Source of the DNA: Clostridiales bacterium
GTDB lineage: Bacteria; Bacillota; Clostridia; Christensenellales; Borkfalkiaceae
DNA: 59,399 bases
NCBI GenBank assembly: GCA_015055545.1
Contig: SVHY01000007.1
Span: 1 to 59,399, forward strand
Reading direction: 5' to 3'
Part shown: piece after piece, positions 1-59,399 of the stretch
Numbering within the stretch: the first letter of the stretch is position 1
Layout of the letters: each line of letters starts with the position of its first letter
Notes under the pieces: generated by a model
The model's input: the letters and a program-made list of their open reading frames with translations, nothing else
Told to the model about the DNA's origin: nothing
Database searches by the model: none
Program-made: the position numbers and the translations under genes

Positions 1-2
1 AA

Positions 3-2333
3 CAGCTCTCCGATCACAAACAAACGAAGGGAATAGTGGAACGCGACGTCGTGCGTATCGTTTCAGCGGGTACGGTTATTGAAGAAGGGCAGCTTGACTC
101 GGCGACGAATAACTATATCGCGTGCGCTTATAAACATGCGGACGGCGTGGCGCTTGCTTGGGCGGATATAACCACGGGCGAGTTTTTGACGGAAGAATTT
201 TTCGGCGCGCAAGCGGTAGAGGACGCGATAGGACGGCTTATTAAGCTTTCCGTTGCGGAGGTTATTTGTAATGAAGAAATGTTGATGGAAAGCAAAAACG
301 TGAAAGAAGTCTCGCGCGGCGTATTACCTCCGTTTTCTTGTTATTTCCCTTGGTCGTTTAACGTGAAACACGCAGAGCGTAATCTTTTGCAACAATTCAA
401 CGCATTATCGCTTGCGGCGTACGGGATTGCAGCGAAAGAAAATATGATTGCCGCGGCGGGTGCGCTTGTTGAATATTTGCGTGAAACGCAAAAACACGCG
501 CTTGTCAATCTCAATACGATAAAAGCGGTTTCGCGTGAACAATATATGGAACTTGACGCAATTGCGGTACGGAATTTGGAACTCGTTCGCAACAATGCGG
601 AGGGAAAGAAATACGGTTCACTCTTATGGGTAATGGATAAAACGAAAACGGGTATGGGTGCGCGTTTATTGCAACGTATGCTGCTTGCACCGTTGAAAGA
701 CGTAGGTCAAATCGAATACCGTCAAGACGGCGTGGAAGAGCTTGTGAATGCGTCCGTTGCGCGCGTAGGGCTTTCGGAAACTTTGAAAGAAATCGGGGAC
801 ATGGAACGCTTGACGGGTAAGATATCCAACGGGAATTTCAATCCGCGCGATTGTTTGGCACTTGCCAAGGGCTTACATGCGTTGCCGACGGTAAAAATAC
901 AGCTTACGGGTTTTTCGTCTGCGATTCTTCGCGACGTGTCCAACGAACTTGCGGATATGCAAGAGCTTGCCGATTTGCTCTCGGCGGCAATAGACGAAAA
1001 CGCGTCGGTGGTGATGAAAGACGGTGGGTTTATCCGCGCAGGTTTTAACGCGGAACTGGATAGTTTGCGCTCGATTAATCAAAACGCGCAAGCATACATC
1101 AAAGAAATTGAAGCCCGTGAAAAAGAACGTACGGGCATACGAACGTTAAAGACTGGTTTTAACCGTGTTTTCGGGTATTATATTGAAGTTAGTAATTCGT
1201 TTAAGGACCAAGTTCCCGCGGAATATATCCGCAAGCAAACGCTTACGACAGGCGAGCGGTATATCACGCAAGAGCTGAAAGAATTTGAAGAAAAGGTGCT
1301 TTCAAGCGGGGAAAAGTCGTTGCAGCTTGAGTTACAGTTGTATGCAAAGATTATGGAATTGCTTACGCAGCGTATTGAAAGCTTGCAAAAGATAGCGGCG
1401 GCGCTGGCGTTGCTGGATTGTATCGTTTCGCTTAGCGTTGTTGCAAAAGAACGCCGTTACGTTCGCCCGAAGATGCTTGAAAGCGGTAGTCCGCTTGTAA
1501 TTACGGACGGTAGACACCCTGTTGTCGAGGCGATTTCCAAAGAACGGTTTGTGCCGAACGATACGTGTTTGGACAACGGAGAAAACCGTTGCGCGGTAAT
1601 TACAGGTCCGAATATGGCGGGGAAAAGTACGTATATGCGCCAAGTCGCGCTTATCGTCTTGATGGCGCACGTTGGAGCGTTTGTTCCTGCGCGTGCCGCG
1701 GAAATTCCTATTACGGATAGGATTTTTACGCGTGTTGGGGCAAGTGATAACTTGATTTTTGATCAAAGCACGTTTATGGTGGAAATGATGGAGGTTGCGT
1801 CCATTTTACTTCGTGCAACGAAAGACAGTTTATTGATTTTAGACGAAGTGGGTAGAGGTACGAGTACGTACGACGGGCTTTCTATTGCGTGGTCTGTGAT
1901 AGAGTATTTAGCGGATAAAATTCGAGCAAAAACGTTGTTTTCTACGCATTATCACGAACTAACGGAGCTTGAAAATACGCTGGACGGCGTGAAGAATTAT
2001 AAAGTTACCGTACGTGAATTGAACGGTTCGATCGTGTTCTTGCGAAAGATTGCACGGGGTGGTACGAACCGAAGTTTTGGGATTGAGGTTGCGTCGCTTG
2101 CGGGTGTACCCAAGGAAGTTACCGTGCGTGCAAAAAAACTTTTGAAGACTTTGGAAAAGAACGATTTGCTCGCCGGTGGGCGCGTTGATTTGGAAGAGGA
2201 AGCGGAAGAGGCGACTGAAAAGCAACTGAGTGAAGTGGAGAAGATGATAGCGGAAACGGATATCAATACGCTTTCGCCCATGCAAGCGTTGTTGCTGCTT
2301 GGGGATTTGAAAGATAAATTAGCGGAGGCTTAA
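3..2333 (+). CDS. mutS: DNA mismatch repair protein MutS (5' end cut by window edge)
   Basis: MutS recognises mismatches and small loops and recruits MutL using ATP. The reading frame is open from the first bases of the window, upstream of a GTG at 36 that could be mistaken for a start; the residues before it still match MutS, so the true start lies outside. About 776 residues are visible, so roughly 80-100 N-terminal residues, including the mismatch-probing Phe-x-Glu, are missing. Seen are the connector and lever domains, the P-loop TGPNMAGKST (about 1600-1630), Walker B LLILDEVGRGTS and the FSTHYHEL switch motif. It ends one base before mutL, so the two are co-transcribed. Identification is certain. 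Confidence 0.97.
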   Translation, partial: QLSDHKQTKGIVERDVVRIVSAGTVIEEGQLDSATNNYIACAYKHADGVALAWADITTGEFLTEEFFGAQAVEDAIGRLIKLSVAEVICNEEMLMESKNVKEVSRGVLPPFSCYFPWSFNVKHAERNLLQQFNALSLAAYGIAAKENMIAAAGALVEYLRETQKHALVNLNTIKAVSREQYMELDAIAVRNLELVRNNAEGKKYGSLLWVMDKTKTGMGARLLQRMLLAPLKDVGQIEYRQDGVEELVNASVARVGLSETLKEIGDMERLTGKISNGNFNPRDCLALAKGLHALPTVKIQLTGFSSAILRDVSNELADMQELADLLSAAIDENASVVMKDGGFIRAGFNAELDSLRSINQNAQAYIKEIEAREKERTGIRTLKTGFNRVFGYYIEVSNSFKDQVPAEYIRKQTLTTGERYITQELKEFEEKVLSSGEKSLQLELQLYAKIMELLTQRIESLQKIAAALALLDCIVSLSVVAKERRYVRPKMLESGSPLVITDGRHPVVEAISKERFVPNDTCLDNGENRCAVITGPNMAGKSTYMRQVALIVLMAHVGAFVPARAAEIPITDRIFTRVGASDNLIFDQSTFMVEMMEVASILLRATKDSLLILDEVGRGTSTYDGLSIAWSVIEYLADKIRAKTLFSTHYHELTELENTLDGVKNYKVTVRELNGSIVFLRKIARGGTNRSFGIEVASLAGVPKEVTVRAKKLLKTLEKNDLLAGGRVDLEEEAEEATEKQLSEVEKMIAETDINTLSPMQALLLLGDLKDKLAEA

Positions 2334-2334
2334 T

Positions 2335-4476
2335 ATGGCAAAAATCAATATTTTACCTGCAAAGGTATACAACCGTATTGCAGCGGGCGAGGTGGTAGAA
2401 CGTCCAGCCTCTGTTGTAAAGGAGCTTGTCGAAAATTCGATAGACGCGGGCGCAACGGAGATTGAAATTCATATCGAGCAAGGCGGGAAACAACTGATTA
2501 AAGTAATCGATAATGGTTGCGGGATTGAGCGCGAGGACTTACAGTCTGCGTTTTTGCCCCATGCGACGAGTAAAATTGCCGCGGCGGAGGATTTGGAGAG
2601 TGTGCGCACGCTTGGATTTCGCGGCGAAGCGATCGCTTCGATTGCGTCCGTATCGAAAATGACGATAACGTCTAAAACGGAAGACGGGAAGTGTTATTCG
2701 TTGACGTCGGACGGCGGTACGCTTGGGAATATCCGCGAAGTGTCGGGCGAAAATGGCACGGAAGTGAGCGTTGAAATGCTTTTTTATAATACGCCCGTGC
2801 GTTTGGGGTATTTAAAAACGGATAAATCGGAAGAATCGGAGATCGTTACGCTTGTTTCGAGGTTTGTGCTTTGTCGTCCAAAGATTTCTTTTTTGTGCGT
2901 GATAAACGGGAAGACGGTCGTGCAATCGTTCGGTGAGGGCGAAGACGAGGCGTTTGTGAGCGTGTACGGCGCGAATACGTTGCAAAATTGCTATAAAATC
3001 GATGCGGAGCGGCATGGAATCCGCGTGCGCGGGTATATCGGTAATCAAATGTTTTATAAGGCGAATAGAAGTTATCAATCCGTCTTTTTGAACGGTAGAT
3101 ACATTACCAATCAAACGATTGCTACGGCAATATCGGGTGCGTATACGAACTATATTATGAAACGGCAATATCCGTTTTACGTTTTATATATTACGATGCC
3201 TACGGATATCGTCGACGTTAACGTGCATCCGAATAAAGCGGACGTGCGGTTTGTGAACAACAGTATGATTTACGGTTGCGTTCATACGATTGTCAAGAAC
3301 GTGCTGGACGGAAACGTTCAAGCGCTTTCGTATTTAGTCCAAGACGACCAACCGCTTATAAAACAAACGTCTGAGCCGCAGAAAGACTCGGAAAAGGCTC
3401 CTGAAACGTTGAAAAAAACGCCAACGGTGGAGGGTGCGCCGCAGGCAAGTCACGTCTTGTCTGATAGTATTTTGGGAACGCCCGATGTGCGTTTGGACGA
3501 GAAAACGCCGCAGACGGGCGGTTTAGTGTACGGTTTTGAAACGATGACGTTGGAAGAGGCGAAAGAAGAAATGGAGCTTTGCAAGCCTGTTAAGACGGAC
3601 GAGGGATTGGATGAAAACGGACGGGCGAAAGGAGTTATTCCCTTTGACGAAATCCCTGATATAAAACCGAATTATCCTAATTTTGATGAAATGGGAATGG
3701 TGGGCGATCACGCTACGCGTAGAGCGGATCCTGAGCGGTTAAAGAGGAAATTCCCCAACGTTCCTTTTGAACGGGTGGAGTTGATTTGGGACGATCCGAT
3801 GTATGAGGCTGCGAAAGAGAAACACGAAGACGACGTTTTTGCCGCGAATAAACGTTTTTTAGAGGAGTTGGACAGAAAAAACCGTCAAAATCAAGTAGAC
3901 GTGGAGCGTTGTGAATACGTCGGGTGTTTGTTTAATACGTATTTATTATATCAATGCGACGACGCCGTATACGTGGTCGATCAACACGCCGCGCACGAGC
4001 GTATACTTTTCGATTGCTTAAAGGAACGGCTTAAAAACAGGACTCCGTTGCCGCAAAGTATGCTTGCGCCGTACGAGTTGAAATTAAACGCGTTTGAGGC
4101 GACTTTTATTCGTGAACGCATGGAAGATATTAAAGCGTTGGGTTTTGAGCTGGAAGAAAACGGCGATACGCAGTTTAACGTTTGGAGTGTGCCGGCGGAT
4201 TTTCAGAAGATGGATATAGGCGTGTTTTTCAACGAAATTTTAGGACACGTCGGCGATTATCGTGCGATTAAGGTGGAAGAAATCTTGCGTGATAAGTTGG
4301 CGATGGCGGCTTGTAAAGCCGCGGTGAAAGGCGGAAAACGGCTGACGGTGGAAGAAATAGAGGAATTGCTTCGGCAAATGAAAGGCGATATGTCGCTGAA
4401 ATGTCCGCACGGCAGACCCGTCGCGCAAAAAGTATCGAGAAAACAACTCGAAAAAATGTTTAAGAGAATCGTATGA
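2335..4476 (+). CDS. mutL: DNA mismatch repair protein MutL, endonuclease type
   Basis: MutL links mismatch recognition by MutS to strand incision. The N-terminal GHKL ATPase shows ELVENSIDAGA, DNGCGI and GFRGEA. A long acidic linker (about residues 340-510) joins the C-terminal dimerisation and nuclease domain. That domain carries the metal-binding motif as DQHAAHE (residues 549-555), followed by RILFD, where the last acidic position is Asp instead of the usual Glu. It also carries CPHGRP (residues 690-695). These motifs mark the nicking form of MutL found where MutH is absent. The ATG is one base after the mutS stop. The gene overlaps miaA by four bases (ATGA). Confidence 0.97.
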   Translation: MAKINILPAKVYNRIAAGEVVERPASVVKELVENSIDAGATEIEIHIEQGGKQLIKVIDNGCGIEREDLQSAFLPHATSKIAAAEDLESVRTLGFRGEAIASIASVSKMTITSKTEDGKCYSLTSDGGTLGNIREVSGENGTEVSVEMLFYNTPVRLGYLKTDKSEESEIVTLVSRFVLCRPKISFLCVINGKTVVQSFGEGEDEAFVSVYGANTLQNCYKIDAERHGIRVRGYIGNQMFYKANRSYQSVFLNGRYITNQTIATAISGAYTNYIMKRQYPFYVLYITMPTDIVDVNVHPNKADVRFVNNSMIYGCVHTIVKNVLDGNVQALSYLVQDDQPLIKQTSEPQKDSEKAPETLKKTPTVEGAPQASHVLSDSILGTPDVRLDEKTPQTGGLVYGFETMTLEEAKEEMELCKPVKTDEGLDENGRAKGVIPFDEIPDIKPNYPNFDEMGMVGDHATRRADPERLKRKFPNVPFERVELIWDDPMYEAAKEKHEDDVFAANKRFLEELDRKNRQNQVDVERCEYVGCLFNTYLLYQCDDAVYVVDQHAAHERILFDCLKERLKNRTPLPQSMLAPYELKLNAFEATFIRERMEDIKALGFELEENGDTQFNVWSVPADFQKMDIGVFFNEILGHVGDYRAIKVEEILRDKLAMAACKAAVKGGKRLTVEEIEELLRQMKGDMSLKCPHGRPVAQKVSRKQLEKMFKRIV

Positions 4477-5378
4477 GCGCAAAAGTGTTGGTTGTATGCG
4501 GCGCAACCGCGTCGGGAAAAACCGCGCTATCGGTTGCGTGTGCGAAAGCGCTTGATACGGAGATTATTTCTGCGGATTCCTTGCTTGTATACCGTGGTTT
4601 GAATATCGGCACGGCAAAACCCACCAAGGAAGAACAACAGGGCGTAAAACACCATTTAATCGACGTTGTTTCCCCCAAGGAAAGCTTTTCCGTGAGCGAT
4701 TACGAGTCGATGGCGTTGCCAATTGTTGAAGACTTGCTTGCGCGCGGTAAAACGCCTGTGATTTGCGGTGGAACGGGGTTTTACGTCAACGCTCTGTTGT
4801 ATAAAAGTCAATTCGGAAACGCGGGTGCGGACGAACGTGTTCGTGCGTATTACGAGAAGCTTTGCTTAGAACACGGCAATGCATATATACACGCGCTATT
4901 GCGAGAAAAAGACCCTGAAAGTGCGCAAAAATTGCACGAAAACGACGTAAAACGCGTCATACGCGCGTTGGAAATTTACGATATTACGGGCAAACCGAAA
5001 TCAGCGCAAAAGGATTTACCTGTTCCGCGTTTCGATTTTCTCGCCGTTTCTATCGATTATCCAAGAGAAACGTTGTACGAGCGTATTAATATTCGCGTCG
5101 AAAAAATGTTTGAAGCGGGATTGTTGGATGAAGTGCGCGATTTAACGGCGCAGGGTATAAACGAGCGGTGTCAATGTATGCAGGGAATCGGTTATAAAGA
5201 AATTATAGAAGGAATTTCTCTTAATTTAACCGAAGAAGAGATTAAGGAAAACATCAAGAAAAACACTCGAAATTACGCGAAACGGCAAATAACGTTCTTT
5301 AAACGTATGCAAAATCATATATGTTTACCGCCTAATCAGGCAACGGCAGAAAAAGTGATACAAGAGCTTGAAAAATAG
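4473..5378 (+). CDS. miaA: tRNA dimethylallyltransferase MiaA
   Basis: MiaA transfers a dimethylallyl group to N6 of A37 in tRNAs reading UNN codons. The 301 residues fit the family. Visible are the N-terminal P-loop GATASGKT, the SADSLLVYRGLNIGTAKP segment that binds substrate, the HHLID motif and the GGTGFYVNALL motif. The start overlaps the mutL stop, giving translational coupling in a mutS-mutL-miaA operon, an order common in Firmicutes. The usual next gene in many Firmicutes, hfq, is not found downstream; an array of short palindromes follows instead. Confidence 0.96.
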   Translation: MSAKVLVVCGATASGKTALSVACAKALDTEIISADSLLVYRGLNIGTAKPTKEEQQGVKHHLIDVVSPKESFSVSDYESMALPIVEDLLARGKTPVICGGTGFYVNALLYKSQFGNAGADERVRAYYEKLCLEHGNAYIHALLREKDPESAQKLHENDVKRVIRALEIYDITGKPKSAQKDLPVPRFDFLAVSIDYPRETLYERINIRVEKMFEAGLLDEVRDLTAQGINERCQCMQGIGYKEIIEGISLNLTEEEIKENIKKNTRNYAKRQITFFKRMQNHICLPPNQATAEKVIQELEK

Positions 5379-5381
5379 GGT

Positions 5382-5453
5382 ACTATGTCAAACATAATAC
5401 CTATGTATGACATAGTAGATATGTCTGACATAGTAATTATGCCACGCATAGTA
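5382..5453 (+). repeat. Four tandem 18-bp palindromic units
   Basis: Four units of exactly 18 bp (5382-5399, 5400-5417, 5418-5435, 5436-5453) fill most of the 100-bp gap between miaA and the next gene. Each holds a short inverted repeat: TATGT-CAA-ACATA, CTATGT-ATG-ACATAG, TATGTC-T-GACATA and TATGC-CAC-GCATA, centred at 5390, 5408, 5426 and 5444. Consensus is roughly NNTATGTCNGACATAGTA. The ends GGTACTATG (5379-5387) and CATAGTACC (5447-5455) are reverse complements, so the whole block is also one large imperfect palindrome centred at 5417. There are no spacers, so it is not CRISPR. It could be a mobile intergenic repeat, an operator array or a structured leader. Confidence 0.85.
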
Positions 5454-5478
5454 CCGAATAAACGGAGAAATAACGAAC

Positions 5479-6702
5479 ATGATAGAAAAGATGATACGTC
5501 AAGCGGAAATAGAGCTTGCGGAAAATTTCAAAAAAGCAGATGAAATCAGTGAATATAACCAAGAAAAAGTACTGAAAGCGTTTAACAGCCGTGGAATAGC
5601 ATTAAGACATTTTAATGCGACGACGGGATACGGCTACGGCGATGAAGGGCGTTTTGCGCTTGGAGAAGTGTTTGCGCAGTCGCTCGGGGCGGAGGCGGGG
5701 ATTGTTTCGCCCGCGCTTTTGAGTGGTACGCACGCGTTGACGGTTGCATTGTTCGGGGTTTTGCGTACGGGCGATAAAGTGCTTTGTATATCGGGTATGC
5801 CCTACGATACCATTCGAGGGGTAATTTTTGGCGACGGGAACGGTTCGCTCAAGGATTTTGGAATTTCGTTTGACTGTACGCAGCTGAATGCCGACGGAAA
5901 ATTCGATAAAAAGCAAATCCAAGCGGATATCGAGCGCTTAGGCGATAAATTGAAAATGATTTATATACAACGTTCGCGTGGGTATGAGCTTCGGGACGCG
6001 TTCACGGTTGCGGAGATTGAAGAAATTTGTAAATTTATCCGCGATTTAGGGTTTAAAGGTTGTATTTTTTGCGATAACTGTTACGGGGAATTCGTTGAAA
6101 AACAAGAACCTTGTGACGTTGGCGTGGACGTTGCCGTGGGTTCGCTTATCAAAAACCCGGGCGGTGGGCTTGCGCCTACGGGCGGGTATATCGTTGGTAC
6201 GGAAGAATATATCGACAAAATCGGTCGTCGTTTGACCGCGCCGTCCATAGGAAACGAGGTGGGTTCGTATGCGTACGGATATAGGCTGTTTTATCAAGGG
6301 TTGTTCCTTGCGCCGCATACGGTCAATCAAGCGATTAAAGGCAGTTTACTTATAGGGAAATGTATGGAAAAGCTCGGCTATGAGAATTTCCCTAAATTAG
6401 AAAAAACGCCCGCGGATATTACGCGCGCGATTCGGTTTGATACGGCAAAACAGCTTTGCGATTTCATTCAATCGGTGCAAGAAGCGTCGCCTGTGGACAG
6501 TTTCGTAACGTTAGAACCGTGGGATATGCCCGGGTATGATAGTAAAGTTATTATGGCGGCAGGCTGTTTCGTGGAAGGTTCGTCCGTAGAACTTTCCGCG
6601 GACGCGCCCGTAAAAGAGCCGTATACGGCGTATTTCCAAGGCGGCTTAACGTACGAACATTGTAAATACGCTTTGAAAAAAATCTTAGGGAAATTATTGT
6701 AA
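5479..6702 (+). CDS. PLP-dependent methionine gamma-lyase / aluminium-resistance family protein (YnbB-like)
   Basis: This 407-residue protein belongs to the fold-type I PLP enzymes annotated as methionine gamma-lyase family or aluminium resistance protein, related to cystathionine lyases. Seen are the N-terminal FNATTGYGYGDEGR, the SGTHALTVALFGVLRTGD cofactor-binding region, IYIQRSRGY, FCDNCYGEFVE and the likely Schiff-base lysine in VGSLIKNPGGGLAPTGGYI. Its true substrate is not established in the family as far as I know. It lies near miaA, as ynbB does in Bacillus. The start follows GGAGAAATAACGAAC. Confidence 0.9.
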   Translation: MIEKMIRQAEIELAENFKKADEISEYNQEKVLKAFNSRGIALRHFNATTGYGYGDEGRFALGEVFAQSLGAEAGIVSPALLSGTHALTVALFGVLRTGDKVLCISGMPYDTIRGVIFGDGNGSLKDFGISFDCTQLNADGKFDKKQIQADIERLGDKLKMIYIQRSRGYELRDAFTVAEIEEICKFIRDLGFKGCIFCDNCYGEFVEKQEPCDVGVDVAVGSLIKNPGGGLAPTGGYIVGTEEYIDKIGRRLTAPSIGNEVGSYAYGYRLFYQGLFLAPHTVNQAIKGSLLIGKCMEKLGYENFPKLEKTPADITRAIRFDTAKQLCDFIQSVQEASPVDSFVTLEPWDMPGYDSKVIMAAGCFVEGSSVELSADAPVKEPYTAYFQGGLTYEHCKYALKKILGKLL

Positions 6703-6716
6703 TAGGAGGATTGTAG

Positions 6717-8132
6717 TTGAAGAGGATTTTATCGTTTTTTTGTGTAGCGTTTATCTGCTTGTTTAACTGTTGTGTAAACGGTTTTTCTGTGTCGGCAAAC
6801 AGTGCTGCGCCTACAATTAGTGGGACGTCTGCTTCGGGTGAAGTGCTGTTTACAGACGAAAATTGTCCTTTACAAGTTAAAAAAGAAAATTTAACTTTCG
6901 AAATCGGTGAATTCCCTGGGTTGGGCTTTTCCAGTGCGGAGAGCTTGTTGTCGTATTCAGCTAATTTTACAGCGGAATATACCTTTTACAATCCAACGGA
7001 CTATGATCTGACTGCGAAAATGGTGTTTCCTATTGGGAAATTGCCTGAATATGCGGGTGATTATTACTCGAAAGAAACGTTTGACGATACGAAGAATTAC
7101 GCGGTTATGATTAATGGTGAAACGGTAGAAAAGAAACTCCGTTATACTTGGTTGTCGTACGATTTTCGTATAGAACGCGAATTGGATAAATTATCGGATA
7201 CGTACGTGGAAAGTGAGTTTTATTCGCCCGATATGCCTGTTTATAAGTATGAGATAAAATTTTTGGGCGAAGATGCGTACGTTGCCGCTACAATCGAGTT
7301 TTTATATGACGAAACAAAAACGCAGTTCGCTACGGATTTTGATTTCGATTTTTATGGGAAGACAAATCTTTTCTATCCCTATTTTTATAAAAAGAACGAT
7401 ATTGTCACCGTATATGCAATTGGTGAATCGTTTTCAATGATGAAAGTAAATTGGTTGCAGAAAAAACAAGAGGAAGGCGTGTATTGGGATACTCTTTCCA
7501 AGGATTTGATTACGATAACGCAAACGGAACAAACGACTTTTTTAGAATTTGTTTCATCGAAATATGCGCAATCTGAGCCACTGCCCGTCTTGGATTGGTA
7601 TAATACAATCGTTTGCGAGGCGGGGAACTCGTGGCGATACGGGTATGCACTTACCCCAAAAGATTTTACGTATTCCAAACCGTTGCGGTGGTATGCCTAT
7701 GAAATGCAAATTCCCGCAAAGGGTTCGGCAACGAACGCTGTATCTGCGCCTATTTATCCGACGATTAATAATGAAGACGGTTATAACCGATTATTGTCGT
7801 ACACTTATAAATATTTGTTGTCCCCTGCTAAAACTTGGGATTCGTTTGAGAATTTGCAAATCAATATCCGTACGCCGTACGAGCTTGAATATAGTAATTT
7901 GCAAGGATTTACTAGGGTTGACGACGGATATACGTTACAACTTGCAGAATTGCCCGACGAAGAGCTGAAATTTAATTTATTTGACCCTGTGGCTAAGGCG
8001 GAATGGAAAGAACAAAAACAACAGCAAGAAAAAGAAGAAAAAATGAAAGTTGTGAGAGTGGTCGTAATTGTTGTTTCTGTGTTTTTAGGTCTGGTGTTGA
8101 TTTTGGGTTATGAAATGAAAAGAGTGAAGTAA
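6717..8132 (+). CDS. Exported, C-terminally membrane-anchored protein of unknown function
   Basis: I do not recognise this 471-residue protein. It has an N-terminal signal peptide (KR, then a hydrophobic stretch to about residue 22, with an Ala-Asn-Ser-Ala region as a plausible cleavage site). A large hydrophilic extracytoplasmic part rich in Tyr, Phe and acidic residues follows. At the end come a Lys/Glu/Gln-rich stretch, one membrane helix (about residues 445-465) and a short basic tail. The topology suggests an outward-facing domain held by a C-terminal anchor. The start is TTG at 6717, chosen because AGGAGG (6704-6709) sits seven bases upstream. The gene ends in a strong two-way terminator. 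Confidence 0.75.
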   Translation: MKRILSFFCVAFICLFNCCVNGFSVSANSAAPTISGTSASGEVLFTDENCPLQVKKENLTFEIGEFPGLGFSSAESLLSYSANFTAEYTFYNPTDYDLTAKMVFPIGKLPEYAGDYYSKETFDDTKNYAVMINGETVEKKLRYTWLSYDFRIERELDKLSDTYVESEFYSPDMPVYKYEIKFLGEDAYVAATIEFLYDETKTQFATDFDFDFYGKTNLFYPYFYKKNDIVTVYAIGESFSMMKVNWLQKKQEEGVYWDTLSKDLITITQTEQTTFLEFVSSKYAQSEPLPVLDWYNTIVCEAGNSWRYGYALTPKDFTYSKPLRWYAYEMQIPAKGSATNAVSAPIYPTINNEDGYNRLLSYTYKYLLSPAKTWDSFENLQINIRTPYELEYSNLQGFTRVDDGYTLQLAELPDEELKFNLFDPVAKAEWKEQKQQQEKEEKMKVVRVVVIVVSVFLGLVLILGYEMKRVK

Positions 8133-8167
8133 ACGAAAAACGCGACGAGAAGTCGCGTTTTTCGTTT
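8131..8167. terminator. Bidirectional intrinsic terminator
   Basis: A perfect 16-bp stem (8131-8146 with 8152-8167) with the five-base loop GAGAA lies between two convergent genes. The A-rich and T-rich arms give a U-tract in either direction. It overlaps the stop codons of both the exported protein and ung. Confidence 0.9.
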
Positions 8168-8834
8168 ATTTCGTTAAATCCCAGTCGATGGGAGTTTTGC
8201 CGTGTGCCTGTAAATAGGCGTTGGTTTTTGAGAAGTGTTTGCAACCGAAAAATCCTGCATAAGCGGAAAGAGGGGACGGGTGCGCACATTCCAAAATTAA
8301 ATGCTTGTTTGTGTCAATGAGCGGTTTTTTACTGCGCGCGTTTCCGCCCCAAAGAATGAATACGGTGTTTTCCGTTTGGTCGGAAACAAGTTTAATCACG
8401 CTGTCCGTGAACCATGCCCAGCCGCATTTTGCGTGCGAGTTGGCTTGGTGCGCGCGAACGGTAAGCGCGGTGTTCAAAAGTAGAACGCCTTCGTTGGCCC
8501 ATTTGGTCAAGTTTCCGCTGTTTGGACGCGGGCAGCCAAGATCGCTTTGCAATTCCTTGAAAATATTTTCAAGCGACGGTGGGTTTTGCACGCCGTCCTG
8601 TACGGAAAAGCACAGCCCGTGGGCTTGACCTTCGTTGTGATAGGGGTCTTGCCCTAAAAGAACGACTTTCAAGTTCGCAAACGGCGTAAACTTGAAACAG
8701 TTATATAAATCGTACATATCGGGATATACGACGTGGTTATTGTATTCGTCGATCAAAAACCGACGGATTTTCAAATACCGTTCGTCGGCAAAGAGCGGTG
8801 CGAGCCGTTCGTTCCAATCGCCTAAATCGACCAT
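8166..8834 (-). CDS. ung: Uracil-DNA glycosylase (family 1)
   Basis: Ung removes uracil from DNA to start base excision repair. The 222-residue length is normal for family 1. The catalytic water-activating loop LLGQDPYH is at residues 59-66 (Asp63). The uracil-binding VLLLNTALTVR and the Leu-loop HPSPLSAYAGFFG (His185) are intact. The start is preceded by AAAGGAG. It sits 15 bases after mtnN on the same strand, so the two are probably co-transcribed. A second, unrelated deaminated-base glycosylase lies at 53.5 kb. Confidence 0.97.
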   Translation of the reverse strand: MVDLGDWNERLAPLFADERYLKIRRFLIDEYNNHVVYPDMYDLYNCFKFTPFANLKVVLLGQDPYHNEGQAHGLCFSVQDGVQNPPSLENIFKELQSDLGCPRPNSGNLTKWANEGVLLLNTALTVRAHQANSHAKCGWAWFTDSVIKLVSDQTENTVFILWGGNARSKKPLIDTNKHLILECAHPSPLSAYAGFFGCKHFSKTNAYLQAHGKTPIDWDLTK

Positions 8835-8849
8835 GTTTTACTCCTTTGT

Positions 8850-9506
8850 TTATAATTGTTCAAATATAGCGGGTAATGCCGCTTTCAAATTTTGTAAAGC
8901 TTTGTCCTTATTAGCTAAAAACTGTTCGGTGGTGCTACCGCTACCTGCTACGTCGGAAATGGCTTTTACGGAATATACGGGCAGTTGCGTTGCGTACGCT
9001 GCTTGTACGATTGCCGCGCCTTCCATGTCGCGGATATCCGCGCGCAGCTCTGCCGTGAGCAGTTTATAATCGGCGGGGGAATCGTTGAAACGATCGGCAG
9101 TGCCGAGTTTTCTAATTGGGAATACGTCTTTGAAACGGTTGAGTTGCAGATAATTTTCCGTGTATTCGTCCAAAGTGCCCATTGCCGTTCCGTTTAATTG
9201 CGTTAAATCGAAATCGAACTGTACTGCCGCGCCGATTTGATATACTTGGCAAAGTTCCGTATCCGCGTTCAAACCGCCGGCTACGCCGAAATTGAGTAAA
9301 CATTTCACGTCGAATTTGCTCACGAGAAGTTGCGCGCCGAGTGCCGCGTTTACTTTTCCAACGCCGCATATACAAAGAGCAATTTCCTTGCCGAACGCCT
9401 CGCCGATATGGACTTTTTTACCGCTCACCGTAAGGAAACGGTGTGTTTTCATTACGTCGAGCAGGATATCCGCTTCCGATTGCATTGCTATTACTACACC
9501 TATCAT
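8850..9506 (-). CDS. mtnN: 5'-methylthioadenosine/S-adenosylhomocysteine nucleosidase
   Basis: The enzyme cleaves methylthioadenosine and S-adenosylhomocysteine to adenine and a ribosyl thioether, recycling by-products of SAM use. The protein starts MIGVVIAMQSEADILL. It shows the nucleoside-binding FGVAGGLN, the GTADRF segment and the active-site end RDMEGAAIVQAAY and VKAISDVAG, whose Asp acts as general acid. A TTG two codons upstream (9512) is also open, but the ATG at 9506 has the better spacing from AGGTGA. It is the first gene of an mtnN-ung unit. Confidence 0.94.
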   Translation of the reverse strand: MIGVVIAMQSEADILLDVMKTHRFLTVSGKKVHIGEAFGKEIALCICGVGKVNAALGAQLLVSKFDVKCLLNFGVAGGLNADTELCQVYQIGAAVQFDFDLTQLNGTAMGTLDEYTENYLQLNRFKDVFPIRKLGTADRFNDSPADYKLLTAELRADIRDMEGAAIVQAAYATQLPVYSVKAISDVAGSGSTTEQFLANKDKALQNLKAALPAIFEQL

Positions 9507-9533
9507 AATCAATCACCTTTTCGTTAAAATTAG

Positions 9534-9562
9534 TTGCTTTTTTAAAAACAGTATGATATAAT
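9534..9562 (+). promoter_or_regulatory. Sigma-A-type promoter for the C_GCAxxG_C_C gene
   Basis: TTGCTT (9534-9539), a 17-bp spacer and TATAAT (9557-9562) lie in the short divergent region between mtnN and the next plus-strand gene, about 45 bases before its start. Confidence 0.6.
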
Positions 9563-9606
9563 ATTATCAGTCTTATACTATATTATTATAACAGGAGAGA
9601 AAAGAA

Positions 9607-10059
9607 ATGTCAAGAGCAGAAACGGCAAAAAAATATTTTGAACAAGGATATGCGTGTTCGCAAGCGGTAGCGTTGGCGTTTGCCGACGTAGCGGGTGTTA
9701 ATGAGGAAACGATTGCAAAAATCATGTTGCCGTTCGGCGGTGGTTTTGGTAGACTGCGTTTAACCTGCGGCGCGGTGAGCGGTATGGTAGCGGTGCTTGG
9801 AGCAACTTGCGCGGGTGCGGAGAACACGCCTGAAAACAAAACTGGTACGTACGCAATGACGCAAGAGCTTTGCAAAAAATTCCAAGAAGAAAACGGCAGT
9901 TTGATTTGTGCGGAGTTGTTGGAAGGGGTGAACGTGACGGTTGGCGGCGCGCCTGAGGCGCGTACGGCGGAATATTACAAAAAACGCCCCTGCGCGGAAA
10001 TCGTATACAGCGCGGCGGCGATTTTGGAAAAATACCTGCAAGACAAAGGCGTTTTATAA
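9607..10059 (+). CDS. C_GCAxxG_C_C family redox-type protein
   Basis: A 150-residue soluble protein of the cysteine-motif family usually annotated C_GCAxxG_C_C (redox-active or metal-binding, function unproven). The spaced cysteines are visible: GYACSQAV near the N-terminus, LTCGAVSGMVAVLGATCAG in the middle, LICAELL and KRPCAEIV near the end. A glycine-rich GGGFGRLR precedes the central motif. Such proteins are common in anaerobes and may bind a metal centre or act in thiol exchange. It has its own promoter, AGGAGA ribosome binding site and terminator, so it is a single-gene unit. Confidence 0.85.
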   Translation: MSRAETAKKYFEQGYACSQAVALAFADVAGVNEETIAKIMLPFGGGFGRLRLTCGAVSGMVAVLGATCAGAENTPENKTGTYAMTQELCKKFQEENGSLICAELLEGVNVTVGGAPEARTAEYYKKRPCAEIVYSAAAILEKYLQDKGVL

Positions 10060-10081
10060 TTCTACGCAAAGCATATAAACG

Positions 10082-10112
10082 GGAAGAGAAATAAAAATCT
10101 CTTCCTTTTTTT
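10082..10112 (+). terminator. Intrinsic terminator after the C_GCAxxG_C_C gene
   Basis: GGAAGAGA (10082-10089) pairs with TCTCTTCC (10098-10105), followed by seven T residues. Confidence 0.85.
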
Positions 10113-10177
10113 GTGCTTAAAAACATAACGCGGACAAAGCGTGCATAGGATATACATGTATTAAAGGAGTAAAAATT

Positions 10178-11677
10178 ATGCGTTTGTCTAAATTGGTGCG
10201 GGCTGTCCGCGGTTGTGAAATGGTATACGGTAGCCCGTGGGAACGGGATATTGAACAGTTGTCTACGGATAGCCGCACGGTGCGACAAGGCGCGCTGTTT
10301 TTTTGCTTGGTCGGCAAAAACGCGGACGGACATTCGTATGCGGCGGATGCGGTTAAATACGGTGCTGTGGCGGTGGTCGTCGAACGGAAATTGGATATAG
10401 CCGTGCCACAACTACTAGTAAAAGATACCCGATTAGCACTTGCGTTGATCGCCTCCGTTTTTTACGGCGAACCGAGTGAACGATTGAAAGTCGTGGGAAT
10501 AACGGGTACGAACGGGAAAACGACGACTGCGCATATGCTCGCCTCTATTTTTGAGGCAAGCGGTAAAAAAACGGGTTTGATAGGTACGCTCGGCGTGCGT
10601 TACGCGGATAAATATTTTCCTGCGGATTTGACGACGCCCGACCCGATACCTTTGCAAAAAACTTTGTCGGAAATGGTGGCGGCGGGCGTGCAATACGTAG
10701 TTATGGAAGTGTCTGCACACGCGCTGTATTATAAAAAGACGGCAGGGGTACGCTTTGCCGCGTGTATCTTTACCAACGCTACCCAAGACCATTTGGATTT
10801 TTTTGGGGATATGCAAACGTATAAAGAGGCGAAGGGCGAACTGTTTTTATCGTCCGTGTGTCCGATAGCCGTTTTAAACGGCGACGACCCGTTTGGGCGT
10901 GAGTTGGGAAAACGGCGTGAACGGGAACAGGAAACGAAGTCGGAATGGGGTGTGAAGACCTGTTATTACGCGTTGCAAACGCCAGCCGATGCGTTCGCAA
11001 TCATAACGGACGAATCGATGGACGGAACGGAGTGCGTTTTGAATATCGACGACGGGCTTTGTCGCGTATCGCTTGCGCTTGCGGGACGGCACAACGTATA
11101 TAACGCGTTGGCGGCGGCGGTGTGCGCCGTGGAAATGCAAATCGACGCTGAACGTATCGCGGCAGGATTAATGCGATTAAAGCGGGTGAACGGTAGGTTG
11201 GAACGGGCAGGGGAATATCGTGGTGCGCGGATATTCGTTGATTTTGCACATACGCCCGACGGGTTAAAGCAGTCGCTACAAACGCTCCGCGTGCATTGTA
11301 AAGGTAGGCTAATTTGTTTGTTCGGTTGCGGTGGGAACAGGGACAAGGAAAAACGTCCGTTAATGGGCGAGGTTGCGGCAAAATATTGCGATTTTGCGAT
11401 ATTGACGTCAGATAATCCGCGCTATGAAGACCCGTTGGATATTTTGTCGGAAATCGAACGCGGTTACCGTCGGTTTTCTATGCGATACGTGGTCGTGCCC
11501 GAACGGAAAAAGGCGATGGAATACGCGATTGAAAGTTTGCGCACGGGCGATATATTGCTCGTTGCGGGAAAAGGCGGGGAAGATTACCAAGAGATTATGG
11601 GTATAAAATACCCGTTCAACGACCATGATATAATCACTGAAATCGTCGAGGAACAACGCGTTTTAACCAAACGTTGA
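10178..11677 (+). CDS. murE: UDP-MurNAc-tripeptide synthetase MurE, meso-DAP type
   Basis: MurE adds the third residue to UDP-MurNAc-L-Ala-D-Glu in peptidoglycan synthesis. The ATP-binding GITGTNGKTTT is near residue 109 and the central domain shows MEVSAHAL. The substrate-selecting motif reads TSDNPR, the DNPR signature of enzymes that use meso-diaminopimelate instead of lysine, so the wall is predicted to be DAP type. The length of 499 is normal. AAAGGAG lies eight bases before the ATG. It heads a cluster with mraY, murD, ftsW, murA and divIB, but murF, which usually follows murE, is absent. Confidence 0.96.
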   Translation: MRLSKLVRAVRGCEMVYGSPWERDIEQLSTDSRTVRQGALFFCLVGKNADGHSYAADAVKYGAVAVVVERKLDIAVPQLLVKDTRLALALIASVFYGEPSERLKVVGITGTNGKTTTAHMLASIFEASGKKTGLIGTLGVRYADKYFPADLTTPDPIPLQKTLSEMVAAGVQYVVMEVSAHALYYKKTAGVRFAACIFTNATQDHLDFFGDMQTYKEAKGELFLSSVCPIAVLNGDDPFGRELGKRREREQETKSEWGVKTCYYALQTPADAFAIITDESMDGTECVLNIDDGLCRVSLALAGRHNVYNALAAAVCAVEMQIDAERIAAGLMRLKRVNGRLERAGEYRGARIFVDFAHTPDGLKQSLQTLRVHCKGRLICLFGCGGNRDKEKRPLMGEVAAKYCDFAILTSDNPRYEDPLDILSEIERGYRRFSMRYVVVPERKKAMEYAIESLRTGDILLVAGKGGEDYQEIMGIKYPFNDHDIITEIVEEQRVLTKR

Positions 11678-12645
11678 AATTTGGTAAATTTATGAAATTA
11701 TATCTATTCGTTGCGCTGGTGGCGTTTGCTTTATCGTTTGCGTTTTGCTATGCGCTGATACCCGTTTTGCGAAAATACAAAGCAGGTCAAAATATTCTCG
11801 TATACGTAAAGGAACATTCCTCTAAAAAAGGTACGCCGACGATGGGCGGGATTGCGTTCGTCGCGGCGGCGGTGCTTGCAATAGCCGTTTTCTTGCGCAC
11901 GCGTGAAAGGGTTGCGCTCGTTACGCTTGCTATCGGGCTTTCGTATATGATAGTTGGGCTTTTGGACGATTTTTTAAAACGGAAGCATAAGCAAAACTTG
12001 GGACTACGCGCGTGGCAAAAATTCGCATTTCAAGCCTGTATCGCCTTGCTTGCGGGGATATTTTGTTTTCGGGCAGGATTAACAAAGTGGTATATACCGT
12101 TGACGAAAAGAACCGTAAACGTAGGTTGGGGGGTAATACCTTTATCTGCGTTCGTATTTTTAGCTACCGTCAACGCGGTCAATTTAACCGACGGTTTGGA
12201 CGGCTTGGCGGCGGGGACGAGTGTTCCGTTTTTTGTCGTGATGGCTACGTTGATTTTGGTGGAAGTCGGTAATTCGTCGATGGTCGTCGTGTGCTTTGCG
12301 TTAAGCGGTGCGTTGATAGGGTATTTGCCTTTTAATATATCGCCGGCAAGCGTATTTATGGGCGATACGGGTTCTTTATCGCTGGGAGGTTTTGCTGCGT
12401 GCGTGGGGCTGTTTACGGGTAATGCGTTCTATATCGCGATTGTTGGCGTAATGTTTGTGCTCTCCGTTGTTTCCGTTTTGTTGCAGGTGGTGTATTTTAA
12501 ATGCACGGGTGGGAAACGTATTTTTCTTATGTCGCCCATTCATCACCATTTTCAAGAAAAGGGGTATTCGGAAAGCCGGATTGCGTACGCGTATTTCTTG
12601 GTTACGCTCGTTGTCGGTACGGTTTGTATCGCGGTAATATTATAA
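11674..12645 (+). CDS. mraY: Phospho-MurNAc-pentapeptide transferase MraY
   Basis: MraY moves phospho-MurNAc-pentapeptide onto undecaprenyl phosphate to form lipid I in the membrane. The protein has about ten hydrophobic segments and the three signatures: GLLDDF, NAVNLTDGLDGLAAG with the catalytic Asp, MGDTGSLSLGG, and the HHHFQEKG loop. The TTG at 11674 overlaps the murE stop. An ATG at 11692 would give 317 residues, close to the usual length; neither start has a clear ribosome binding site, so the start is uncertain. Confidence 0.95.
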   Translation: MKFGKFMKLYLFVALVAFALSFAFCYALIPVLRKYKAGQNILVYVKEHSSKKGTPTMGGIAFVAAAVLAIAVFLRTRERVALVTLAIGLSYMIVGLLDDFLKRKHKQNLGLRAWQKFAFQACIALLAGIFCFRAGLTKWYIPLTKRTVNVGWGVIPLSAFVFLATVNAVNLTDGLDGLAAGTSVPFFVVMATLILVEVGNSSMVVVCFALSGALIGYLPFNISPASVFMGDTGSLSLGGFAACVGLFTGNAFYIAIVGVMFVLSVVSVLLQVVYFKCTGGKRIFLMSPIHHHFQEKGYSESRIAYAYFLVTLVVGTVCIAVIL

Positions 12646-12660
12646 AAAACGGAGTAAAGT

Positions 12661-14076
12661 ATGTATCTTAAAAATCAAACATTTTTCGTATTAGGTCTTT
12701 CACGTTCGGGGAAAGCGGCGGCGGAATTTTTACTCTCGCAAGGCGCGCTCGTGTATATCTACGACGACGCAAATTCCGAACGCGTGGAGAAAACGGCGCA
12801 AGAGCTTGAAAAAAAAGGCGCAAAACGAGTTGTAAAAGAACAGCTTGTAAAGTTGCCCGACGTTTGCGACGTGCTTGTGTTAAGTCCGGGAATTCCGATT
12901 GATCATTCGCTTGCGGTGGCGTTTAAGCGCAAGAAAAAAGCGGTGATAGGTGAAACGGAGCTTGCAGCGCGGTACATAAAAACTCCTGTCGTAGCGGTTA
13001 CGGGTACGAACGGGAAAACGACCACCGTTTCTATGATAGCGGAAACGCTTTGTAAAGGCGGGTTCAACGCAAAGGCGTGTGGCAATATCGGTACGCCGAT
13101 GATAGAAATGCGCGAGATGGACGAAACGGGCGTTGCCGTTGCGGAAATTTCCAGCTTTCAAATGGAAACGCTCAATTCTCTATGCCCGCATATCGCCGTT
13201 GTTTTAAATATAACGGAAGACCATCTCAACCGCCATTATAATATGGAAAACTACGTTTTTCTCAAAGCGAAACTGTTGAAGAATTTGACGGAATCGGAGT
13301 TTGCGGTGCTCAATTACGACGACGTAGTTGTGCGCGGTTTTGCTGAAAAAACGAAAGCGAAAACCGTTTGGTTTTCTACACGTGAACGGGTACAGGGCGC
13401 GTATTTTGCGGACGGCGCGCTGTATTTTAAAGGCGAGAAAATACTTGCGGCAACGGATATGCTCACGGACGGATTGCATAACGTACAAAACGCGCTCGCA
13501 TGCATTGCCGTTGCAAAAATTATGGGTGTAAAGAGTGCGGATATAGCCGCCGTACTTACTTCGTTTAAGGGTATTAAACACCGCGTGGAATATATCGGCA
13601 CGGTAAACGGCGTAGCCTATATCGACGATTCCAAGGGTACGAACGTTGACGCGACGGTAAAAGCGGTGAGTTGCATGAAAAAGCCTACGCTTTTATTGCT
13701 CGGCGGGAAAAATAAGGGGTATGATTACGCAAAACTGTTTGCGGTTTTGAAAAAATCGGCGGTTCGACACGCCGTGTTATACGGTGAAAACAGATACGTT
13801 CTGTTAAAGAGCGCGCGCGAAAACGGGTTTGAAAGCGTAACCGTTTGCGAAAACTTCACGATTGCCGTAAAGGTAGCGTCGCTCGTTGCCAAAGTGGACG
13901 AAACGGTGTTATTAAGCCCTGCCAGCGCAAGCTTCGACGAGTTTGCGGGTTATGAAGAAAGAGGTGATAGATTTGTTGAAATCGTACGATCGCTTGCGGT
14001 TGAACCCGTCGAAAAGCCGCAAGAACAAAACGGAAACGAAACGAAAGACGGCGACTTGGACGAACGAACGGAGTAA
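12661..14076 (+). CDS. murD: UDP-N-acetylmuramoylalanine--D-glutamate ligase MurD
   Basis: MurD adds D-glutamate to UDP-MurNAc-L-Ala. The N-terminal Rossmann-like domain begins FFVLGLSRSGKAAAEFL. The ATP-binding motif VTGTNGKTTT lies near residues 115-125, followed by EISSFQME and NITEDHLNRH. The C-terminal domain carries YIDDSKGTNVDAT and LLLGGKNKGYDY. A hydrophilic tail of about 30 residues after the family core is encoded in the stretch that also holds the start of ftsW in another frame. ACGGAG precedes the ATG. Confidence 0.96.
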   Translation: MYLKNQTFFVLGLSRSGKAAAEFLLSQGALVYIYDDANSERVEKTAQELEKKGAKRVVKEQLVKLPDVCDVLVLSPGIPIDHSLAVAFKRKKKAVIGETELAARYIKTPVVAVTGTNGKTTTVSMIAETLCKGGFNAKACGNIGTPMIEMREMDETGVAVAEISSFQMETLNSLCPHIAVVLNITEDHLNRHYNMENYVFLKAKLLKNLTESEFAVLNYDDVVVRGFAEKTKAKTVWFSTRERVQGAYFADGALYFKGEKILAATDMLTDGLHNVQNALACIAVAKIMGVKSADIAAVLTSFKGIKHRVEYIGTVNGVAYIDDSKGTNVDATVKAVSCMKKPTLLLLGGKNKGYDYAKLFAVLKKSAVRHAVLYGENRYVLLKSARENGFESVTVCENFTIAVKVASLVAKVDETVLLSPASASFDEFAGYEERGDRFVEIVRSLAVEPVEKPQEQNGNETKDGDLDERTE

Positions 14077-15202
14077 ACCGCACGGGGATTTGCTTATTCC
14101 GATTTTGACGTTGTTTTTGTCGGCGTTTGGCGTGCTTGCCGTGTATTCGGCAAGCGGTTATACCGCACAAGCGCAATACGGGAATAAATGGTATTTCGTC
14201 AAAAAACAGGCGTTAGGTTTTTTGTTCGGACTTGTGGCTTTTTTCGTTTGCAGTCGGCTCAATCCGCAAAAACTGTGCGGGAAACGCGTACGTATCGTTG
14301 CACTTATCGTGCCTATGGTTTTGCTTGCGTTGGTGTTCGTGCCCGGGCTTGGGATAAGCAATTACGGGGCGACGCGTTGGATTGGCGTAGGAGGGGTTAC
14401 CATACAACCGTCCGAAATAGCCAAATACGGGTTCGTGATATTTGCGGCGGGATATATGTCCGAGAATATAGGCGAAATGCGAACGTTTAAGGGCGTGTTA
14501 CCTGTACTCTTTGCGGGCGGGGCGATTTGTCTGCTCATCATTTTAGAACCGAATATGTCCGTAACGATGTGCGTCGCGCTTTTAATGCTCGTCATGCTTT
14601 TTTTAGGCGGTATGAAGATAAAACATTTCCTAATCATTTTCATTCCCGTTTTAGCGGTAGTGCCCGTGCTTATCGCGATAGAACCGTACCGCTTATCCCG
14701 TTTATCCGCGTTTTTAGATCCTTGGGAAAATCCGCGCGGGGAGGGGTATCAGCTCATTCAATCGCTGTACGCGCTCGGCAACGGCGGTTGGTTTGGTACG
14801 GGCTTGTTCCGTTCGCGGCAAAAATACCGTTTTTTGCCGTTTGCCGAAAGCGATTTTATTTTGTCGATTATCGGCGAAGAGCTTGGCTTTGTCGGAATTT
14901 TCGTGTTGTTTTCGGTTAGCGCGCTGCTCATTTTTCGGGGTATTAAAACGGCGAAAGAATCGCACGATTTGTTTTCAATGTTACTTGCTGCGGGAATAAC
15001 GCTCGTATACGGGATACAAACGGTGGTCAACGCCTTGGTCGTGAGCGGGGCTATACCGCCGACGGGATTGCCGTTGCCGCTCGTGAGCGCGGGGAATACT
15101 TCGTTGATTATCACTATGGGTTCGATGGGGGTATTATACGCAATTTCCGTACGTAATCGTGTGCAAGTAAACACAAAACGGGCACAAAAATTCATACAAT
15201 AA
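13973..15202 (+). CDS. ftsW: FtsW-type SEDS peptidoglycan polymerase
   Basis: FtsW polymerises lipid II into septal glycan with its partner PBP. The protein shows a basic cytoplasmic N-terminus, about ten membrane helices and SEDS signatures such as YGATRWIGVGGVTIQPSE, SRLSAFLDPWENPRGEGYQ, ESDFILSIIGEELGFVG and PLPLVSAGNTS. The frame is open from 13943, but the strong AGAGGTGAT at 13960-13968 points to TTG at 13973 or 13976, which leaves about 100 bases overlapping the end of murD. FtsW rather than RodA is inferred from its place in the division cluster. No murG follows. Confidence 0.9.
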   Translation: MLKSYDRLRLNPSKSRKNKTETKRKTATWTNERSKPHGDLLIPILTLFLSAFGVLAVYSASGYTAQAQYGNKWYFVKKQALGFLFGLVAFFVCSRLNPQKLCGKRVRIVALIVPMVLLALVFVPGLGISNYGATRWIGVGGVTIQPSEIAKYGFVIFAAGYMSENIGEMRTFKGVLPVLFAGGAICLLIILEPNMSVTMCVALLMLVMLFLGGMKIKHFLIIFIPVLAVVPVLIAIEPYRLSRLSAFLDPWENPRGEGYQLIQSLYALGNGGWFGTGLFRSRQKYRFLPFAESDFILSIIGEELGFVGIFVLFSVSALLIFRGIKTAKESHDLFSMLLAAGITLVYGIQTVVNALVVSGAIPPTGLPLPLVSAGNTSLIITMGSMGVLYAISVRNRVQVNTKRAQKFIQ

Positions 15203-15221
15203 AGCATAAGGAGCTTTATGT

Positions 15222-16478
15222 ATGGATAAATTTATTATAGACGGCGGTGAAAAGCTGTATGGCAAAGTAGAAATACAAAGTGCCAAAAACACCGTGTTGC
15301 CTTTGCTTGCCGCGTCCGTTTTAACCGATGAACAAGTGAAAATCAGGGGCGTGCCGACGATTGCGGACGTAGAAAATATGTTGCGGATACTCACCGAACT
15401 TGGCTGTAAAATACAGCGCAAAAAAGAGTATTCCGTTATCGACAGTTCCAACGCAGTTTCCCACGAAATCCCACCGCGGCTTACAAGGGAACTGCGTTCT
15501 TCCGTTTTTATGCTCGGCTCGGTATTAACCCGTTTCCGTCGCGCAAAAATTTCCTATCCCGGCGGTTGCGATATAGGACTTCGGCCGATTGATTTGCATT
15601 TGTCGGGCTTGAAACGTTTGGGTGTGGAAATCACGGAAGAGGGTGGTTATATCGATTGCAAAGCGGATAAACTCGTCGGAACGGAAATTTTGCTCGATTT
15701 TCCCAGCGTCGGAGCGACGGAAAATATCATTCTTGCCGCGGTAAAAGCGGAAGGGTTTACCGTTATCCGCAACGCGGCGAAAGAACCTGAGATCGTCGAT
15801 TTGCAAAACTTTCTCAACGCGATGGGCGCGAAAGTGCGTGGCGCAGGCGGGGGAACGGTGCTGATTGAAGGCGTAAAACGTTTGCACGGCGTGGATTATA
15901 CGCCGATAGGCGACAGGATAGAGGCGGGAACGTACCTCATCGCGGCGGCGTCTTGCGGGGGTGAAATAGAAACGGACGGCGTTCCGCCTGAAAATATTGC
16001 GGCACTTTTACATAAATTGCGTGAAAACGGTTGCAAAATACATACGAAAAATGATAAAATAGTATTGCAAAGCAACGGACGGTTGAAAGCGGTGGACTTG
16101 GTGGAAACGATGCCCTTCCCCGGTTTTCCTACGGATATGCAGGCGCAGTATTCCACGCTTTGCTGTACGGCGCAGGGTACGACGCTCGTGGTAGAGAACC
16201 TGTTTGAAACGCGGTATAAATACGCAGGGGAGCTTAAACGCATGGGCGCGGATATTACCGTGCGCGGCAGAACCGCAGTGATTCGCGGCGTGGAAAGATT
16301 GCACGGCGCGCAGGTAACGGCGGGGGATTTGCGCGGCGGCGCGGCTCTCGTTTTAGCGGCGCTCAAAGCCGAAGGTCAAAGCACGGTTATCGACCTTTCT
16401 CATATCGATAGAGGGTATGCGGATTTTGAGTACAAACTCAAAAAACTCGGCGCAACTATTCGTCGCGTGCATATATAG
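15222..16478 (+). CDS. murA: UDP-N-acetylglucosamine 1-carboxyvinyltransferase MurA
   Basis: MurA transfers enolpyruvate from PEP to UDP-GlcNAc, the first committed step of peptidoglycan synthesis. The length of 418 is normal. SAKNTVLPLLAA (Lys22-Asn23 pair) binds substrate. The loop YPGGCDIGLRPIDLHL carries Cys116, the residue fosfomycin alkylates, so the enzyme is predicted to be sensitive and not of the Cys-to-Asp resistant kind. It sits between ftsW and divIB, where many Firmicutes have murG and murB. AAGGAG lies before the ATG. Confidence 0.96.
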   Translation: MDKFIIDGGEKLYGKVEIQSAKNTVLPLLAASVLTDEQVKIRGVPTIADVENMLRILTELGCKIQRKKEYSVIDSSNAVSHEIPPRLTRELRSSVFMLGSVLTRFRRAKISYPGGCDIGLRPIDLHLSGLKRLGVEITEEGGYIDCKADKLVGTEILLDFPSVGATENIILAAVKAEGFTVIRNAAKEPEIVDLQNFLNAMGAKVRGAGGGTVLIEGVKRLHGVDYTPIGDRIEAGTYLIAAASCGGEIETDGVPPENIAALLHKLRENGCKIHTKNDKIVLQSNGRLKAVDLVETMPFPGFPTDMQAQYSTLCCTAQGTTLVVENLFETRYKYAGELKRMGADITVRGRTAVIRGVERLHGAQVTAGDLRGGAALVLAALKAEGQSTVIDLSHIDRGYADFEYKLKKLGATIRRVHI

Positions 16479-16503
16479 AAAAGGCTTTTAAAGGGATAAA
16501 AGA

Positions 16504-17301
16504 ATGCGAAAGAAAAATTTGTTGGTGTTTATATTGACGCTTTTGATATTTTTATCGGCGGTATTGCTTGGTGTTTCCACCGTATACCGCGTGAGCGACG
16601 TTACGGTGTACGCGCCCGTCGTTTCCAAGGAAGCGCAAGCGGAGGCCAAACAATTGCAAAGCGAGTTGCTTTCTGCGTACGAAAAGGACAGTACGCTGTT
16701 TGTCAGCGACGAAAAAGCACAGGCAATCGTGGAAAAATTTCCGTATTTCCATTTGACGAAATTTGAAAGAGCGTATCCCAACCGTATCGTTATCGAAGTC
16801 CAGGAAGAGGCGGAAGTGTACGCCGTGCCCACTGTGGATAAAAAGGCGTATTATATCCTTTCCGCAAACGGAACGGTGCTCGGCGAACGTGCGACTTACG
16901 AAAACCGTTCGGACGGCGTGAAAAACGTACTCATTAGCGGTTTAAACGCTACGGGCGAAAAGGGTGCAGAGCTTGCGGGTGACGCTTGCTTGGATAGTCT
17001 ATTTGCCGTGCTGGGGTATATGCACGAACGCTTGGGCGGCGTGCGTCGAAATCTGTTGTCGGTGGAAGTACAACGCCCCGCAACCGACGAGAAACAAACC
17101 ATGTTCGTATGTACGATGACGGAAGGTGTAAAGCTCTATATCCGCAATCCCTATCAGGACGGTTTAGAAAAGGCTACGGCGGCAATGGACGCGTATTTTG
17201 CTCTGTCTGACGCGCAGCGTTTGACTGGCGCGGTGCTCGTCTACGACGGGGAAAACGGCGCGAAAGCGCAGTATTTTACGCGAATAGACGTTTTAGCCTA
17301 A
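16504..17301 (+). CDS. divIB: Cell division protein DivIB/FtsQ
   Basis: DivIB/FtsQ is a bitopic divisome protein that stabilises FtsL and FtsB. The 265 residues show a short basic N-terminus, one membrane helix (about residues 6-26) and an extracytoplasmic POTRA-type domain. That domain starts at YRVSDVTVYAPVV and holds the typical FPYFHLTKFERAYPNRIVIEVQEE segment, followed by a beta domain containing YYILSANGTVLG. Sequence conservation in this family is low, so the call rests on topology, POTRA pattern and position before ftsA-ftsZ. A terminator follows it directly. Confidence 0.88.
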   Translation: MRKKNLLVFILTLLIFLSAVLLGVSTVYRVSDVTVYAPVVSKEAQAEAKQLQSELLSAYEKDSTLFVSDEKAQAIVEKFPYFHLTKFERAYPNRIVIEVQEEAEVYAVPTVDKKAYYILSANGTVLGERATYENRSDGVKNVLISGLNATGEKGAELAGDACLDSLFAVLGYMHERLGGVRRNLLSVEVQRPATDEKQTMFVCTMTEGVKLYIRNPYQDGLEKATAAMDAYFALSDAQRLTGAVLVYDGENGAKAQYFTRIDVLA

Positions 17302-17323
17302 AAAATATACGGAAAAATGCCGT

Positions 17324-17349
17324 AAAAACGCGCTTTGTGCGCGTTTTTT
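17324..17349 (+). terminator. Intrinsic terminator inside the division cluster
   Basis: AAAAACGCGC (17324-17333), loop TTTGT, and GCGCGTTTTTT (17339-17349). It separates murE-divIB from ftsA-ftsZ. Confidence 0.85.
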
Positions 17350-17361
17350 CTTTTCAAGTTA

Positions 17362-17390
17362 TTGACATTTCTTTGTAAATGTTGTATAAT
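17362..17390 (+). promoter_or_regulatory. Consensus sigma-A promoter for ftsA-ftsZ
   Basis: TTGACA (17362-17367), a 17-bp spacer and TATAAT (17385-17390) match the vegetative consensus exactly, about 40 bases before the ftsA start. Together with the terminator just upstream this makes ftsA-ftsZ a separate, strongly transcribed unit. Confidence 0.92.
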
Positions 17391-17430
17391 TATAACAAGA
17401 TTTTATTTTGTAGCAAAGGGGGAGAAGGTT

Positions 17431-18618
17431 GTGAAAAACGAAACGGTTGCCGTTTTGGACGTGCGTTCGTATGAAATTACTTTCTTTCTCGGTACGAAAG
17501 GGGTAAACGGGAATTTCGTTATCAGCGGTATTCACACGGAAAAATACGAAGGTTTTTCATCGGACGGATTTTTTGATACCGCCGCGTTTCGTCGTGCCGT
17601 AGTTGCCGCCGTTACGATTGTTCGGCAAAACTACGATGGAAAAATCAACGAAATCCACGTCGGCGTGCCGTCGGCGTTCGTGCAGGTGGCTACGAAAGGG
17701 CATACGCTCTCTTTCCCGTCCAAGCGTAAAATCTCGTCGCAGGATATCGATGCTTTATACGAAAGCGGGCTTTCTGAATTGATGTGTTCGGGGCGGTGCG
17801 TACGCCGTTCTAATATGTATTTTACACTCGGCGATAATCGCAAATATTTCTTTGCCGACGATTTATACGGCGTGCCGACTACGCAGTTAAAGGGCGCGCT
17901 GTGTTATTATTTTATTTCAGAAGAATTTGCAACGCTTGCGGAAACGGTGTTAAACGATTTGGGCGTGCAAACGGTTTGCTTTTTACCGTCAACGTTAGCG
18001 CAGTCGCTTTATTTATTGTCCGAAAAACGCCGTGAGGGCTATGCGTTTTTGTTAGATATAGGGTTTATGACTACGTCTGTTTCCGTCGTTTACGGCAACG
18101 GGATCGTGCATGAAGAAACGTTTGATTTTGGGAAAGGCACGCTGCTCGTTTCTCTCATGCAAAATTTATCTGTAGATATGGAAACGGCGGAAGAGATTTT
18201 GAGCTCGTCCAACGTTTCCGGCGGAGGAGTTCCGCGCGGTTTGACTTGGACGAACGAACGGGGCGATACGTCTTTTCCCGTGCAATTCGTTACAGACGTT
18301 TTGAAATGTGAGCTGGACGTTTTGTGCGAAAAAGTGGAAACCTTTTTAAGTAAATACTATCGTGAAAAAGCGGCAACGGTGTTTGCGGTAAATCCGATTA
18401 GTATTACGGGCGAAGGCAGTACGTGTGTAGCGGGCGCGGCAGAACATATCGCAAACCGCTTAAACCGTTTGACGGAAGTGGCGTATCCTGATTTGCCTTA
18501 TTACGATAAGCCCAACTGGTCTTCGCGGATAGGGCTTTTGAATATGGCGACTTTAGAACGAAAAAAACGCGGTTGGATTCAAAGATTTTTCAGTAAAAAC
18601 GGAGGAAAAAATAAATGA
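17431..18618 (+). CDS. ftsA: FtsA-like cell division ATPase (divergent)
   Basis: FtsA is an actin-fold ATPase that tethers FtsZ to the membrane. This protein opens with AVLDVRSYEITFFLG (phosphate-1 region). It has a 1C-like domain with HVGVPSAFVQV, a phosphate-2 region LLDIGFMTTSVSVVYGNG and a late SITGEGS-VAGAAEHIANRL segment. The C-terminus KKRGWIQRFFSKNGGKNK is a plausible amphipathic membrane-targeting helix. Core motifs are weaker than in typical FtsA. The frame is open from 17335, but the GTG at 17431 is preferred: GGGGGAG lies just upstream and the promoter -10 lies after 17335. It overlaps ftsZ by four bases. 395 residues. Confidence 0.8.
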   Translation: MKNETVAVLDVRSYEITFFLGTKGVNGNFVISGIHTEKYEGFSSDGFFDTAAFRRAVVAAVTIVRQNYDGKINEIHVGVPSAFVQVATKGHTLSFPSKRKISSQDIDALYESGLSELMCSGRCVRRSNMYFTLGDNRKYFFADDLYGVPTTQLKGALCYYFISEEFATLAETVLNDLGVQTVCFLPSTLAQSLYLLSEKRREGYAFLLDIGFMTTSVSVVYGNGIVHEETFDFGKGTLLVSLMQNLSVDMETAEEILSSSNVSGGGVPRGLTWTNERGDTSFPVQFVTDVLKCELDVLCEKVETFLSKYYREKAATVFAVNPISITGEGSTCVAGAAEHIANRLNRLTEVAYPDLPYYDKPNWSSRIGLLNMATLERKKRGWIQRFFSKNGGKNK

Positions 18619-19961
18619 TAGATACTTATCAAAACGGTATGGGCGGTTACGGAGTATACGATGATACGCCGATGGAAAACGCCGTTTCATCGGCGGTAGA
18701 AACTGCTGTGAATAATTTGTCGGGCGTGGCAAAAATAAAAGTTGTCGGCGTTGGTGGCGCGGGGAATAACGCCGTGGACCGCTTGATCGAATCGGGGCTT
18801 AAAAGCGCGGAATATATCGTCGTTAATACGGATAATCAAGCATTAGCACGCTCAAAAGCGAGCAATCGTATTCAAATTGGCGTAAAGCTGACGAAAGGTC
18901 TTGGCGCGGGTGCAGATCCCACGGTTGGGAAAGCCGCTGCGGAAGAAAATAAGGATGCTATCCAAGCCGCTTTAAAAGATACTGATTTGCTGTTTATCAC
19001 GGCAGGTATGGGTGGCGGTACGGGTACGGGCGCAGCGCCCGTTATCGCAAAGATAGCAAAGGAAATGAAAATTTTAACGGTGGCGGTAGTTACGTTACCG
19101 TTCACGTTTGAAGCGAAACGCAGAATGGACAATGCGATGGCGGGTATTGAAGAACTCCGTAAATCGGTAGATTCCATTATCACCATTCCCAACGATAAAA
19201 TCCGTCAAGTCGTTCCCAAGGGTACGTCCTTTTCCGATTCCTTGAAAGTTGCGGATGAAGTTTTGCGGCAGGGTATTCGCGGTATAGCCGAACTGATCGT
19301 AAAACCGTCGCTTATCAACCTTGATTTTGCCGACGTGAAAACGACGTTAAAAGGCAGGGGACTTGCGCATATGGGTATCGGCGTAGCGAAAGGCGAAAAA
19401 CGTATTTCCGACGCTGTACGTTGCGCGGTTTGCAGTCCGCTTTTGAATACGACGATTGAGGGCGCAAGCTCGGTTATTTTAAATATTATCGGCGGTAAGG
19501 ATTTGTCTTTGGATGAAGTAGTAATGGCGGCAGATTTGGTCAAAGGCGTTATCGATTATTCCGCAAACGTTATATTCGGCGCGTGTATCGACGAGAGCAT
19601 GGCGGACGAAGTGGAAGTCGTTATCATTGCTACGGGCTTTAACAATCAACAAAACGGCTTTGGCGTAGAAGCGCAAGAATCGGCTCTTAGACAAGCCTCT
19701 TTGCTTTCTCGTAAAATCGATTTTGCTTATAACGACGGGGATATGCAACCGCAAACGCCCAGCTATCAAGCAAATACGTACGCACAACCTGCGCAACCTG
19801 CGCCCGTGCAAAACGTTCAGCCTGTTCAACCCGTTCAACCTGTACAAAGTTTTGAACCGGACGATCCCATTCCCGACGTCAAGAAGGAAGAAACGGTGGA
19901 TAGAAAACACCGCCCGAGATTCGTCGATTTCTTCATGAAAAGAAATTCCGACGATAAATAA
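18615..19961 (+). CDS. ftsZ: Cell division protein FtsZ
   Basis: FtsZ is the tubulin-like GTPase that forms the Z ring. The GTP-binding signature GGGTGTG is at residues 133-139, with VGVGGAGNNAVDR at 44-56 and a T7 loop NLDFADVKTTL. The N-terminal extension before the core (about 38 residues) is longer than in Bacillus. The C-terminal linker is Gln/Pro-rich with repeated Val-Gln-Pro triplets and ends in RPRFVDFFMKR, a likely but atypical version of the peptide that binds FtsA and other partners. GGAGG sits before the ATG, which overlaps the ftsA stop. Confidence 0.97.
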   Translation: MIDTYQNGMGGYGVYDDTPMENAVSSAVETAVNNLSGVAKIKVVGVGGAGNNAVDRLIESGLKSAEYIVVNTDNQALARSKASNRIQIGVKLTKGLGAGADPTVGKAAAEENKDAIQAALKDTDLLFITAGMGGGTGTGAAPVIAKIAKEMKILTVAVVTLPFTFEAKRRMDNAMAGIEELRKSVDSIITIPNDKIRQVVPKGTSFSDSLKVADEVLRQGIRGIAELIVKPSLINLDFADVKTTLKGRGLAHMGIGVAKGEKRISDAVRCAVCSPLLNTTIEGASSVILNIIGGKDLSLDEVVMAADLVKGVIDYSANVIFGACIDESMADEVEVVIIATGFNNQQNGFGVEAQESALRQASLLSRKIDFAYNDGDMQPQTPSYQANTYAQPAQPAPVQNVQPVQPVQPVQSFEPDDPIPDVKKEETVDRKHRPRFVDFFMKRNSDDK

Positions 19962-19976
19962 CGAATAATCAAAAAG

Positions 19977-20012
19977 CCCCGAAAGTTTTTTCGCTTTCGG
20001 GGTATATTTTTT
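19977..20012 (+). terminator. Intrinsic terminator after ftsZ
   Basis: CCCCGAAAG (19977-19985) pairs with CTTTCGGGG (19994-20002), followed by a T-rich tract. Confidence 0.88.
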
Positions 20013-20032
20013 ATATAGTATAGGAAATTCGC

Positions 20033-20061
20033 TTGACATGCGTTTGAAAAAGTGATATCAT
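20033..20061 (+). promoter_or_regulatory. Sigma-A promoter for the ABC transporter pair
   Basis: TTGACA (20033-20038), 17-bp spacer and TATCAT (20056-20061), about 30 bases before the first gene. Confidence 0.8.
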
Positions 20062-20092
20062 TTTAATATCAATAATATATAGGAGCTATGAA

Positions 20093-21013
20093 ATGGACGA
20101 AGTAATTCGGATAGACGGTTTGCGAAAGACGTTCAAAGACGTGGTCGCGGTGGACGGTTTGGATTTTAAGGTCAAGCGCGGCGAGCTATTTGCGTTTTTG
20201 GGGGTGAACGGCGCGGGCAAAAGCACGACGATTTCGATTATGTGCGGACAGCTTAAAAAGGATGCTGGCACGGTTTTGATTAACGGAATGGATATCGATA
20301 AAGATTTCGACGGCGTGAAGCGCGAGATAGGCGTTGTGTATCAAAATTCCGTGCTTGATAAAGTTTTGACTGTGGAAGATAATTTGCGGGACAGGGCGGC
20401 GCTTTACGGTATCGTTGGCGCGGATTTTGAAAAACGACTGAAAGAGCTTTCTGAAAAGTTGGAATTTAGCGATTTGTTAAAGAGAACGGTGGGCAAACTG
20501 TCGGGCGGGCAACGTCGTAGAATCGACGTGGCGCGCGCGTTATTACACGAGCCGAATATTCTGATTTTAGACGAACCGACGACGGGGCTTGATCCGCAAA
20601 CGCGGAAACGGCTTTGGAACGTGATTACGAATCTGCGGAAAACGCAGGGTATGACGGTGTTTTTGACGACGCATTACATGGAAGAAGCTGCGGAAGCGGA
20701 TTACGTCGTTATTCTTGATGCAGGGAAAATCGTCGCGGAGGGCACGCCGTTGCAATTAAAGAACGCGTATACGGGTGATTTTATATTGTTATACGGCGCA
20801 ACGGTTGCGCAGTTGGAAGAATTGGGATTGCCGTATGAAACGGTTGTCGGTGGGTATAAGGTAGCCGTTGAAAATACGGCGGTTGCTACGCAGTTGATTG
20901 TAAAAAATCCGCATATATTCACCGATTACGAAGTGATAAAAGGGAAAATGGACGACGTGTTTTTGTCGGCGACTGGCAAAAAACTCGGTGCGACTGGAGG
21001 GGAAAGCAAATGA
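20093..21013 (+). CDS. ABC-2 transporter ATP-binding protein
   Basis: This is the ATPase of an ABC-2 type exporter. It has Walker A GVNGAGKST, the Q-loop in VYQNSV, signature LSGGQRRRIDVARALL, Walker B ILILDEPTTGLDPQ and the switch TTHYMEEA. The shape resembles the DrrA/CcmA group exporting drugs, antibiotics or polysaccharides; the cargo cannot be told from the sequence. It overlaps its permease by four bases. AGGAG precedes the ATG. Confidence 0.93.
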   Translation: MDEVIRIDGLRKTFKDVVAVDGLDFKVKRGELFAFLGVNGAGKSTTISIMCGQLKKDAGTVLINGMDIDKDFDGVKREIGVVYQNSVLDKVLTVEDNLRDRAALYGIVGADFEKRLKELSEKLEFSDLLKRTVGKLSGGQRRRIDVARALLHEPNILILDEPTTGLDPQTRKRLWNVITNLRKTQGMTVFLTTHYMEEAAEADYVVILDAGKIVAEGTPLQLKNAYTGDFILLYGATVAQLEELGLPYETVVGGYKVAVENTAVATQLIVKNPHIFTDYEVIKGKMDDVFLSATGKKLGATGGESK

Positions 21014-21903
21014 ATACGCTTACCGTTTTGATTAAAAGAAATACAAAGATGTTCTTTAAGGATAAGGGATTGTTGTTTACGTCGCTTATTACGCCGTTGA
21101 TTTTGCTCGTTTTATACGCTACGTTTTTATCTAACGTGTATAAGGATTCGTTTATGATGAGTATTCCCGAATTCGTAGAAGTGGAAGAAAGTCTAATCAA
21201 CGCTTGTGTGGGTGGACAGCTTTTATCGTCGCTACTCGCCGTTTGTTGCGTGACCGTCGCGTTTTGCTCGAATATGCTGATGATACAGGATAAAGTGACG
21301 GGTACGCGTAAAGATTTGTTGATTACGCCCGTATCTCCGTCTACGCTCGCGCTGTCCTATTATATAGCGACCATGTTCGTGACGCTTATTATCTGTTTTA
21401 TCGCCATTGTCGCAGGTATGGCGTATTTGGCGTGTATCGGTTGGTATTTGCGATTTGCGGATATCTTATTGATATTTTTGGACGTCTTTATTTTGGTTCT
21501 ATTCGGTACTTCCATTTCGTCTATTGTCAATTGTTTTCTCTCCTCGCAAGGTCAAATTTCCGCGGTTGGATCAATCGTTAGTGCGGGGTACGGTTTTATT
21601 TGCGGTGCGTATATGCCCATTTCGTCGTTTGGCGACGGCTTGCAAAAAGTCGTTTCGTTCTTGCCCGGGACGTACGGAACGTCGTTACTTAGAAACCATG
21701 CGCTTGGCGGCGTGTTTGAAGAAATGTCGGCGCAGGGCTTTCCAAGCGAAGTAATAACGGGTATTAAGGATTCCATTGATTGCAATTTATATTTCTTCGG
21801 CGATAAAGTACAAAGCTGGGTAGGGTATTTGGTGCTGGGTGTGTCCGTCGCGGTACTGATAGGCGCGTATGTCCTTATTCATAAATGTAGAAAGGATAAA
21901 TAA
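21010..21903 (+). CDS. ABC-2 transporter permease
   Basis: The membrane partner of the preceding ATPase. The 297 residues show an N-terminal helix (LLFTSLITPLILLVLYATFL), an extracytoplasmic loop, then five more hydrophobic segments including the conserved central region with VTGTRKDLLITPVSPSTLALSYY, and a short basic tail. This is the DrrB-like ABC-2 membrane fold. The two genes form a simple exporter with no extra subunit. The ATG overlaps the ATPase stop. Substrate unknown. Confidence 0.9.
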   Translation: MNTLTVLIKRNTKMFFKDKGLLFTSLITPLILLVLYATFLSNVYKDSFMMSIPEFVEVEESLINACVGGQLLSSLLAVCCVTVAFCSNMLMIQDKVTGTRKDLLITPVSPSTLALSYYIATMFVTLIICFIAIVAGMAYLACIGWYLRFADILLIFLDVFILVLFGTSISSIVNCFLSSQGQISAVGSIVSAGYGFICGAYMPISSFGDGLQKVVSFLPGTYGTSLLRNHALGGVFEEMSAQGFPSEVITGIKDSIDCNLYFFGDKVQSWVGYLVLGVSVAVLIGAYVLIHKCRKDK

Positions 21904-21920
21904 AAAGCAAAAAGGAGAAA

Positions 21921-21950
21921 AAAACAGAGCCAAGCAAGTTTGCTTGGCTC
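21921..21950 (-). terminator. Terminator of the DeoR gene
   Basis: GAGCCAAGCA pairs with TGCTTGGCTC (21927-21950). The T-run lies on the minus-strand side, so it mainly serves the deoR-type gene; the stem may also slow transcripts from the ABC genes. Confidence 0.75.
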
Positions 21951-21955
21951 AAATG

Positions 21956-22705
21956 TTATTCGGTTATGATCTGTGGCATTCGTTCGGGCTTGACGAAATC
22001 GGGAATGGTATGGTTGCTGACGATATAATCCACGTCGTTGAGCGAACATAAATGGAATAAATTCGTTTTGCCGAACTTCGTACTGTCGCAAAGGAACACT
22101 TTTTTCGTCGCGTGCTTAATCATTGCTTTTCGGATTACGTTTTCTTCTTCAAAACAATCGTATATTTCGCCGTTATTATCCACCGAACGGGCAGAGAAGA
22201 ACGCGATATCCGCGTGGAAATTTTCAATCATTTTTTCCGCGTAATGCCCTACGAGCACCGAACGGTTGAGTTCTTGTACGCACCCGCCCGTCGAATACGC
22301 GGCGATATTGTTTTTCGAGAGTAGGGAAAGCGTGTCGATACCGTTCGTGATTACGCGAATATTTTTAAATTCGGAAAGATATTCCGCGATAAAGAACGCG
22401 GAAGTCGTACCGTCGAGAAAAATCAAATCCCCGTTTTTAATCAGTTTTATCGCGGACAACGCGATTTTTTTCTTTTCATAGCTGTTTTCGTGTACGCGGA
22501 ACGTAAAGCTGGGGAAGAAGTTATTGTCATCATTGAGCTGTGCGCCGCCGTGCGTACGCGTTACCAAGCCTTTCTTTTGTAAAAGATTCAGTTTCCGTCT
22601 TACGGTAGACGGGCTGACGAATAATTTTTCCGCAAGCTCGTCAATGGTTGCGTACTGATTGTTTTGTAAAATTTCGAGAATGTCTTTTTCTTGATTTTCT
22701 TTCAT
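21956..22705 (-). CDS. DeoR/GlpR-family transcriptional regulator
   Basis: A 249-residue repressor. The N-terminal winged helix-turn-helix reads DILEILQNNQYATIDELAEKL and VSPSTVRRKLNLLQ, then the family mark THGGAQL. The C-terminal DeoR sensor domain (ISOCOT-like) contains DLIFLDGTTSAFFIAEYL and similar sugar-phosphate binding segments. It is divergent from the glycerol-3-phosphate dehydrogenase genes, so it probably controls them in response to a phosphorylated three-carbon or sugar ligand, as GlpR does. No strong ribosome binding site is seen before the ATG. Confidence 0.92.
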   Translation of the reverse strand: MKENQEKDILEILQNNQYATIDELAEKLFVSPSTVRRKLNLLQKKGLVTRTHGGAQLNDDNNFFPSFTFRVHENSYEKKKIALSAIKLIKNGDLIFLDGTTSAFFIAEYLSEFKNIRVITNGIDTLSLLSKNNIAAYSTGGCVQELNRSVLVGHYAEKMIENFHADIAFFSARSVDNNGEIYDCFEEENVIRKAMIKHATKKVFLCDSTKFGKTNLFHLCSLNDVDYIVSNHTIPDFVKPERMPQIITE

Positions 22706-22729
22706 AGTTTTTGCTCGTTTTTGAAAAAA

Positions 22730-22750
22730 TGAGCGGGGTAAAACCGTTCA
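22730..22750. promoter_or_regulatory. Candidate operator between deoR and the glpA-like gene
   Basis: A near-perfect inverted repeat, TGAGCGG, seven bases, CCGTTCA, lies in the divergent region 25 bases upstream of the regulator start. It is the clearest candidate for binding by the DeoR protein; this is inference. Confidence 0.5.
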
Positions 22751-22794
22751 TTCTTTCTTTTTCCTTTTCATAATTGCAAATTAGGAAAATTACT

Positions 22795-22822
22795 TTGCTT
22801 ATTTGCTTATTTATATTATAAT
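22795..22822 (+). promoter_or_regulatory. Probable promoter of the glycerol-3-phosphate operon
   Basis: TTGCTT (22795-22800), 16-bp spacer and TATAAT (22817-22822). The -35 lies in a short direct repeat, TTTGCTTA twice. Confidence 0.55.
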
Positions 22823-22869
22823 ATAGAAAAATAAAACTGTCAAGTAATTTTTACAAAAAAGGAGAGTAA

Positions 22870-24300
22870 ATGTTTGACGTAATCGTAATCGGTGGCGGGA
22901 TTGTTGGCGGAGCGGTATTGCGAGAGTTGACCAAATACGAATTGTCCGTGTGTATGTTGGAAAAAGAAAACGACGTTTGTATGGGTCAAAGCAAAGCGAA
23001 TAGCGGTATCGTACACGCTGGGTTTGACGCGCCGCAAGGAAGTTTAAAGGCAAAATTCAACGTTTTAGGCAATAAAATGATGGAAAACTACGCAAAAGAA
23101 TTAGGCGTAAAATACGTAAATAACGGTTCGCTCGTCGTGGCGTTTTCCGCGGAAGATATGCAAACGCTGGAATCGTTAAAAGCGCGCGGGATAGCAAACG
23201 GCGTAGCGGACATGGAGATTATAACCGCGGAGCGGTTGCGCGTGTTAGAGCCGAATATATCGGACGCGGCTGTGGGAGCGTTGTATGCGAAAACGGGCGG
23301 AATCGTTTGCCCGTACGGCTTGACGATTGCCGCAATCGGTAACGCTATGGACAACGGCGCGAAACTGTATACGGATTTTGAAGTGGTAAAAATTGAAAAG
23401 AAAGCGGACGGGTTTTCCGTTTGTTCTGCGCTTGGCGAAAGCGTTTGCGGGAAAGTGGTTATCAATTGTGCGGGGCTTGGCGGTGGAAAAATCGCGGCGC
23501 TCGTTGGCGATAACGATATTATAATAAAAGCGCGCAAGGGCGAATATATTTTGTTGGATAGAGAGAGTGGGGAGTTCGTGGCGCATACGTTGTTTTTCAC
23601 ACCGACGGCAAAAGGCAAAGGGATTTTGGTCACGCAAACGGTGGATAACAATATTCTGCTTGGTCCGACGTCGGAAGAAATGGAAAATGCCACGACGGAA
23701 ACGACGGCAAGCGGACTTTCGCATATTATTGAAAAGGTAAACGGCATGGTCAAAAATCCGCCGCTATATAATACGATTACTTCCTTTGCAGGTGTTCGCG
23801 CTTATTCTACGCGCCATGATTTTATTATAGAGGAAAGCGCTCGCGTAAAGGGTTTTATCCATTGTGTGGGCATCGAATCTCCGGGGCTTACGTCCGCGCC
23901 TGCGATTGCAAAATACGCCGTGGAAGAGCTTGTTGGGAAATTATTGCCGTTGACGAAAAATAAACGCTTTAACGGTAAGCGCAAGGCGGATTATTTCTTT
24001 AAAGATTTATCGATGGAAGAGAAAAACGCAGTGATTGCCAAAGACCCGTCTTATGGTAAAATCGTATGTCGTTGTGAACGGATAACGGAAGGCGAAATCG
24101 TGCGTGCCGTGCGTGAGAACCCACCGGCAAAGAACGTTGATGCGGTAAAACGTAGAACGCGTGCGGGTATGGGTAGATGCCAAGGCGGTTTTTGTCAACC
24201 GCACGTTGCGGAAATTATTGCGCGGGAATTACAAATTCCGTTTGAACGAGTGACGAAAAACGGCGACGGATCACAGCTCGTCGTGGGGGTAAGCAAATGA
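22870..24300 (+). CDS. FAD-dependent glycerol-3-phosphate dehydrogenase-type protein with BFD-like domain (GlpA-like)
   Basis: A DAO-fold flavoprotein expected to oxidise sn-glycerol-3-phosphate to dihydroxyacetone phosphate in anaerobic metabolism. The FAD-binding motif VIVIGGGIVGGAVLREL begins at residue 4, followed by KANSGIVHAGFDA, which matches the family substrate region. The C-terminal part is a BFD-like [2Fe-2S] domain with IVCRCERITEGEIV and GMGRCQGGFCQP, four cysteines as in GlpA. AAGGAGAG lies before the ATG. It overlaps the next flavoprotein by four bases. Related 2-hydroxyacid oxidases cannot be fully excluded, but the neighbours favour the glycerol phosphate role. Confidence 0.85.
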   Translation: MFDVIVIGGGIVGGAVLRELTKYELSVCMLEKENDVCMGQSKANSGIVHAGFDAPQGSLKAKFNVLGNKMMENYAKELGVKYVNNGSLVVAFSAEDMQTLESLKARGIANGVADMEIITAERLRVLEPNISDAAVGALYAKTGGIVCPYGLTIAAIGNAMDNGAKLYTDFEVVKIEKKADGFSVCSALGESVCGKVVINCAGLGGGKIAALVGDNDIIIKARKGEYILLDRESGEFVAHTLFFTPTAKGKGILVTQTVDNNILLGPTSEEMENATTETTASGLSHIIEKVNGMVKNPPLYNTITSFAGVRAYSTRHDFIIEESARVKGFIHCVGIESPGLTSAPAIAKYAVEELVGKLLPLTKNKRFNGKRKADYFFKDLSMEEKNAVIAKDPSYGKIVCRCERITEGEIVRAVRENPPAKNVDAVKRRTRAGMGRCQGGFCQPHVAEIIARELQIPFERVTKNGDGSQLVVGVSK

Positions 24301-25550
24301 AAAACGTTTATGATATAGTCATTATCGGCGGTGGTCCTGCGGGGCTTGCCGCGGCGGTTGCGGCGTACGATAACGGCGTGAAAGATATTCTCGTTTTGGA
24401 ACGTGAAACCCGTCTTGGCGGTATACTTAATCAATGCATACATAACGGGTTCGGGTTAACGCGTTTTAAGGAAAGTTTAACGGGTCCTGAATACGCGGCG
24501 CGGTTTGTGGACGAAGTACAAAAAAGAGATATTGAAGTGCTGACGGAAACGACGGTGCTTTCTCTTGCCAAAGATAAAACGGTTACGGCGATGAATACCA
24601 CGTACGGTGTGTTTAGCGTGCAAGCAAAAGCGGTCGTTCTTGCTATGGGCTGTCGCGAAAGAAGTCGCGGTGCGCTCAACGTGGCGGGCAGTAGACCTGC
24701 GGGCGTATATTCGGCGGGAACGGCGCAAAAATACGTGAATATAAAAGGGTATTTACCGGGAAAAAGCGTAGTTATTCTCGGGTCGGGCGATATCGGTTTG
24801 ATTATGGCGCGACGTATGACCTTGGAGGGTGCGAAAGTGTACGCCGTATGTGAAATTATGCCCTATTCCAGTGGCTTGAAACGTAATATCGCGCAATGTT
24901 TGGACGATTTCAATATTCCTTTGTATCTTAACCATACGATTACGAAAATCGAAGGGGATAAACGCGTAACGGGGGTTGTCGTATCTAAAGTGGACGAAAA
25001 CAAACGCCCGATTGCGGGTACGGAAATGCACTTTGATTGTGATACCGTACTCTTTTCCGTGGGGTTAATTCCCGAAAACGAACTGACGAAAGAGGCGGGA
25101 ATTATAATTTCGCCTAAAACGCGCGGTGCGGTGGTCGATCAAAACCGTGAAACGCCGATGGACGGCGTGTTTGCGTGTGGAAACGTTTTGCAAGTCCACG
25201 ATTTGGTGGATTATGTGTCGGAAGAATCGGAACTTGCAGGGAAATGCGCGGCAAACTACGTTTTAAACGGCAACGGCGAACGCGACGAGGTCAACGTTAT
25301 AAACGGTAAAAATATCGGCTACGTCGTGCCGCAACGCTTAAACAAAACCGTTGGCGGTATGGTAAAACTGTTTTTCCGTGTGACGAATACGTTCCGTGAT
25401 TGCTCGATACGCGTAAAGTGCGGCGATAAGGTGCTTTTGGAGCGCAAGAAAAAAATTGCCGTACCAGGGGAAATGGAAACGTTGCTTTTAACCGAACAAA
25501 AATTAGCAATGGTGGATAGTGATTTGGAAGTGGAATTAACGGAGAATTGA
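24297..25550 (+). CDS. NAD(P)/FAD-dependent oxidoreductase, partner of the GlpA-like protein
   Basis: A 417-residue two-dinucleotide-binding flavoprotein. The FAD motif VIIGGGPAGLAAAVAAYDNG is near the N-terminus, a second Rossmann motif VILGSGDIGLIMARRM lies near residue 165, and GVFACGNVLQVHDLVD closes the FAD site. In many Firmicutes a protein of this kind follows the GlpA-like dehydrogenase and precedes a DUF1667 protein; it probably passes electrons between the dehydrogenase and NAD or another carrier. It differs from GlpB of Escherichia coli. Translational coupling on both sides supports complex formation. Confidence 0.85.
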   Translation: MKNVYDIVIIGGGPAGLAAAVAAYDNGVKDILVLERETRLGGILNQCIHNGFGLTRFKESLTGPEYAARFVDEVQKRDIEVLTETTVLSLAKDKTVTAMNTTYGVFSVQAKAVVLAMGCRERSRGALNVAGSRPAGVYSAGTAQKYVNIKGYLPGKSVVILGSGDIGLIMARRMTLEGAKVYAVCEIMPYSSGLKRNIAQCLDDFNIPLYLNHTITKIEGDKRVTGVVVSKVDENKRPIAGTEMHFDCDTVLFSVGLIPENELTKEAGIIISPKTRGAVVDQNRETPMDGVFACGNVLQVHDLVDYVSEESELAGKCAANYVLNGNGERDEVNVINGKNIGYVVPQRLNKTVGGMVKLFFRVTNTFRDCSIRVKCGDKVLLERKKKIAVPGEMETLLLTEQKLAMVDSDLEVELTEN

Positions 25551-25551
25551 T

Positions 25552-25896
25552 ATGAAAAAGACTTTGACTTGTATAGAATGTCCTATTGGTTGTACGATAG
25601 AAGTGGAATTGCAGGACGGAAACGTGATAAGCGTGCAAGGCAACGGCTGTCCGCGTGGCAGGCTGTATGCTGAAAACGAAGTGGTTTGCCCTAAGCGCGT
25701 GGTTACTTCCACCGTACGCGCAAAAAGTGGCGAAATGATACCCGTGAAAACGGACGCGCCCGTGAAAAAGAGCGAAATTTTTGCGGTTATGGAGAAAATC
25801 AACGCTACCACTTGCGAACTGCCTGTAAAAATTGGCGATGTTTTAGTTGAGCATATTTCTGACGACGCTAATTTAATTGCGGCTGGAAACGCTTGA
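25552..25896 (+). CDS. DUF1667 domain protein
   Basis: A 114-residue protein of the DUF1667 family. It starts TCIECPIGCTIEVEL and continues with GNGCPRGRLYAENEVVCPKRVVTSTV, giving four or five conserved cysteines that could hold an iron-sulphur cluster. The family is found with GlpA-like dehydrogenases and the second flavoprotein as a three-gene set, as here, where it follows one base after the oxidoreductase. It may be the electron-transfer small subunit that takes the place of GlpC; this is inference from context. Confidence 0.88.
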   Translation: MKKTLTCIECPIGCTIEVELQDGNVISVQGNGCPRGRLYAENEVVCPKRVVTSTVRAKSGEMIPVKTDAPVKKSEIFAVMEKINATTCELPVKIGDVLVEHISDDANLIAAGNA

Positions 25897-25921
25897 TTTT
25901 TAAATAAAATAGTGATATAAT
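25893..25921 (+). promoter_or_regulatory. Promoter for the HAD phosphatase gene
   Basis: TTGATT (25893-25898), 17-bp spacer and TATAAT (25916-25921). The -35 overlaps the stop codon of the DUF1667 gene. Confidence 0.65.
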
Positions 25922-25949
25922 ATTGAAATTATAATATCTGTGGAGTATT

Positions 25950-26771
25950 ATGAAAGATTATTTCGGGAAAAATGCGGACGATTTAAAAGCGAAAAAGCTT
26001 TTTCTGTTCGATATGGACGGCACGATTTACCGCGAAAACGATTTATTTGACGGAGTAATTGCATTGCTTGCCAAGATAAAAAGAGAGGGAGGGAGATATG
26101 CGTTTATTACCAACAACCCTTCTAAGTCGGTGGTGGATTATATCGCAAAACTTAACCGTTTGGGGATAAAGGACGTAGACGAAAACAATTTCTTTACCTC
26201 GGCGCAAGCGGCGATTATGATTTTTAAAGCTAAATTCGCAAACGATTTGATTTACGCACAGGGTACGCGTTCGTTTATAAAGGAACTCAAGGACAGCGGA
26301 TTGCATATTACTTGTAGCTTTGATGAGAATATCAAAGCGGTGCTGGTGGCGTTCGATCCTGAACTGACGGGCGAAAAATTGAGAACGACTTGTGAAGTAC
26401 TTACGAAGTTGGACGTTCCGTATTACGCGACCAATCCCGATTGGGTTTGTCCCGTCGATTTCGGCTCGATTCCCGATTGCGGTTCGATGTGCGTGGGAAT
26501 CCGCTATGCAACGGGCAAAACGCCTGTCTTTATCGGTAAGCCCGAACCGACGATGATTTTTGAATTGATGAAGAAATTCGGGTATCAAAAAAATGAAGTG
26601 GTCGTTATAGGCGATAGATTGTATACGGATATTGCTTCAGGAGTGAACGCGGGTGTGGATACGGTGTGCGTGTTATCAGGTGAAGCGACGTTGGATGATA
26701 TAAAAAATGCAACGGTAAACGATACGCCGACGTTCGTTTTTAACAGCGTCAAGGATTTTCTTGCAAATTAG
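25950..26771 (+). CDS. HAD-IIA family phosphatase (NagD/AraL-like)
   Basis: A 273-residue haloacid dehalogenase-type phosphatase with a C2 cap. Motif I is FDMDGTIY (nucleophile Asp), motif II is ITNNPSKS, motif III lies in FIGKPEP and motif IV is VIGDRLYTDIASG. Family members dephosphorylate small sugar phosphates and polyol phosphates. It is near a glycerol-1-phosphate dehydrogenase, as AraL is near AraM in Bacillus subtilis, so a glycerol phosphate is a reasonable substrate guess. It has its own promoter. Confidence 0.9.
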   Translation: MKDYFGKNADDLKAKKLFLFDMDGTIYRENDLFDGVIALLAKIKREGGRYAFITNNPSKSVVDYIAKLNRLGIKDVDENNFFTSAQAAIMIFKAKFANDLIYAQGTRSFIKELKDSGLHITCSFDENIKAVLVAFDPELTGEKLRTTCEVLTKLDVPYYATNPDWVCPVDFGSIPDCGSMCVGIRYATGKTPVFIGKPEPTMIFELMKKFGYQKNEVVVIGDRLYTDIASGVNAGVDTVCVLSGEATLDDIKNATVNDTPTFVFNSVKDFLAN

Positions 26772-26799
26772 AAAAAAATTAAAAAGGGAGATTTATGAT

Positions 26800-27456
26800 A
26801 TGATAGAAGAAATTTTACGTCAACTGGGCATGTTGCCCGAGCTTTTGCTTTCCGTTCTTTTGGGGTTTATAATCGGCTTTGAACGCAAAATCCGCTTTAA
26901 AGAAGCGGGGATTCGTACGCATACGATCGTGTGTTTCGGCGCGGCGCTGATGACCGTTATTTCCCGAAATATCGGTACGGGTGATCCGGGACGAGTTGCG
27001 GCGCAAATCGTATCAGGCGTAGGCTTTTTAGGTGCTGGTATGATCGTGTTTAAACAGCACGAAGTGAAAGGGTTAACCACGGCGGCAGGAATTTGGGCTG
27101 CTGCGGGCGTAGGTATGGCGTGCGGTGCAAGCTTGTACGTGCTCGCTATCGGTGCTACGGCGATTTTGATTACGGCGCAATGCGTCTTTCATATCAACTG
27201 CCGTGTTTTCCGTCATAAACGCTATTATTCGGTAAAAATCGAGTTTACGCGTACGGAAACGGGCACGGAAAATTTAAAAATTAAAGAAATTTTCGGTACG
27301 GACAGATTTAATCATTTGGTGTTAAAGCGCGAAGGCGAACAGGTAATATATAGTGCGACGCTTACGACGGATAACGAATTTTCCTCGTCCGAGCTCAACG
27401 CGATTATGGAAGAAAATCCTTTTATATTCTCGCTGGAACGTTGTGATAATAATTAA
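26800..27456 (+). CDS. MgtC/SapB family membrane protein
   Basis: A 218-residue inner-membrane protein. The N-terminal domain has about four to five helices with the family signatures GFIIGFERK, GIRTHTIVCFGAALMTVIS, DPGRVAAQIVSGVGFLGAGMI and GLTTAAGIWAAAGVGMACG. A soluble C-terminal domain of about 80 residues follows. Members are tied to magnesium limitation or acid tolerance, but the molecular function is not settled. The frame is open from 26761; ATG at 26800 is chosen because GGGAGA sits nine bases upstream and the N-terminus then fits the family. Confidence 0.9.
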   Translation: MIEEILRQLGMLPELLLSVLLGFIIGFERKIRFKEAGIRTHTIVCFGAALMTVISRNIGTGDPGRVAAQIVSGVGFLGAGMIVFKQHEVKGLTTAAGIWAAAGVGMACGASLYVLAIGATAILITAQCVFHINCRVFRHKRYYSVKIEFTRTETGTENLKIKEIFGTDRFNHLVLKREGEQVIYSATLTTDNEFSSSELNAIMEENPFIFSLERCDNN

Positions 27457-27471
27457 GATTCGGAGAGTTAT

Positions 27472-28572
27472 ATGAACATCAATATTGAATATCGCCACGA
27501 GAGTGGTTTTCAAAATTTTTTTTCAAAAATAGCACAAAAAAAAGTAGCACTCATGTACGATATCAACACAAAACCGTACGCTTTGGCGATGAAAACGGAT
27601 TTGCAAAGAGTTGGCGCGAATATTGTCGATATATTTTTTCCCGACGAGGAACTCGTGCCGACGGAAGATAAATGTACGTATGCCTACGAGCTTGCAAAAT
27701 CCGCTGATTATCTTTTAGCGGTGGGGAGTGGTACGCTTAACGATATGTCGAAATCCGTTTCCACACGTTTGGGGATTGATTGTGGGGTGTTGATTACCGC
27801 CGCAAGTATAGACGGGTATTGTTCTAAAGGTGCGGCGTTGATGCGAAAAGGCGTTAAAGTGACGGACGAAGTACATACGCCGACGGATGTTTTAATCGAT
27901 TTGGATATCGTTTGCAACGCGCCGCGGATTATGACGGCGGCAGGTTATGGGGATATTATAGGCAAATATACTTGTCTTTTGGATTGGCAGACGGCGCATT
28001 TTGTCACAGGCGAAGAAATTCACGAACAAGCGTATGCGTTAATGGAACAAGCGCGCGCAGAATGTGTGAATGCATTCGACGGCTTGGTTCAATACGAAAG
28101 TAGTGCCGTAGCAAAATTGACGAGAGCCTTGATAACGGCAGGGCTGTCTATGGCTATGTGTGGAAATTCGCGTCCTGCAAGCGGTAGTGAACATCATCAA
28201 TCGCATTATTTGGAAATGGATTTCGTACGCCGCGGTGAAAAAATACCTATGCACGGATTAAAAGTGGCTATCGGTACGCTCGTGTCTATGGAGTTATATC
28301 ATTATTTAAGTGATAATCGTATTGCGTTTCATGGGGCGGAATCTGTGTACAAACTTGTAAACGAATTGCCGAAGATAGAAACGTTAAAAGAAATGCTTAT
28401 AAAAATGGGCTGTCCTGTGCGGTATTCCGAGTTGGGAGTACGCAAGGAAACGATGGAAGAAATGATAGAAAAAGCGTACACCGTTCGCGACCGCTACACC
28501 GTTTTAACGCTCGTTCACGATTTAGGCTTGACGGAACAAGTCAAACCGTTGCTTCTGGAAAAATATTTTTAA
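27472..28572 (+). CDS. egsA: sn-glycerol-1-phosphate dehydrogenase (EgsA/AraM family)
   Basis: The enzyme reduces dihydroxyacetone phosphate to sn-glycerol-1-phosphate with NAD(P)H, the archaeal-type stereoisomer also made by a few bacteria. Seen are the dinucleotide-binding LAVGSGTLNDMSKSV, TAASIDGYCSKGA, the metal-binding Asp in AGYGDIIGKYTCLLDW and histidines in SGSEHHQSHYLEM and MHGLKVAIG. The 366 residues fit AraM. Neighbouring glycerol-phosphate genes agree. What the product is used for (lipid, polymer or glycerol release) cannot be read here. Confidence 0.88.
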   Translation: MNINIEYRHESGFQNFFSKIAQKKVALMYDINTKPYALAMKTDLQRVGANIVDIFFPDEELVPTEDKCTYAYELAKSADYLLAVGSGTLNDMSKSVSTRLGIDCGVLITAASIDGYCSKGAALMRKGVKVTDEVHTPTDVLIDLDIVCNAPRIMTAAGYGDIIGKYTCLLDWQTAHFVTGEEIHEQAYALMEQARAECVNAFDGLVQYESSAVAKLTRALITAGLSMAMCGNSRPASGSEHHQSHYLEMDFVRRGEKIPMHGLKVAIGTLVSMELYHYLSDNRIAFHGAESVYKLVNELPKIETLKEMLIKMGCPVRYSELGVRKETMEEMIEKAYTVRDRYTVLTLVHDLGLTEQVKPLLLEKYF

Positions 28573-28578
28573 GATACA

Positions 28579-28602
28579 AAAACGCCGCACGTGCGGCGTT
28601 TT
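28579..28602. terminator. Palindromic two-way terminator, copy 1
   Basis: A perfect 24-base palindrome with core CGCCGCACGTGCGGCG flanked by A and T runs lies between the convergent egsA and AraC-type genes. The same 24 bases recur at 32587-32610 on the other side of the glycyl radical cassette. Confidence 0.85.
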
Positions 28603-28606
28603 GCGT

Positions 28607-29407
28607 TTATTGCTTGGCTTTAAAAAGTGTTGCGTATCCGTTTGGCGTAATGCCTGTTGCTTTTTTGAACTCACGGCTGAAATACGCCGCGTCGTTAAAG
28701 CCCGTTATCATGGCGATTTCGGTTACGGAATATTCCGCGGATAATAGTAGTTCTTTGGCGTACTCTATTTTTAAATTGCGTATATATACGATAGGCGATA
28801 CGCCGAATAAGTTATGAAACAGCTTGCGTAAATAGGGTTCGCTGACGTTGCATAAACTTGCAAGCTGCGCGCTTGTAATTTGTTCGGTTGTGTGTCGCTC
28901 GTCAATAAACCGCAGAGCGGGTGCTAATACGTCGCGCGATTTTTGTATAGGGGCGTAATTGGCTAAGTCCGTTTTAATCGTTTTTAAAATTTTATAAAAA
29001 AGACTGAAACAGTCGTCGCGATAGGCGACGTCTTTTTTTCTCCAAGCGACGTTCATTTTAGAAAACGCGGCGTGCAGGGTTGTTTTAGCTTTGACTTGTA
29101 TCGTTTTTGGGGAAAAAGCTTCGTTGTTGTTTAATAGGAAGTTAACGGCGTATACGCCTGTGTTCACATTGGATTGTTCGTTGTCGAATTTTGCAGTGTA
29201 ATTTGCACCTTTGGGCAGATAAATCAGTTCGTCTGCATGACACACGAGTGTTTCGCCCGTTTCAAAATGGTAGGTGACGTCGCAACCTACGTTAAAAGCA
29301 AAGCCGTGGGTTGGTCTGTTTTTATGAAGAGGTCTGCCGCACCCGTAAGGAACGAATACGACGGACACGATTGTATTGAGGCTGATTTCGCTTTTAAAAA
29401 TATTCAT
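28607..29407 (-). CDS. AraC-family transcriptional regulator with cupin-like sensor
   Basis: A 266-residue regulator. The N-terminal half looks like an AraC-type cupin: a glycine and histidine-containing region (HGFAFNVGCDVTYHF) then LIYLPKGANY. The C-terminal half is a double helix-turn-helix: ITSAQLASLCNVSEPYLRKLF and SVTEIAMITGFNDAAYFSREFKKATGITP. It is divergent from the glycyl radical enzyme across 115 bases and most likely activates it in response to its substrate. On the minus strand a TATAAT-like element lies about 20 bases upstream of its start. Confidence 0.92.
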   Translation of the reverse strand: MNIFKSEISLNTIVSVVFVPYGCGRPLHKNRPTHGFAFNVGCDVTYHFETGETLVCHADELIYLPKGANYTAKFDNEQSNVNTGVYAVNFLLNNNEAFSPKTIQVKAKTTLHAAFSKMNVAWRKKDVAYRDDCFSLFYKILKTIKTDLANYAPIQKSRDVLAPALRFIDERHTTEQITSAQLASLCNVSEPYLRKLFHNLFGVSPIVYIRNLKIEYAKELLLSAEYSVTEIAMITGFNDAAYFSREFKKATGITPNGYATLFKAKQ

Positions 29408-29460
29408 ATACGTATTATAATATTTTGTTTCGAATAAGTCAAATAATATTGAATTGTTAT

Positions 29461-29488
29461 TGTAAAATAAAACAAAAAATTTATAATA
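29461..29488 (+). promoter_or_regulatory. Probable promoter of the glycyl radical enzyme operon
   Basis: TTGTAA (29461-29466), 16-bp spacer and TATAAT (29483-29488), 35 bases before the start. The weak -35 in a very AT-rich divergent region fits a promoter that needs the AraC protein. Confidence 0.5.
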
Positions 29489-29522
29489 TAATTACAGTCA
29501 TTTGTAAATAAGGGAGTAAAGT

Positions 29523-31679
29523 ATGGATTTTGAAGCGAAAAAGGATTTTTTACAAGCAGAATATACCAATCCTGCATGGATTTTAGAAAGCGGCGTTGCC
29601 GTGGAGGAACTTGAAAAATACGTGAATGAATTAGAAAATACGGCTTTATCCAAAGCGATTATAAAAGCAAAAACGTTTTCGTTTATTGCAAATAACGCGC
29701 GTATTGCGATTGATAAAGACGATATGTTTCAAGATAAGGTTTTAACCGATGGGCTTATGCGCCACCAAAAACAGAGATGGTCGGCTGAAGCGAAAAATCG
29801 GTATTTATCGAAAGAGTTGTCGGATATATCGAAGGCTTGGTCGTGTGGGGCATATAAAAGTCACGAGGATTTCGGGCATATTTCGCCTAATTCCAAAGCC
29901 TTGTTAAGCCTTGGTTTTGCAGGACTTTTAGACCGTATCTACGAAGCGGCAAGCCGTGAAAAATTAACGGACAAACAAAAGGAATTTTATGAATCTTGTG
30001 AAATCGTTTTAAAGGCGTTTATTGCGCTTGCGAAACGGTTTGCCGAAGGGGTAAAACCGTACAATGCAGACAACGCCGTTGCTCTTGAAAATATTGCAAA
30101 CGGAAAACCGAGTAATATCTATGAGGCAATGCAAACGTTGGTTTTATATTTCTTTGCGCATGAATATATAACGGGCGCAAGAGTGCGTACGCTTGGTCGG
30201 TTGGATGTTTTATTATATCCGTATTTCGTCGATGATATCAAGAGCGGTAGATACACGAAAGCGGAAATTAAAAACATGTTAAAATTTTTCCTGTATAAAT
30301 TTTGGCTTGCAAAAGTGCCGTACGATTTGCCGTTTTGCTTGGGCGGTGGCGATGAAGACGACAAGGAAGTAACGAACGAGCTTTCTTATTTGATAGTGGA
30401 AACGTATAACGAATTGAATATTTACAGTCCGAAAATCCATATTCGCGTATCTGATAAAACTCCAAAAGATTTTATTAAACTGGTATTAGATTGTATTCGT
30501 CGTGGGAATTCCAGCTTCGTATTCGTTAACGATTACGTTGGGGTAGAGAGTTTACGTCGCGTAGGGATAGAAGAACGTGATGCAAAAAATTTCGTGCCGA
30601 TCGGTTGTTATGAACCCGCGGTGTGGGGTGTGGAAATCGGTTGTACGGGAAACGGCGGCGTGAATTTGGCAAAAGCGATAGAATTTGTATTTACGAACGG
30701 CGTGGATTTACGAACGGGTGAAAAAATCGGTTTGGCAACAGGTGAAATCAATGATTATCCGCAGTTTGTACGTGCGGTAAAAGAACAAATCGCGTATATG
30801 ATTAAAAATGCGTTAAGCTACGTTGTGCAGGTGGAAAAATATTACGGGGAAATGTATCCTGATGCGATTTTGTCCTGTCAATACGACGAAAGTGTGAAAC
30901 GTGGCGTAGACGTATACGAAGGCGGTGCAAAATATAACAATAGCTCAATGTATCTTTATTGCATTGCAAGCGTGGTGGATAGCGTTTGCGCGGTGAAAGA
31001 GCTTGTGTTTGAAAGCAAAAAATATACGTTTGCCGAGCTTGGTGAAATTTTGAAAAAGAATTGGGAGGGTTACGAACAAGACAGGCTTGCCGCTTTGCGA
31101 TTAACGCATAAATACGGCAATAACGATCCGATTGCCGACGCAATCGCCGTGGAAATGTCGGATTTTTGCGCAAAGCTTGTCAACAACCAACCGAACGGTC
31201 GCGGCGGTGTGTTTAAAGCGGCGTTGTTTTCCATAGACGAGTGTTTCAAAGTAGGCGCGCGTACGATGGCTACGCCAGACGGCAGAAAGTCAGGGGATAT
31301 CCTTTCCAAAAATCTTTGTGCTACGGTTGCTATGGATAAAAAGGGCGTGACGGGTTTGATTAACTCGGTCACGAAGATGGACTTGGCGGATTTTGCTACG
31401 GGTTCGGTTTTGGATATCGTATTGCACCCGTCGGCGGTACGGGGGGAAGACGGTTTGGAAGCGTTTTACGGGATATTAAAAACGTATTTTTTAAAAGGCG
31501 GTTTTGCTATGCACGGTAACGTGTTTAATGCGGCAGATTTGCGTGAGGCGCAGAAAAACCCCGAGAAATACGCAAATTTGCAAGTTCGCGTATGTGGATG
31601 GAATGCGTATTTCGTCAATTTGAGTAAAACGGAGCAAGACGCGTTTATCGCACAAGCAGAAACAAATTACGGAGCTTGA
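29523..31679 (+). CDS. Glycyl radical enzyme of the pyruvate formate-lyase family, substrate unknown
   Basis: A 718-residue glycyl radical enzyme. The thiyl-radical loop is VPIGCYEP with Cys362 and, two residues on, Glu364. The radical-bearing glycine is Gly692 in RVCGWNAYF. True pyruvate formate-lyase has two adjacent cysteines in this loop. The Gly-Cys-x-Glu form instead resembles the eliminases (glycerol, propanediol, choline and hydroxyproline enzymes), where the Glu acts as a base. The RVCGWN form differs from the RVAGYS/RVSGYS of those characterised enzymes, so I cannot assign a substrate. The activase starts four bases after the stop. GGGAG precedes the ATG. Confidence 0.9.
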   Translation: MDFEAKKDFLQAEYTNPAWILESGVAVEELEKYVNELENTALSKAIIKAKTFSFIANNARIAIDKDDMFQDKVLTDGLMRHQKQRWSAEAKNRYLSKELSDISKAWSCGAYKSHEDFGHISPNSKALLSLGFAGLLDRIYEAASREKLTDKQKEFYESCEIVLKAFIALAKRFAEGVKPYNADNAVALENIANGKPSNIYEAMQTLVLYFFAHEYITGARVRTLGRLDVLLYPYFVDDIKSGRYTKAEIKNMLKFFLYKFWLAKVPYDLPFCLGGGDEDDKEVTNELSYLIVETYNELNIYSPKIHIRVSDKTPKDFIKLVLDCIRRGNSSFVFVNDYVGVESLRRVGIEERDAKNFVPIGCYEPAVWGVEIGCTGNGGVNLAKAIEFVFTNGVDLRTGEKIGLATGEINDYPQFVRAVKEQIAYMIKNALSYVVQVEKYYGEMYPDAILSCQYDESVKRGVDVYEGGAKYNNSSMYLYCIASVVDSVCAVKELVFESKKYTFAELGEILKKNWEGYEQDRLAALRLTHKYGNNDPIADAIAVEMSDFCAKLVNNQPNGRGGVFKAALFSIDECFKVGARTMATPDGRKSGDILSKNLCATVAMDKKGVTGLINSVTKMDLADFATGSVLDIVLHPSAVRGEDGLEAFYGILKTYFLKGGFAMHGNVFNAADLREAQKNPEKYANLQVRVCGWNAYFVNLSKTEQDAFIAQAETNYGA

Positions 31680-31683
31680 TAAA

Positions 31684-32571
31684 ATGGAAAAAGGAAAGAT
31701 ATTTGAAATCAAACGTTTTTCGGTGCATGACGGCGACGGGATTCGTACGACGGTGTTTTTTAAGGGCTGTTCGCTTAAATGCGCATGGTGCCATAACCCC
31801 GAAAGCTTTACGTTTTCTTCTGAGCTTGCGTTTTTTCAAGAAAAATGCGCGCATTGTGGGACTTGCGTAGCCGTTTGTCCGCAAAATGCGCACACTATAC
31901 AGGATGGTAAACACGTGTTTTCCCGTGAAAAATGTACGGCGTGCGGTGCATGCATAAGCGTATGTCCAAACGCTGCTTTGCAGCTTTTTGGCAAAGAAGT
32001 AACCGTGGACGAGCTTTTAAGTGAACTTCTGGAAGATAAGGCGTTTTACGATACGACGAACGGCGGGGTTACGTTATCGGGCGGAGAGTGCTTATTGCAA
32101 GCGGATTTTTGTGCGGAGCTTTTAAAACGCTTAAAAGAAAACGGCGTGCATACCGCCGTGGATACTTGCGGATTTGTGCCGCGAACAGAGATAGACAAAA
32201 TTTTACCGTATACGGACGTATTCTTATACGATATGAAAGCGTATGACGAAAACGTACATATACGTTGTACGGGGAAATCCAACGCTGTGATTTTGGATAA
32301 TTTACGATACATATCAAAACGAGGCGTAGCAATCGAAATAAGAATCCCGTTCGTGCCTACCTATAACGATAAAGAAATAGAGTCGATAGGGAATTTTTTA
32401 AGAGAAGTCGAGGGAATACGAAAAGTGAAAGTGTTGCCCTATCATAATTTAGCGGCATCGAAATATACGGCGCTGGGGAAACGGAATGATTTACCGCAAA
32501 CGATACCGACGGAAACACAATTAGAATATGCGAGAAATGTTTTACGTGCATATGGTTTAACGGTGGAATAA
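31684..32571 (+). CDS. Glycyl radical enzyme activating enzyme (radical SAM, two extra Fe-S sites)
   Basis: This radical SAM activase installs the glycyl radical on the preceding enzyme. The SAM-cluster motif is GCSLKCAWCHNPE (Cys29, Cys33, Cys36). A ferredoxin insert follows with two four-cysteine motifs: CAHCGTCVAVC (55-65) and CTACGACISVC (84-94). Such inserts are usual in activases of glycyl radical eliminases and absent from the short pyruvate formate-lyase activase, which agrees with the eliminase-like active site of its partner. LSGGECLLQ is the SAM-binding GGE motif. 295 residues. Confidence 0.94.
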   Translation: MEKGKIFEIKRFSVHDGDGIRTTVFFKGCSLKCAWCHNPESFTFSSELAFFQEKCAHCGTCVAVCPQNAHTIQDGKHVFSREKCTACGACISVCPNAALQLFGKEVTVDELLSELLEDKAFYDTTNGGVTLSGGECLLQADFCAELLKRLKENGVHTAVDTCGFVPRTEIDKILPYTDVFLYDMKAYDENVHIRCTGKSNAVILDNLRYISKRGVAIEIRIPFVPTYNDKEIESIGNFLREVEGIRKVKVLPYHNLAASKYTALGKRNDLPQTIPTETQLEYARNVLRAYGLTVE

Positions 32572-32584
32572 TGTCAGCATAGCT

Positions 32585-32612
32585 AAAAAACGCCGCACGT
32601 GCGGCGTTTTTT
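32585..32612 (+). terminator. Palindromic terminator, copy 2
   Basis: A perfect 28-base palindrome with core CGCCGCACGTGCGGCG and six A / six T flanks lies after the activase. Its central 24 bases are identical to the element at 28579-28602. Confidence 0.88.
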
Positions 32613-32653
32613 GATATTTTGAAAAATTCCTTTGTTTTTCGGGTGAAAAAGAT

Positions 32654-32682
32654 TTGACAAATGCTTTTTTTTGTTATATAAT
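32654..32682 (+). promoter_or_regulatory. Consensus promoter of tRNA-Trp
   Basis: TTGACA (32654-32659), 17-bp spacer and TATAAT (32677-32682), both exact consensus, 13 bases before the tRNA. Confidence 0.9.
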
Positions 32683-32695
32683 AGCTACGTTGTAT

Positions 32696-32769
32696 AGGGG
32701 TTTGGTATAGAGGTTGTGCCTTGGTCTCCAAAACCAAAGAGATGAGTTCAAGTCTTATAGCCCCTGCCA
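32696..32769 (+). tRNA. tRNA-Trp (anticodon CCA), CCA end encoded
   Basis: The 74 bases fold into a full cloverleaf. The acceptor AGGGGTT pairs with AGCCCCT. The D stem GTAT pairs with GTGC using wobbles. The anticodon stem TTGGT pairs with ACCAA around the loop CTCCAAA (anticodon CCA). The variable loop is AGAG. The T stem ATGAG pairs with CTTAT around TTCAAGT. The discriminator is G and the 3' CCA is encoded. It is a single tRNA unit with its own promoter and terminator. Confidence 0.95.
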
Positions 32770-32770
32770 A

Positions 32771-32810
32771 AAAATCGACAAGTTTCTATGGAAGCTTGTC
32801 GATTTTTTTT
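32771..32810 (+). terminator. Intrinsic terminator of tRNA-Trp
   Basis: AATCGACAAG (32773-32782) pairs with CTTGTCGATT (32795-32804), followed by six more T residues. The next 250 bases up to purC are AT-rich; I see no gene or riboswitch there. Confidence 0.85.
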
Positions 32811-33059
32811 ATCCTACTCGCAGGCTTGGTGTGTAGTCATGCGAAAGCGAAGTCTTAAAGCGCGAAGTGTTTATAGATTTAATCTTTATTCAAATTGAAG
32901 ACTGTATCAAAAAAAATTAAAAAAATCAAAAAAAATTTTTAAAATATGCCTTTCATATTATTGTAAAATTTAAATAAATTTGTTATAATATTTTTGCAAT
33001 TTGGCGTGAAATGCGACCAAATGCCCGAAAATTGTATTCTATTTAAAGAGGTTTATAAT

Positions 33060-33743
33060 ATGGAAAAAATCTACACAGGTAAAACGAAAGACGTTTACAA
33101 ACTTGAAAACGGCAACGTATTGTTGAAGTTTAAAGACGATTGCACGGGCAAAGACGGCGTGTTTGATCCGGGCGAAAACACGGTCGGTTTGACGATTGAA
33201 GGTATCGGCAAGGCGAATTTGAAATCGTCCATATACTATTTCGAGCTTTTGAAAAAAGCTGGTATCAAAACGCATTACGTTTCTGCGGATTTGGAAAACG
33301 CAACGATGGAAGTTCTTCCCGCAACGGTATTTGGACACGGTTTGGAAGTTATTTGCCGTTTGGTTGCAACGGGCAGCTTTATCAGAAGATACGGTGAATA
33401 TATTGAAAACGGTACGCCGCTTGCAGGTGGATATGTAGAATGTACCTTTAAAAACGACGAAAAGGGCGATCCGCTCGTTACGGCGGAAGGACTTGCGGCT
33501 CTTGGCGTTATGAGTATGGATATGTTCAATTCCATGAAAGAGCAAACGCTGAAAATCACGAAAGTGGTTGCCGACGATTTGAAGTCTATCGGTCTTGACC
33601 TTTGGGATATTAAGTTTGAATTCGGTTACAACAACGGCGAGGTTATCCTTATCGATGAAATCGCTTCGGGTAATATGCGTGTGTATAAAGACGGCAAAAT
33701 CGTTGAACCGGTAGAATTGACCAAGCTTATCAATAACAGATAA
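33060..33743 (+). CDS. purC: SAICAR synthetase PurC
   Basis: PurC joins aspartate to CAIR with ATP in purine synthesis. The protein begins [25 protein letters not shown], the family's nucleotide-binding start, and has [18 protein letters not shown] and [17 protein letters not shown] near the end. ATG at 33060 is chosen: AAAGAGG lies upstream, and an earlier in-frame ATG at 32994 would add 22 residues with no family match. It stands alone, away from other purine genes. 227 residues. Confidence 0.95.
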
Positions 33744-33756
33744 AAGCGCGAAAAAT

Positions 33757-33790
33757 AAAGCACCGTTCTTGTGAAAAGAGCGGTGCTTTT
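33757..33790. terminator. Two-way terminator between purC and the SulP gene
   Basis: A 14-bp stem with AAAGCACCG (33757-33765) pairing with CGGTGCTTT (33781-33789), loop GTGAA, and A/T-rich arms serve two convergent genes. Confidence 0.88.
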
Positions 33791-33802
33791 ATCGTATGCG
33801 TT

Positions 33803-35344
33803 TTACAATACGTTGCCGAATTTTTCAAGACGTTTTGCAACGTTTTCGTTGTAGTTGATTAAGTTTACGGTTTTTCCTTGCGCGTTGGCTTTACGGTTGG
33901 TTGTAAGCAGTTTTTCAAGCGCCGTTTCGTCGATACGCTCAATACCGCTCATATCGATTGTCATCTCGTCCGCGGCTTCGAGTTCTTTGTTCATACAATC
34001 GGTGAGTTTGTTTGCGTTGACGAAGAACAAAGTCCCGTCTACTTTGATAAGGTTTGATTGTTCGTCTTTGCTGATTTTTAAACCCGTTTTGAAATTCTTC
34101 GCGTTTGCGATAAAGGTAACGGCAACGCCGCCGAGAACGCCGTACGTCAAGTCGAATACAACGGTTAAAATGCAGGTAACGGACAAAATAATCGTATCGC
34201 GCACACCGAATCTCGTAAGTTTGATAAACAGCGGGAAACGGCTCATGTTAATCGCGACGGAAATCAAGATCGCAGAGAATACGGCAAGGGGAATGTATTT
34301 AACGACGTTCATGAGCGCAAAATACATAATCAATACGAACAGGGCGTGGAACATACCCGCAAGCGGGCTTTTCGCGCCGTTTTCAATTGCCGCGGCGGTT
34401 CTTGCGATTGCCCCCGTAGCGGGCAAGCCGCCAAGCAAGGACGAGCAAATATTCGCCGCGCCTTGACCGATAAGTTCTTGGTTTGCGTTAAAGGGCGCGC
34501 CCGTCATACCCGAAGCTACGGTTGCCGAAAGCAAGCTTTCAATTGCGCACAAAAACGCGATAACAATAGCGGGTACAATCAATGCGGAAAATTTCACGTT
34601 GGCAATTCCGCCGAAGTCGATAGGGAAGAAACCTGCTTCAATTTCGCCGTATTTAGAACCGATTGTGGCGACGTTTGTCCCCGCAACGTTATTTAAAAGC
34701 AACGCCGCCCCCGTGCAAACGATGAGCGCAACGAACGCCGACGGGATTTTCTTGCTAATTTTAGGTAAGAATATAACGCACAATAATCCAATTGCGCCTA
34801 CGCCGAACGTAGCGAGATCGAAACTCGCAATATTTTTAATATAGGAAACGACCTTTTCAATAGCGTCGACGCCGCCGGCGTTTAAGCCGCAAAGGTCTTT
34901 GATTTGCCCGATAAGTAGGGTAATACCGATACCCGTTGTAAAACCGATAGTAATGGGATAGGGGAAAAATTTCATGACGTTCCCTGCTCGGGAAATACCC
35001 ATTAAAATCAGTAAAACGCCAGCCATTATTCCCGCTAAAGCAAGCCCTAAAACACCGATTTCAGGGTTTGCCAGATAACCGAACAGAATAACGACGAACG
35101 CCGCGGTAGGACCACCGATTTGGTGTTTACTGCCGCCCAATGCGGAAATGAAGAACCCTGCGACGATAGCGGTGATAACGCCGAATTGAATACCGCGCGA
35201 AGAAACGTCCGCGGGAACGGATTGCAATCCGAGCGCGATTGATAGAGGAAGCGCGATAATGGCAACCATGAGCCCTGCCATCAAATCGTGCAACAAATCG
35301 CTTTTTTTGTAGCCTTTCAACGAATCGAATAATTGTGGTTTCAT
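33803..35344 (-). CDS. SulP-family inorganic anion transporter with STAS domain
   Basis: A 513-residue secondary transporter for an anion such as sulphate or bicarbonate. It starts KPQLFDSLKGYKKSDLLHDLMAGLMVAIIALPLSIALGL, the family N-terminus (two short cytoplasmic helices then helix 1). About 11-14 membrane segments follow. The C-terminal 90 residues form a STAS domain with DEMTIDMSGIERIDETALEKL, where the serine site of anti-sigma-like proteins can be seen. The frame is open from 35497, but AAAGGAGT eight bases before the ATG at 35344 fixes the start. Anion specificity is not readable. Confidence 0.93.
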   Translation of the reverse strand: MKPQLFDSLKGYKKSDLLHDLMAGLMVAIIALPLSIALGLQSVPADVSSRGIQFGVITAIVAGFFISALGGSKHQIGGPTAAFVVILFGYLANPEIGVLGLALAGIMAGVLLILMGISRAGNVMKFFPYPITIGFTTGIGITLLIGQIKDLCGLNAGGVDAIEKVVSYIKNIASFDLATFGVGAIGLLCVIFLPKISKKIPSAFVALIVCTGAALLLNNVAGTNVATIGSKYGEIEAGFFPIDFGGIANVKFSALIVPAIVIAFLCAIESLLSATVASGMTGAPFNANQELIGQGAANICSSLLGGLPATGAIARTAAAIENGAKSPLAGMFHALFVLIMYFALMNVVKYIPLAVFSAILISVAINMSRFPLFIKLTRFGVRDTIILSVTCILTVVFDLTYGVLGGVAVTFIANAKNFKTGLKISKDEQSNLIKVDGTLFFVNANKLTDCMNKELEAADEMTIDMSGIERIDETALEKLLTTNRKANAQGKTVNLINYNENVAKRLEKFGNVL

Positions 35345-35372
35345 ATGTACTCCTTTATTTCTATACCGCAAA

Positions 35373-35401
35373 ATTATAGCACAAAAAACGCGGCTTTGCA
35401 A
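35373..35401 (-). promoter_or_regulatory. Promoter of the SulP gene
   Basis: On the minus strand TTGCAA (35396-35401), 17-bp spacer and TATAAT (35373-35378), about 30 bases before the start codon. Confidence 0.65.
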
Positions 35402-35469
35402 TCGTTTGAACGCGTGTTTTCGTATAAATTTCGACGAATTATGCAAACTGAATAACGGGGAAAAGAAAT

Positions 35470-36036
35470 ATGGGTAAGTTTGAGGAAGTATATGCAATCA
35501 ACGTCAACGACAAAACGGAAAAGAAAGGGAATTTGACCTATCTTTCGTGGGCTTTTGCTTGGGCGGAGTTCAAAAAAATATATCCCGACGCCGCGTATAA
35601 AGTCAACGAGTTTGACGGTACGTTCTGTTCGGGAAACGAAAAAATGGGATATATGGTGCAAACACAGGTAACTGCGGACGAGCGCACGTATGAGATGTGG
35701 TTGCCTGTAATGGATATGCGCAACAATACGCTTTTGCAACCGAAAATGACGGAAATTAATAAAGCGATTATGCGTTGTTTGACGAAAAATCTGGCTATGT
35801 TCGGGCTTGGATTGTATATTTACGCAGGGGAAGATTTGCCTGAAATTGCAAAAGATTTTGAACCTATTACCGAGCGCGAACTCAAAGAAACGTGGGGCGT
35901 GCAAGACGCTTTAAAGGCGATTAAATGGTATGAAAAGCAATTAGGCGTTCCTTTTGGCGAATGGGGTGCGGACGAATGTGATGCCGTACGCAGCGTGCTT
36001 GAAAAGCAAAAAAATAAACGCGAAAAACAAAACTGA
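35470..36036 (+). CDS. Sak/DUF1071 single-strand annealing protein (phage type)
   Basis: A 188-residue protein matching the DUF1071 (Sak) family of phage single-strand annealing proteins, thought to be Rad52-like. Typical stretches are LTYLSWAFAWAEFKKIYPDA, LPVMDMRNN, MTEINKAIMRCLTKNLAMFGLGLYIYAGEDLP. These proteins anneal complementary single strands during phage recombination. No integrase, single-strand binding protein, exonuclease or structural phage gene is near; it sits between SulP and tmcAL. It is either a domesticated gene or a prophage relic, with an intact frame. A GGGGAAAAG sequence precedes the ATG. Confidence 0.85.
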   Translation: MGKFEEVYAINVNDKTEKKGNLTYLSWAFAWAEFKKIYPDAAYKVNEFDGTFCSGNEKMGYMVQTQVTADERTYEMWLPVMDMRNNTLLQPKMTEINKAIMRCLTKNLAMFGLGLYIYAGEDLPEIAKDFEPITERELKETWGVQDALKAIKWYEKQLGVPFGEWGADECDAVRSVLEKQKNKREKQN

Positions 36037-37179
36037 TTATATAAACGGATTTTTATTTGTTTTTGCGCTGGGGTACAACAATCCGTAAACGAGATCAGCA
36101 AACAAATCCGCGTCAAAACAAGCTTTTGCTGCGCCCGATAAGCCGTTTTCGTCGTGCGCGCGAATAATGAGCGGGAAAGGGCTTTCACTTAAAGCGGAAA
36201 GCAAATCCGTACGCTCTTTTTTTGCTGCTAAAACGCGTAAATATAGCGGCGCGTATAAACAGTCGCGTATTAATTTTTCGTCGATATTGAGCAGGTTTTG
36301 TAAGGCGATGCGCCGTATTCGCGACGAAGTATAGCGCGCGGACGTGAGCGTTTCTACGAGCGGTTCGTTCGTTTGCGCGACACGTTTTAAAGCGTTTTCC
36401 AAGCCCTCGTTGCAGTCGCAAATTTGGGCTATTTTTTTATTTGTTTTGGAAAGTAGAGCGTATTTTTCCAAATTTTCTAAACCGTTTTTACTATCGCTTG
36501 GTAAATCCGCATACACGTATTCGGGTACGAACGCGCGTAAGGCGGTTTTTTCTTTTAAATGTTCACGAATAGCGGTGGCAGAGGCAAATTCGCCGTCTAA
36601 TCGTCCGTCTTTGTATTCGCCTATGCGCGTGATGGGCAATATATCCAAGTTTGCGCCTTTGGTTAAAATTGCTTTCGTGTATTCCAAACCCAAAATATTG
36701 TTGGGGGAATTAAGCAGGTTTTGCGGAAGTTCGCCTTTCCAAGCCTCAAAACGTGCTTTTGCATAGCTCATTCCTTGCGAAACCATGGCTTGAATGGATT
36801 TTGAAACGTTTGTAGGTTCGTTGTTTAAGAGCTTTGCCGCGTTTATAAACGCTTGTTTGTCCGCCGTTTCCGCGCCGAACGAGAGCGTGGAAAGGTTGGG
36901 GATAGAAGAAAGGATATGCACCGCGCCTTTGGCGAACAGTTCTGCGTTAGCCGTGGCAAAAGGGGAGGGTAATTCCAAAACCAAATCCGCGCCCGCTTGC
37001 ACGGCGTGTTTTGCGCGGACGTATTTATGCAGAATAGCGGCTTCGCCGCGTTGGACGAAATTTCCGCTCATAATACAAACTACCGCGTCCGCGCCTGATT
37101 GCGTGCGCGCGGCGTTTATTTGATATAAGTGCCCGTTATGGAACGGGTTATATTCGCAAATTATCCCGCAAATTTTCAT
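36037..37179 (-). CDS. tmcAL: tRNA(Met) cytidine acetate ligase TmcAL
   Basis: TmcAL (YlbM) forms N4-acetylcytidine at the wobble position of elongator tRNA-Met from acetate and ATP. The nucleotidyltransferase start GIICEYNPFHNGHLYQI, the MSGNFVQRGEAAILHKY region and LELPSPFATANAELFAKGAV match the family. Start choice is uncertain: ATG at 37194 has AAGGAA directly upstream with short spacing, while ATG at 37179 gives the family-like N-terminus MKICGII. Its substrate acetate is also produced by the neighbouring pta-ackA pair, which it faces divergently; that link is only inference. Confidence 0.92.
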   Translation of the reverse strand: MKICGIICEYNPFHNGHLYQINAARTQSGADAVVCIMSGNFVQRGEAAILHKYVRAKHAVQAGADLVLELPSPFATANAELFAKGAVHILSSIPNLSTLSFGAETADKQAFINAAKLLNNEPTNVSKSIQAMVSQGMSYAKARFEAWKGELPQNLLNSPNNILGLEYTKAILTKGANLDILPITRIGEYKDGRLDGEFASATAIREHLKEKTALRAFVPEYVYADLPSDSKNGLENLEKYALLSKTNKKIAQICDCNEGLENALKRVAQTNEPLVETLTSARYTSSRIRRIALQNLLNIDEKLIRDCLYAPLYLRVLAAKKERTDLLSALSESPFPLIIRAHDENGLSGAAKACFDADLFADLVYGLLYPSAKTNKNPFI

Positions 37180-37198
37180 TTTAATGCTTTTCATTTCC

Positions 37199-37227
37199 TT
37201 TACATTCTAAAAAATGTATGCTATAAT
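37199..37227 (+). promoter_or_regulatory. Sigma-A promoter of pta-ackA
   Basis: TTTACA (37199-37204), 17-bp spacer and TATAAT (37222-37227), in the divergent region with tmcAL. Confidence 0.78.
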
Positions 37228-37304
37228 ATAACAAGAATTTTATTCTATATAATATTATACACGAAAAGAAAAAAATAATAAAGCGTTTTTGAGAGGTATT
37301 TTAT

Positions 37305-38303
37305 ATGAAGAACATTTTAGACGAAATCAAATCGAAAGCAAAAGCGTTGCAAAAAACGATTGTGCTTTGCGAAGGCGAAGACAGCCGCGTAGTGAAAGCT
37401 GCGGCAGACGCGACGAAAGAAGGCGTTGCGAAAATCGTACTCCTTGGCAACGAATCGGAAATCAAGGCGAAAAATCCCGACGTGGATTTGACGGGCGTTA
37501 CAATCGTTGATCCGCTTACTTCCGATAAATTAGACGAATACAACGCAAAACTTTGCGAACTGCGCGCGTCCAAAGGCATGACGCCCGACCAAGCTGCAAA
37601 ATTATTACAAGACGGCACGTATTTTGGTGCGATGATGCTTAAAATGGGCGACGTAGACGGGCTTGTTTCCGGTGCGTGCCATTCCACGGCGAACACCTTA
37701 CGCCCCGGGCTTCAAATCATTAAAACGGCAAAAGGCGTATCGTCCGTTTCCAGTTTTAACTTGATGATTTGCCCGCCCCAAGGCAACCCGTATTGCCCCG
37801 ACGATTTGGTGATTTTCGCTGATTGCGGTTTGAATCCCACGTACACGAGTGAAGGTCTTGCCGATTGCGCGATTGCTACGGCAAACTCCGCGAAAGCGAT
37901 TGCGGGCGTAGAACCGAGAGTTGCGATGCTTTCTTTCTCGACGAAAGGTAGCGCAAAACACGACAACGTTAGTATGGTAGCCGAAGCGGTGCGTATTGCA
38001 AAAGAAAAAGCACCCGATTTGAAGTTGGACGGCGAATTGCAGTTCGACGCGGCGATTGTTCCGTCCGTAGCGGCTTTAAAAGCACCTGATTCGGACGTTG
38101 CGGGTAAAGCCAACGTGTTTATCTTCCCCGACTTGCAAGCGGGAAATATCGGTTATAAAATCGCGGAAAGATTGGGCGGATTTATGGCTGTCGGTCCGAT
38201 TTGTCAAGGCTTTGCAAAACCGCTCAACGATTTGTCGCGCGGTTGTAAATCGGAAGATATCGTAGCAGCCGTTGCTATTACGGCTTTGCAAACACAGTTA
38301 TAA
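37305..38303 (+). CDS. pta: Phosphate acetyltransferase
   Basis: Pta interconverts acetyl-CoA and acetyl phosphate. The 332-residue short form (no N-terminal regulatory domain) shows LCEGEDSRVVKAA, GLVSGACHSTANTLRPGLQIIKT, the GELQFDAAIVP catalytic segment and NVFIFPDLQAGNIGYK. The next gene, 14 bases on, is ackA, so together they make ATP from acetyl-CoA and release acetate, the main fermentation route of many anaerobes. GAGAGG precedes the ATG. Confidence 0.97.
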   Translation: MKNILDEIKSKAKALQKTIVLCEGEDSRVVKAAADATKEGVAKIVLLGNESEIKAKNPDVDLTGVTIVDPLTSDKLDEYNAKLCELRASKGMTPDQAAKLLQDGTYFGAMMLKMGDVDGLVSGACHSTANTLRPGLQIIKTAKGVSSVSSFNLMICPPQGNPYCPDDLVIFADCGLNPTYTSEGLADCAIATANSAKAIAGVEPRVAMLSFSTKGSAKHDNVSMVAEAVRIAKEKAPDLKLDGELQFDAAIVPSVAALKAPDSDVAGKANVFIFPDLQAGNIGYKIAERLGGFMAVGPICQGFAKPLNDLSRGCKSEDIVAAVAITALQTQL

Positions 38304-38317
38304 GGAGTGAATAAAAA

Positions 38318-39511
38318 ATGAAAGTACTTGTAATCAATTCGGGAAGTTCTTCCCTTAAATATCAATTGATCGATATGGAAACGGAAGGCGTTATCGCAAA
38401 AGGTAATTGCGAACGTATCGGTATTGACGGTTCTAAATTAACGCATAAAGCGAACGGGAAAGAACTCGTAGTGGATAAGGCTATGCCCGATCATCACGTA
38501 GCCGTAGAACTCGTATTAAAGGCGCTCACGGACGGCGAATACGGCGTTATTTCTTCCATGGACGAAATCGACGCTGTGGGACACCGCGTCGTTGCGTCGG
38601 GCGAAGCGTTTAAAAAACCTACGCTCGTAACGGACGAGGCGATGGTTCTTATGGAAGAAATTAAAGATCTTGCACCCTTACATAACCCTGCGGCAATCGT
38701 AGGTGTCAACGCGTGCCGCGCGGCTATGCCGAATAAACCCATGGTGCTTGTTTTTGATACAGGTTTCCATTTCACGATGCCCGAATACGCGTATATGTAC
38801 GCAATCGAATACGAACATTACGAACAATATAAGATTAGACGCTACGGCGCACACGGTACGAGCCATAAATTCGTTTCGCAAGAAGCGGCGAAATATTTGG
38901 GTAAAAAGCCCGAAGAACTGAAAATCGTTACCTGCCACTTGGGTAACGGCTCGTCCATTTCCGCTGTTGACGGTGGCAAGTGCGTAGATACGTCTATGGG
39001 CTTTACGCCGCTTGCTGGCGTGCCTATGGGTACGCGTAGCGGCGATATCGACTATGCGGCGGCTGAATACCTTGCGAAGAAAGAAGGTATGGACGTTTCG
39101 CAAATGCTTACCTATCTCAATAAAAAGTGCGGTATGGCGGGTGTTTCGGGCGTTTCGAGCGACTTCCGTGATTTGACGGCGGCTGCAAACGAGGGCAACA
39201 AACGTGCAAAACTTGCTTTGGATATGTTCGGTTATAGCTGTAAGAAATACGTCGGTGCGTACGCGGCGGCAATGAACGGCGTAGACTGTATCGTATTTAC
39301 GGCGGGCGTCGGCGAAAACACCGAATGTGTGCGCGCGGCAATTTGCGAAAATATGCAATATCTCGGTTTGGAAATCGACGCGGAAAAGAACAAGGAAAAG
39401 AATAACGGTAAAATCCGCGATATCACGGGTAAGAATTCTAAAGTCAAAGTTCTTATCATTCCGACCAACGAAGAATTGGTCATTGCGCGTGAAACGGTGG
39501 AATTATTATAA
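38318..39511 (+). CDS. ackA: Acetate kinase
   Basis: AckA transfers the phosphate of acetyl phosphate to ADP, giving acetate and ATP. The ASKHA fold begins VLVINSGSSSLKYQLID. Further motifs are VGHRVVASG, VFDTGFHFTMPEYAYMYAI, RYGAHGTSHKFV, CHLGNGSSISAVDGGK, MGFTPLAGVPMGTRSGDID and VFTAGVGENT. The 397 residues are the usual length. AAGGAG before the ATG. It closes the pta-ackA operon; there is no strong hairpin after it. Confidence 0.98.
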   Translation: MKVLVINSGSSSLKYQLIDMETEGVIAKGNCERIGIDGSKLTHKANGKELVVDKAMPDHHVAVELVLKALTDGEYGVISSMDEIDAVGHRVVASGEAFKKPTLVTDEAMVLMEEIKDLAPLHNPAAIVGVNACRAAMPNKPMVLVFDTGFHFTMPEYAYMYAIEYEHYEQYKIRRYGAHGTSHKFVSQEAAKYLGKKPEELKIVTCHLGNGSSISAVDGGKCVDTSMGFTPLAGVPMGTRSGDIDYAAAEYLAKKEGMDVSQMLTYLNKKCGMAGVSGVSSDFRDLTAAANEGNKRAKLALDMFGYSCKKYVGAYAAAMNGVDCIVFTAGVGENTECVRAAICENMQYLGLEIDAEKNKEKNNGKIRDITGKNSKVKVLIIPTNEELVIARETVELL

Positions 39512-39539
39512 AAATTCTCAAAATTCGTCGAAAAAAAAG

Positions 39540-39568
39540 TTGACAAACGCGTAGAAATATACTATACT
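39540..39568 (+). promoter_or_regulatory. Sigma-A promoter of the DUF177-rpmF unit
   Basis: TTGACA (39540-39545), 17-bp spacer and TATACT (39563-39568), about 20 bases before the DUF177 start. Confidence 0.85.
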
Positions 39569-39587
39569 TGTAAAGCTTGGTTTTACA

Positions 39588-40004
39588 ATGATACTTGAAA
39601 TAAGAAAGCTAAACGCACAAAAAAAGTATTTCGGCAACGTAGAAACGGAATATTCCGCGCCGAAAACTTTAATTGAAATCCCGTTCGTGGATTTTGCCGC
39701 TCCCGTCCGCGTGTGCTTTGAATACGAGATATTCGAAGACGATTCCGTGGAAGTGAAAGGCGAAGTTTCTTATAAACTCAAAGGGCAATGCTCGCATTGT
39801 TTAAAGGAAACGGAAACGGACGTGGTGGGTGAGCTTAACGCGTATTTCCAACCCGTCAAGGATTGCGAAGATTACGCGTATGCAAACGGAGTCGTCGATT
39901 TGAAACAAGCCGTAGAGGACGCGATTATGGCAAGTATGCCGTTCACGCTTTCTTGCGGCGCGGATTGCAAATCGCTTGAATATTTCGACGAACCGAGTAA
40001 ATGA
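39588..40004 (+). CDS. DUF177 (YceD-like) protein
   Basis: A 138-residue member of the YceD/DUF177 family, which lies upstream of rpmF in most bacteria. Its role is linked to ribosome or 23S rRNA biogenesis. The zinc-finger-like CSHCLKETE and a later CGADC give four cysteines; the central FEYEIFEDDSVEVKGEVSYKLKGQC matches the family. The leader is very short and no strong Shine-Dalgarno sequence is visible before the ATG, so translation start signals are weak. Confidence 0.9.
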   Translation: MILEIRKLNAQKKYFGNVETEYSAPKTLIEIPFVDFAAPVRVCFEYEIFEDDSVEVKGEVSYKLKGQCSHCLKETETDVVGELNAYFQPVKDCEDYAYANGVVDLKQAVEDAIMASMPFTLSCGADCKSLEYFDEPSK

Positions 40005-40038
40005 TTCAAAAAAAGAAAAATAAACGAGAGGTGTTATT

Positions 40039-40230
40039 ATGGCAGTACCTAAGAGTAAACAATCTAAGAGCAGAACGAACAAGAGATTCGCAAACTACAA
40101 GGCAACGGCGGCTACGCTCGTAGAATGCCCGCATTGCCACGAACTTTACGAAGCGCACAAAGTTTGCAAAAGCTGCGGTTTCTACAACGGCGCGGAAGTT
40201 ATTGCTCAAAAAGAAGAAAAGAACAACTAA
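40039..40230 (+). CDS. rpmF: 50S ribosomal protein L32
   Basis: The 63-residue L32 begins MAVPKSKQSKSRTNKRFANYK, the standard start of the family. It carries a zinc ribbon, CPHC (residues 30-33) and CKSC, so it is the zinc-binding (C+) form. GAGAGG lies upstream of the ATG. It is co-transcribed with the DUF177 gene and followed by a strong terminator. Confidence 0.97.
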   Translation: MAVPKSKQSKSRTNKRFANYKATAATLVECPHCHELYEAHKVCKSCGFYNGAEVIAQKEEKNN

Positions 40231-40252
40231 ATTTCGTCTATGTGCAATCATC

Positions 40253-40282
40253 AGACGGGTGGCAATCAGCACCCGTCTTTTT
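40253..40282 (+). terminator. Intrinsic terminator after rpmF
   Basis: AGACGGGTG (40253-40261) pairs with CACCCGTCT (40270-40278), followed by a T run. Confidence 0.88.
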
Positions 40283-40306
40283 GCGTTTAAAATAATTTAT
40301 TTAAAA

Positions 40307-40320
40307 TTAACCGCGGTTAA
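40307..40320. promoter_or_regulatory. Palindrome upstream of the copA promoter
   Basis: A perfect 14-base palindrome, TTAACCGCGGTTAA, ends ten bases before the copA -35. Flanking AT-rich sequence extends the symmetry with a bulge. It could be an operator for the nearby ArsR-type protein; it does not look like known CopY or CsoR sites. Confidence 0.5.
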
Positions 40321-40329
40321 ATAAATTAA

Positions 40330-40358
40330 TTGACAAACGCATAAAAAAGTGTTATAAT
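40330..40358 (+). promoter_or_regulatory. Consensus promoter of copA
   Basis: TTGACA (40330-40335), 17-bp spacer and TATAAT (40353-40358), both exact, 25 bases before the start. Confidence 0.9.
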
Positions 40359-40383
40359 AAACACGAGAGAAAGGAATAGTAAT

Positions 40384-42816
40384 ATGAAAGAGAAATTTAC
40401 GATAACGGGTATGACCTGCGCGGCGTGTAGTGCGGGAATAGAACGCACGACGCGCAAATTAGACGGCGTTGTGCAAGCGGACGTTTCGCTGATGGGCGAG
40501 TGTATGACCGTGGAATACGACGAAAGGAAAATAAATAGAGAAAAGATTTTCGCGGCTGTTACGGGCTTGGGGTACGGCGTATCCGATTACGACGACAACG
40601 CGTTAAAGGCGCGTAAACCACAGCCGGACAAACTCAAAAAACGGTTTTTGATATCGTTATTATTTTTGTTGCCGTTGATGTATTTTTCTATGGGCGGCAT
40701 GATCGGTTTGCCGCAACCGCCGCATAAGCTGGGCGTAGCTTTACAAGCGGTACTTTCCGCAATCGTAATCGCGATCAATTTTAAGTTTTTTACAAGCGGC
40801 ACGGTTGCGCTCATAAAACGAACGCCGAATATGGATACGCTCGTAATGATGGGCTCGGGTATTTCCTTCGTGTACAGTTTCGTTGCGACGGTTTTGCTTT
40901 ATTGCGGGCGTTTAGATACGCATTTCCATATGTATTACGAATCGGCGGCGATGATTTTGGTGCTCGTTACCCTTGGCAAGTGGTTGGAGGAAAAATCCAA
41001 ACGCAAAACGGGCGACGAGATAGAAAAGCTCATTAAATTAATGCCGAATACCGTAACGGTGGAGCGCGACGGAGAACAGGTAAAAACGGCGTTTTCGGAT
41101 ATTCGCGTAGGCGACGTTTTAATCGTAAAACAGGGCGAATATATTCCCGTGGACGGTAAAGTAGTAGAGGGCAGCGGCTACGTTGACAGAGCGGCGATTA
41201 CGGGCGAGAGTATGCCGATTGCCGTACAAGTAGACGACGAAGTTACGGGTGCGGATATCGTCAAGAGCGGATTTATCAAGGTTTTGGCGCAAAAAGTAGG
41301 CGCGGAAACAACGCTTTCGCAAATCGTGAAAATGGTCAAAGAAGCGGGTGCGAGTAAAGCACCGCTCCAAAAGATAGCGGACAAGATAGCGGGTATTTTC
41401 GTGCCTGTGGTTACCTTGATAGCCGCGATAACGTTCATCGTTTGGATTACGGCGACGTGGGATATCGCGCGCGCGGCAAATTACGCGATCAGCGTGCTCG
41501 TTATTTCCTGCCCGTGTTCGCTGGGACTTGCTACGCCCGTAGCCGTTATGGCTGCGACGGGACGGGGTATGTCGCTTGGTATTTTGTATAAGGACGCAGA
41601 AGCGTTGCAAAAAGCGCGCGATATTAACTGCGTGTTGCTCGATAAAACGGCTACGCTCACCGTCGGTGCACCGAAAGTAACCGATTTTAAAGCCGTTCAA
41701 GAGGAAAAATTCGCCTTGACCGTTGCGGCGGCGATAGAAAGCCGTTCCAATCACCCGATAGCCGAATGTGTGCGCGAATACGCTTTGACAACGCTTGGTG
41801 ATATATCTTTACCCGACGTTGTCGATTACGAATACGAAACGGGCAAGGGTGCAAGCGCTACGGTAGACGGAACGCGTTATCGGCTTGGGAATCGTCGTCT
41901 GCTTGGCAAAACGGCGGAAAAGGAAACGCATGATTTAGAGCAAGCGTATTCCAAACAGGGCAAAACCGTTGTATTTTTGGCGGACGAAAGCACGGTGTTG
42001 GCGGTGTTTGCTATTGCCGATACGTTAAAGGTGGAAAGCAAGGAAGCCGTGCAAACTTTGCAATCTCGCGGCGTTCGCGCGGCAATGCTGACGGGCGATA
42101 ATGAAAACGTTGCGAAAGCAATCGCCGATGAAGTTGGTTTAAAAGAATATTTTGCCGAGGCGTTGCCTAAGGACAAAACGGCGGCTGTGGAACGCGTTCG
42201 CGCGGTTGGCGGGTTCGTGGCTATGGTTGGCGACGGAATTAACGATTCGCCCGCGTTAAAAGCCGCGGACGTGGGGATTGCCATGGGGAATGGAACGGAC
42301 GTGGCGATAGACAGCGCGGATATCGTGCTTTCGCGCGGGGATTTGCGTTTGGTTGCTACGGCGATGGATTTAAGTAAAGCTACCGTTCGTAATATCCACC
42401 AAAACTTGTTTTGGGCGTTTTTCTATAATTGCATAGCCATTCCAGTTGCGGCGGGGGCGTTCGCGTTTGCAGGGCTTTCGCTCAATCCTATGATCGGCGC
42501 GGCGAGTATGAGTTTGAGTTCGCTTTTCGTAGTAACGAACGCCTTGCGTTTAACGAGGTTTGGTAAGAAAAAAGAAGAAAAAATAACGGAAACGGAGAAT
42601 ATAAAAATGAAAAAGACGATGAAAATTGAAGGTATGATGTGTCAACATTGCGTAGCGCACGTGACCAAGGCTTTACAGGGCGTAGACGGCGTTCAAAGCG
42701 TAAACGTCAATTTAAAGAAGAAGTTTGCCGAGGTGGAGCTTGCGCAGGACGTTTCAAACGAAACGTTGACGGCTGCCGTTGTGGAAGCGGGCTATGAGGT
42801 GAAGAAGATTTCCTGA
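40384..42816 (+). CDS. copA: Copper-type P1B ATPase with C-terminal CopZ-like domain
   Basis: An 810-residue P1B ATPase for export of monovalent copper. Parts seen: N-terminal HMA domain with GMTCAAC (Cys12, Cys15), actuator ITGES, ion site SCPCS (Cys376-Pro-Cys378), phosphorylation site DKTATLT (Asp420), SNHPIAE in the nucleotide domain, TGDNEN, GDGINDSPAL and MSLSS in the last helix. The phosphorylation motif normally reads DKTGT; Ala replaces Gly here. A second HMA domain with GMMCQHC (Cys753, Cys756) is fused to the C-terminus after a Lys/Glu-rich linker. An ArsR regulator follows. Confidence 0.93.
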   Translation: MKEKFTITGMTCAACSAGIERTTRKLDGVVQADVSLMGECMTVEYDERKINREKIFAAVTGLGYGVSDYDDNALKARKPQPDKLKKRFLISLLFLLPLMYFSMGGMIGLPQPPHKLGVALQAVLSAIVIAINFKFFTSGTVALIKRTPNMDTLVMMGSGISFVYSFVATVLLYCGRLDTHFHMYYESAAMILVLVTLGKWLEEKSKRKTGDEIEKLIKLMPNTVTVERDGEQVKTAFSDIRVGDVLIVKQGEYIPVDGKVVEGSGYVDRAAITGESMPIAVQVDDEVTGADIVKSGFIKVLAQKVGAETTLSQIVKMVKEAGASKAPLQKIADKIAGIFVPVVTLIAAITFIVWITATWDIARAANYAISVLVISCPCSLGLATPVAVMAATGRGMSLGILYKDAEALQKARDINCVLLDKTATLTVGAPKVTDFKAVQEEKFALTVAAAIESRSNHPIAECVREYALTTLGDISLPDVVDYEYETGKGASATVDGTRYRLGNRRLLGKTAEKETHDLEQAYSKQGKTVVFLADESTVLAVFAIADTLKVESKEAVQTLQSRGVRAAMLTGDNENVAKAIADEVGLKEYFAEALPKDKTAAVERVRAVGGFVAMVGDGINDSPALKAADVGIAMGNGTDVAIDSADIVLSRGDLRLVATAMDLSKATVRNIHQNLFWAFFYNCIAIPVAAGAFAFAGLSLNPMIGAASMSLSSLFVVTNALRLTRFGKKKEEKITETENIKMKKTMKIEGMMCQHCVAHVTKALQGVDGVQSVNVNLKKKFAEVELAQDVSNETLTAAVVEAGYEVKKIS
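42594..42609 (+). promoter_or_regulatory. Internal in-frame ribosome binding site and ATG inside copA
   Basis: GGAG (42594-42597) lies nine bases before an in-frame ATG (42607-42609, Met742 of CopA). Starting there would give a free 69-residue copper chaperone of CopZ size with the GMMCQHC motif, in addition to the fused form. Confidence 0.5.
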
Positions 42817-42908
42817 CAAAATAAAAGCTTTCACGACAGGATATAACAAAATAGTGAAACAAGTATATGTTATCATATTCTCAATCAAACATATGGAGGT
42901 ATGATAAT

Positions 42909-43247
42909 ATGTCGCAAATGTTACTACTTGATAAACGCACGCAAGGTCTTATAGAGGATTACGTTCCACGGGGCGAAATTCTCGAAGGGGTTGTGTGCTT
43001 TTTTTCCGTATTCGCCGATTATACGCGCGTGAAAATTTTGTCCGCGCTTGCGATAAGTGAATTGTGCGTTACCGACCTTTCCAAGATTCTTGAAGTCAAT
43101 CAAACGACGGTGTCGCACCAACTGCGGTTCTTAAAGAGCGCGGGGATTGTCAAAAGCTGGCGTTACGGAAAAATCGTGTTATACAGTCTTACGGACGAGG
43201 CCATTAACGACGTTTTGTTAAAAGGGATAGAGTTTTTGGGCTGTTAA
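42909..43247 (+). CDS. ArsR-family metalloregulator
   Basis: A 112-residue winged helix repressor: FSVFADYTRVKILSALAISELCVTDLSKILEVNQTTVSHQLRFLKSAGIVKSWRYGKIVLYSLTD is typical ArsR/SmtB. The helix 3 motif ELCVTDL has the CVxDL form with one cysteine instead of the ELCVCD pair of the classic cadmium and arsenic sensors. Which metal it senses is unclear; the copA neighbour suggests a thiophilic metal. The frame is open from 42867, but GGAGGT eight bases before the ATG at 42909 sets the start. Upstream arms ATATGTT and AACATAT, 16 bases apart, may be its own operator. Confidence 0.9.
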   Translation: MSQMLLLDKRTQGLIEDYVPRGEILEGVVCFFSVFADYTRVKILSALAISELCVTDLSKILEVNQTTVSHQLRFLKSAGIVKSWRYGKIVLYSLTDEAINDVLLKGIEFLGC

Positions 43248-43259
43248 GCGTTCATTCCC

Positions 43260-43288
43260 TTGCAAAATTTTGCGTTTTGGTATATAAT
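43260..43288 (+). promoter_or_regulatory. Promoter giving a leaderless uvrC transcript
   Basis: TTGCAA (43260-43265), 17-bp spacer and TATAAT (43283-43288). A start site seven or eight bases downstream would be at or next to the ATG at 43296. Confidence 0.7.
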
Positions 43289-43295
43289 AATGGTA

Positions 43296-45104
43296 ATGGA
43301 TCGCTTGCAAGAAAAATTGAAGTTGCTCCCCGATAATCCGGGCGTATATATTATGTTGGACAAGGACGGGGTAGTGATTTACGTGGGAAAGGCGCGCGTA
43401 CTGAAAAACAGGGTGCGTCAGTATTTCCATTCTTCGGCAAAACCCGAAAAGGTTGCGGCGATGGTTGAGCGTATCGCTGATTTTTCGTATATCATTACGC
43501 AAACGGAAGTGGACGCGCTTGCGTTAGAAAATAACCTTATTAAGAAATATAAACCCAAGTATAATATCCTTTTAAAGGACGATAAAACGTATCCGTATAT
43601 TAAAGTCCACACGCACGAACCTTTTCCGCGCGTATCGATAACGCGTAGAATAAAAAAAGACGGACGGTATTTCGGACCGTTTATGGGCGGTGTACGTTGC
43701 GGCGATTTGTTGGATATTATCACGTCCGTGTACAATATTCGCGCGTGTACGACTTCAATAGGCGTAAAACCGAAAAAGCCTTGTCTTGAACATCATTTGC
43801 ACCGTTGTCTTGCGCCGTGCGCGGGCTTGTGTGATAAAGCCGAATACGGCGAACGCGTTAAAAGGGCAATTTCTTTTTTGGACGGCAATTATGAAGAAGC
43901 CGAAGAAATTTTACGGCAGAAAATGTTGAAATTCGCCGAAAACGAAGAATTTGAGCTTGCCGTACAATATCGCGAAAAATTGCGTATGTTATCCAAGCTC
44001 AAATTAAAGCGGATTACGTCGCTCAACCGTTCTTTAAACGCGGATATCATTGCCATCAAAACCAACCGTTTATATTCTGCCGTTAGCGTTTTAGTTACGC
44101 GCGGCGGGATTATGCAAGGTGGGGATAATTTCGCGCTCAACGACGGTTCGTTTTCAGAAGCGGACTCGTTGACGGCGTTTATTTTGCAATACTACACGAG
44201 CCACGAACTACCCGACGAGATCATCACGCAAGACTACGTGGAAAAAGATTTGTTGGAAGGGTATTTCTTAGCACGTTTTGACAAAAAAGTTTCCATTATA
44301 ACCCCCAAACAAGCGGTGAAAAAGAGCCTTTTGGATATGGCGGAAAAGAACGCTGCGGAATATTTGTCCAAGTCCGTAAGTAAGCTGGAACACAAAAACG
44401 ATATGACGAAAAACGCTTGTAAACGCTTGCAGGAACTGTTGGGCTTAAAGCGTTATCCAAAACGTATGGAATGTTATGATATTTCTAATATCAGCGGCGT
44501 GGATAAGGTGGGTTCGATGGTCGTATTTATCGACGGCGAAGCGGATAAAAACAGTTATCGGCGTTTTAAAATCAAGACGGTAGAGGGCGCGAACGATTAC
44601 GCATCCCATCAAGAAATGATGCGCCGTCGGCTTGCCAAGCTTGGCACGGACGAAGAAGAACGCTTCCCTAAACCCGATTTAGTGATTATCGACGGTGGTA
44701 AAGGTCAGCTTTCCGCCGTGAAAGAAGTGTTCGATGAATACGGCATAACGGATATCGAACTCATTTCCCTTGCCGAACGCGACGAGGAAATTTTTACGCT
44801 GTTTACAAACGAAAGTATTCGGTTGGATCGTAGGGATTACGCGTTAAAAGTTTTACAGCGTATCCGCGACGAAGCGCATAGATTTGCTATCACGTATTTT
44901 AGAAATCTACATTCCAAACGCAATCTTGCCTCGCTTTTGCAGGAAATAGACGGGATAGGCAAAAAGAAACAGTTGGCTCTTATGCAAAAATTCGGTACGA
45001 TCGATAGAATTATGAAAGCGAGCCAAGACGAGCTTTGTCAAGTAGACGGTATCGGGGCAGAGTTGGCGAAAAAAATTCAAGCGTCCTTAAAAGGAGGACT
45101 TTAA
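43296..45104 (+). CDS. uvrC: Excinuclease ABC subunit UvrC
   Basis: UvrC makes both incisions in nucleotide excision repair. The N-terminal GIY-YIG nuclease shows PDNPGVYIM and VIYVGKA, with catalytic Arg in LKNRVRQYF. A UVR motif lies in EEAEEILRQKMLKFAENEEFELAVQYREKLRML. The RNase H-like domain contains ECYDISNISG and VIIDGGKGQLSA, and the C-terminus has paired helix-hairpin-helix motifs (IDGIGKKKQLALM, VDGIGAELAKKI). ATG at 43296 (or 43290) is chosen because the promoter -10 overlaps the earlier in-frame region; no Shine-Dalgarno is seen. It heads a run of tightly packed genes to mutS2. Confidence 0.95.
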   Translation: MDRLQEKLKLLPDNPGVYIMLDKDGVVIYVGKARVLKNRVRQYFHSSAKPEKVAAMVERIADFSYIITQTEVDALALENNLIKKYKPKYNILLKDDKTYPYIKVHTHEPFPRVSITRRIKKDGRYFGPFMGGVRCGDLLDIITSVYNIRACTTSIGVKPKKPCLEHHLHRCLAPCAGLCDKAEYGERVKRAISFLDGNYEEAEEILRQKMLKFAENEEFELAVQYREKLRMLSKLKLKRITSLNRSLNADIIAIKTNRLYSAVSVLVTRGGIMQGGDNFALNDGSFSEADSLTAFILQYYTSHELPDEIITQDYVEKDLLEGYFLARFDKKVSIITPKQAVKKSLLDMAEKNAAEYLSKSVSKLEHKNDMTKNACKRLQELLGLKRYPKRMECYDISNISGVDKVGSMVVFIDGEADKNSYRRFKIKTVEGANDYASHQEMMRRRLAKLGTDEEERFPKPDLVIIDGGKGQLSAVKEVFDEYGITDIELISLAERDEEIFTLFTNESIRLDRRDYALKVLQRIRDEAHRFAITYFRNLHSKRNLASLLQEIDGIGKKKQLALMQKFGTIDRIMKASQDELCQVDGIGAELAKKIQASLKGGL

Positions 45105-45108
45105 ATAC

Positions 45109-45939
45109 ATGCGAAAGATAAATTACAGGCTGTTCGTTTCCGATTTTGACGGTACGCTTGCAAAGAAAGATTGTACCATTTCTGAAGAAACGAAACGGAC
45201 GATTAACGAATACGTAGAAAACGGCGGAACGTTCGTCGTATCCACGGGCAGAATGCCTACGGGGATATTACCATATCTTCGGGATTGGGGTTTTCAAGGC
45301 GTTGTTTCCTGTTATCAAGGCTCGGTGATTATGGATATAGAAAGCGGTGAACCGCTTTTAAGCGGCGTTATGGACAAGCAAACCGTTCTTAAAGCATGTG
45401 AGATAATGGAAGAACTCGGGTTGCATATTCACTTGTATACCTTACAGGGTTATTACACGAACAAGCGGAACGAAGTGGAAGAACATTATGAAAAGCTCGT
45501 TTTAACGAAAGGCGGCTTGGTTGAGAATATGTCCGATTTTATCAAAACGCAAGACGTGGTTTTTTATAAAATATTGGCAATCGTTTTTGGGGACGAAATC
45601 GAACGCGCAAGGTCTGTTTTACAGGAAAAACTTGGAGATAGTGCGGAAATTACGATGAGCGCCGACTGTCTACTGGAAGTTTGTAATCCTAATTACGACA
45701 AAGGCACAGCGTTGCGCTTTTTAAGCGAATATTACGGCGTGCCTATGGAAAAAACGTTTGCCGTTGGGGATCAATTCAACGATATACCCATGATAGAAAC
45801 GGCGGGGTTAGGCGCTACGGTGAAAAACGGCAAGGTCGAAGTCAAAGCGCGTGCAAAAGTCGTTTGCGAATATTCTAACGAAGAAGACGCGGTGGCGCGG
45901 TTGATTAAAAAATACGGTTATTTGGAGAATGAAATATGA
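45109..45939 (+). CDS. Cof-type HAD-IIB phosphatase
   Basis: A 276-residue HAD phosphatase with a C2B cap. Motif I is VSDFDGTLAKKD, motif II is VVSTGRMPTG, and motifs III/IV lie in NYDKGTALRFL and FAVGDQFNDIPMIETAG. Members hydrolyse flavin, sugar or pyridoxal phosphates with broad specificity, so a precise substrate is not given. It starts four bases after uvrC with AAGGAGG in the uvrC end, and overlaps hprK by four bases, so it is embedded in the operon. Confidence 0.92.
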   Translation: MRKINYRLFVSDFDGTLAKKDCTISEETKRTINEYVENGGTFVVSTGRMPTGILPYLRDWGFQGVVSCYQGSVIMDIESGEPLLSGVMDKQTVLKACEIMEELGLHIHLYTLQGYYTNKRNEVEEHYEKLVLTKGGLVENMSDFIKTQDVVFYKILAIVFGDEIERARSVLQEKLGDSAEITMSADCLLEVCNPNYDKGTALRFLSEYYGVPMEKTFAVGDQFNDIPMIETAGLGATVKNGKVEVKARAKVVCEYSNEEDAVARLIKKYGYLENEI

Positions 45940-46859
45940 GTAGTCAAGTTACGCAAAGCGTAATGTTAGATAAGTTTGCATACGATTTACATTTGGAAAC
46001 GGTGTATACGGGCAGGGGCGTAGTTACTCTTGCAAGTATGAGTGTCGAACGCCCGGGCTTGCAGCTCGCAGGCGGATTTTTCGATTATTTCGATCCGCGT
46101 CGAATACTCGTTTTAGGGCTTGCGGAATACGAGTATTTGCGCACGTTTTCCGCGGAGGAGCGGAAAGATAAGGTCGATTCGCTGTTTATGCACGGAGAAA
46201 TTCCTTGTATTATTTTAAGCCGTGATTTGCCCGCGCTCCCTGAACTTGTTGAAATGGCGAAAAAATATGCTTGTCCCGTGTTCCGTAGCCCGAAAATGAC
46301 GACGGATTTGATGAGCGATTTATATATCTATCTCAACCGTTTACTTGCGCCGTCCGTCACGGAACACGGTGTTTTAATGGAAGTATTCGGCGTTGGCATT
46401 TTATTGACGGGCAAAAGCGGCGTTGGGAAAAGCGAAACGGCAATGGAACTTATCAAACGCGGACACAGACTAATTGCCGACGACAACGTTATCATCAAGG
46501 AAATCGCCAACGAGTTATACGGTACCGCCCCCGAAATTATCCGATATTTCATGGAACTTCGCGGGATAGGGATTATCAACGTCAAAAGTATGTACGGTTC
46601 GGGCTCGGTATTAGACGAAAAAACCATTCAGCTCGTTATTCAGTTGGAGAATTGGCAACAGGGTAAGGAATACGACCGTATCGGCGATGAAATGTCGTCA
46701 ACGGAATATTTAGGAATAAAAATTCCCAAGCTCACCATTCCCGTCAGCCCCGGTAGAAATCTTGCGATTATCATAGAGGTCGCGGCTCGTAATTTCCGTT
46801 TAAAGAGCATGGGTTACGATGCATCGGAAGAACTGATTACGCGGAGTATAGGTAGATAA
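45936..46859 (+). CDS. hprK: HPr kinase/phosphorylase
   Basis: HprK phosphorylates or dephosphorylates Ser46 of HPr, linking carbon supply to catabolite control in Gram-positives. The C-terminal catalytic domain has Walker A GKSGVGKS near residue 159, HRLIADDNV, and the family mark MELRGIGIINVKSMYG. The region IIIEVAARNFRLKSMG near the end is needed for phosphorylase activity. The 307 residues are normal. Start overlaps the preceding HAD gene (ATGA). Confidence 0.96.
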   Translation: MSSQVTQSVMLDKFAYDLHLETVYTGRGVVTLASMSVERPGLQLAGGFFDYFDPRRILVLGLAEYEYLRTFSAEERKDKVDSLFMHGEIPCIILSRDLPALPELVEMAKKYACPVFRSPKMTTDLMSDLYIYLNRLLAPSVTEHGVLMEVFGVGILLTGKSGVGKSETAMELIKRGHRLIADDNVIIKEIANELYGTAPEIIRYFMELRGIGIINVKSMYGSGSVLDEKTIQLVIQLENWQQGKEYDRIGDEMSSTEYLGIKIPKLTIPVSPGRNLAIIIEVAARNFRLKSMGYDASEELITRSIGR

Positions 46860-46860
46860 T

Positions 46861-49077
46861 ATGTTAGAAATTTTAGCCCCCGCAGGCAACGCGGAAAGCG
46901 CAAAAGCCGCCTTTGATAACGGCGCGGACGCGATATATCTCGGATATAGCGCGTTTTCAGCCCGCCAAAGCGCGGAAAACTTTACGCTGGATACGTTGCT
47001 TGAAACGGTGAAAAACGCGCATTTTTACGGCGTTAAAGTGTACGTAGCGATGAATACCGTCGTCAAGCAAAGCGAATTGGACGAGTTTTGCCGTACGCTA
47101 CTTGCCGTATGGTCGGCGGGGGTAGACGCGATTATCATGCAGGACGCGTTGCTCGGCAAAGCCGTGAAAGCGCGCTATCCCGAAATCGTATTACATTTAA
47201 GTACGCAAGCAGGGGTATGCAACGCGGACGGCGCGGCGTTTGTAAAAGCGTGCGGGTTTTCGCGCGTGATTTTGGCACGGGAAACACCGCTTGCAGAAAT
47301 TAAGAAAATAGCGGCTATTATCGAAACGGAAGCGTTCGTGCAAGGCGCGCTTTGTACTTGTTTTTCTGGACAATGTTATTTTTCGTCTTTTGCGGGCGGG
47401 AATAGCGGCAACCGCGGCAGGTGTAAACAGCCGTGTCGAAAATTATACGCCTATTCGAGAAACGGAAACGCGGAAAAAAATTACGCGCTTTCCTTATCCG
47501 ATTTATCGGTGGGAGAAAAGATACAAAGTTATATCGACGCGGGCGTTACGTCCTTTAAAATTGAAGGTAGAATGCGCCGCCCTGAATACGTCGCCGCGGC
47601 GGTTCGGTATTATAAAACGTTGTTAAACGGCGGAACGCAGACGGAAAAGGATAATGCGCTGTCCGATTTGAAACGGACGTATAACCGCGGCAATTACACG
47701 CAAGGCTTGGCGTTTGGACAGGACAAACGTTTGCTTTCTACGGCAATTCAAGGTCATATCGGCGAAAAAGTGGGCGTGGTCAAGGTGGAAAACGGGAAAT
47801 ATTACGTAGAAAGCCCGTTTAAACCAAGCGTAGGCGATGCTTTTAAAATCTTACGCGACGGAAAAGAAATAGGCGGCGCAACGTTTGGAAAAATAGACGG
47901 AAAACGCTTTGTCGTGCTTTCTAAGTTGCGCTTAAAAAACGGCGACGGCGTTTTTATAACCACGGATACAGCCGTGAATAATCGCGTTATGTCCGCAAAA
48001 CGCGTATTGCCCGTAAACGTGCGTTTGCGTTTTTGCGTAGGAGAAAAAGCTTGTGCGGAATGTGGTGATTTGCGCGTGTATTCGGACGAGGTTTTGACGG
48101 CGGCAAATTCCCGCGCGCTAACAAGCGAAGAAGTGGTTGCGTGTTTTTTGAAAACGGACGGCTTGCCGATAGAACCGACGTTTTCAAAAATTGATATCCA
48201 AGGGGATATTTTTATAGCGAAATCCCAGCTCAACGCATTCCGTAGACAATTCTACGCGGCGCTGTACGCCGCAAAAACGAACGTGGAGAGAATGGCGTAC
48301 GAATATCAACCGTTTACCGTTTCGATCAAACAAAAGCCGAATAACAAAACGGCGGTTATCGCCTCTAATTTCACGGGTTTGGAAACGGATATAGCCGTGT
48401 ATAAAGCGGACGATTACGCGCAAATCTTACCCGAAAGCTTTGTAAACGGTGCGTTTGAAAAATACGTATATTATCCACCGTTTGCTACGTCGGAAGATAT
48501 TGCGGCTATGGAAAAGTGGTTGGGGAAAACGGAAATCGACGGGGTATACGCCGAAAATTACGCGGCGATCGAGTTTGCGCGTCGCAACGGTTTGAAAATT
48601 TTTGCGGGTAGCGGTTTACACCTTTGCAACACTGTCGCGCTGCAAACCTTTTTTGAACAGGAAAACGCCGCGTATTATGCGCTGTCCAAGGAATTAAACG
48701 AAAACGAATTATCCGCGCTCGTGGGCGAAAATGCGTTCGTGTTGGCTTTGGGCGATATCAAGCTCATGGATTTGTGTTATTGTCCGTTTAAAAAGACCTG
48801 CCGAGAGTGTGATAAAAAGCGGATATATACGCTTACGGACGAAAACGACCGCGTATTTCCCGTACGTCGATACAAGAGCGCAAACGGCGAGTGTCGTTTT
48901 GAAGTTTACAACTGTGCGAATTTGATTGGTTTAGGGCAAAAAAGCGCGGGGAAATTGTTGGATTTAACGCTGACGGAAGATAAACGCGCGATAGTTGCAG
49001 CCAAAGATAACGTGGGAATGCAAAAAACGCTGTATAAAACGTACACCGCAGGGCATTTAAAGCGCGGTGTGTTATAG
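46861..49077 (+). CDS. U32 family peptidase / RNA-modification-type protein with DUF3656
   Basis: A 738-residue U32 family protein. The N-terminal TIM-barrel starts LEILAPAGNAESAKAAFDNGADAIYLGY. The cysteine-containing segment QGALCTCFSGQCYFSSFAGGNSGNRGRCKQPCRKLY is the family signature and may bind an Fe-S cluster with later cysteines such as CYCPFKKTCRECDK. A DUF3656 collagenase-like part follows. Characterised relatives include collagenase-like PrtC and tRNA/rRNA hydroxylation proteins, so the peptidase label may be misleading. It starts one base after hprK. Confidence 0.9.
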   Translation: MLEILAPAGNAESAKAAFDNGADAIYLGYSAFSARQSAENFTLDTLLETVKNAHFYGVKVYVAMNTVVKQSELDEFCRTLLAVWSAGVDAIIMQDALLGKAVKARYPEIVLHLSTQAGVCNADGAAFVKACGFSRVILARETPLAEIKKIAAIIETEAFVQGALCTCFSGQCYFSSFAGGNSGNRGRCKQPCRKLYAYSRNGNAEKNYALSLSDLSVGEKIQSYIDAGVTSFKIEGRMRRPEYVAAAVRYYKTLLNGGTQTEKDNALSDLKRTYNRGNYTQGLAFGQDKRLLSTAIQGHIGEKVGVVKVENGKYYVESPFKPSVGDAFKILRDGKEIGGATFGKIDGKRFVVLSKLRLKNGDGVFITTDTAVNNRVMSAKRVLPVNVRLRFCVGEKACAECGDLRVYSDEVLTAANSRALTSEEVVACFLKTDGLPIEPTFSKIDIQGDIFIAKSQLNAFRRQFYAALYAAKTNVERMAYEYQPFTVSIKQKPNNKTAVIASNFTGLETDIAVYKADDYAQILPESFVNGAFEKYVYYPPFATSEDIAAMEKWLGKTEIDGVYAENYAAIEFARRNGLKIFAGSGLHLCNTVALQTFFEQENAAYYALSKELNENELSALVGENAFVLALGDIKLMDLCYCPFKKTCRECDKKRIYTLTDENDRVFPVRRYKSANGECRFEVYNCANLIGLGQKSAGKLLDLTLTEDKRAIVAAKDNVGMQKTLYKTYTAGHLKRGVL

Positions 49078-49084
49078 GTAAGAT

Positions 49085-51463
49085 ATGAACCAAAGAGCCA
49101 TTGAAAAGACGGAATTGAATAAAATTCTTTCGCTTGCGGCAAAGTATGCCGTTTTAGACGGAACGAAAACCCGTTTGCGGGAAATGCAACCCACGGCGGA
49201 TTTACGCGAAGCGAAAAAACGCTTACAAACGACGGATGAATGCGTCGCGTTGCTCTTTTCCTACGGGCTTTCCAAAGTGGAATATTTTCCGCCGTTTTTA
49301 GACGAGTTAGAGCGCGCGCAAAAACAATCTACGCTCACGTGCGGGGAGCTTTTAAAGGTGGAAAATTTATTGCGTTCTGCGCGGATTGCGTACACGTCCG
49401 TAACGGGCGCGACCGAACGCGAACACCCGCTTTTACAAGCGCTTGTGGACGGAATTTATTACGATGAAACGTTGGAAACGGATATCCGCACGAAGATATT
49501 GAGCGATACGGAAGTGAGCGATTACGCAAGCGATAAATTGTATTCCGTTCGTCGGGAAATTCGGCTTTTAAACGAGCGTATCCGTTCCCGCCTTGCCGAA
49601 TATTTGACGGGTAGCGACGGGAAATATCTACAAGACGGGATTATCACCATGCGTGATAACCGTTACGTGTTGCCTGTTCGCGCCGAATATAAGCGGAATA
49701 TAAAGGGTTTTATTCACGACCGTTCCGCAAGTGGCGCAACCTTCTTCATTGAACCGGAAGAAGTGCTGGAAATGAACAACGAATTGCGTTCGCTTGCGAT
49801 AGACGAAAAGGAAGAAGTAGAGCGCATTTTAGGCGAACTTTCCCGTCGCGTGGGTATGCTTGGCGAAGAACTGAATCGGGATATTTCCTTATTGGAAGAA
49901 TTAGACTGCGCGTATGCCCGCGCGGAATACGCGTACAAACTCAGATGTGTTATGCCCGAAATGAACGATACGGGGCATATAGCAATCGAACTGGGTAGAC
50001 ATCCGCTTATTGAAGGAACAAAAGTAGTACCCGTTAGTTTATCACTTGGAAAAGAGTATCGATTTCTGCTCATAAGCGGTCCGAATACGGGCGGTAAAAC
50101 GGTTACGCTCAAAATGGTGGGGTTGTTTTGCGCCATGGCAATGTGCGGTTTGTTCGTGCCTGCGAAAAAAGCCGTTTTGTCCGTGTTTGACGAGATTTAT
50201 TGCGACGTTGGCGACGCGCAGAGCATTGAAGAAAGTTTATCTACGTTTTCTTCGCATATCACGAATATTATCCATATCGTAAACAATGCAAACAAGCGCA
50301 GTTTGGTGTTGATTGACGAGCTTGGCGGTGGTACGGACCCCGACGAAGGACAGGCGCTGGCAAAAGCTATCGTTTCGCATTTATTGCAAACGGGTTGTAC
50401 GGGCGTGGTTACCACGCATTATACGGCGCTTAAAGAATTTGCGTTTTCCGCAAACGGTATTGAAAACGCGTGCATGGAATTTGATTCGGATACGTTGCAG
50501 CCGTTGTATATGATTCGTATCGGCGTGCCTGGGTCGAGCAACGCGCTTGCTATTTCGCGGAGGCTAGGGTTAAAAGAAAGTATTTTAAACGCGGCTATGA
50601 ACGAGCTTTCCGAGGACGTGCAAAAGTTTGAAAATATCGTCCGAAACGCGGAAGAGAGCCGTATTCGCGCGGAAGAAGTATTAAACGAGAGCAACCGCTT
50701 AAAGGCGGAATGGTCGGAAAAAGTACGGCTTTTAGACGTGGAACGGGAAAAATTGCGCAAGGAAAAGGATAAATTATACGCGCAAGCCAAGGCAGAGGCG
50801 CGGCGTATTGTCAACGAACGCACGGCAGATGCGGAAGAAATCTTGCACGAAATTGAAGAAATTTTCCAAAAAGAGCGTTTATCCGAAAGCGATTTGATAA
50901 GGGCTCGTACGCTGAAAAACCGTTTAGGGGATAAGGCATTTGAAACGGACGATGAAGAAACGGTTCGCCCGCAATATAGACCTGCTACGGAAAAGGATTT
51001 AAAGATAGGCGCAAAAGTGTTCGTGAACACGATTGGGCAGGACGGGATTGTGCAGAATATACGCGCGGCGAAAAAGGAAGTGGAAGTTTTATGCGGCAAC
51101 ATTCGCGTTCGCAGTAAATTTTCCGATTTATCCGTGTTAATAGCGGAAGAAAAAGCACAAACTGCCAATAAAGTAAAAAAACAAGTGCAGGTGAGTAAAT
51201 CGCTTGCGCCTAAACCCGCGCCCGCGCTTGAACTCAACGTGATAGGCTTGACGGTATACGAGGCGTTGCCCGAAGTGCAAGCGTTTTTAGACGCCGCGGT
51301 GCTGTCTAACTTGGAAGAAGTGCGCATTGTACACGGTATGGGAACGGGAAAATTACGCGCGGGGATTCACGAATATTTACGCACGGAAAAACGCGTTGCG
51401 GAATACCGTTTAGGCAGATACGGCGAAGGGGAAACGGGCGTTACGATTGTCAAGTTGAAATAA
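49085..51463 (+). CDS. mutS2: MutS2, ribosome- and DNA-acting MutS homologue with Smr domain
   Basis: A 792-residue MutS2. The ATPase domain has Walker A SGPNTGGKTVTLKMVG and Walker B LVLIDELGGGTDPDEGQ; THYTALKEFAF follows. A long charged coiled coil (about residues 500-620) leads to a C-terminal Smr domain with HGMGTGKLRAGIHEYLR. The first Smr motif reads LNVIGLTVYEAL, where most relatives have a charged residue and Arg-Gly or His-Gly. MutS2 lacks the mismatch-binding domain and has been linked to suppression of recombination and to rescue of collided ribosomes. It follows the U32 gene by seven bases. Confidence 0.95.
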   Translation: MNQRAIEKTELNKILSLAAKYAVLDGTKTRLREMQPTADLREAKKRLQTTDECVALLFSYGLSKVEYFPPFLDELERAQKQSTLTCGELLKVENLLRSARIAYTSVTGATEREHPLLQALVDGIYYDETLETDIRTKILSDTEVSDYASDKLYSVRREIRLLNERIRSRLAEYLTGSDGKYLQDGIITMRDNRYVLPVRAEYKRNIKGFIHDRSASGATFFIEPEEVLEMNNELRSLAIDEKEEVERILGELSRRVGMLGEELNRDISLLEELDCAYARAEYAYKLRCVMPEMNDTGHIAIELGRHPLIEGTKVVPVSLSLGKEYRFLLISGPNTGGKTVTLKMVGLFCAMAMCGLFVPAKKAVLSVFDEIYCDVGDAQSIEESLSTFSSHITNIIHIVNNANKRSLVLIDELGGGTDPDEGQALAKAIVSHLLQTGCTGVVTTHYTALKEFAFSANGIENACMEFDSDTLQPLYMIRIGVPGSSNALAISRRLGLKESILNAAMNELSEDVQKFENIVRNAEESRIRAEEVLNESNRLKAEWSEKVRLLDVEREKLRKEKDKLYAQAKAEARRIVNERTADAEEILHEIEEIFQKERLSESDLIRARTLKNRLGDKAFETDDEETVRPQYRPATEKDLKIGAKVFVNTIGQDGIVQNIRAAKKEVEVLCGNIRVRSKFSDLSVLIAEEKAQTANKVKKQVQVSKSLAPKPAPALELNVIGLTVYEALPEVQAFLDAAVLSNLEEVRIVHGMGTGKLRAGIHEYLRTEKRVAEYRLGRYGEGETGVTIVKLK

Positions 51464-51541
51464 CTTTTACGGTTAAAAAACGCATAACCGAAAGGGAAAA
51501 GAAATAGTATATTACGAAATCTTTTTCTTTGAGGTGAAAGG

Positions 51542-52267
51542 GTGAAAAAACAAAACGGTGCGTTTAAATTGAAACTTGCTACAAATCTCGTGTTGGGCGT
51601 TTTGGTGTTATCGGTTGGGGCGTTATGCCTTGCTCCGCTCGATGAAACGACGTACACAAGCGGCGACGGCGCGGAAATTTACAGGAGCGCGGAAGACGGG
51701 GGTGTAGGCGTTTCCTTAATGTTCAACGTTTATTGGGGTACGGAAGAAGTTGAACGCATTTTAGAAGTGTTAGAAAAACACGATGCAAAAGCCACGTTTT
51801 TTATCGGTGGGTGCTGGGCGGACGATAACGTATCGTGTTTACGGGATATTTTTGCGGCTGGGCACGAGATAGGGAATCACGGCTATTTTCACAAAGACCA
51901 CGACAAACTCTCGCTCATGCAAAACCAACGCGAAATAGCCGATTGTAACCGTTTTATCGAGCTTGCTTTGGGGCAAGCGCCTACGCTTTTCGCGCCGCCG
52001 TCAGGCGCGTACGGTAACGATACGCTTGCGGCGTGTAAACAGCTTGGTATGAAAACGATACTTTGGTCGCGAGATACCATTGATTGGCGGGATAAAGATA
52101 AGAATTTGATTTATACCCGCGCAACGAAAAATATCCGCTCGGGCGAGTTTGTGCTCATGCACCCGATGACGGCGACGGCAGACGCTTTGGACGATATACT
52201 CAACTATTATCAATCGCAAAACCTACGGGCGGTAACGGTTGGTGAAAATCTACGAATAAAAGGATAA
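51542..52267 (+). CDS. YlxY-like polysaccharide deacetylase family protein
   Basis: A 241-residue NodB-fold protein anchored by one N-terminal helix (LATNLVLGVLVLSVGALCLA). The NodB parts are VSLMFNVYWG, ATFFIGGCWADDN, HEIGNHGYFHKDHDKL (metal histidines), FAPPSGAYG and LWSRDTIDW. The first motif has Asn where active deacetylases have catalytic Asp, as in the YlxY-like group, so activity on peptidoglycan is uncertain. Its neighbour is an M16 peptidase, the same pairing as ylxY-mlpA in Bacillus. The start is GTG at 51542 after GAGGTGAAAGG. Confidence 0.88.
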   Translation: MKKQNGAFKLKLATNLVLGVLVLSVGALCLAPLDETTYTSGDGAEIYRSAEDGGVGVSLMFNVYWGTEEVERILEVLEKHDAKATFFIGGCWADDNVSCLRDIFAAGHEIGNHGYFHKDHDKLSLMQNQREIADCNRFIELALGQAPTLFAPPSGAYGNDTLAACKQLGMKTILWSRDTIDWRDKDKNLIYTRATKNIRSGEFVLMHPMTATADALDDILNYYQSQNLRAVTVGENLRIKG

Positions 52268-52273
52268 TTGAAC

Positions 52274-53512
52274 ATGGTTTGGGAAAAGAAATACGAAAAC
52301 GGGCTTCGGCTCGTGGTAAAAAATATGGACGGTTTAATGTCCGTGACGATGGGGATATTCGTCGGCACGGGCGCGAACGTGGAAACGGATTCGGAAGACG
52401 GCATATCGCATTTTATCGAGCATATGCAGTTTAAAGGCACGCACAAACGCAACGCCTTTGAGCTCTCTGACGCGTTCGATAGATTGGGTGCGCAAATCAA
52501 CGCGTTTACCGGCAAGGATATAACCTGTTATTATTGTAAATGTACGTCCGATCACACGGACGCGTGTTTTGAATTGTTGTCCGATTTGTTTTTACATTCC
52601 ACCTTCCCTGAAGAGGAAATGGAACGGGAAAAGGGCGTAGTTTGCGAAGAAATTTCCATGAATGAAGATACCCCTGAGGATTTGTGCTTGGATTTACTTG
52701 CCCGCGCTTTTTACGGTAAACGTGGTTACGGTAGGAATATTTTAGGCCCTGCCAAGAACGTGAAAGGCTTTTCGGTCGCCGATATTCTTGCGTATAAGAA
52801 AAAACGTTATTGCCCTGAAAATATCGTTATTTCCTTTGCTGGGGGGATTGATATGCAAACGGCGCAAGCGCTCGTGGAAACGTATTTCGGGGATTTGGAA
52901 AAAGGCGAATTTGAAAAACGCACGGTGCAGCTTATTAGCGATAAAAAGAGCTTGGTCAAGACGAAACCCATTGAGCAAATGCATATAGGGATTGCCTATC
53001 CCACGGTGAACCGTTACGATAAAACGTTAGATGCCGTCAACGCAGTCAACGGCGTGCTCGGCGGCACGATGAGCGCGCGACTTTTCCAAGAAGTACGTGA
53101 AAAACGCGGTCTGGCGTATTCCGTGTACTCGTATGTTTCTACCTATTCGGAATGTGGCATACAAGCGATATACGCAGGGGTTAATCCAGCGCAAGCGGAA
53201 CAAGCCTACGAGGCAATTTTGAACGTCGTCAAGGATATGAAAGAAAAGGGAATAACCGAAGACGAATTCTTGCGTAGCCGCGAACAAATGAAAGCCAGTA
53301 CGCTTTTTAGTAACGAAAGCAGTAATTCGCAAATGCTCTTATACGGGAAGTATATGTTGCATTTCAACGAAGTGTACGATTTCTCCAAGCGTTTGGACGA
53401 GATTAACGCGCTTACGTACAAGCAGGCACTTTCGGCGATTGAGCAAATGTTCGACGAAAAACAAAAGGCGATTGCTTTGGTCGGGAATACGGACAAAGCG
53501 TTCCCGCTGTGA
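52274..53512 (+). CDS. M16 family zinc peptidase (MlpA/YmxG-like)
   Basis: A 412-residue M16 peptidase of the mitochondrial processing peptidase type. The inverted zinc motif HFIEHMQFKGT (HxxEH) lies near residue 45, with the third ligand in EEISMNEDTPEDL. The C-terminal M16 half has LLGGTMSARLFQEVREKRGLAYSVYS-type sequence (here GVLGGTMSARLFQEVREKRG) with the substrate Arg/Tyr pair. A TTG at 52268 is also in frame, but ATG at 52274 has better spacing from AAAAGGA. It overlaps the next gene by four bases. Confidence 0.93.
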   Translation: MVWEKKYENGLRLVVKNMDGLMSVTMGIFVGTGANVETDSEDGISHFIEHMQFKGTHKRNAFELSDAFDRLGAQINAFTGKDITCYYCKCTSDHTDACFELLSDLFLHSTFPEEEMEREKGVVCEEISMNEDTPEDLCLDLLARAFYGKRGYGRNILGPAKNVKGFSVADILAYKKKRYCPENIVISFAGGIDMQTAQALVETYFGDLEKGEFEKRTVQLISDKKSLVKTKPIEQMHIGIAYPTVNRYDKTLDAVNAVNGVLGGTMSARLFQEVREKRGLAYSVYSYVSTYSECGIQAIYAGVNPAQAEQAYEAILNVVKDMKEKGITEDEFLRSREQMKASTLFSNESSNSQMLLYGKYMLHFNEVYDFSKRLDEINALTYKQALSAIEQMFDEKQKAIALVGNTDKAFPL

Positions 53513-54015
53513 AAACCGCCGTGTCAAATTACGAAAAACAGGTGATGGGCTTTCCACCTGTATTCGACAAGTATAGCCGCGTGTTAATTTTAGGCAGTTT
53601 TCCGTCTGTGAAAAGTAGGCAAATCGATTTTTATTACGGCAATAAGCAAAATCGGTTTTGGAAAATGCTCTGCGGTTATTTTGGTGAAGAGATTCCACCA
53701 ACCAAAGAAGAAAAAACGTCGTTTTTATTAGAAAAAGGAGTGGCGCTTTGGGATATGGTCGCCGCTTGCGATATTATCGGCTCGTCGGACGCGTCCGTTA
53801 AAAACGTACGAACCGTACGTCTTGAAAACCTGTTGGATAAATCCAACGTAGAAAAGATTTTGCTAAACGGCGCGCTTGCTTACGAGCTGTTCGTAAAAGA
53901 ATACGCAAAATTACCTGTATCGTATGCGAAAATGCCGTCTACGAGCCCTGCCAACCCACGTTATGATGAAACAATATGGAAACTCGCATTAGACGAAGTT
54001 TTCAAAAATAAATAA
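53509..54015 (+). CDS. DNA-deoxyinosine glycosylase (UDG superfamily, HDG type)
   Basis: A 168-residue UDG-fold protein of the hypoxanthine-DNA glycosylase family. It has VLILGSFPSVKSR, YYGNKQNRFWKML (a key Asn in motif 1), GVALWDMVAACDIIGSSD and the C-terminal MPSTSPANPRYD motif. It should excise hypoxanthine, and perhaps uracil, from deaminated DNA, adding to Ung at 8.2 kb. The start is GTG overlapping the stop of the M16 gene (GTGA). Why these two are coupled is unclear. Confidence 0.9.
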   Translation: MKTAVSNYEKQVMGFPPVFDKYSRVLILGSFPSVKSRQIDFYYGNKQNRFWKMLCGYFGEEIPPTKEEKTSFLLEKGVALWDMVAACDIIGSSDASVKNVRTVRLENLLDKSNVEKILLNGALAYELFVKEYAKLPVSYAKMPSTSPANPRYDETIWKLALDEVFKNK

Positions 54016-54026
54016 GGAAGAAGATT

Positions 54027-56204
54027 ATGAACATTTTACAAACGCTTACACAAGAATTTAACTTGAAAGAAAACCACGTAAAGAACATTATTTCGTTGCT
54101 TGACGAAGGAAATACCGTACCGTTTATTGCGCGTTATCGTAAGGAGATGACGGGCGCGTGCGACGATCAGGTTTTGCGTGAATTGAGCGATAGATTGAAT
54201 TATTTACGTAATTTAGAGCAAAGAAAAACGGAGGTTGTAAACTCTATAAGCGAACAAGGCAAAATGACTGCCGAAATCCAAACCGCATTGGACGGGGCGA
54301 TGACTTTAACGGAAGTGGAAGATATTTACCGTCCGTATAAGCAAAAACGGAAAACGCGCGCGTCTGTGGCAATCGCAAAAGGTTTGCAACCGCTTGCCGA
54401 CGCGATTTTGGCGCAGGATAAAACGTTTGACGTATTTGCGGCGGCGAAAGCGTATCTTACGGACGAAGTAGCGACGGAAAAGGATGCGATCGACGGCGCG
54501 CAGGATATTATCGCGGAAATCATTTCCGACGATGCGGCAACGCGGAAGAAATTGCGTAATTTCTTTATTCGCCACGGCGAAATTTGTTCTACATACGCCA
54601 AGGGCAAGGAAGAAAAGGACGAACTGAAAACGTACGGCATGTACGCGGCGTACAGCGAGCCCGTCAATGCGATTAAAAGCCACCGCGTGTTGGCTCTGAA
54701 TCGTGGTGAAAAGGAAGAGTTTTTAAAGGTTTCTATCGTTGTAGACGAAGAATTCGCTAAACGTATTACGGCGGCGAATTTTGTAAAGGACGGCGGTGAG
54801 AGTACGCAAATCGTTAAACGTGCCGCGGAAGACGGGTATACGCGTTTGATTGCTCCGTCGGTGGAGCGTGAAGTGCGCGCGCAACTGTTTGACGATGCCA
54901 GCGAACAAGCGATTAAAATGTTTGAATTGAACTTAAAACCGCTATTAATGCAAGCACCCGTTAAGGATAAAATCACGATGGGCTGGGATCCTGCGTTTCG
55001 GACAGGCTGTAAAATTTGCGTTGTGGACGGCACGGGTAAAGTACTTGATAAAACGGTCGTATTCCCCACGCCGCCGCAAAATAAGACGGACGAAGCGAAA
55101 AAAATACTGAAACAGTTGATAGAAAAATACGGCGTACAGGTCATTTCTTGCGGCAACGGTACGGCGAGTAAGGAAAGCGAAATATTCATTGCGGAACTCA
55201 TCAAAGAGGTTAAAACGGAAACGGGCAGAGAGGTGGCGTACGTGATCGTCAACGAAGCAGGGGCGAGCGTGTATTCGGCGAGCGCGCTCGGCAAGGAAGA
55301 ATTCCCCGATTACGACGTAACGGCGCGTAGCGCGGTTTCTATAGCGCGGCGTTTACAAGACCCGCTTGCAGAGCTTATCAAAATCGATCCCAAATCCATA
55401 GGCGTTGGGCAATATCAACACGATATGAACGAAAAACGCTTGGACGGCGCGCTTGCGGGTGTATTGGAAGACTGTGTAAACAGCGTGGGGGTTGATTTGA
55501 ATACGGCAAGCGTATCGCTTTTGAAATACGTGGCGGGTTTGAACGCGTCCGTTGCTAAGAACGTCGTTGCTTATCGTGAAGAGAACGGTAAATTCCGTTC
55601 GCGTAGACAGCTTTTGAAAGTGCCTAAACTGGGCGAAAAAGCGTATACGCAATGCGCGGGATTCTTGCGTATTTCGGACGGCGATAATATTCTCGATAAT
55701 ACGGCGGTACACCCCGAATCGTACGAAAAAGCGGAGAAATTACTGTCTTTATTCTCGTATACGAAAGAGGACGTAAAAGCGCGTAAGATCGATGATTTGC
55801 GCCAAAAAATCAAAGCGTACGGCACGGCGAAAGTTGCAAACGAAACGGGGCTTGACAGCGCTACGCTTGAGGATATCGTAACCGAGCTTATGAAACCGGG
55901 ACGGGATATCCGCGACGGCTTACCTGCGCCTATGCTCAGAAAAGACGTTATGAGCATCAGCGATTTGAAGGCGGGCATGGAGCTTACGGGTACGGTAAGA
56001 AACGTAGTGGATTTCGGGGCGTTTATCGATATCGGCGTACATCAAGACGGGCTCGTGCATATTTCGGAAATTACGGACAGATATATCAAACATCCGTCGG
56101 AGGTATTGAAAGTAGGGCAAGTAGTAACGGTGCGGATAAAGGAAGTGGATTTGAAGAAAAACCGTATCGGACTTACGATGAAAAAGAAAACGGCGGCGAA
56201 TTAA
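54027..56204 (+). CDS. tex: Tex family transcription/RNA-binding protein
   Basis: A 725-residue Tex protein. The N-terminal helical part starts LTQEFNLKENHVKNIISLLDEGNTVPFIARYRKEMTG. A YqgF-like nuclease fold contains MGWDPAFRTGCKICVVD and VNEAGASVYSAS. A helix-hairpin-helix part (VGVDLNTASVSLLKYVAGLN and VPKLGEKAYTQCAGFLRI) leads to a C-terminal S1 domain (GTVRNVVDFGAFIDIGVHQDGLVHIS). Tex binds nucleic acid; it is homologous to eukaryotic Spt6 core. AAGGAAGA precedes the ATG, 11 bases after the glycosylase. Confidence 0.95.
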   Translation: MNILQTLTQEFNLKENHVKNIISLLDEGNTVPFIARYRKEMTGACDDQVLRELSDRLNYLRNLEQRKTEVVNSISEQGKMTAEIQTALDGAMTLTEVEDIYRPYKQKRKTRASVAIAKGLQPLADAILAQDKTFDVFAAAKAYLTDEVATEKDAIDGAQDIIAEIISDDAATRKKLRNFFIRHGEICSTYAKGKEEKDELKTYGMYAAYSEPVNAIKSHRVLALNRGEKEEFLKVSIVVDEEFAKRITAANFVKDGGESTQIVKRAAEDGYTRLIAPSVEREVRAQLFDDASEQAIKMFELNLKPLLMQAPVKDKITMGWDPAFRTGCKICVVDGTGKVLDKTVVFPTPPQNKTDEAKKILKQLIEKYGVQVISCGNGTASKESEIFIAELIKEVKTETGREVAYVIVNEAGASVYSASALGKEEFPDYDVTARSAVSIARRLQDPLAELIKIDPKSIGVGQYQHDMNEKRLDGALAGVLEDCVNSVGVDLNTASVSLLKYVAGLNASVAKNVVAYREENGKFRSRRQLLKVPKLGEKAYTQCAGFLRISDGDNILDNTAVHPESYEKAEKLLSLFSYTKEDVKARKIDDLRQKIKAYGTAKVANETGLDSATLEDIVTELMKPGRDIRDGLPAPMLRKDVMSISDLKAGMELTGTVRNVVDFGAFIDIGVHQDGLVHISEITDRYIKHPSEVLKVGQVVTVRIKEVDLKKNRIGLTMKKKTAAN

Positions 56205-56224
56205 AGAATATTCAGGAAAAATAC

Positions 56225-56253
56225 TTGACAAATTTTATAAAATGTAATAAAAT
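56225..56253 (+). promoter_or_regulatory. Sigma-A promoter of acpP
   Basis: TTGACA (56225-56230), 17-bp spacer and TAAAAT (56248-56253), about 45 bases before the start. Confidence 0.8.
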
Positions 56254-56297
56254 TATATTATAAATTTAAATCTTATATAAACACGGAGGACAGTATT

Positions 56298-56525
56298 ATG
56301 TTGGAAAAAATTCAAGGTATGCTTGCTGAGGCGTTGAATATGCCTGTTGAAAAAGTTCTTCCGAACGCAAAAATCGTGGAAGATTTAGGCGCGGATTCTT
56401 TGGACGTCGTAGAACTTTTGAGCCGTCTTGAAGACGAATACGGTATTACGATTCCCGACGAAGAAGTCGAAAATCTCGTGACCGTTGCCGACGTAGCGGC
56501 AGAGCTCGAAAAACTTGTAAAATAA
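56298..56525 (+). CDS. acpP: Acyl carrier protein
   Basis: A 75-residue acyl carrier protein of fatty acid synthesis. The phosphopantetheine site is GADSLDVVELL with Ser34; the flanking helices (MLEKIQGMLAEALN and EYGITIPDEEVENLVTVADVAAELEKLVK) are typical. GGAGGA lies before the ATG. It has its own promoter and terminator and no fab genes beside it, so it is a single unit. Confidence 0.96.
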   Translation: MLEKIQGMLAEALNMPVEKVLPNAKIVEDLGADSLDVVELLSRLEDEYGITIPDEEVENLVTVADVAAELEKLVK

Positions 56526-56540
56526 GCGAAAATGAAAGGA

Positions 56541-56572
56541 AAATCCCCGAAAATTACGATCGGGGATTTTTT
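56541..56572 (+). terminator. Intrinsic terminator after acpP
   Basis: AAATCCCCGA (56541-56550) pairs with TCGGGGATTT (56560-56569), followed by a T run. Confidence 0.88.
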
Positions 56573-56590
56573 CTTTGCGTTTTCAAGGTG

Positions 56591-56626
56591 CAAACGATTG
56601 CTTTAAAATCGTTTGTATGGTATAAT
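56591..56626 (+). promoter_or_regulatory. Promoter of the ABC-F gene overlapped by an inverted repeat
   Basis: TTGCTT (56598-56603), 17-bp spacer and TATAAT (56621-56626). A perfect inverted repeat, CAAACGATT (56591-56599) and AATCGTTTG (56607-56615), spans the -35 and part of the spacer, so it is placed to act as an operator. Confidence 0.65.
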
Positions 56627-56656
56627 TTACAAGATAAAAATATTTTGAGGTGTTTG

Positions 56657-58234
56657 ATGTTACAGGTTACGGGTGTTTCTCTGCAATACGGCAGTAAAAA
56701 ATTGTTTGAAGACGTGAACTTGAAGTTTACGAAAGGAAATTGTTACGGGATTATCGGCGCAAACGGTGCGGGTAAATCCACGTTCTTAAAAGTCCTTTCG
56801 GGGGAAGTAGAACCGCAAAAGGGGTTTGTATCGCTTGATAAAAACGAGCGTATGTCCGTTTTGCAACAAAACCAAAACATGTACGATAACGAAACGGTTT
56901 TACGTACGGTTATGCTTGGGTATAAGCGTCTTGTGGAAGTTATGGACGAAAAGGACGCGTTATACGCAAACCCCGATTTTTCTGAAGAAGACGGCATTAA
57001 AGCTGCGGAACTGGAAAGCGAATTTGCGGAAATGAACGGCTATGACGCGGAATATCAAGCAAGTCAACTGTTGAACGCGTTGGAAATAGGCGAAGAATGG
57101 CATTATGCAATGATGAGCGATTTGGACGCAAAACAAAAGGTCCGCGTATTGCTTGCGCAAGCGCTCTTTGGCGATCCCGACGTTTTGCTTTTGGACGAGC
57201 CTACCAACAACTTGGATATCAAAACGGTGCGTTGGTTGGAAAATTATTTGATGGATTTTGAAAACACCATCATTATCGTTTCACATAACCGACATTTCTT
57301 GAATAAGGTTTGTACGAATATTTGCGACGTTGATTTCGGTAAAATCAATATGTACGTGGGTAACTACGATTTTTGGTATCAAACCAGCCAACTTCTTGCC
57401 CGTCAGCAAAAGGAACAGAACAAAAAAGCGGAACAACGCGCGAAAGAATTGCAAGAATTTATTGCTCGGTTCGCAGCCAACGCGTCTAAATCCCGTCAAG
57501 CAACTTCCCGAAAAAAAGAGCTTGAAAAACTCACGATCAACGATTTTAAACCGTCGCTTAGAAAATATCCGTTCATTGATTTTAAATTTGAAAAGGAAAT
57601 CGGGCACGATATTCTTATCGTTGAAGATTTGACGAAAAAGGGTTATTTTGAAAACCTTTCGTTCAGCGTACAGCGCGACGAAAAAATCGGCATCGTTGCG
57701 GATAAGAGCACGACGCTTACCATGCTTTACGATATTTTAATGGGTAAGGAACAACCCGATAGCGGTACGGTTAAGTGGGGTAAAACCATTTCCGTATCCT
57801 ATTTCCCGCAAAATAACAACGAATACTTCGAGGGTTGTGATTTGAACCTTGTAGAATGGCTTTCGCAGTTCTCGTTCGATCATTACGAAGAATATCTTCG
57901 TGGTTGGCTGGGAAGAATGTTGTTCTCGGGCGAAGAAGCTTTGAAAAAAGCGAAAGTGCTTTCCGGTGGCGAAAAGGTTCGCTGTATGCTTGCGAAAATG
58001 ATGCTGGAAGGTAGCAACTTCCTTGTTTTCGACGAACCGACGAACCACCTTGACTTGGAATCGATTACGGCGCTCAACAACGGTTTGAAGTCTTATCGCG
58101 GTTGTATGCTCTTGACCTCGCACGACCAAGAATTGATGAATACCGTTGCAAATAGAATTATTGAAATTAAAGATACGAAAACGTACGATAGACAGGTTAC
58201 GTACGACGAATATCTTGACGAAACACATTCCTAA
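56657..58234 (+). CDS. ABC-F family ATPase with one degenerate ATP site
   Basis: A 525-residue soluble twin-ATPase ABC-F protein (YbiT/YkpA-like), a class that acts on ribosomes. Domain 1 has an intact Walker A GANGAGKS (34-41) and Walker B LLLDEPTNNLD, but its signature is SDLDAKQK (154-161) instead of LSGGQ. Domain 2 has an intact signature LSGGEKVR and Walker B FLVFDEPTNHLD, but its Walker A is shortened to VADKSTT (Asp349-Lys350-Ser351). Both defects fall in the same composite site. A charged linker (about 245-290) joins the halves. The frame is open from 56588; ATG at 56657 follows GAGGTG. Confidence 0.92.
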   Translation: MLQVTGVSLQYGSKKLFEDVNLKFTKGNCYGIIGANGAGKSTFLKVLSGEVEPQKGFVSLDKNERMSVLQQNQNMYDNETVLRTVMLGYKRLVEVMDEKDALYANPDFSEEDGIKAAELESEFAEMNGYDAEYQASQLLNALEIGEEWHYAMMSDLDAKQKVRVLLAQALFGDPDVLLLDEPTNNLDIKTVRWLENYLMDFENTIIIVSHNRHFLNKVCTNICDVDFGKINMYVGNYDFWYQTSQLLARQQKEQNKKAEQRAKELQEFIARFAANASKSRQATSRKKELEKLTINDFKPSLRKYPFIDFKFEKEIGHDILIVEDLTKKGYFENLSFSVQRDEKIGIVADKSTTLTMLYDILMGKEQPDSGTVKWGKTISVSYFPQNNNEYFEGCDLNLVEWLSQFSFDHYEEYLRGWLGRMLFSGEEALKKAKVLSGGEKVRCMLAKMMLEGSNFLVFDEPTNHLDLESITALNNGLKSYRGCMLLTSHDQELMNTVANRIIEIKDTKTYDRQVTYDEYLDETHS

Positions 58235-58253
58235 ACCCGTTTTGAATTTCGCT

Positions 58254-58282
58254 AACGCTGCAGTTTATGCGGCGTTTTTTCT
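58254..58282 (+). terminator. Intrinsic terminator after the ABC-F gene
   Basis: AACGCTGCA (58254-58262) pairs with TGCGGCGTT (58268-58276) with one G-T pair, loop GTTTA, then a T run. Confidence 0.82.
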
Positions 58283-58296
58283 TGCTTTCGACGCGC

Positions 58297-58305
58297 TTCG
58301 ACAAA
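58297..58305 (-). promoter_or_regulatory. Perfect 0A box upstream of spo0A
   Basis: TTCGACAAA on the plus strand is the reverse complement of TTTGTCGAA, containing the Spo0A-binding core TGTCGAA. It lies about 70 bases upstream of the -35 of spo0A. A weaker match, TTGGCGAAA, lies in the leader near 58424. Confidence 0.6.
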
Positions 58306-58313
58306 TAAAAACA

Positions 58314-58370
58314 ATTATTGTACAATAATATGTCATTATTTTGAAAAATATTTTATAATATTGTACAATA
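58314..58370. promoter_or_regulatory. Two copies of a TATTGTACAATA palindrome upstream of spo0A
   Basis: Copy 1 is the 16-base perfect palindrome ATTATTGTACAATAAT (58314-58329). Copy 2 is TATTGTACAATA (58359-58370). Their centres are 43 bases apart, about four helical turns, so a dimeric regulator could bind both on one face of the DNA. Copy 2 ends four bases before the -35. Confidence 0.65.
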
Positions 58371-58374
58371 ATGC

Positions 58375-58403
58375 TTTACAAGTTAAAAAATTTGTAGTAT
58401 AAT
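58375..58403 (+). promoter_or_regulatory. Sigma-A promoter of spo0A
   Basis: TTTACA (58375-58380), 17-bp spacer and TATAAT (58398-58403), about 50 bases before the start codon. Confidence 0.82.
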
Positions 58404-58455
58404 GTGTCATGTCAACGAAAAGGTTGGCGAAAAATCAAAAAAGGAGTTATGTAGT

Positions 58456-59217
58456 ATGAAGAAACATTCGGTGATATTGCTGGAATCGAACACAGCGGTA
58501 TTAGGGCAGCTTAGAGTTGCGTTGGAAGAGAGTAATGAATTTACGATTTTACACGCAGGCGACGACGGAGACGTCGGGGTTAGGGAGATACTTGCTTTGA
58601 AACCTGATTTAGTGGTTGTGAGTATGTTCTTAAAAGGAACGGACGGTTGTGGGGTGATACGTACGGTGAAAAAGACGTGGGTGGACGCGAAAATCGTTGC
58701 GACGGGTTTACCCAACGACGGCATTATTGAACGGGCAATGGAGGACGGCGCGGCGTATTATTTGGTAAAACCGTTTTCTATTCAAACGGCGCTTGAACGT
58801 TTCCGTGAGCTTTTAAACAGTAAAGGTGGTGGCAGTAAAGAGTTATCGGTGGGAAAACGCGCGCCCGTAACGATAGAAGAAAAGATTAGTGAAATTTTTA
58901 TTTCCATCGGGATACCGCCGCATATTAAAGGCTACGGTTATTTGCGTGAAGGGATAAAGATGACGATTGAACGTCCGTACATAATCAACGCGGTAACGAA
59001 AGAGTTGTATCCGTCTATTGCAAAGAAATTCCAAACGACGGCGAGCAAGGTGGAGCGTGCAATTCGCCACGCGATTGAGGTGGCGTGGAACAGAGGTCGG
59101 ATTGATGCGATAAACGCCATTTTCGGCGCACGGATTTATCTCGGTTCGGAAAAACCAACGAATAGCGAGTTTATCGCGCTCGTTGCCGATAAGCTCATTT
59201 TAGAAAACATGATATGA
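58456..59217 (+). CDS. spo0A: Spo0A homologue with a degenerate receiver domain
   Basis: A 253-residue response regulator. The C-terminal DNA-binding domain is clearly Spo0A: IGIPPHIKGYGYLREGIKM, ELYPSIAKKFQTTASKVERAIRHAIEVAW and KPTNSEFIALVADKL. The N-terminal receiver is damaged at the phosphorylation pocket. The acidic pair after the first strand reads Leu9-Glu10-Ser11, and the phosphoacceptor, Asp56 in Bacillus, is Ser56 (VVVSMFLKGTDG). The late Lys in YYLVKPF remains. So it should not be phosphorylated in the normal way. ATG at 58456 follows AAAGGAG by nine bases; an upstream in-frame ATG at 58402 overlaps the -10 and is rejected. Confidence 0.92.
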   Translation: MKKHSVILLESNTAVLGQLRVALEESNEFTILHAGDDGDVGVREILALKPDLVVVSMFLKGTDGCGVIRTVKKTWVDAKIVATGLPNDGIIERAMEDGAAYYLVKPFSIQTALERFRELLNSKGGGSKELSVGKRAPVTIEEKISEIFISIGIPPHIKGYGYLREGIKMTIERPYIINAVTKELYPSIAKKFQTTASKVERAIRHAIEVAWNRGRIDAINAIFGARIYLGSEKPTNSEFIALVADKLILENMI

Positions 59218-59220
59218 TAA

Positions 59221-59252
59221 AAGAACGGTTGCAAGGTGCAACCGTTCTTTTT
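59221..59252 (+). terminator. Intrinsic terminator of spo0A
   Basis: AAGAACGGTTGCA (59221-59233) pairs with TGCAACCGTTCTT (59237-59249), a 13-bp stem with a three-base loop, then T residues. Confidence 0.9.
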
Positions 59253-59257
59253 GTATA

Positions 59258-59310
59258 GCGCAATTCTGTTTTGGAATTGCGCAAGAAAACCACGCGATAG
59301 TCGCGTGGTT
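59258..59310. other. Two further strong hairpins after spo0A
   Basis: GCGCAATTC (59258-59266) pairs with GAATTGCGC (59274-59282). AACCACGCGA (59288-59297) pairs with TCGCGTGGTT (59301-59310). The second has a T-rich flank on the minus strand, so it may end a leftward transcript; the pair could also belong to a structured RNA. I see no protein-coding frame here. Confidence 0.5.
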
Positions 59311-59331
59311 CGGTAGAGGTTAACCGATGAG

Positions 59332-59360
59332 TTGAAATAAAAACTCCGATTTAGTATAAT
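59332..59360 (+). promoter_or_regulatory. Promoter reading out of the window
   Basis: TTGAAA (59332-59337), 17-bp spacer and TATAAT (59355-59360). The expected transcript would start within or just before a short hairpin (TTGCGAC pairs with GTTGCAA, 59365-59384). The gene it serves lies beyond the edge. Confidence 0.55.
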
Positions 59361-59399
59361 GTAATTGCGACCTGCCAGTTGCAAAAACAAAATAAAAAA

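Follow-up and report, generated by a model that had tools for sequence, protein, structure and literature searches.

A degenerate Spo0A receiver alongside a conserved sporulation gene set in a clostridial family

In the 59,399-nucleotide stretch of DNA analyzed here (the window), the gene for the sporulation regulator Spo0A encodes a protein that combines a near invariant DNA-binding domain with a receiver domain that has lost its phosphosite. On balance we favor the reading that this Spo0A, together with those of its relatives, is a pseudo-receiver protein that still drives sporulation independently of phosphorylation, with its activity probably set by the dose of spo0A and its receiver probably serving in dimerization or in the binding of a partner or ligand. 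The phosphosite has been lost and both the spore machinery and the 0A sites have been kept, so that entry into sporulation is probably controlled in another way. The source organism is known from metagenomes alone, and all the data used here come from metagenome assemblies. The gene and its domains were located as follows.

58456..59217, + strand: spo0A, an orphan response regulator of 253 amino acids with a degenerate receiver (reading frame, Pfam, TIGR02875)
58440..58446, + strand: ribosome-binding site AAAGGAG of spo0A
58471..58800, + strand: receiver domain (Response_reg) with a predicted (beta-alpha)5 fold (Pfam; model block pLDDT 88-98 through residue 120)
58483..58488, + strand: codons 10-11, Glu-Ser replacing the Mg-binding Asp-Asp pair (translation, alignment)
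58621..58623, + strand: codon 56, AGT (Ser), replacing the phosphoacceptor Asp (translation, alignment)
58885..59196, + strand: Spo0A_C DNA-binding domain, near invariant (Pfam, fold matches, alignment)

The window protein matched TIGR02875, the NCBIfam Spo0A equivalog, over its full length (211.9 bits; cut-off 200), and Pfam placed Response_reg at residues 6-115 and Spo0A_C at residues 144-247. The Spo0A_C match (PF08769) reached 136 bits with a cut-off of 25, and that of the receiver (PF00072) 38.5 bits with a cut-off of 30.2, leaving the receiver fold recognizable. By translation, the protein has L9-E10-S11 and S56, where the B. subtilis reference sequence has the acidic pair Asp10-Asp11 and the phosphoacceptor Asp56. 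Amongst the phosphotransfer residues, those at positions 11 and 56 are lost; the protein retains the strand-4 Thr (T83) and the pocket Lys at K105, which corresponds to B. subtilis K108. The frame, start, length and residues are exactly those given by an earlier, sequence-only reading of this DNA, which had also held that the protein should be unable to take part in a phosphorelay. This was borne out, since E10, S11 and S56 replace the acidic pair and the phospho-Asp, and the protein cannot be phosphorylated in the usual manner. The description of the DNA-binding half as fully conserved was equally sound: over ~110 residues it shares 57-60% identity with the solved Spo0A DNA-binding domain (1lq1/1fc3), and most of the alignment columns that are invariant across the window's family (f1) and Lachnospiraceae fall within it.

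A sequencing error at codon 56 was ruled out, as AGT would have to change at two bases to become an Asp codon and relatives at 79-84% identity have Ser or Gly at this position. A second, canonical Spo0A, which had been considered as a possible sign that the window copy is a decaying paralogue, was not found: the window protein is the single Spo0A_C match in the source assembly (1.95 Mb in 59 contigs, 83% complete). Genomes of the same genus that are 93-96% complete mostly have one copy as well; G046 has two, both without Asp56. Elsewhere, stand-alone Spo0A_C proteins without a receiver were seen as frames of 109-139 amino acids (L141, L142, L144 and L150, from G070, G089, G074 and G097), and a 177-amino acid frame in G065 (L143) has no recognizable receiver. 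The gene is missing from 22 of 57 genus metagenome-assembled genomes (MAGs), and SpoIVA from four. Several genus contigs (L039, L040, L044, L056), as well as the window (59218-59399), end 3-180 bp past spo0A, which may explain why many incomplete genus MAGs lack spo0A. The tails are unrelated, with no 16-mers shared among four of them; by eye, those of L040 and L044 resemble insertion-sequence ends. An rRNA operon as the cause of these contig ends was ruled out, there being no rRNA in nine related loci.

Spo0A proteins were gathered from the window's genus (g1), from f1, from other families of the order and from a sample of the class, and were then aligned. Loci from public collections were assigned to f1 by identity (at least 52% to the window protein), not by label. 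The named members of f1 are Candidatus Gallimonas and Scatosoma; we infer that f1 corresponds to GTDB Borkfalkiaceae, although NCBI does not rank these two there. Asp56 is kept in only 8 of 101 distinct f1 Spo0As and an acidic residue at position 11 in 15, all five catalytic residues occur together in none, and Lys or Arg occupies the 108-equivalent position in all 101. By comparison, other Clostridia (n = 99, including the B. subtilis reference) have Asp56 in 95 and all five catalytic residues in 78, with the other families of the order being intermediate (39/47 and 32/47, respectively). The window sequence is not, therefore, a single-strain variant, as Asp56 is missing from most of f1. The sequence-only reading had asked whether Ser56 is conserved across the clade; the loss of Asp56 proved to be clade-wide, but Ser itself varies, residue 56 being Gly in 13, Ser in seven, Asn in one and Asp in one of the 22 species of g1. 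In the Gallimonas-like clade, Ser is the most frequent residue. Outside f1, residues other than Asp are scattered through further families of the order, with Glu in f10, f11, f19, f28 and f29 and Cys in f10, and they turn up in three more families elsewhere in the class. Glu56, a possible phosphomimetic, was seen in several genera of f1 (L137, L136 and L114 in g4; L115, L116 and others), as well as in G076, a genome of 96% completeness with no HisKA kinase.

In a quick tree with many weakly supported forks, computed after removal of columns 10, 11 and 56, a single branch (SH-aLRT 85) set f1 apart from all other sequences, and at least 12 changes between Asp and non-Asp at position 56 were counted across the whole tree. 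In the f1 branches that keep Asp56 (g2, g7, g15, g17 and g18), the acidic pair is already damaged, suggesting that metal binding was probably lost first. Useful intermediates with Asp56 kept or regained and a non-acidic position 11 are L117 and L129 in g7, and L048/L147 in g1.

The receiver is nevertheless a maintained domain, not debris, as judged by its fold and by purifying selection. Across the nine species pairs of g1 whose dS was not saturated, omega was ~0.12 for the receiver and 0.04 for the DNA-binding domain, values that are rough because dS, at about 1-1.5, was still close to saturation. Residues N12, D37-G38-D39, D63-G64, G84, Y101-Y102 and K105-P106-F107 are invariant in g1 receivers. 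In the AlphaFold2 model, block pLDDT was 88-98 across the receiver, followed by a flexible linker at residues 123-137; the nearest solved folds were the Spo0A DNA-binding domain and canonical receivers, the latter with a TMt of ~0.9. The receiver has probably been retained for dimerization or for the binding of a partner or ligand.

With regard to possible phosphate donors, the source genome encodes four receiver proteins, three of which are canonical and adjoin a histidine kinase, the fourth being Spo0A. All four matches are full regulators, with no stand-alone Spo0F-like receiver found among them. Each of the three histidine kinases found is paired with its own regulator, and hidden kinases among the other HATPase matches were ruled out, these being gyrase/topoisomerase subunits, MutL and HSP90. 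An unpaired histidine kinase for Spo0A was not found in the source assembly, which at 83% completeness could lack one. Amongst relatives, all eight kinases with sufficient flanking sequence were paired, one of them being the single HisKA kinase that G055 (94% complete) encodes, and the median HisKA count was 2 in f1 vs. 4 in the rest of the order.

The sequence-only reading had suggested that the lineage might be one in which Spo0A serves a role other than sporulation, and had named further sporulation genes as a means of checking this. The source genome encodes SpoIVA (1e-105), which is present in 53 of 57 genus genomes, together with SpoIIE, SpoIIGA, SpoIIAA/AB-like proteins and seven sigma-70 genes. 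The best sigma factor matches were above the cut-off for SigE (349.9 bits; cut-off 339) and SigK (291; cut-off 252), and below it for SigG (370; cut-off 372), SigF (283; cut-off 311) and SigH (147; cut-off 208). The genes that had been named are thus represented, with the sigma F and sigma G matches falling below cut-off. A non-sporulating lineage was ruled out on gene content, and cells of the lineage would be expected to sporulate. Sporulation potential in Borkfalkiaceae has previously been judged from gene presence in a MAG survey (PMC11536998). Two genomes of g10 that are 95-96% complete (G065 and G082) have Spo0A with either no SpoIVA match or a fragmentary one, which may represent recent loss of sporulation. 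Apart from the spoIIA operon, a sigma-B-like factor lies beside STAS and anti-sigma-like genes (L157, G000 C17).

The region upstream of spo0A contains the following features.

56588..58234, + strand: upstream neighbor, an ABC-F type ATPase, kept beside spo0A in the genus and not part of the switch
58254..58276, + strand: terminator-like hairpin after the upstream ABC-F gene (consensus match only)
58297..58303, - strand: 0A box TGTCGAA upstream of spo0A, a predicted autoregulation site (genus comparison)
58314..58329, no strand assigned: palindromic operator-like site ATTATTGTACAATAAT, distal
58357..58372, no strand assigned: palindromic operator-like site AATATTGTACAATAAT, proximal, 2 bp from the -35 hexamer
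58375..58403, + strand: sigma-A-type promoter TTTACA-17-TATAAT of spo0A (conserved in the genus)

Given the terminator-like hairpin, spo0A is probably its own transcription unit. In the genus, 22 of 26 loci have TGTCGAA ahead of spo0A, between -124 and -175, and its upstream density is 2.77/kb vs. a background of 0.20/kb; as a control, the same core was found in 46 of 98 spo0A upstream regions class-wide, where 2.0 were expected. A 0A box, usually of the form TTTTCGACAAAA, is also present at -93 to -135 of spoIIAA in 17 of the 24 genus loci with enough upstream sequence, including the source genome. The evidence for the latter box consists of its fixed position and its rate, as the signal of an unbiased 7-mer test at spoIIA was dominated by an apparent tRNA gene; k-mers place this gene ~100-250 bp upstream of spoIIAA across the genus (L173-L197). 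No 0A boxes were found upstream of spoIIE. Judging from their conservation, the boxes at spo0A and spoIIA are likely to be bound by Spo0A. With the late cascade present and these boxes kept in the genus, a role for Spo0A other than sporulation, as previously proposed, is not supported.

The palindromic sites were likewise conserved, with matches of at most two mismatches in 22 of 26 genus spo0A loci vs. 0.65 in shuffles. They were enriched in other f1 genera (22/30 vs. 4.7) and in the Gallimonas-like group (23/32 vs. 2.2), and weakly elsewhere. The spo0A promoter is the sole place in the source genome with exact matches, and a search tolerating one mismatch gave 25 matches vs. six for the reversed control. 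The palindrome is present in two Asp56-keeping members of the family, and so did not arise with the loss of Asp56. Of the alternatives to phosphorylation that the sequence-only reading had listed, control at the level of protein amount is favored by this conserved candidate operator specific to the spo0A promoter, with control by a ligand or partner remaining a candidate because of the purifying selection on the receiver.

In the mechanism that we favor, the Spo0A receiver of this gut clostridial family would have become a pseudo-receiver, with the loss of normal phosphate uptake. Unphosphorylated Spo0A would be active, binding 0A boxes and starting sporulation, with its own gene (autoregulation) and the spoIIA (sigma F) operon as predicted targets. 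Activity would probably be set by the amount of Spo0A, through the operator at the spo0A promoter and a 0A-box feedback loop, and the retained receiver would probably be used in dimerization or in partner or ligand binding. Several points count against this mechanism: residues 86 (Thr/Ser) and 108 (Lys) survive in part or in full, which makes some other modification conceivable; no 0A box was found at spoIIE; and the palindrome is shared with family members that keep Asp56. A broader claim, which we advance tentatively and consider doubtful as a whole, is that the entire endospore-forming family has uncoupled Spo0A from phosphorylation, having lost kinase input and using a dedicated operator for entry through transcriptional dosing of a constitutively competent Spo0A.

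A different reading, somewhat unlikely in our estimation but deserving of serious consideration, is that the pseudo-receiver is itself the sensor, with a small molecule or protein acting on a remodeled pocket or on the alpha4-beta5-alpha5 face, and transcription level being secondary. The invariant receiver residues under purifying selection, with residue 56 left to drift, and the basic residue found at the K108-equivalent position in every family member are consistent with this, as is the control of known atypical response regulators by partners or ligands (PMC12632262). However, no ligand-binding signature was identified in the receiver, and no conserved partner gene adjoins spo0A, its neighbors being the ABC-F gene upstream and groEL/groES downstream. 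It is improbable that Spo0A has taken on a new role in the lineage and given up the control of sporulation. Asp56 is regarded as essential in established Spo0A biology, and two related genera (g10 and part of g4) have Spo0A with SpoIVA absent or fragmentary; against this stand the sigma cascade and SpoIIE, SpoIVA and SpoIIGA of the source genome, and the 0A boxes kept at both promoters. Phosphorylation of Ser56 by a Ser/Thr kinase, as a substitute for phospho-Asp, has been raised as a possibility for aspartate-less receivers (PMC4395418) and would suit the Gallimonas-like clade, where Ser predominates; we nevertheless regard it as very improbable, since the mixture of G, S, N and D in g1 argues against it, nearest relatives differ at residue 56, and neither Gly nor Asn can accept phosphate from such kinases. 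A switch that relies on leftover phosphorylation, whether of a different receiver residue or by acyl phosphates, seems more improbable still: the genus keeps Asp63 and Asp37/39 without exception, but Asp63-Gly64 is a general receiver feature, and in the genus sample no acidic residue occupies the metal-binding position 11. Finally, despite the loss of catalytic residues, the chance that the window spo0A is a decaying paralogue or pseudogene is negligible for an only copy with an open frame, low omega in both domains and a conserved promoter and operator.

Endospore formation is treated as starting, in every case, with Spo0A phosphorylation, and genomes that contain spo0A are classed as spore-forming (e.g., PMC11536998). 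A family with the spore program but without the phosphosite would offer a natural experiment on which element of Spo0A control is indispensable. It would also supply the pseudo-receiver field with something that it lacks, namely a set of such proteins whose output and DNA targets are known, and the series within the family, in which the acidic pair is weakened and Asp56 then repeatedly lost, makes the order of steps open to study. We found no description of a natural Spo0A without Asp56 in the open-access literature; Spo0A is absent from a 2025 review (PMC12632262), and enters a 2015 paper only in the form of laboratory Asp-to-Glu mutants (PMC4395418).

Compared with the Spo0A of Bacillus and Clostridium (TIGR02875; PDB 1fc3, 1lq1, 1qmp), the protein described here has the same domain order and the closely similar DNA-binding domain noted above, and likewise occurs as a single copy with 0A boxes at spo0A and spoIIA and a full sporulation set. 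It differs in having no phospho-Asp, no acidic pair and no unpaired kinase found, and in its ABC-F and groEL/groES neighbors. In the direct-phosphorylation Spo0 pathway of Clostridia, orphan histidine kinases act on Asp56 (PMC6136694, PMC11210211); the absence of a detectable Spo0F-like protein is common to both, whereas here we found no orphan kinase and no Asp56. Aspartate-less and pseudo-receiver regulators similarly keep the receiver fold and lose catalytic residues, with Ser and Gly among the frequent substitutes for the receiver Asp (PMC4395418), and in other families such proteins are in many cases constitutively competent, with control through availability or partners (PMC12632262, PMC4395418). 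In the present case, by contrast, the loss spans most of a family and affects a developmental master switch. In Streptomyces, too, sporulation is run by atypical orphan response regulators, BldM and WhiI, which have NarL-type output domains; theirs is an unrelated exospore program with heterodimer regulation. BldM and WhiI control sporulation without phosphorylation, the pocket of WhiI being degenerate and BldM D54A being able to complement (PMC4125116).
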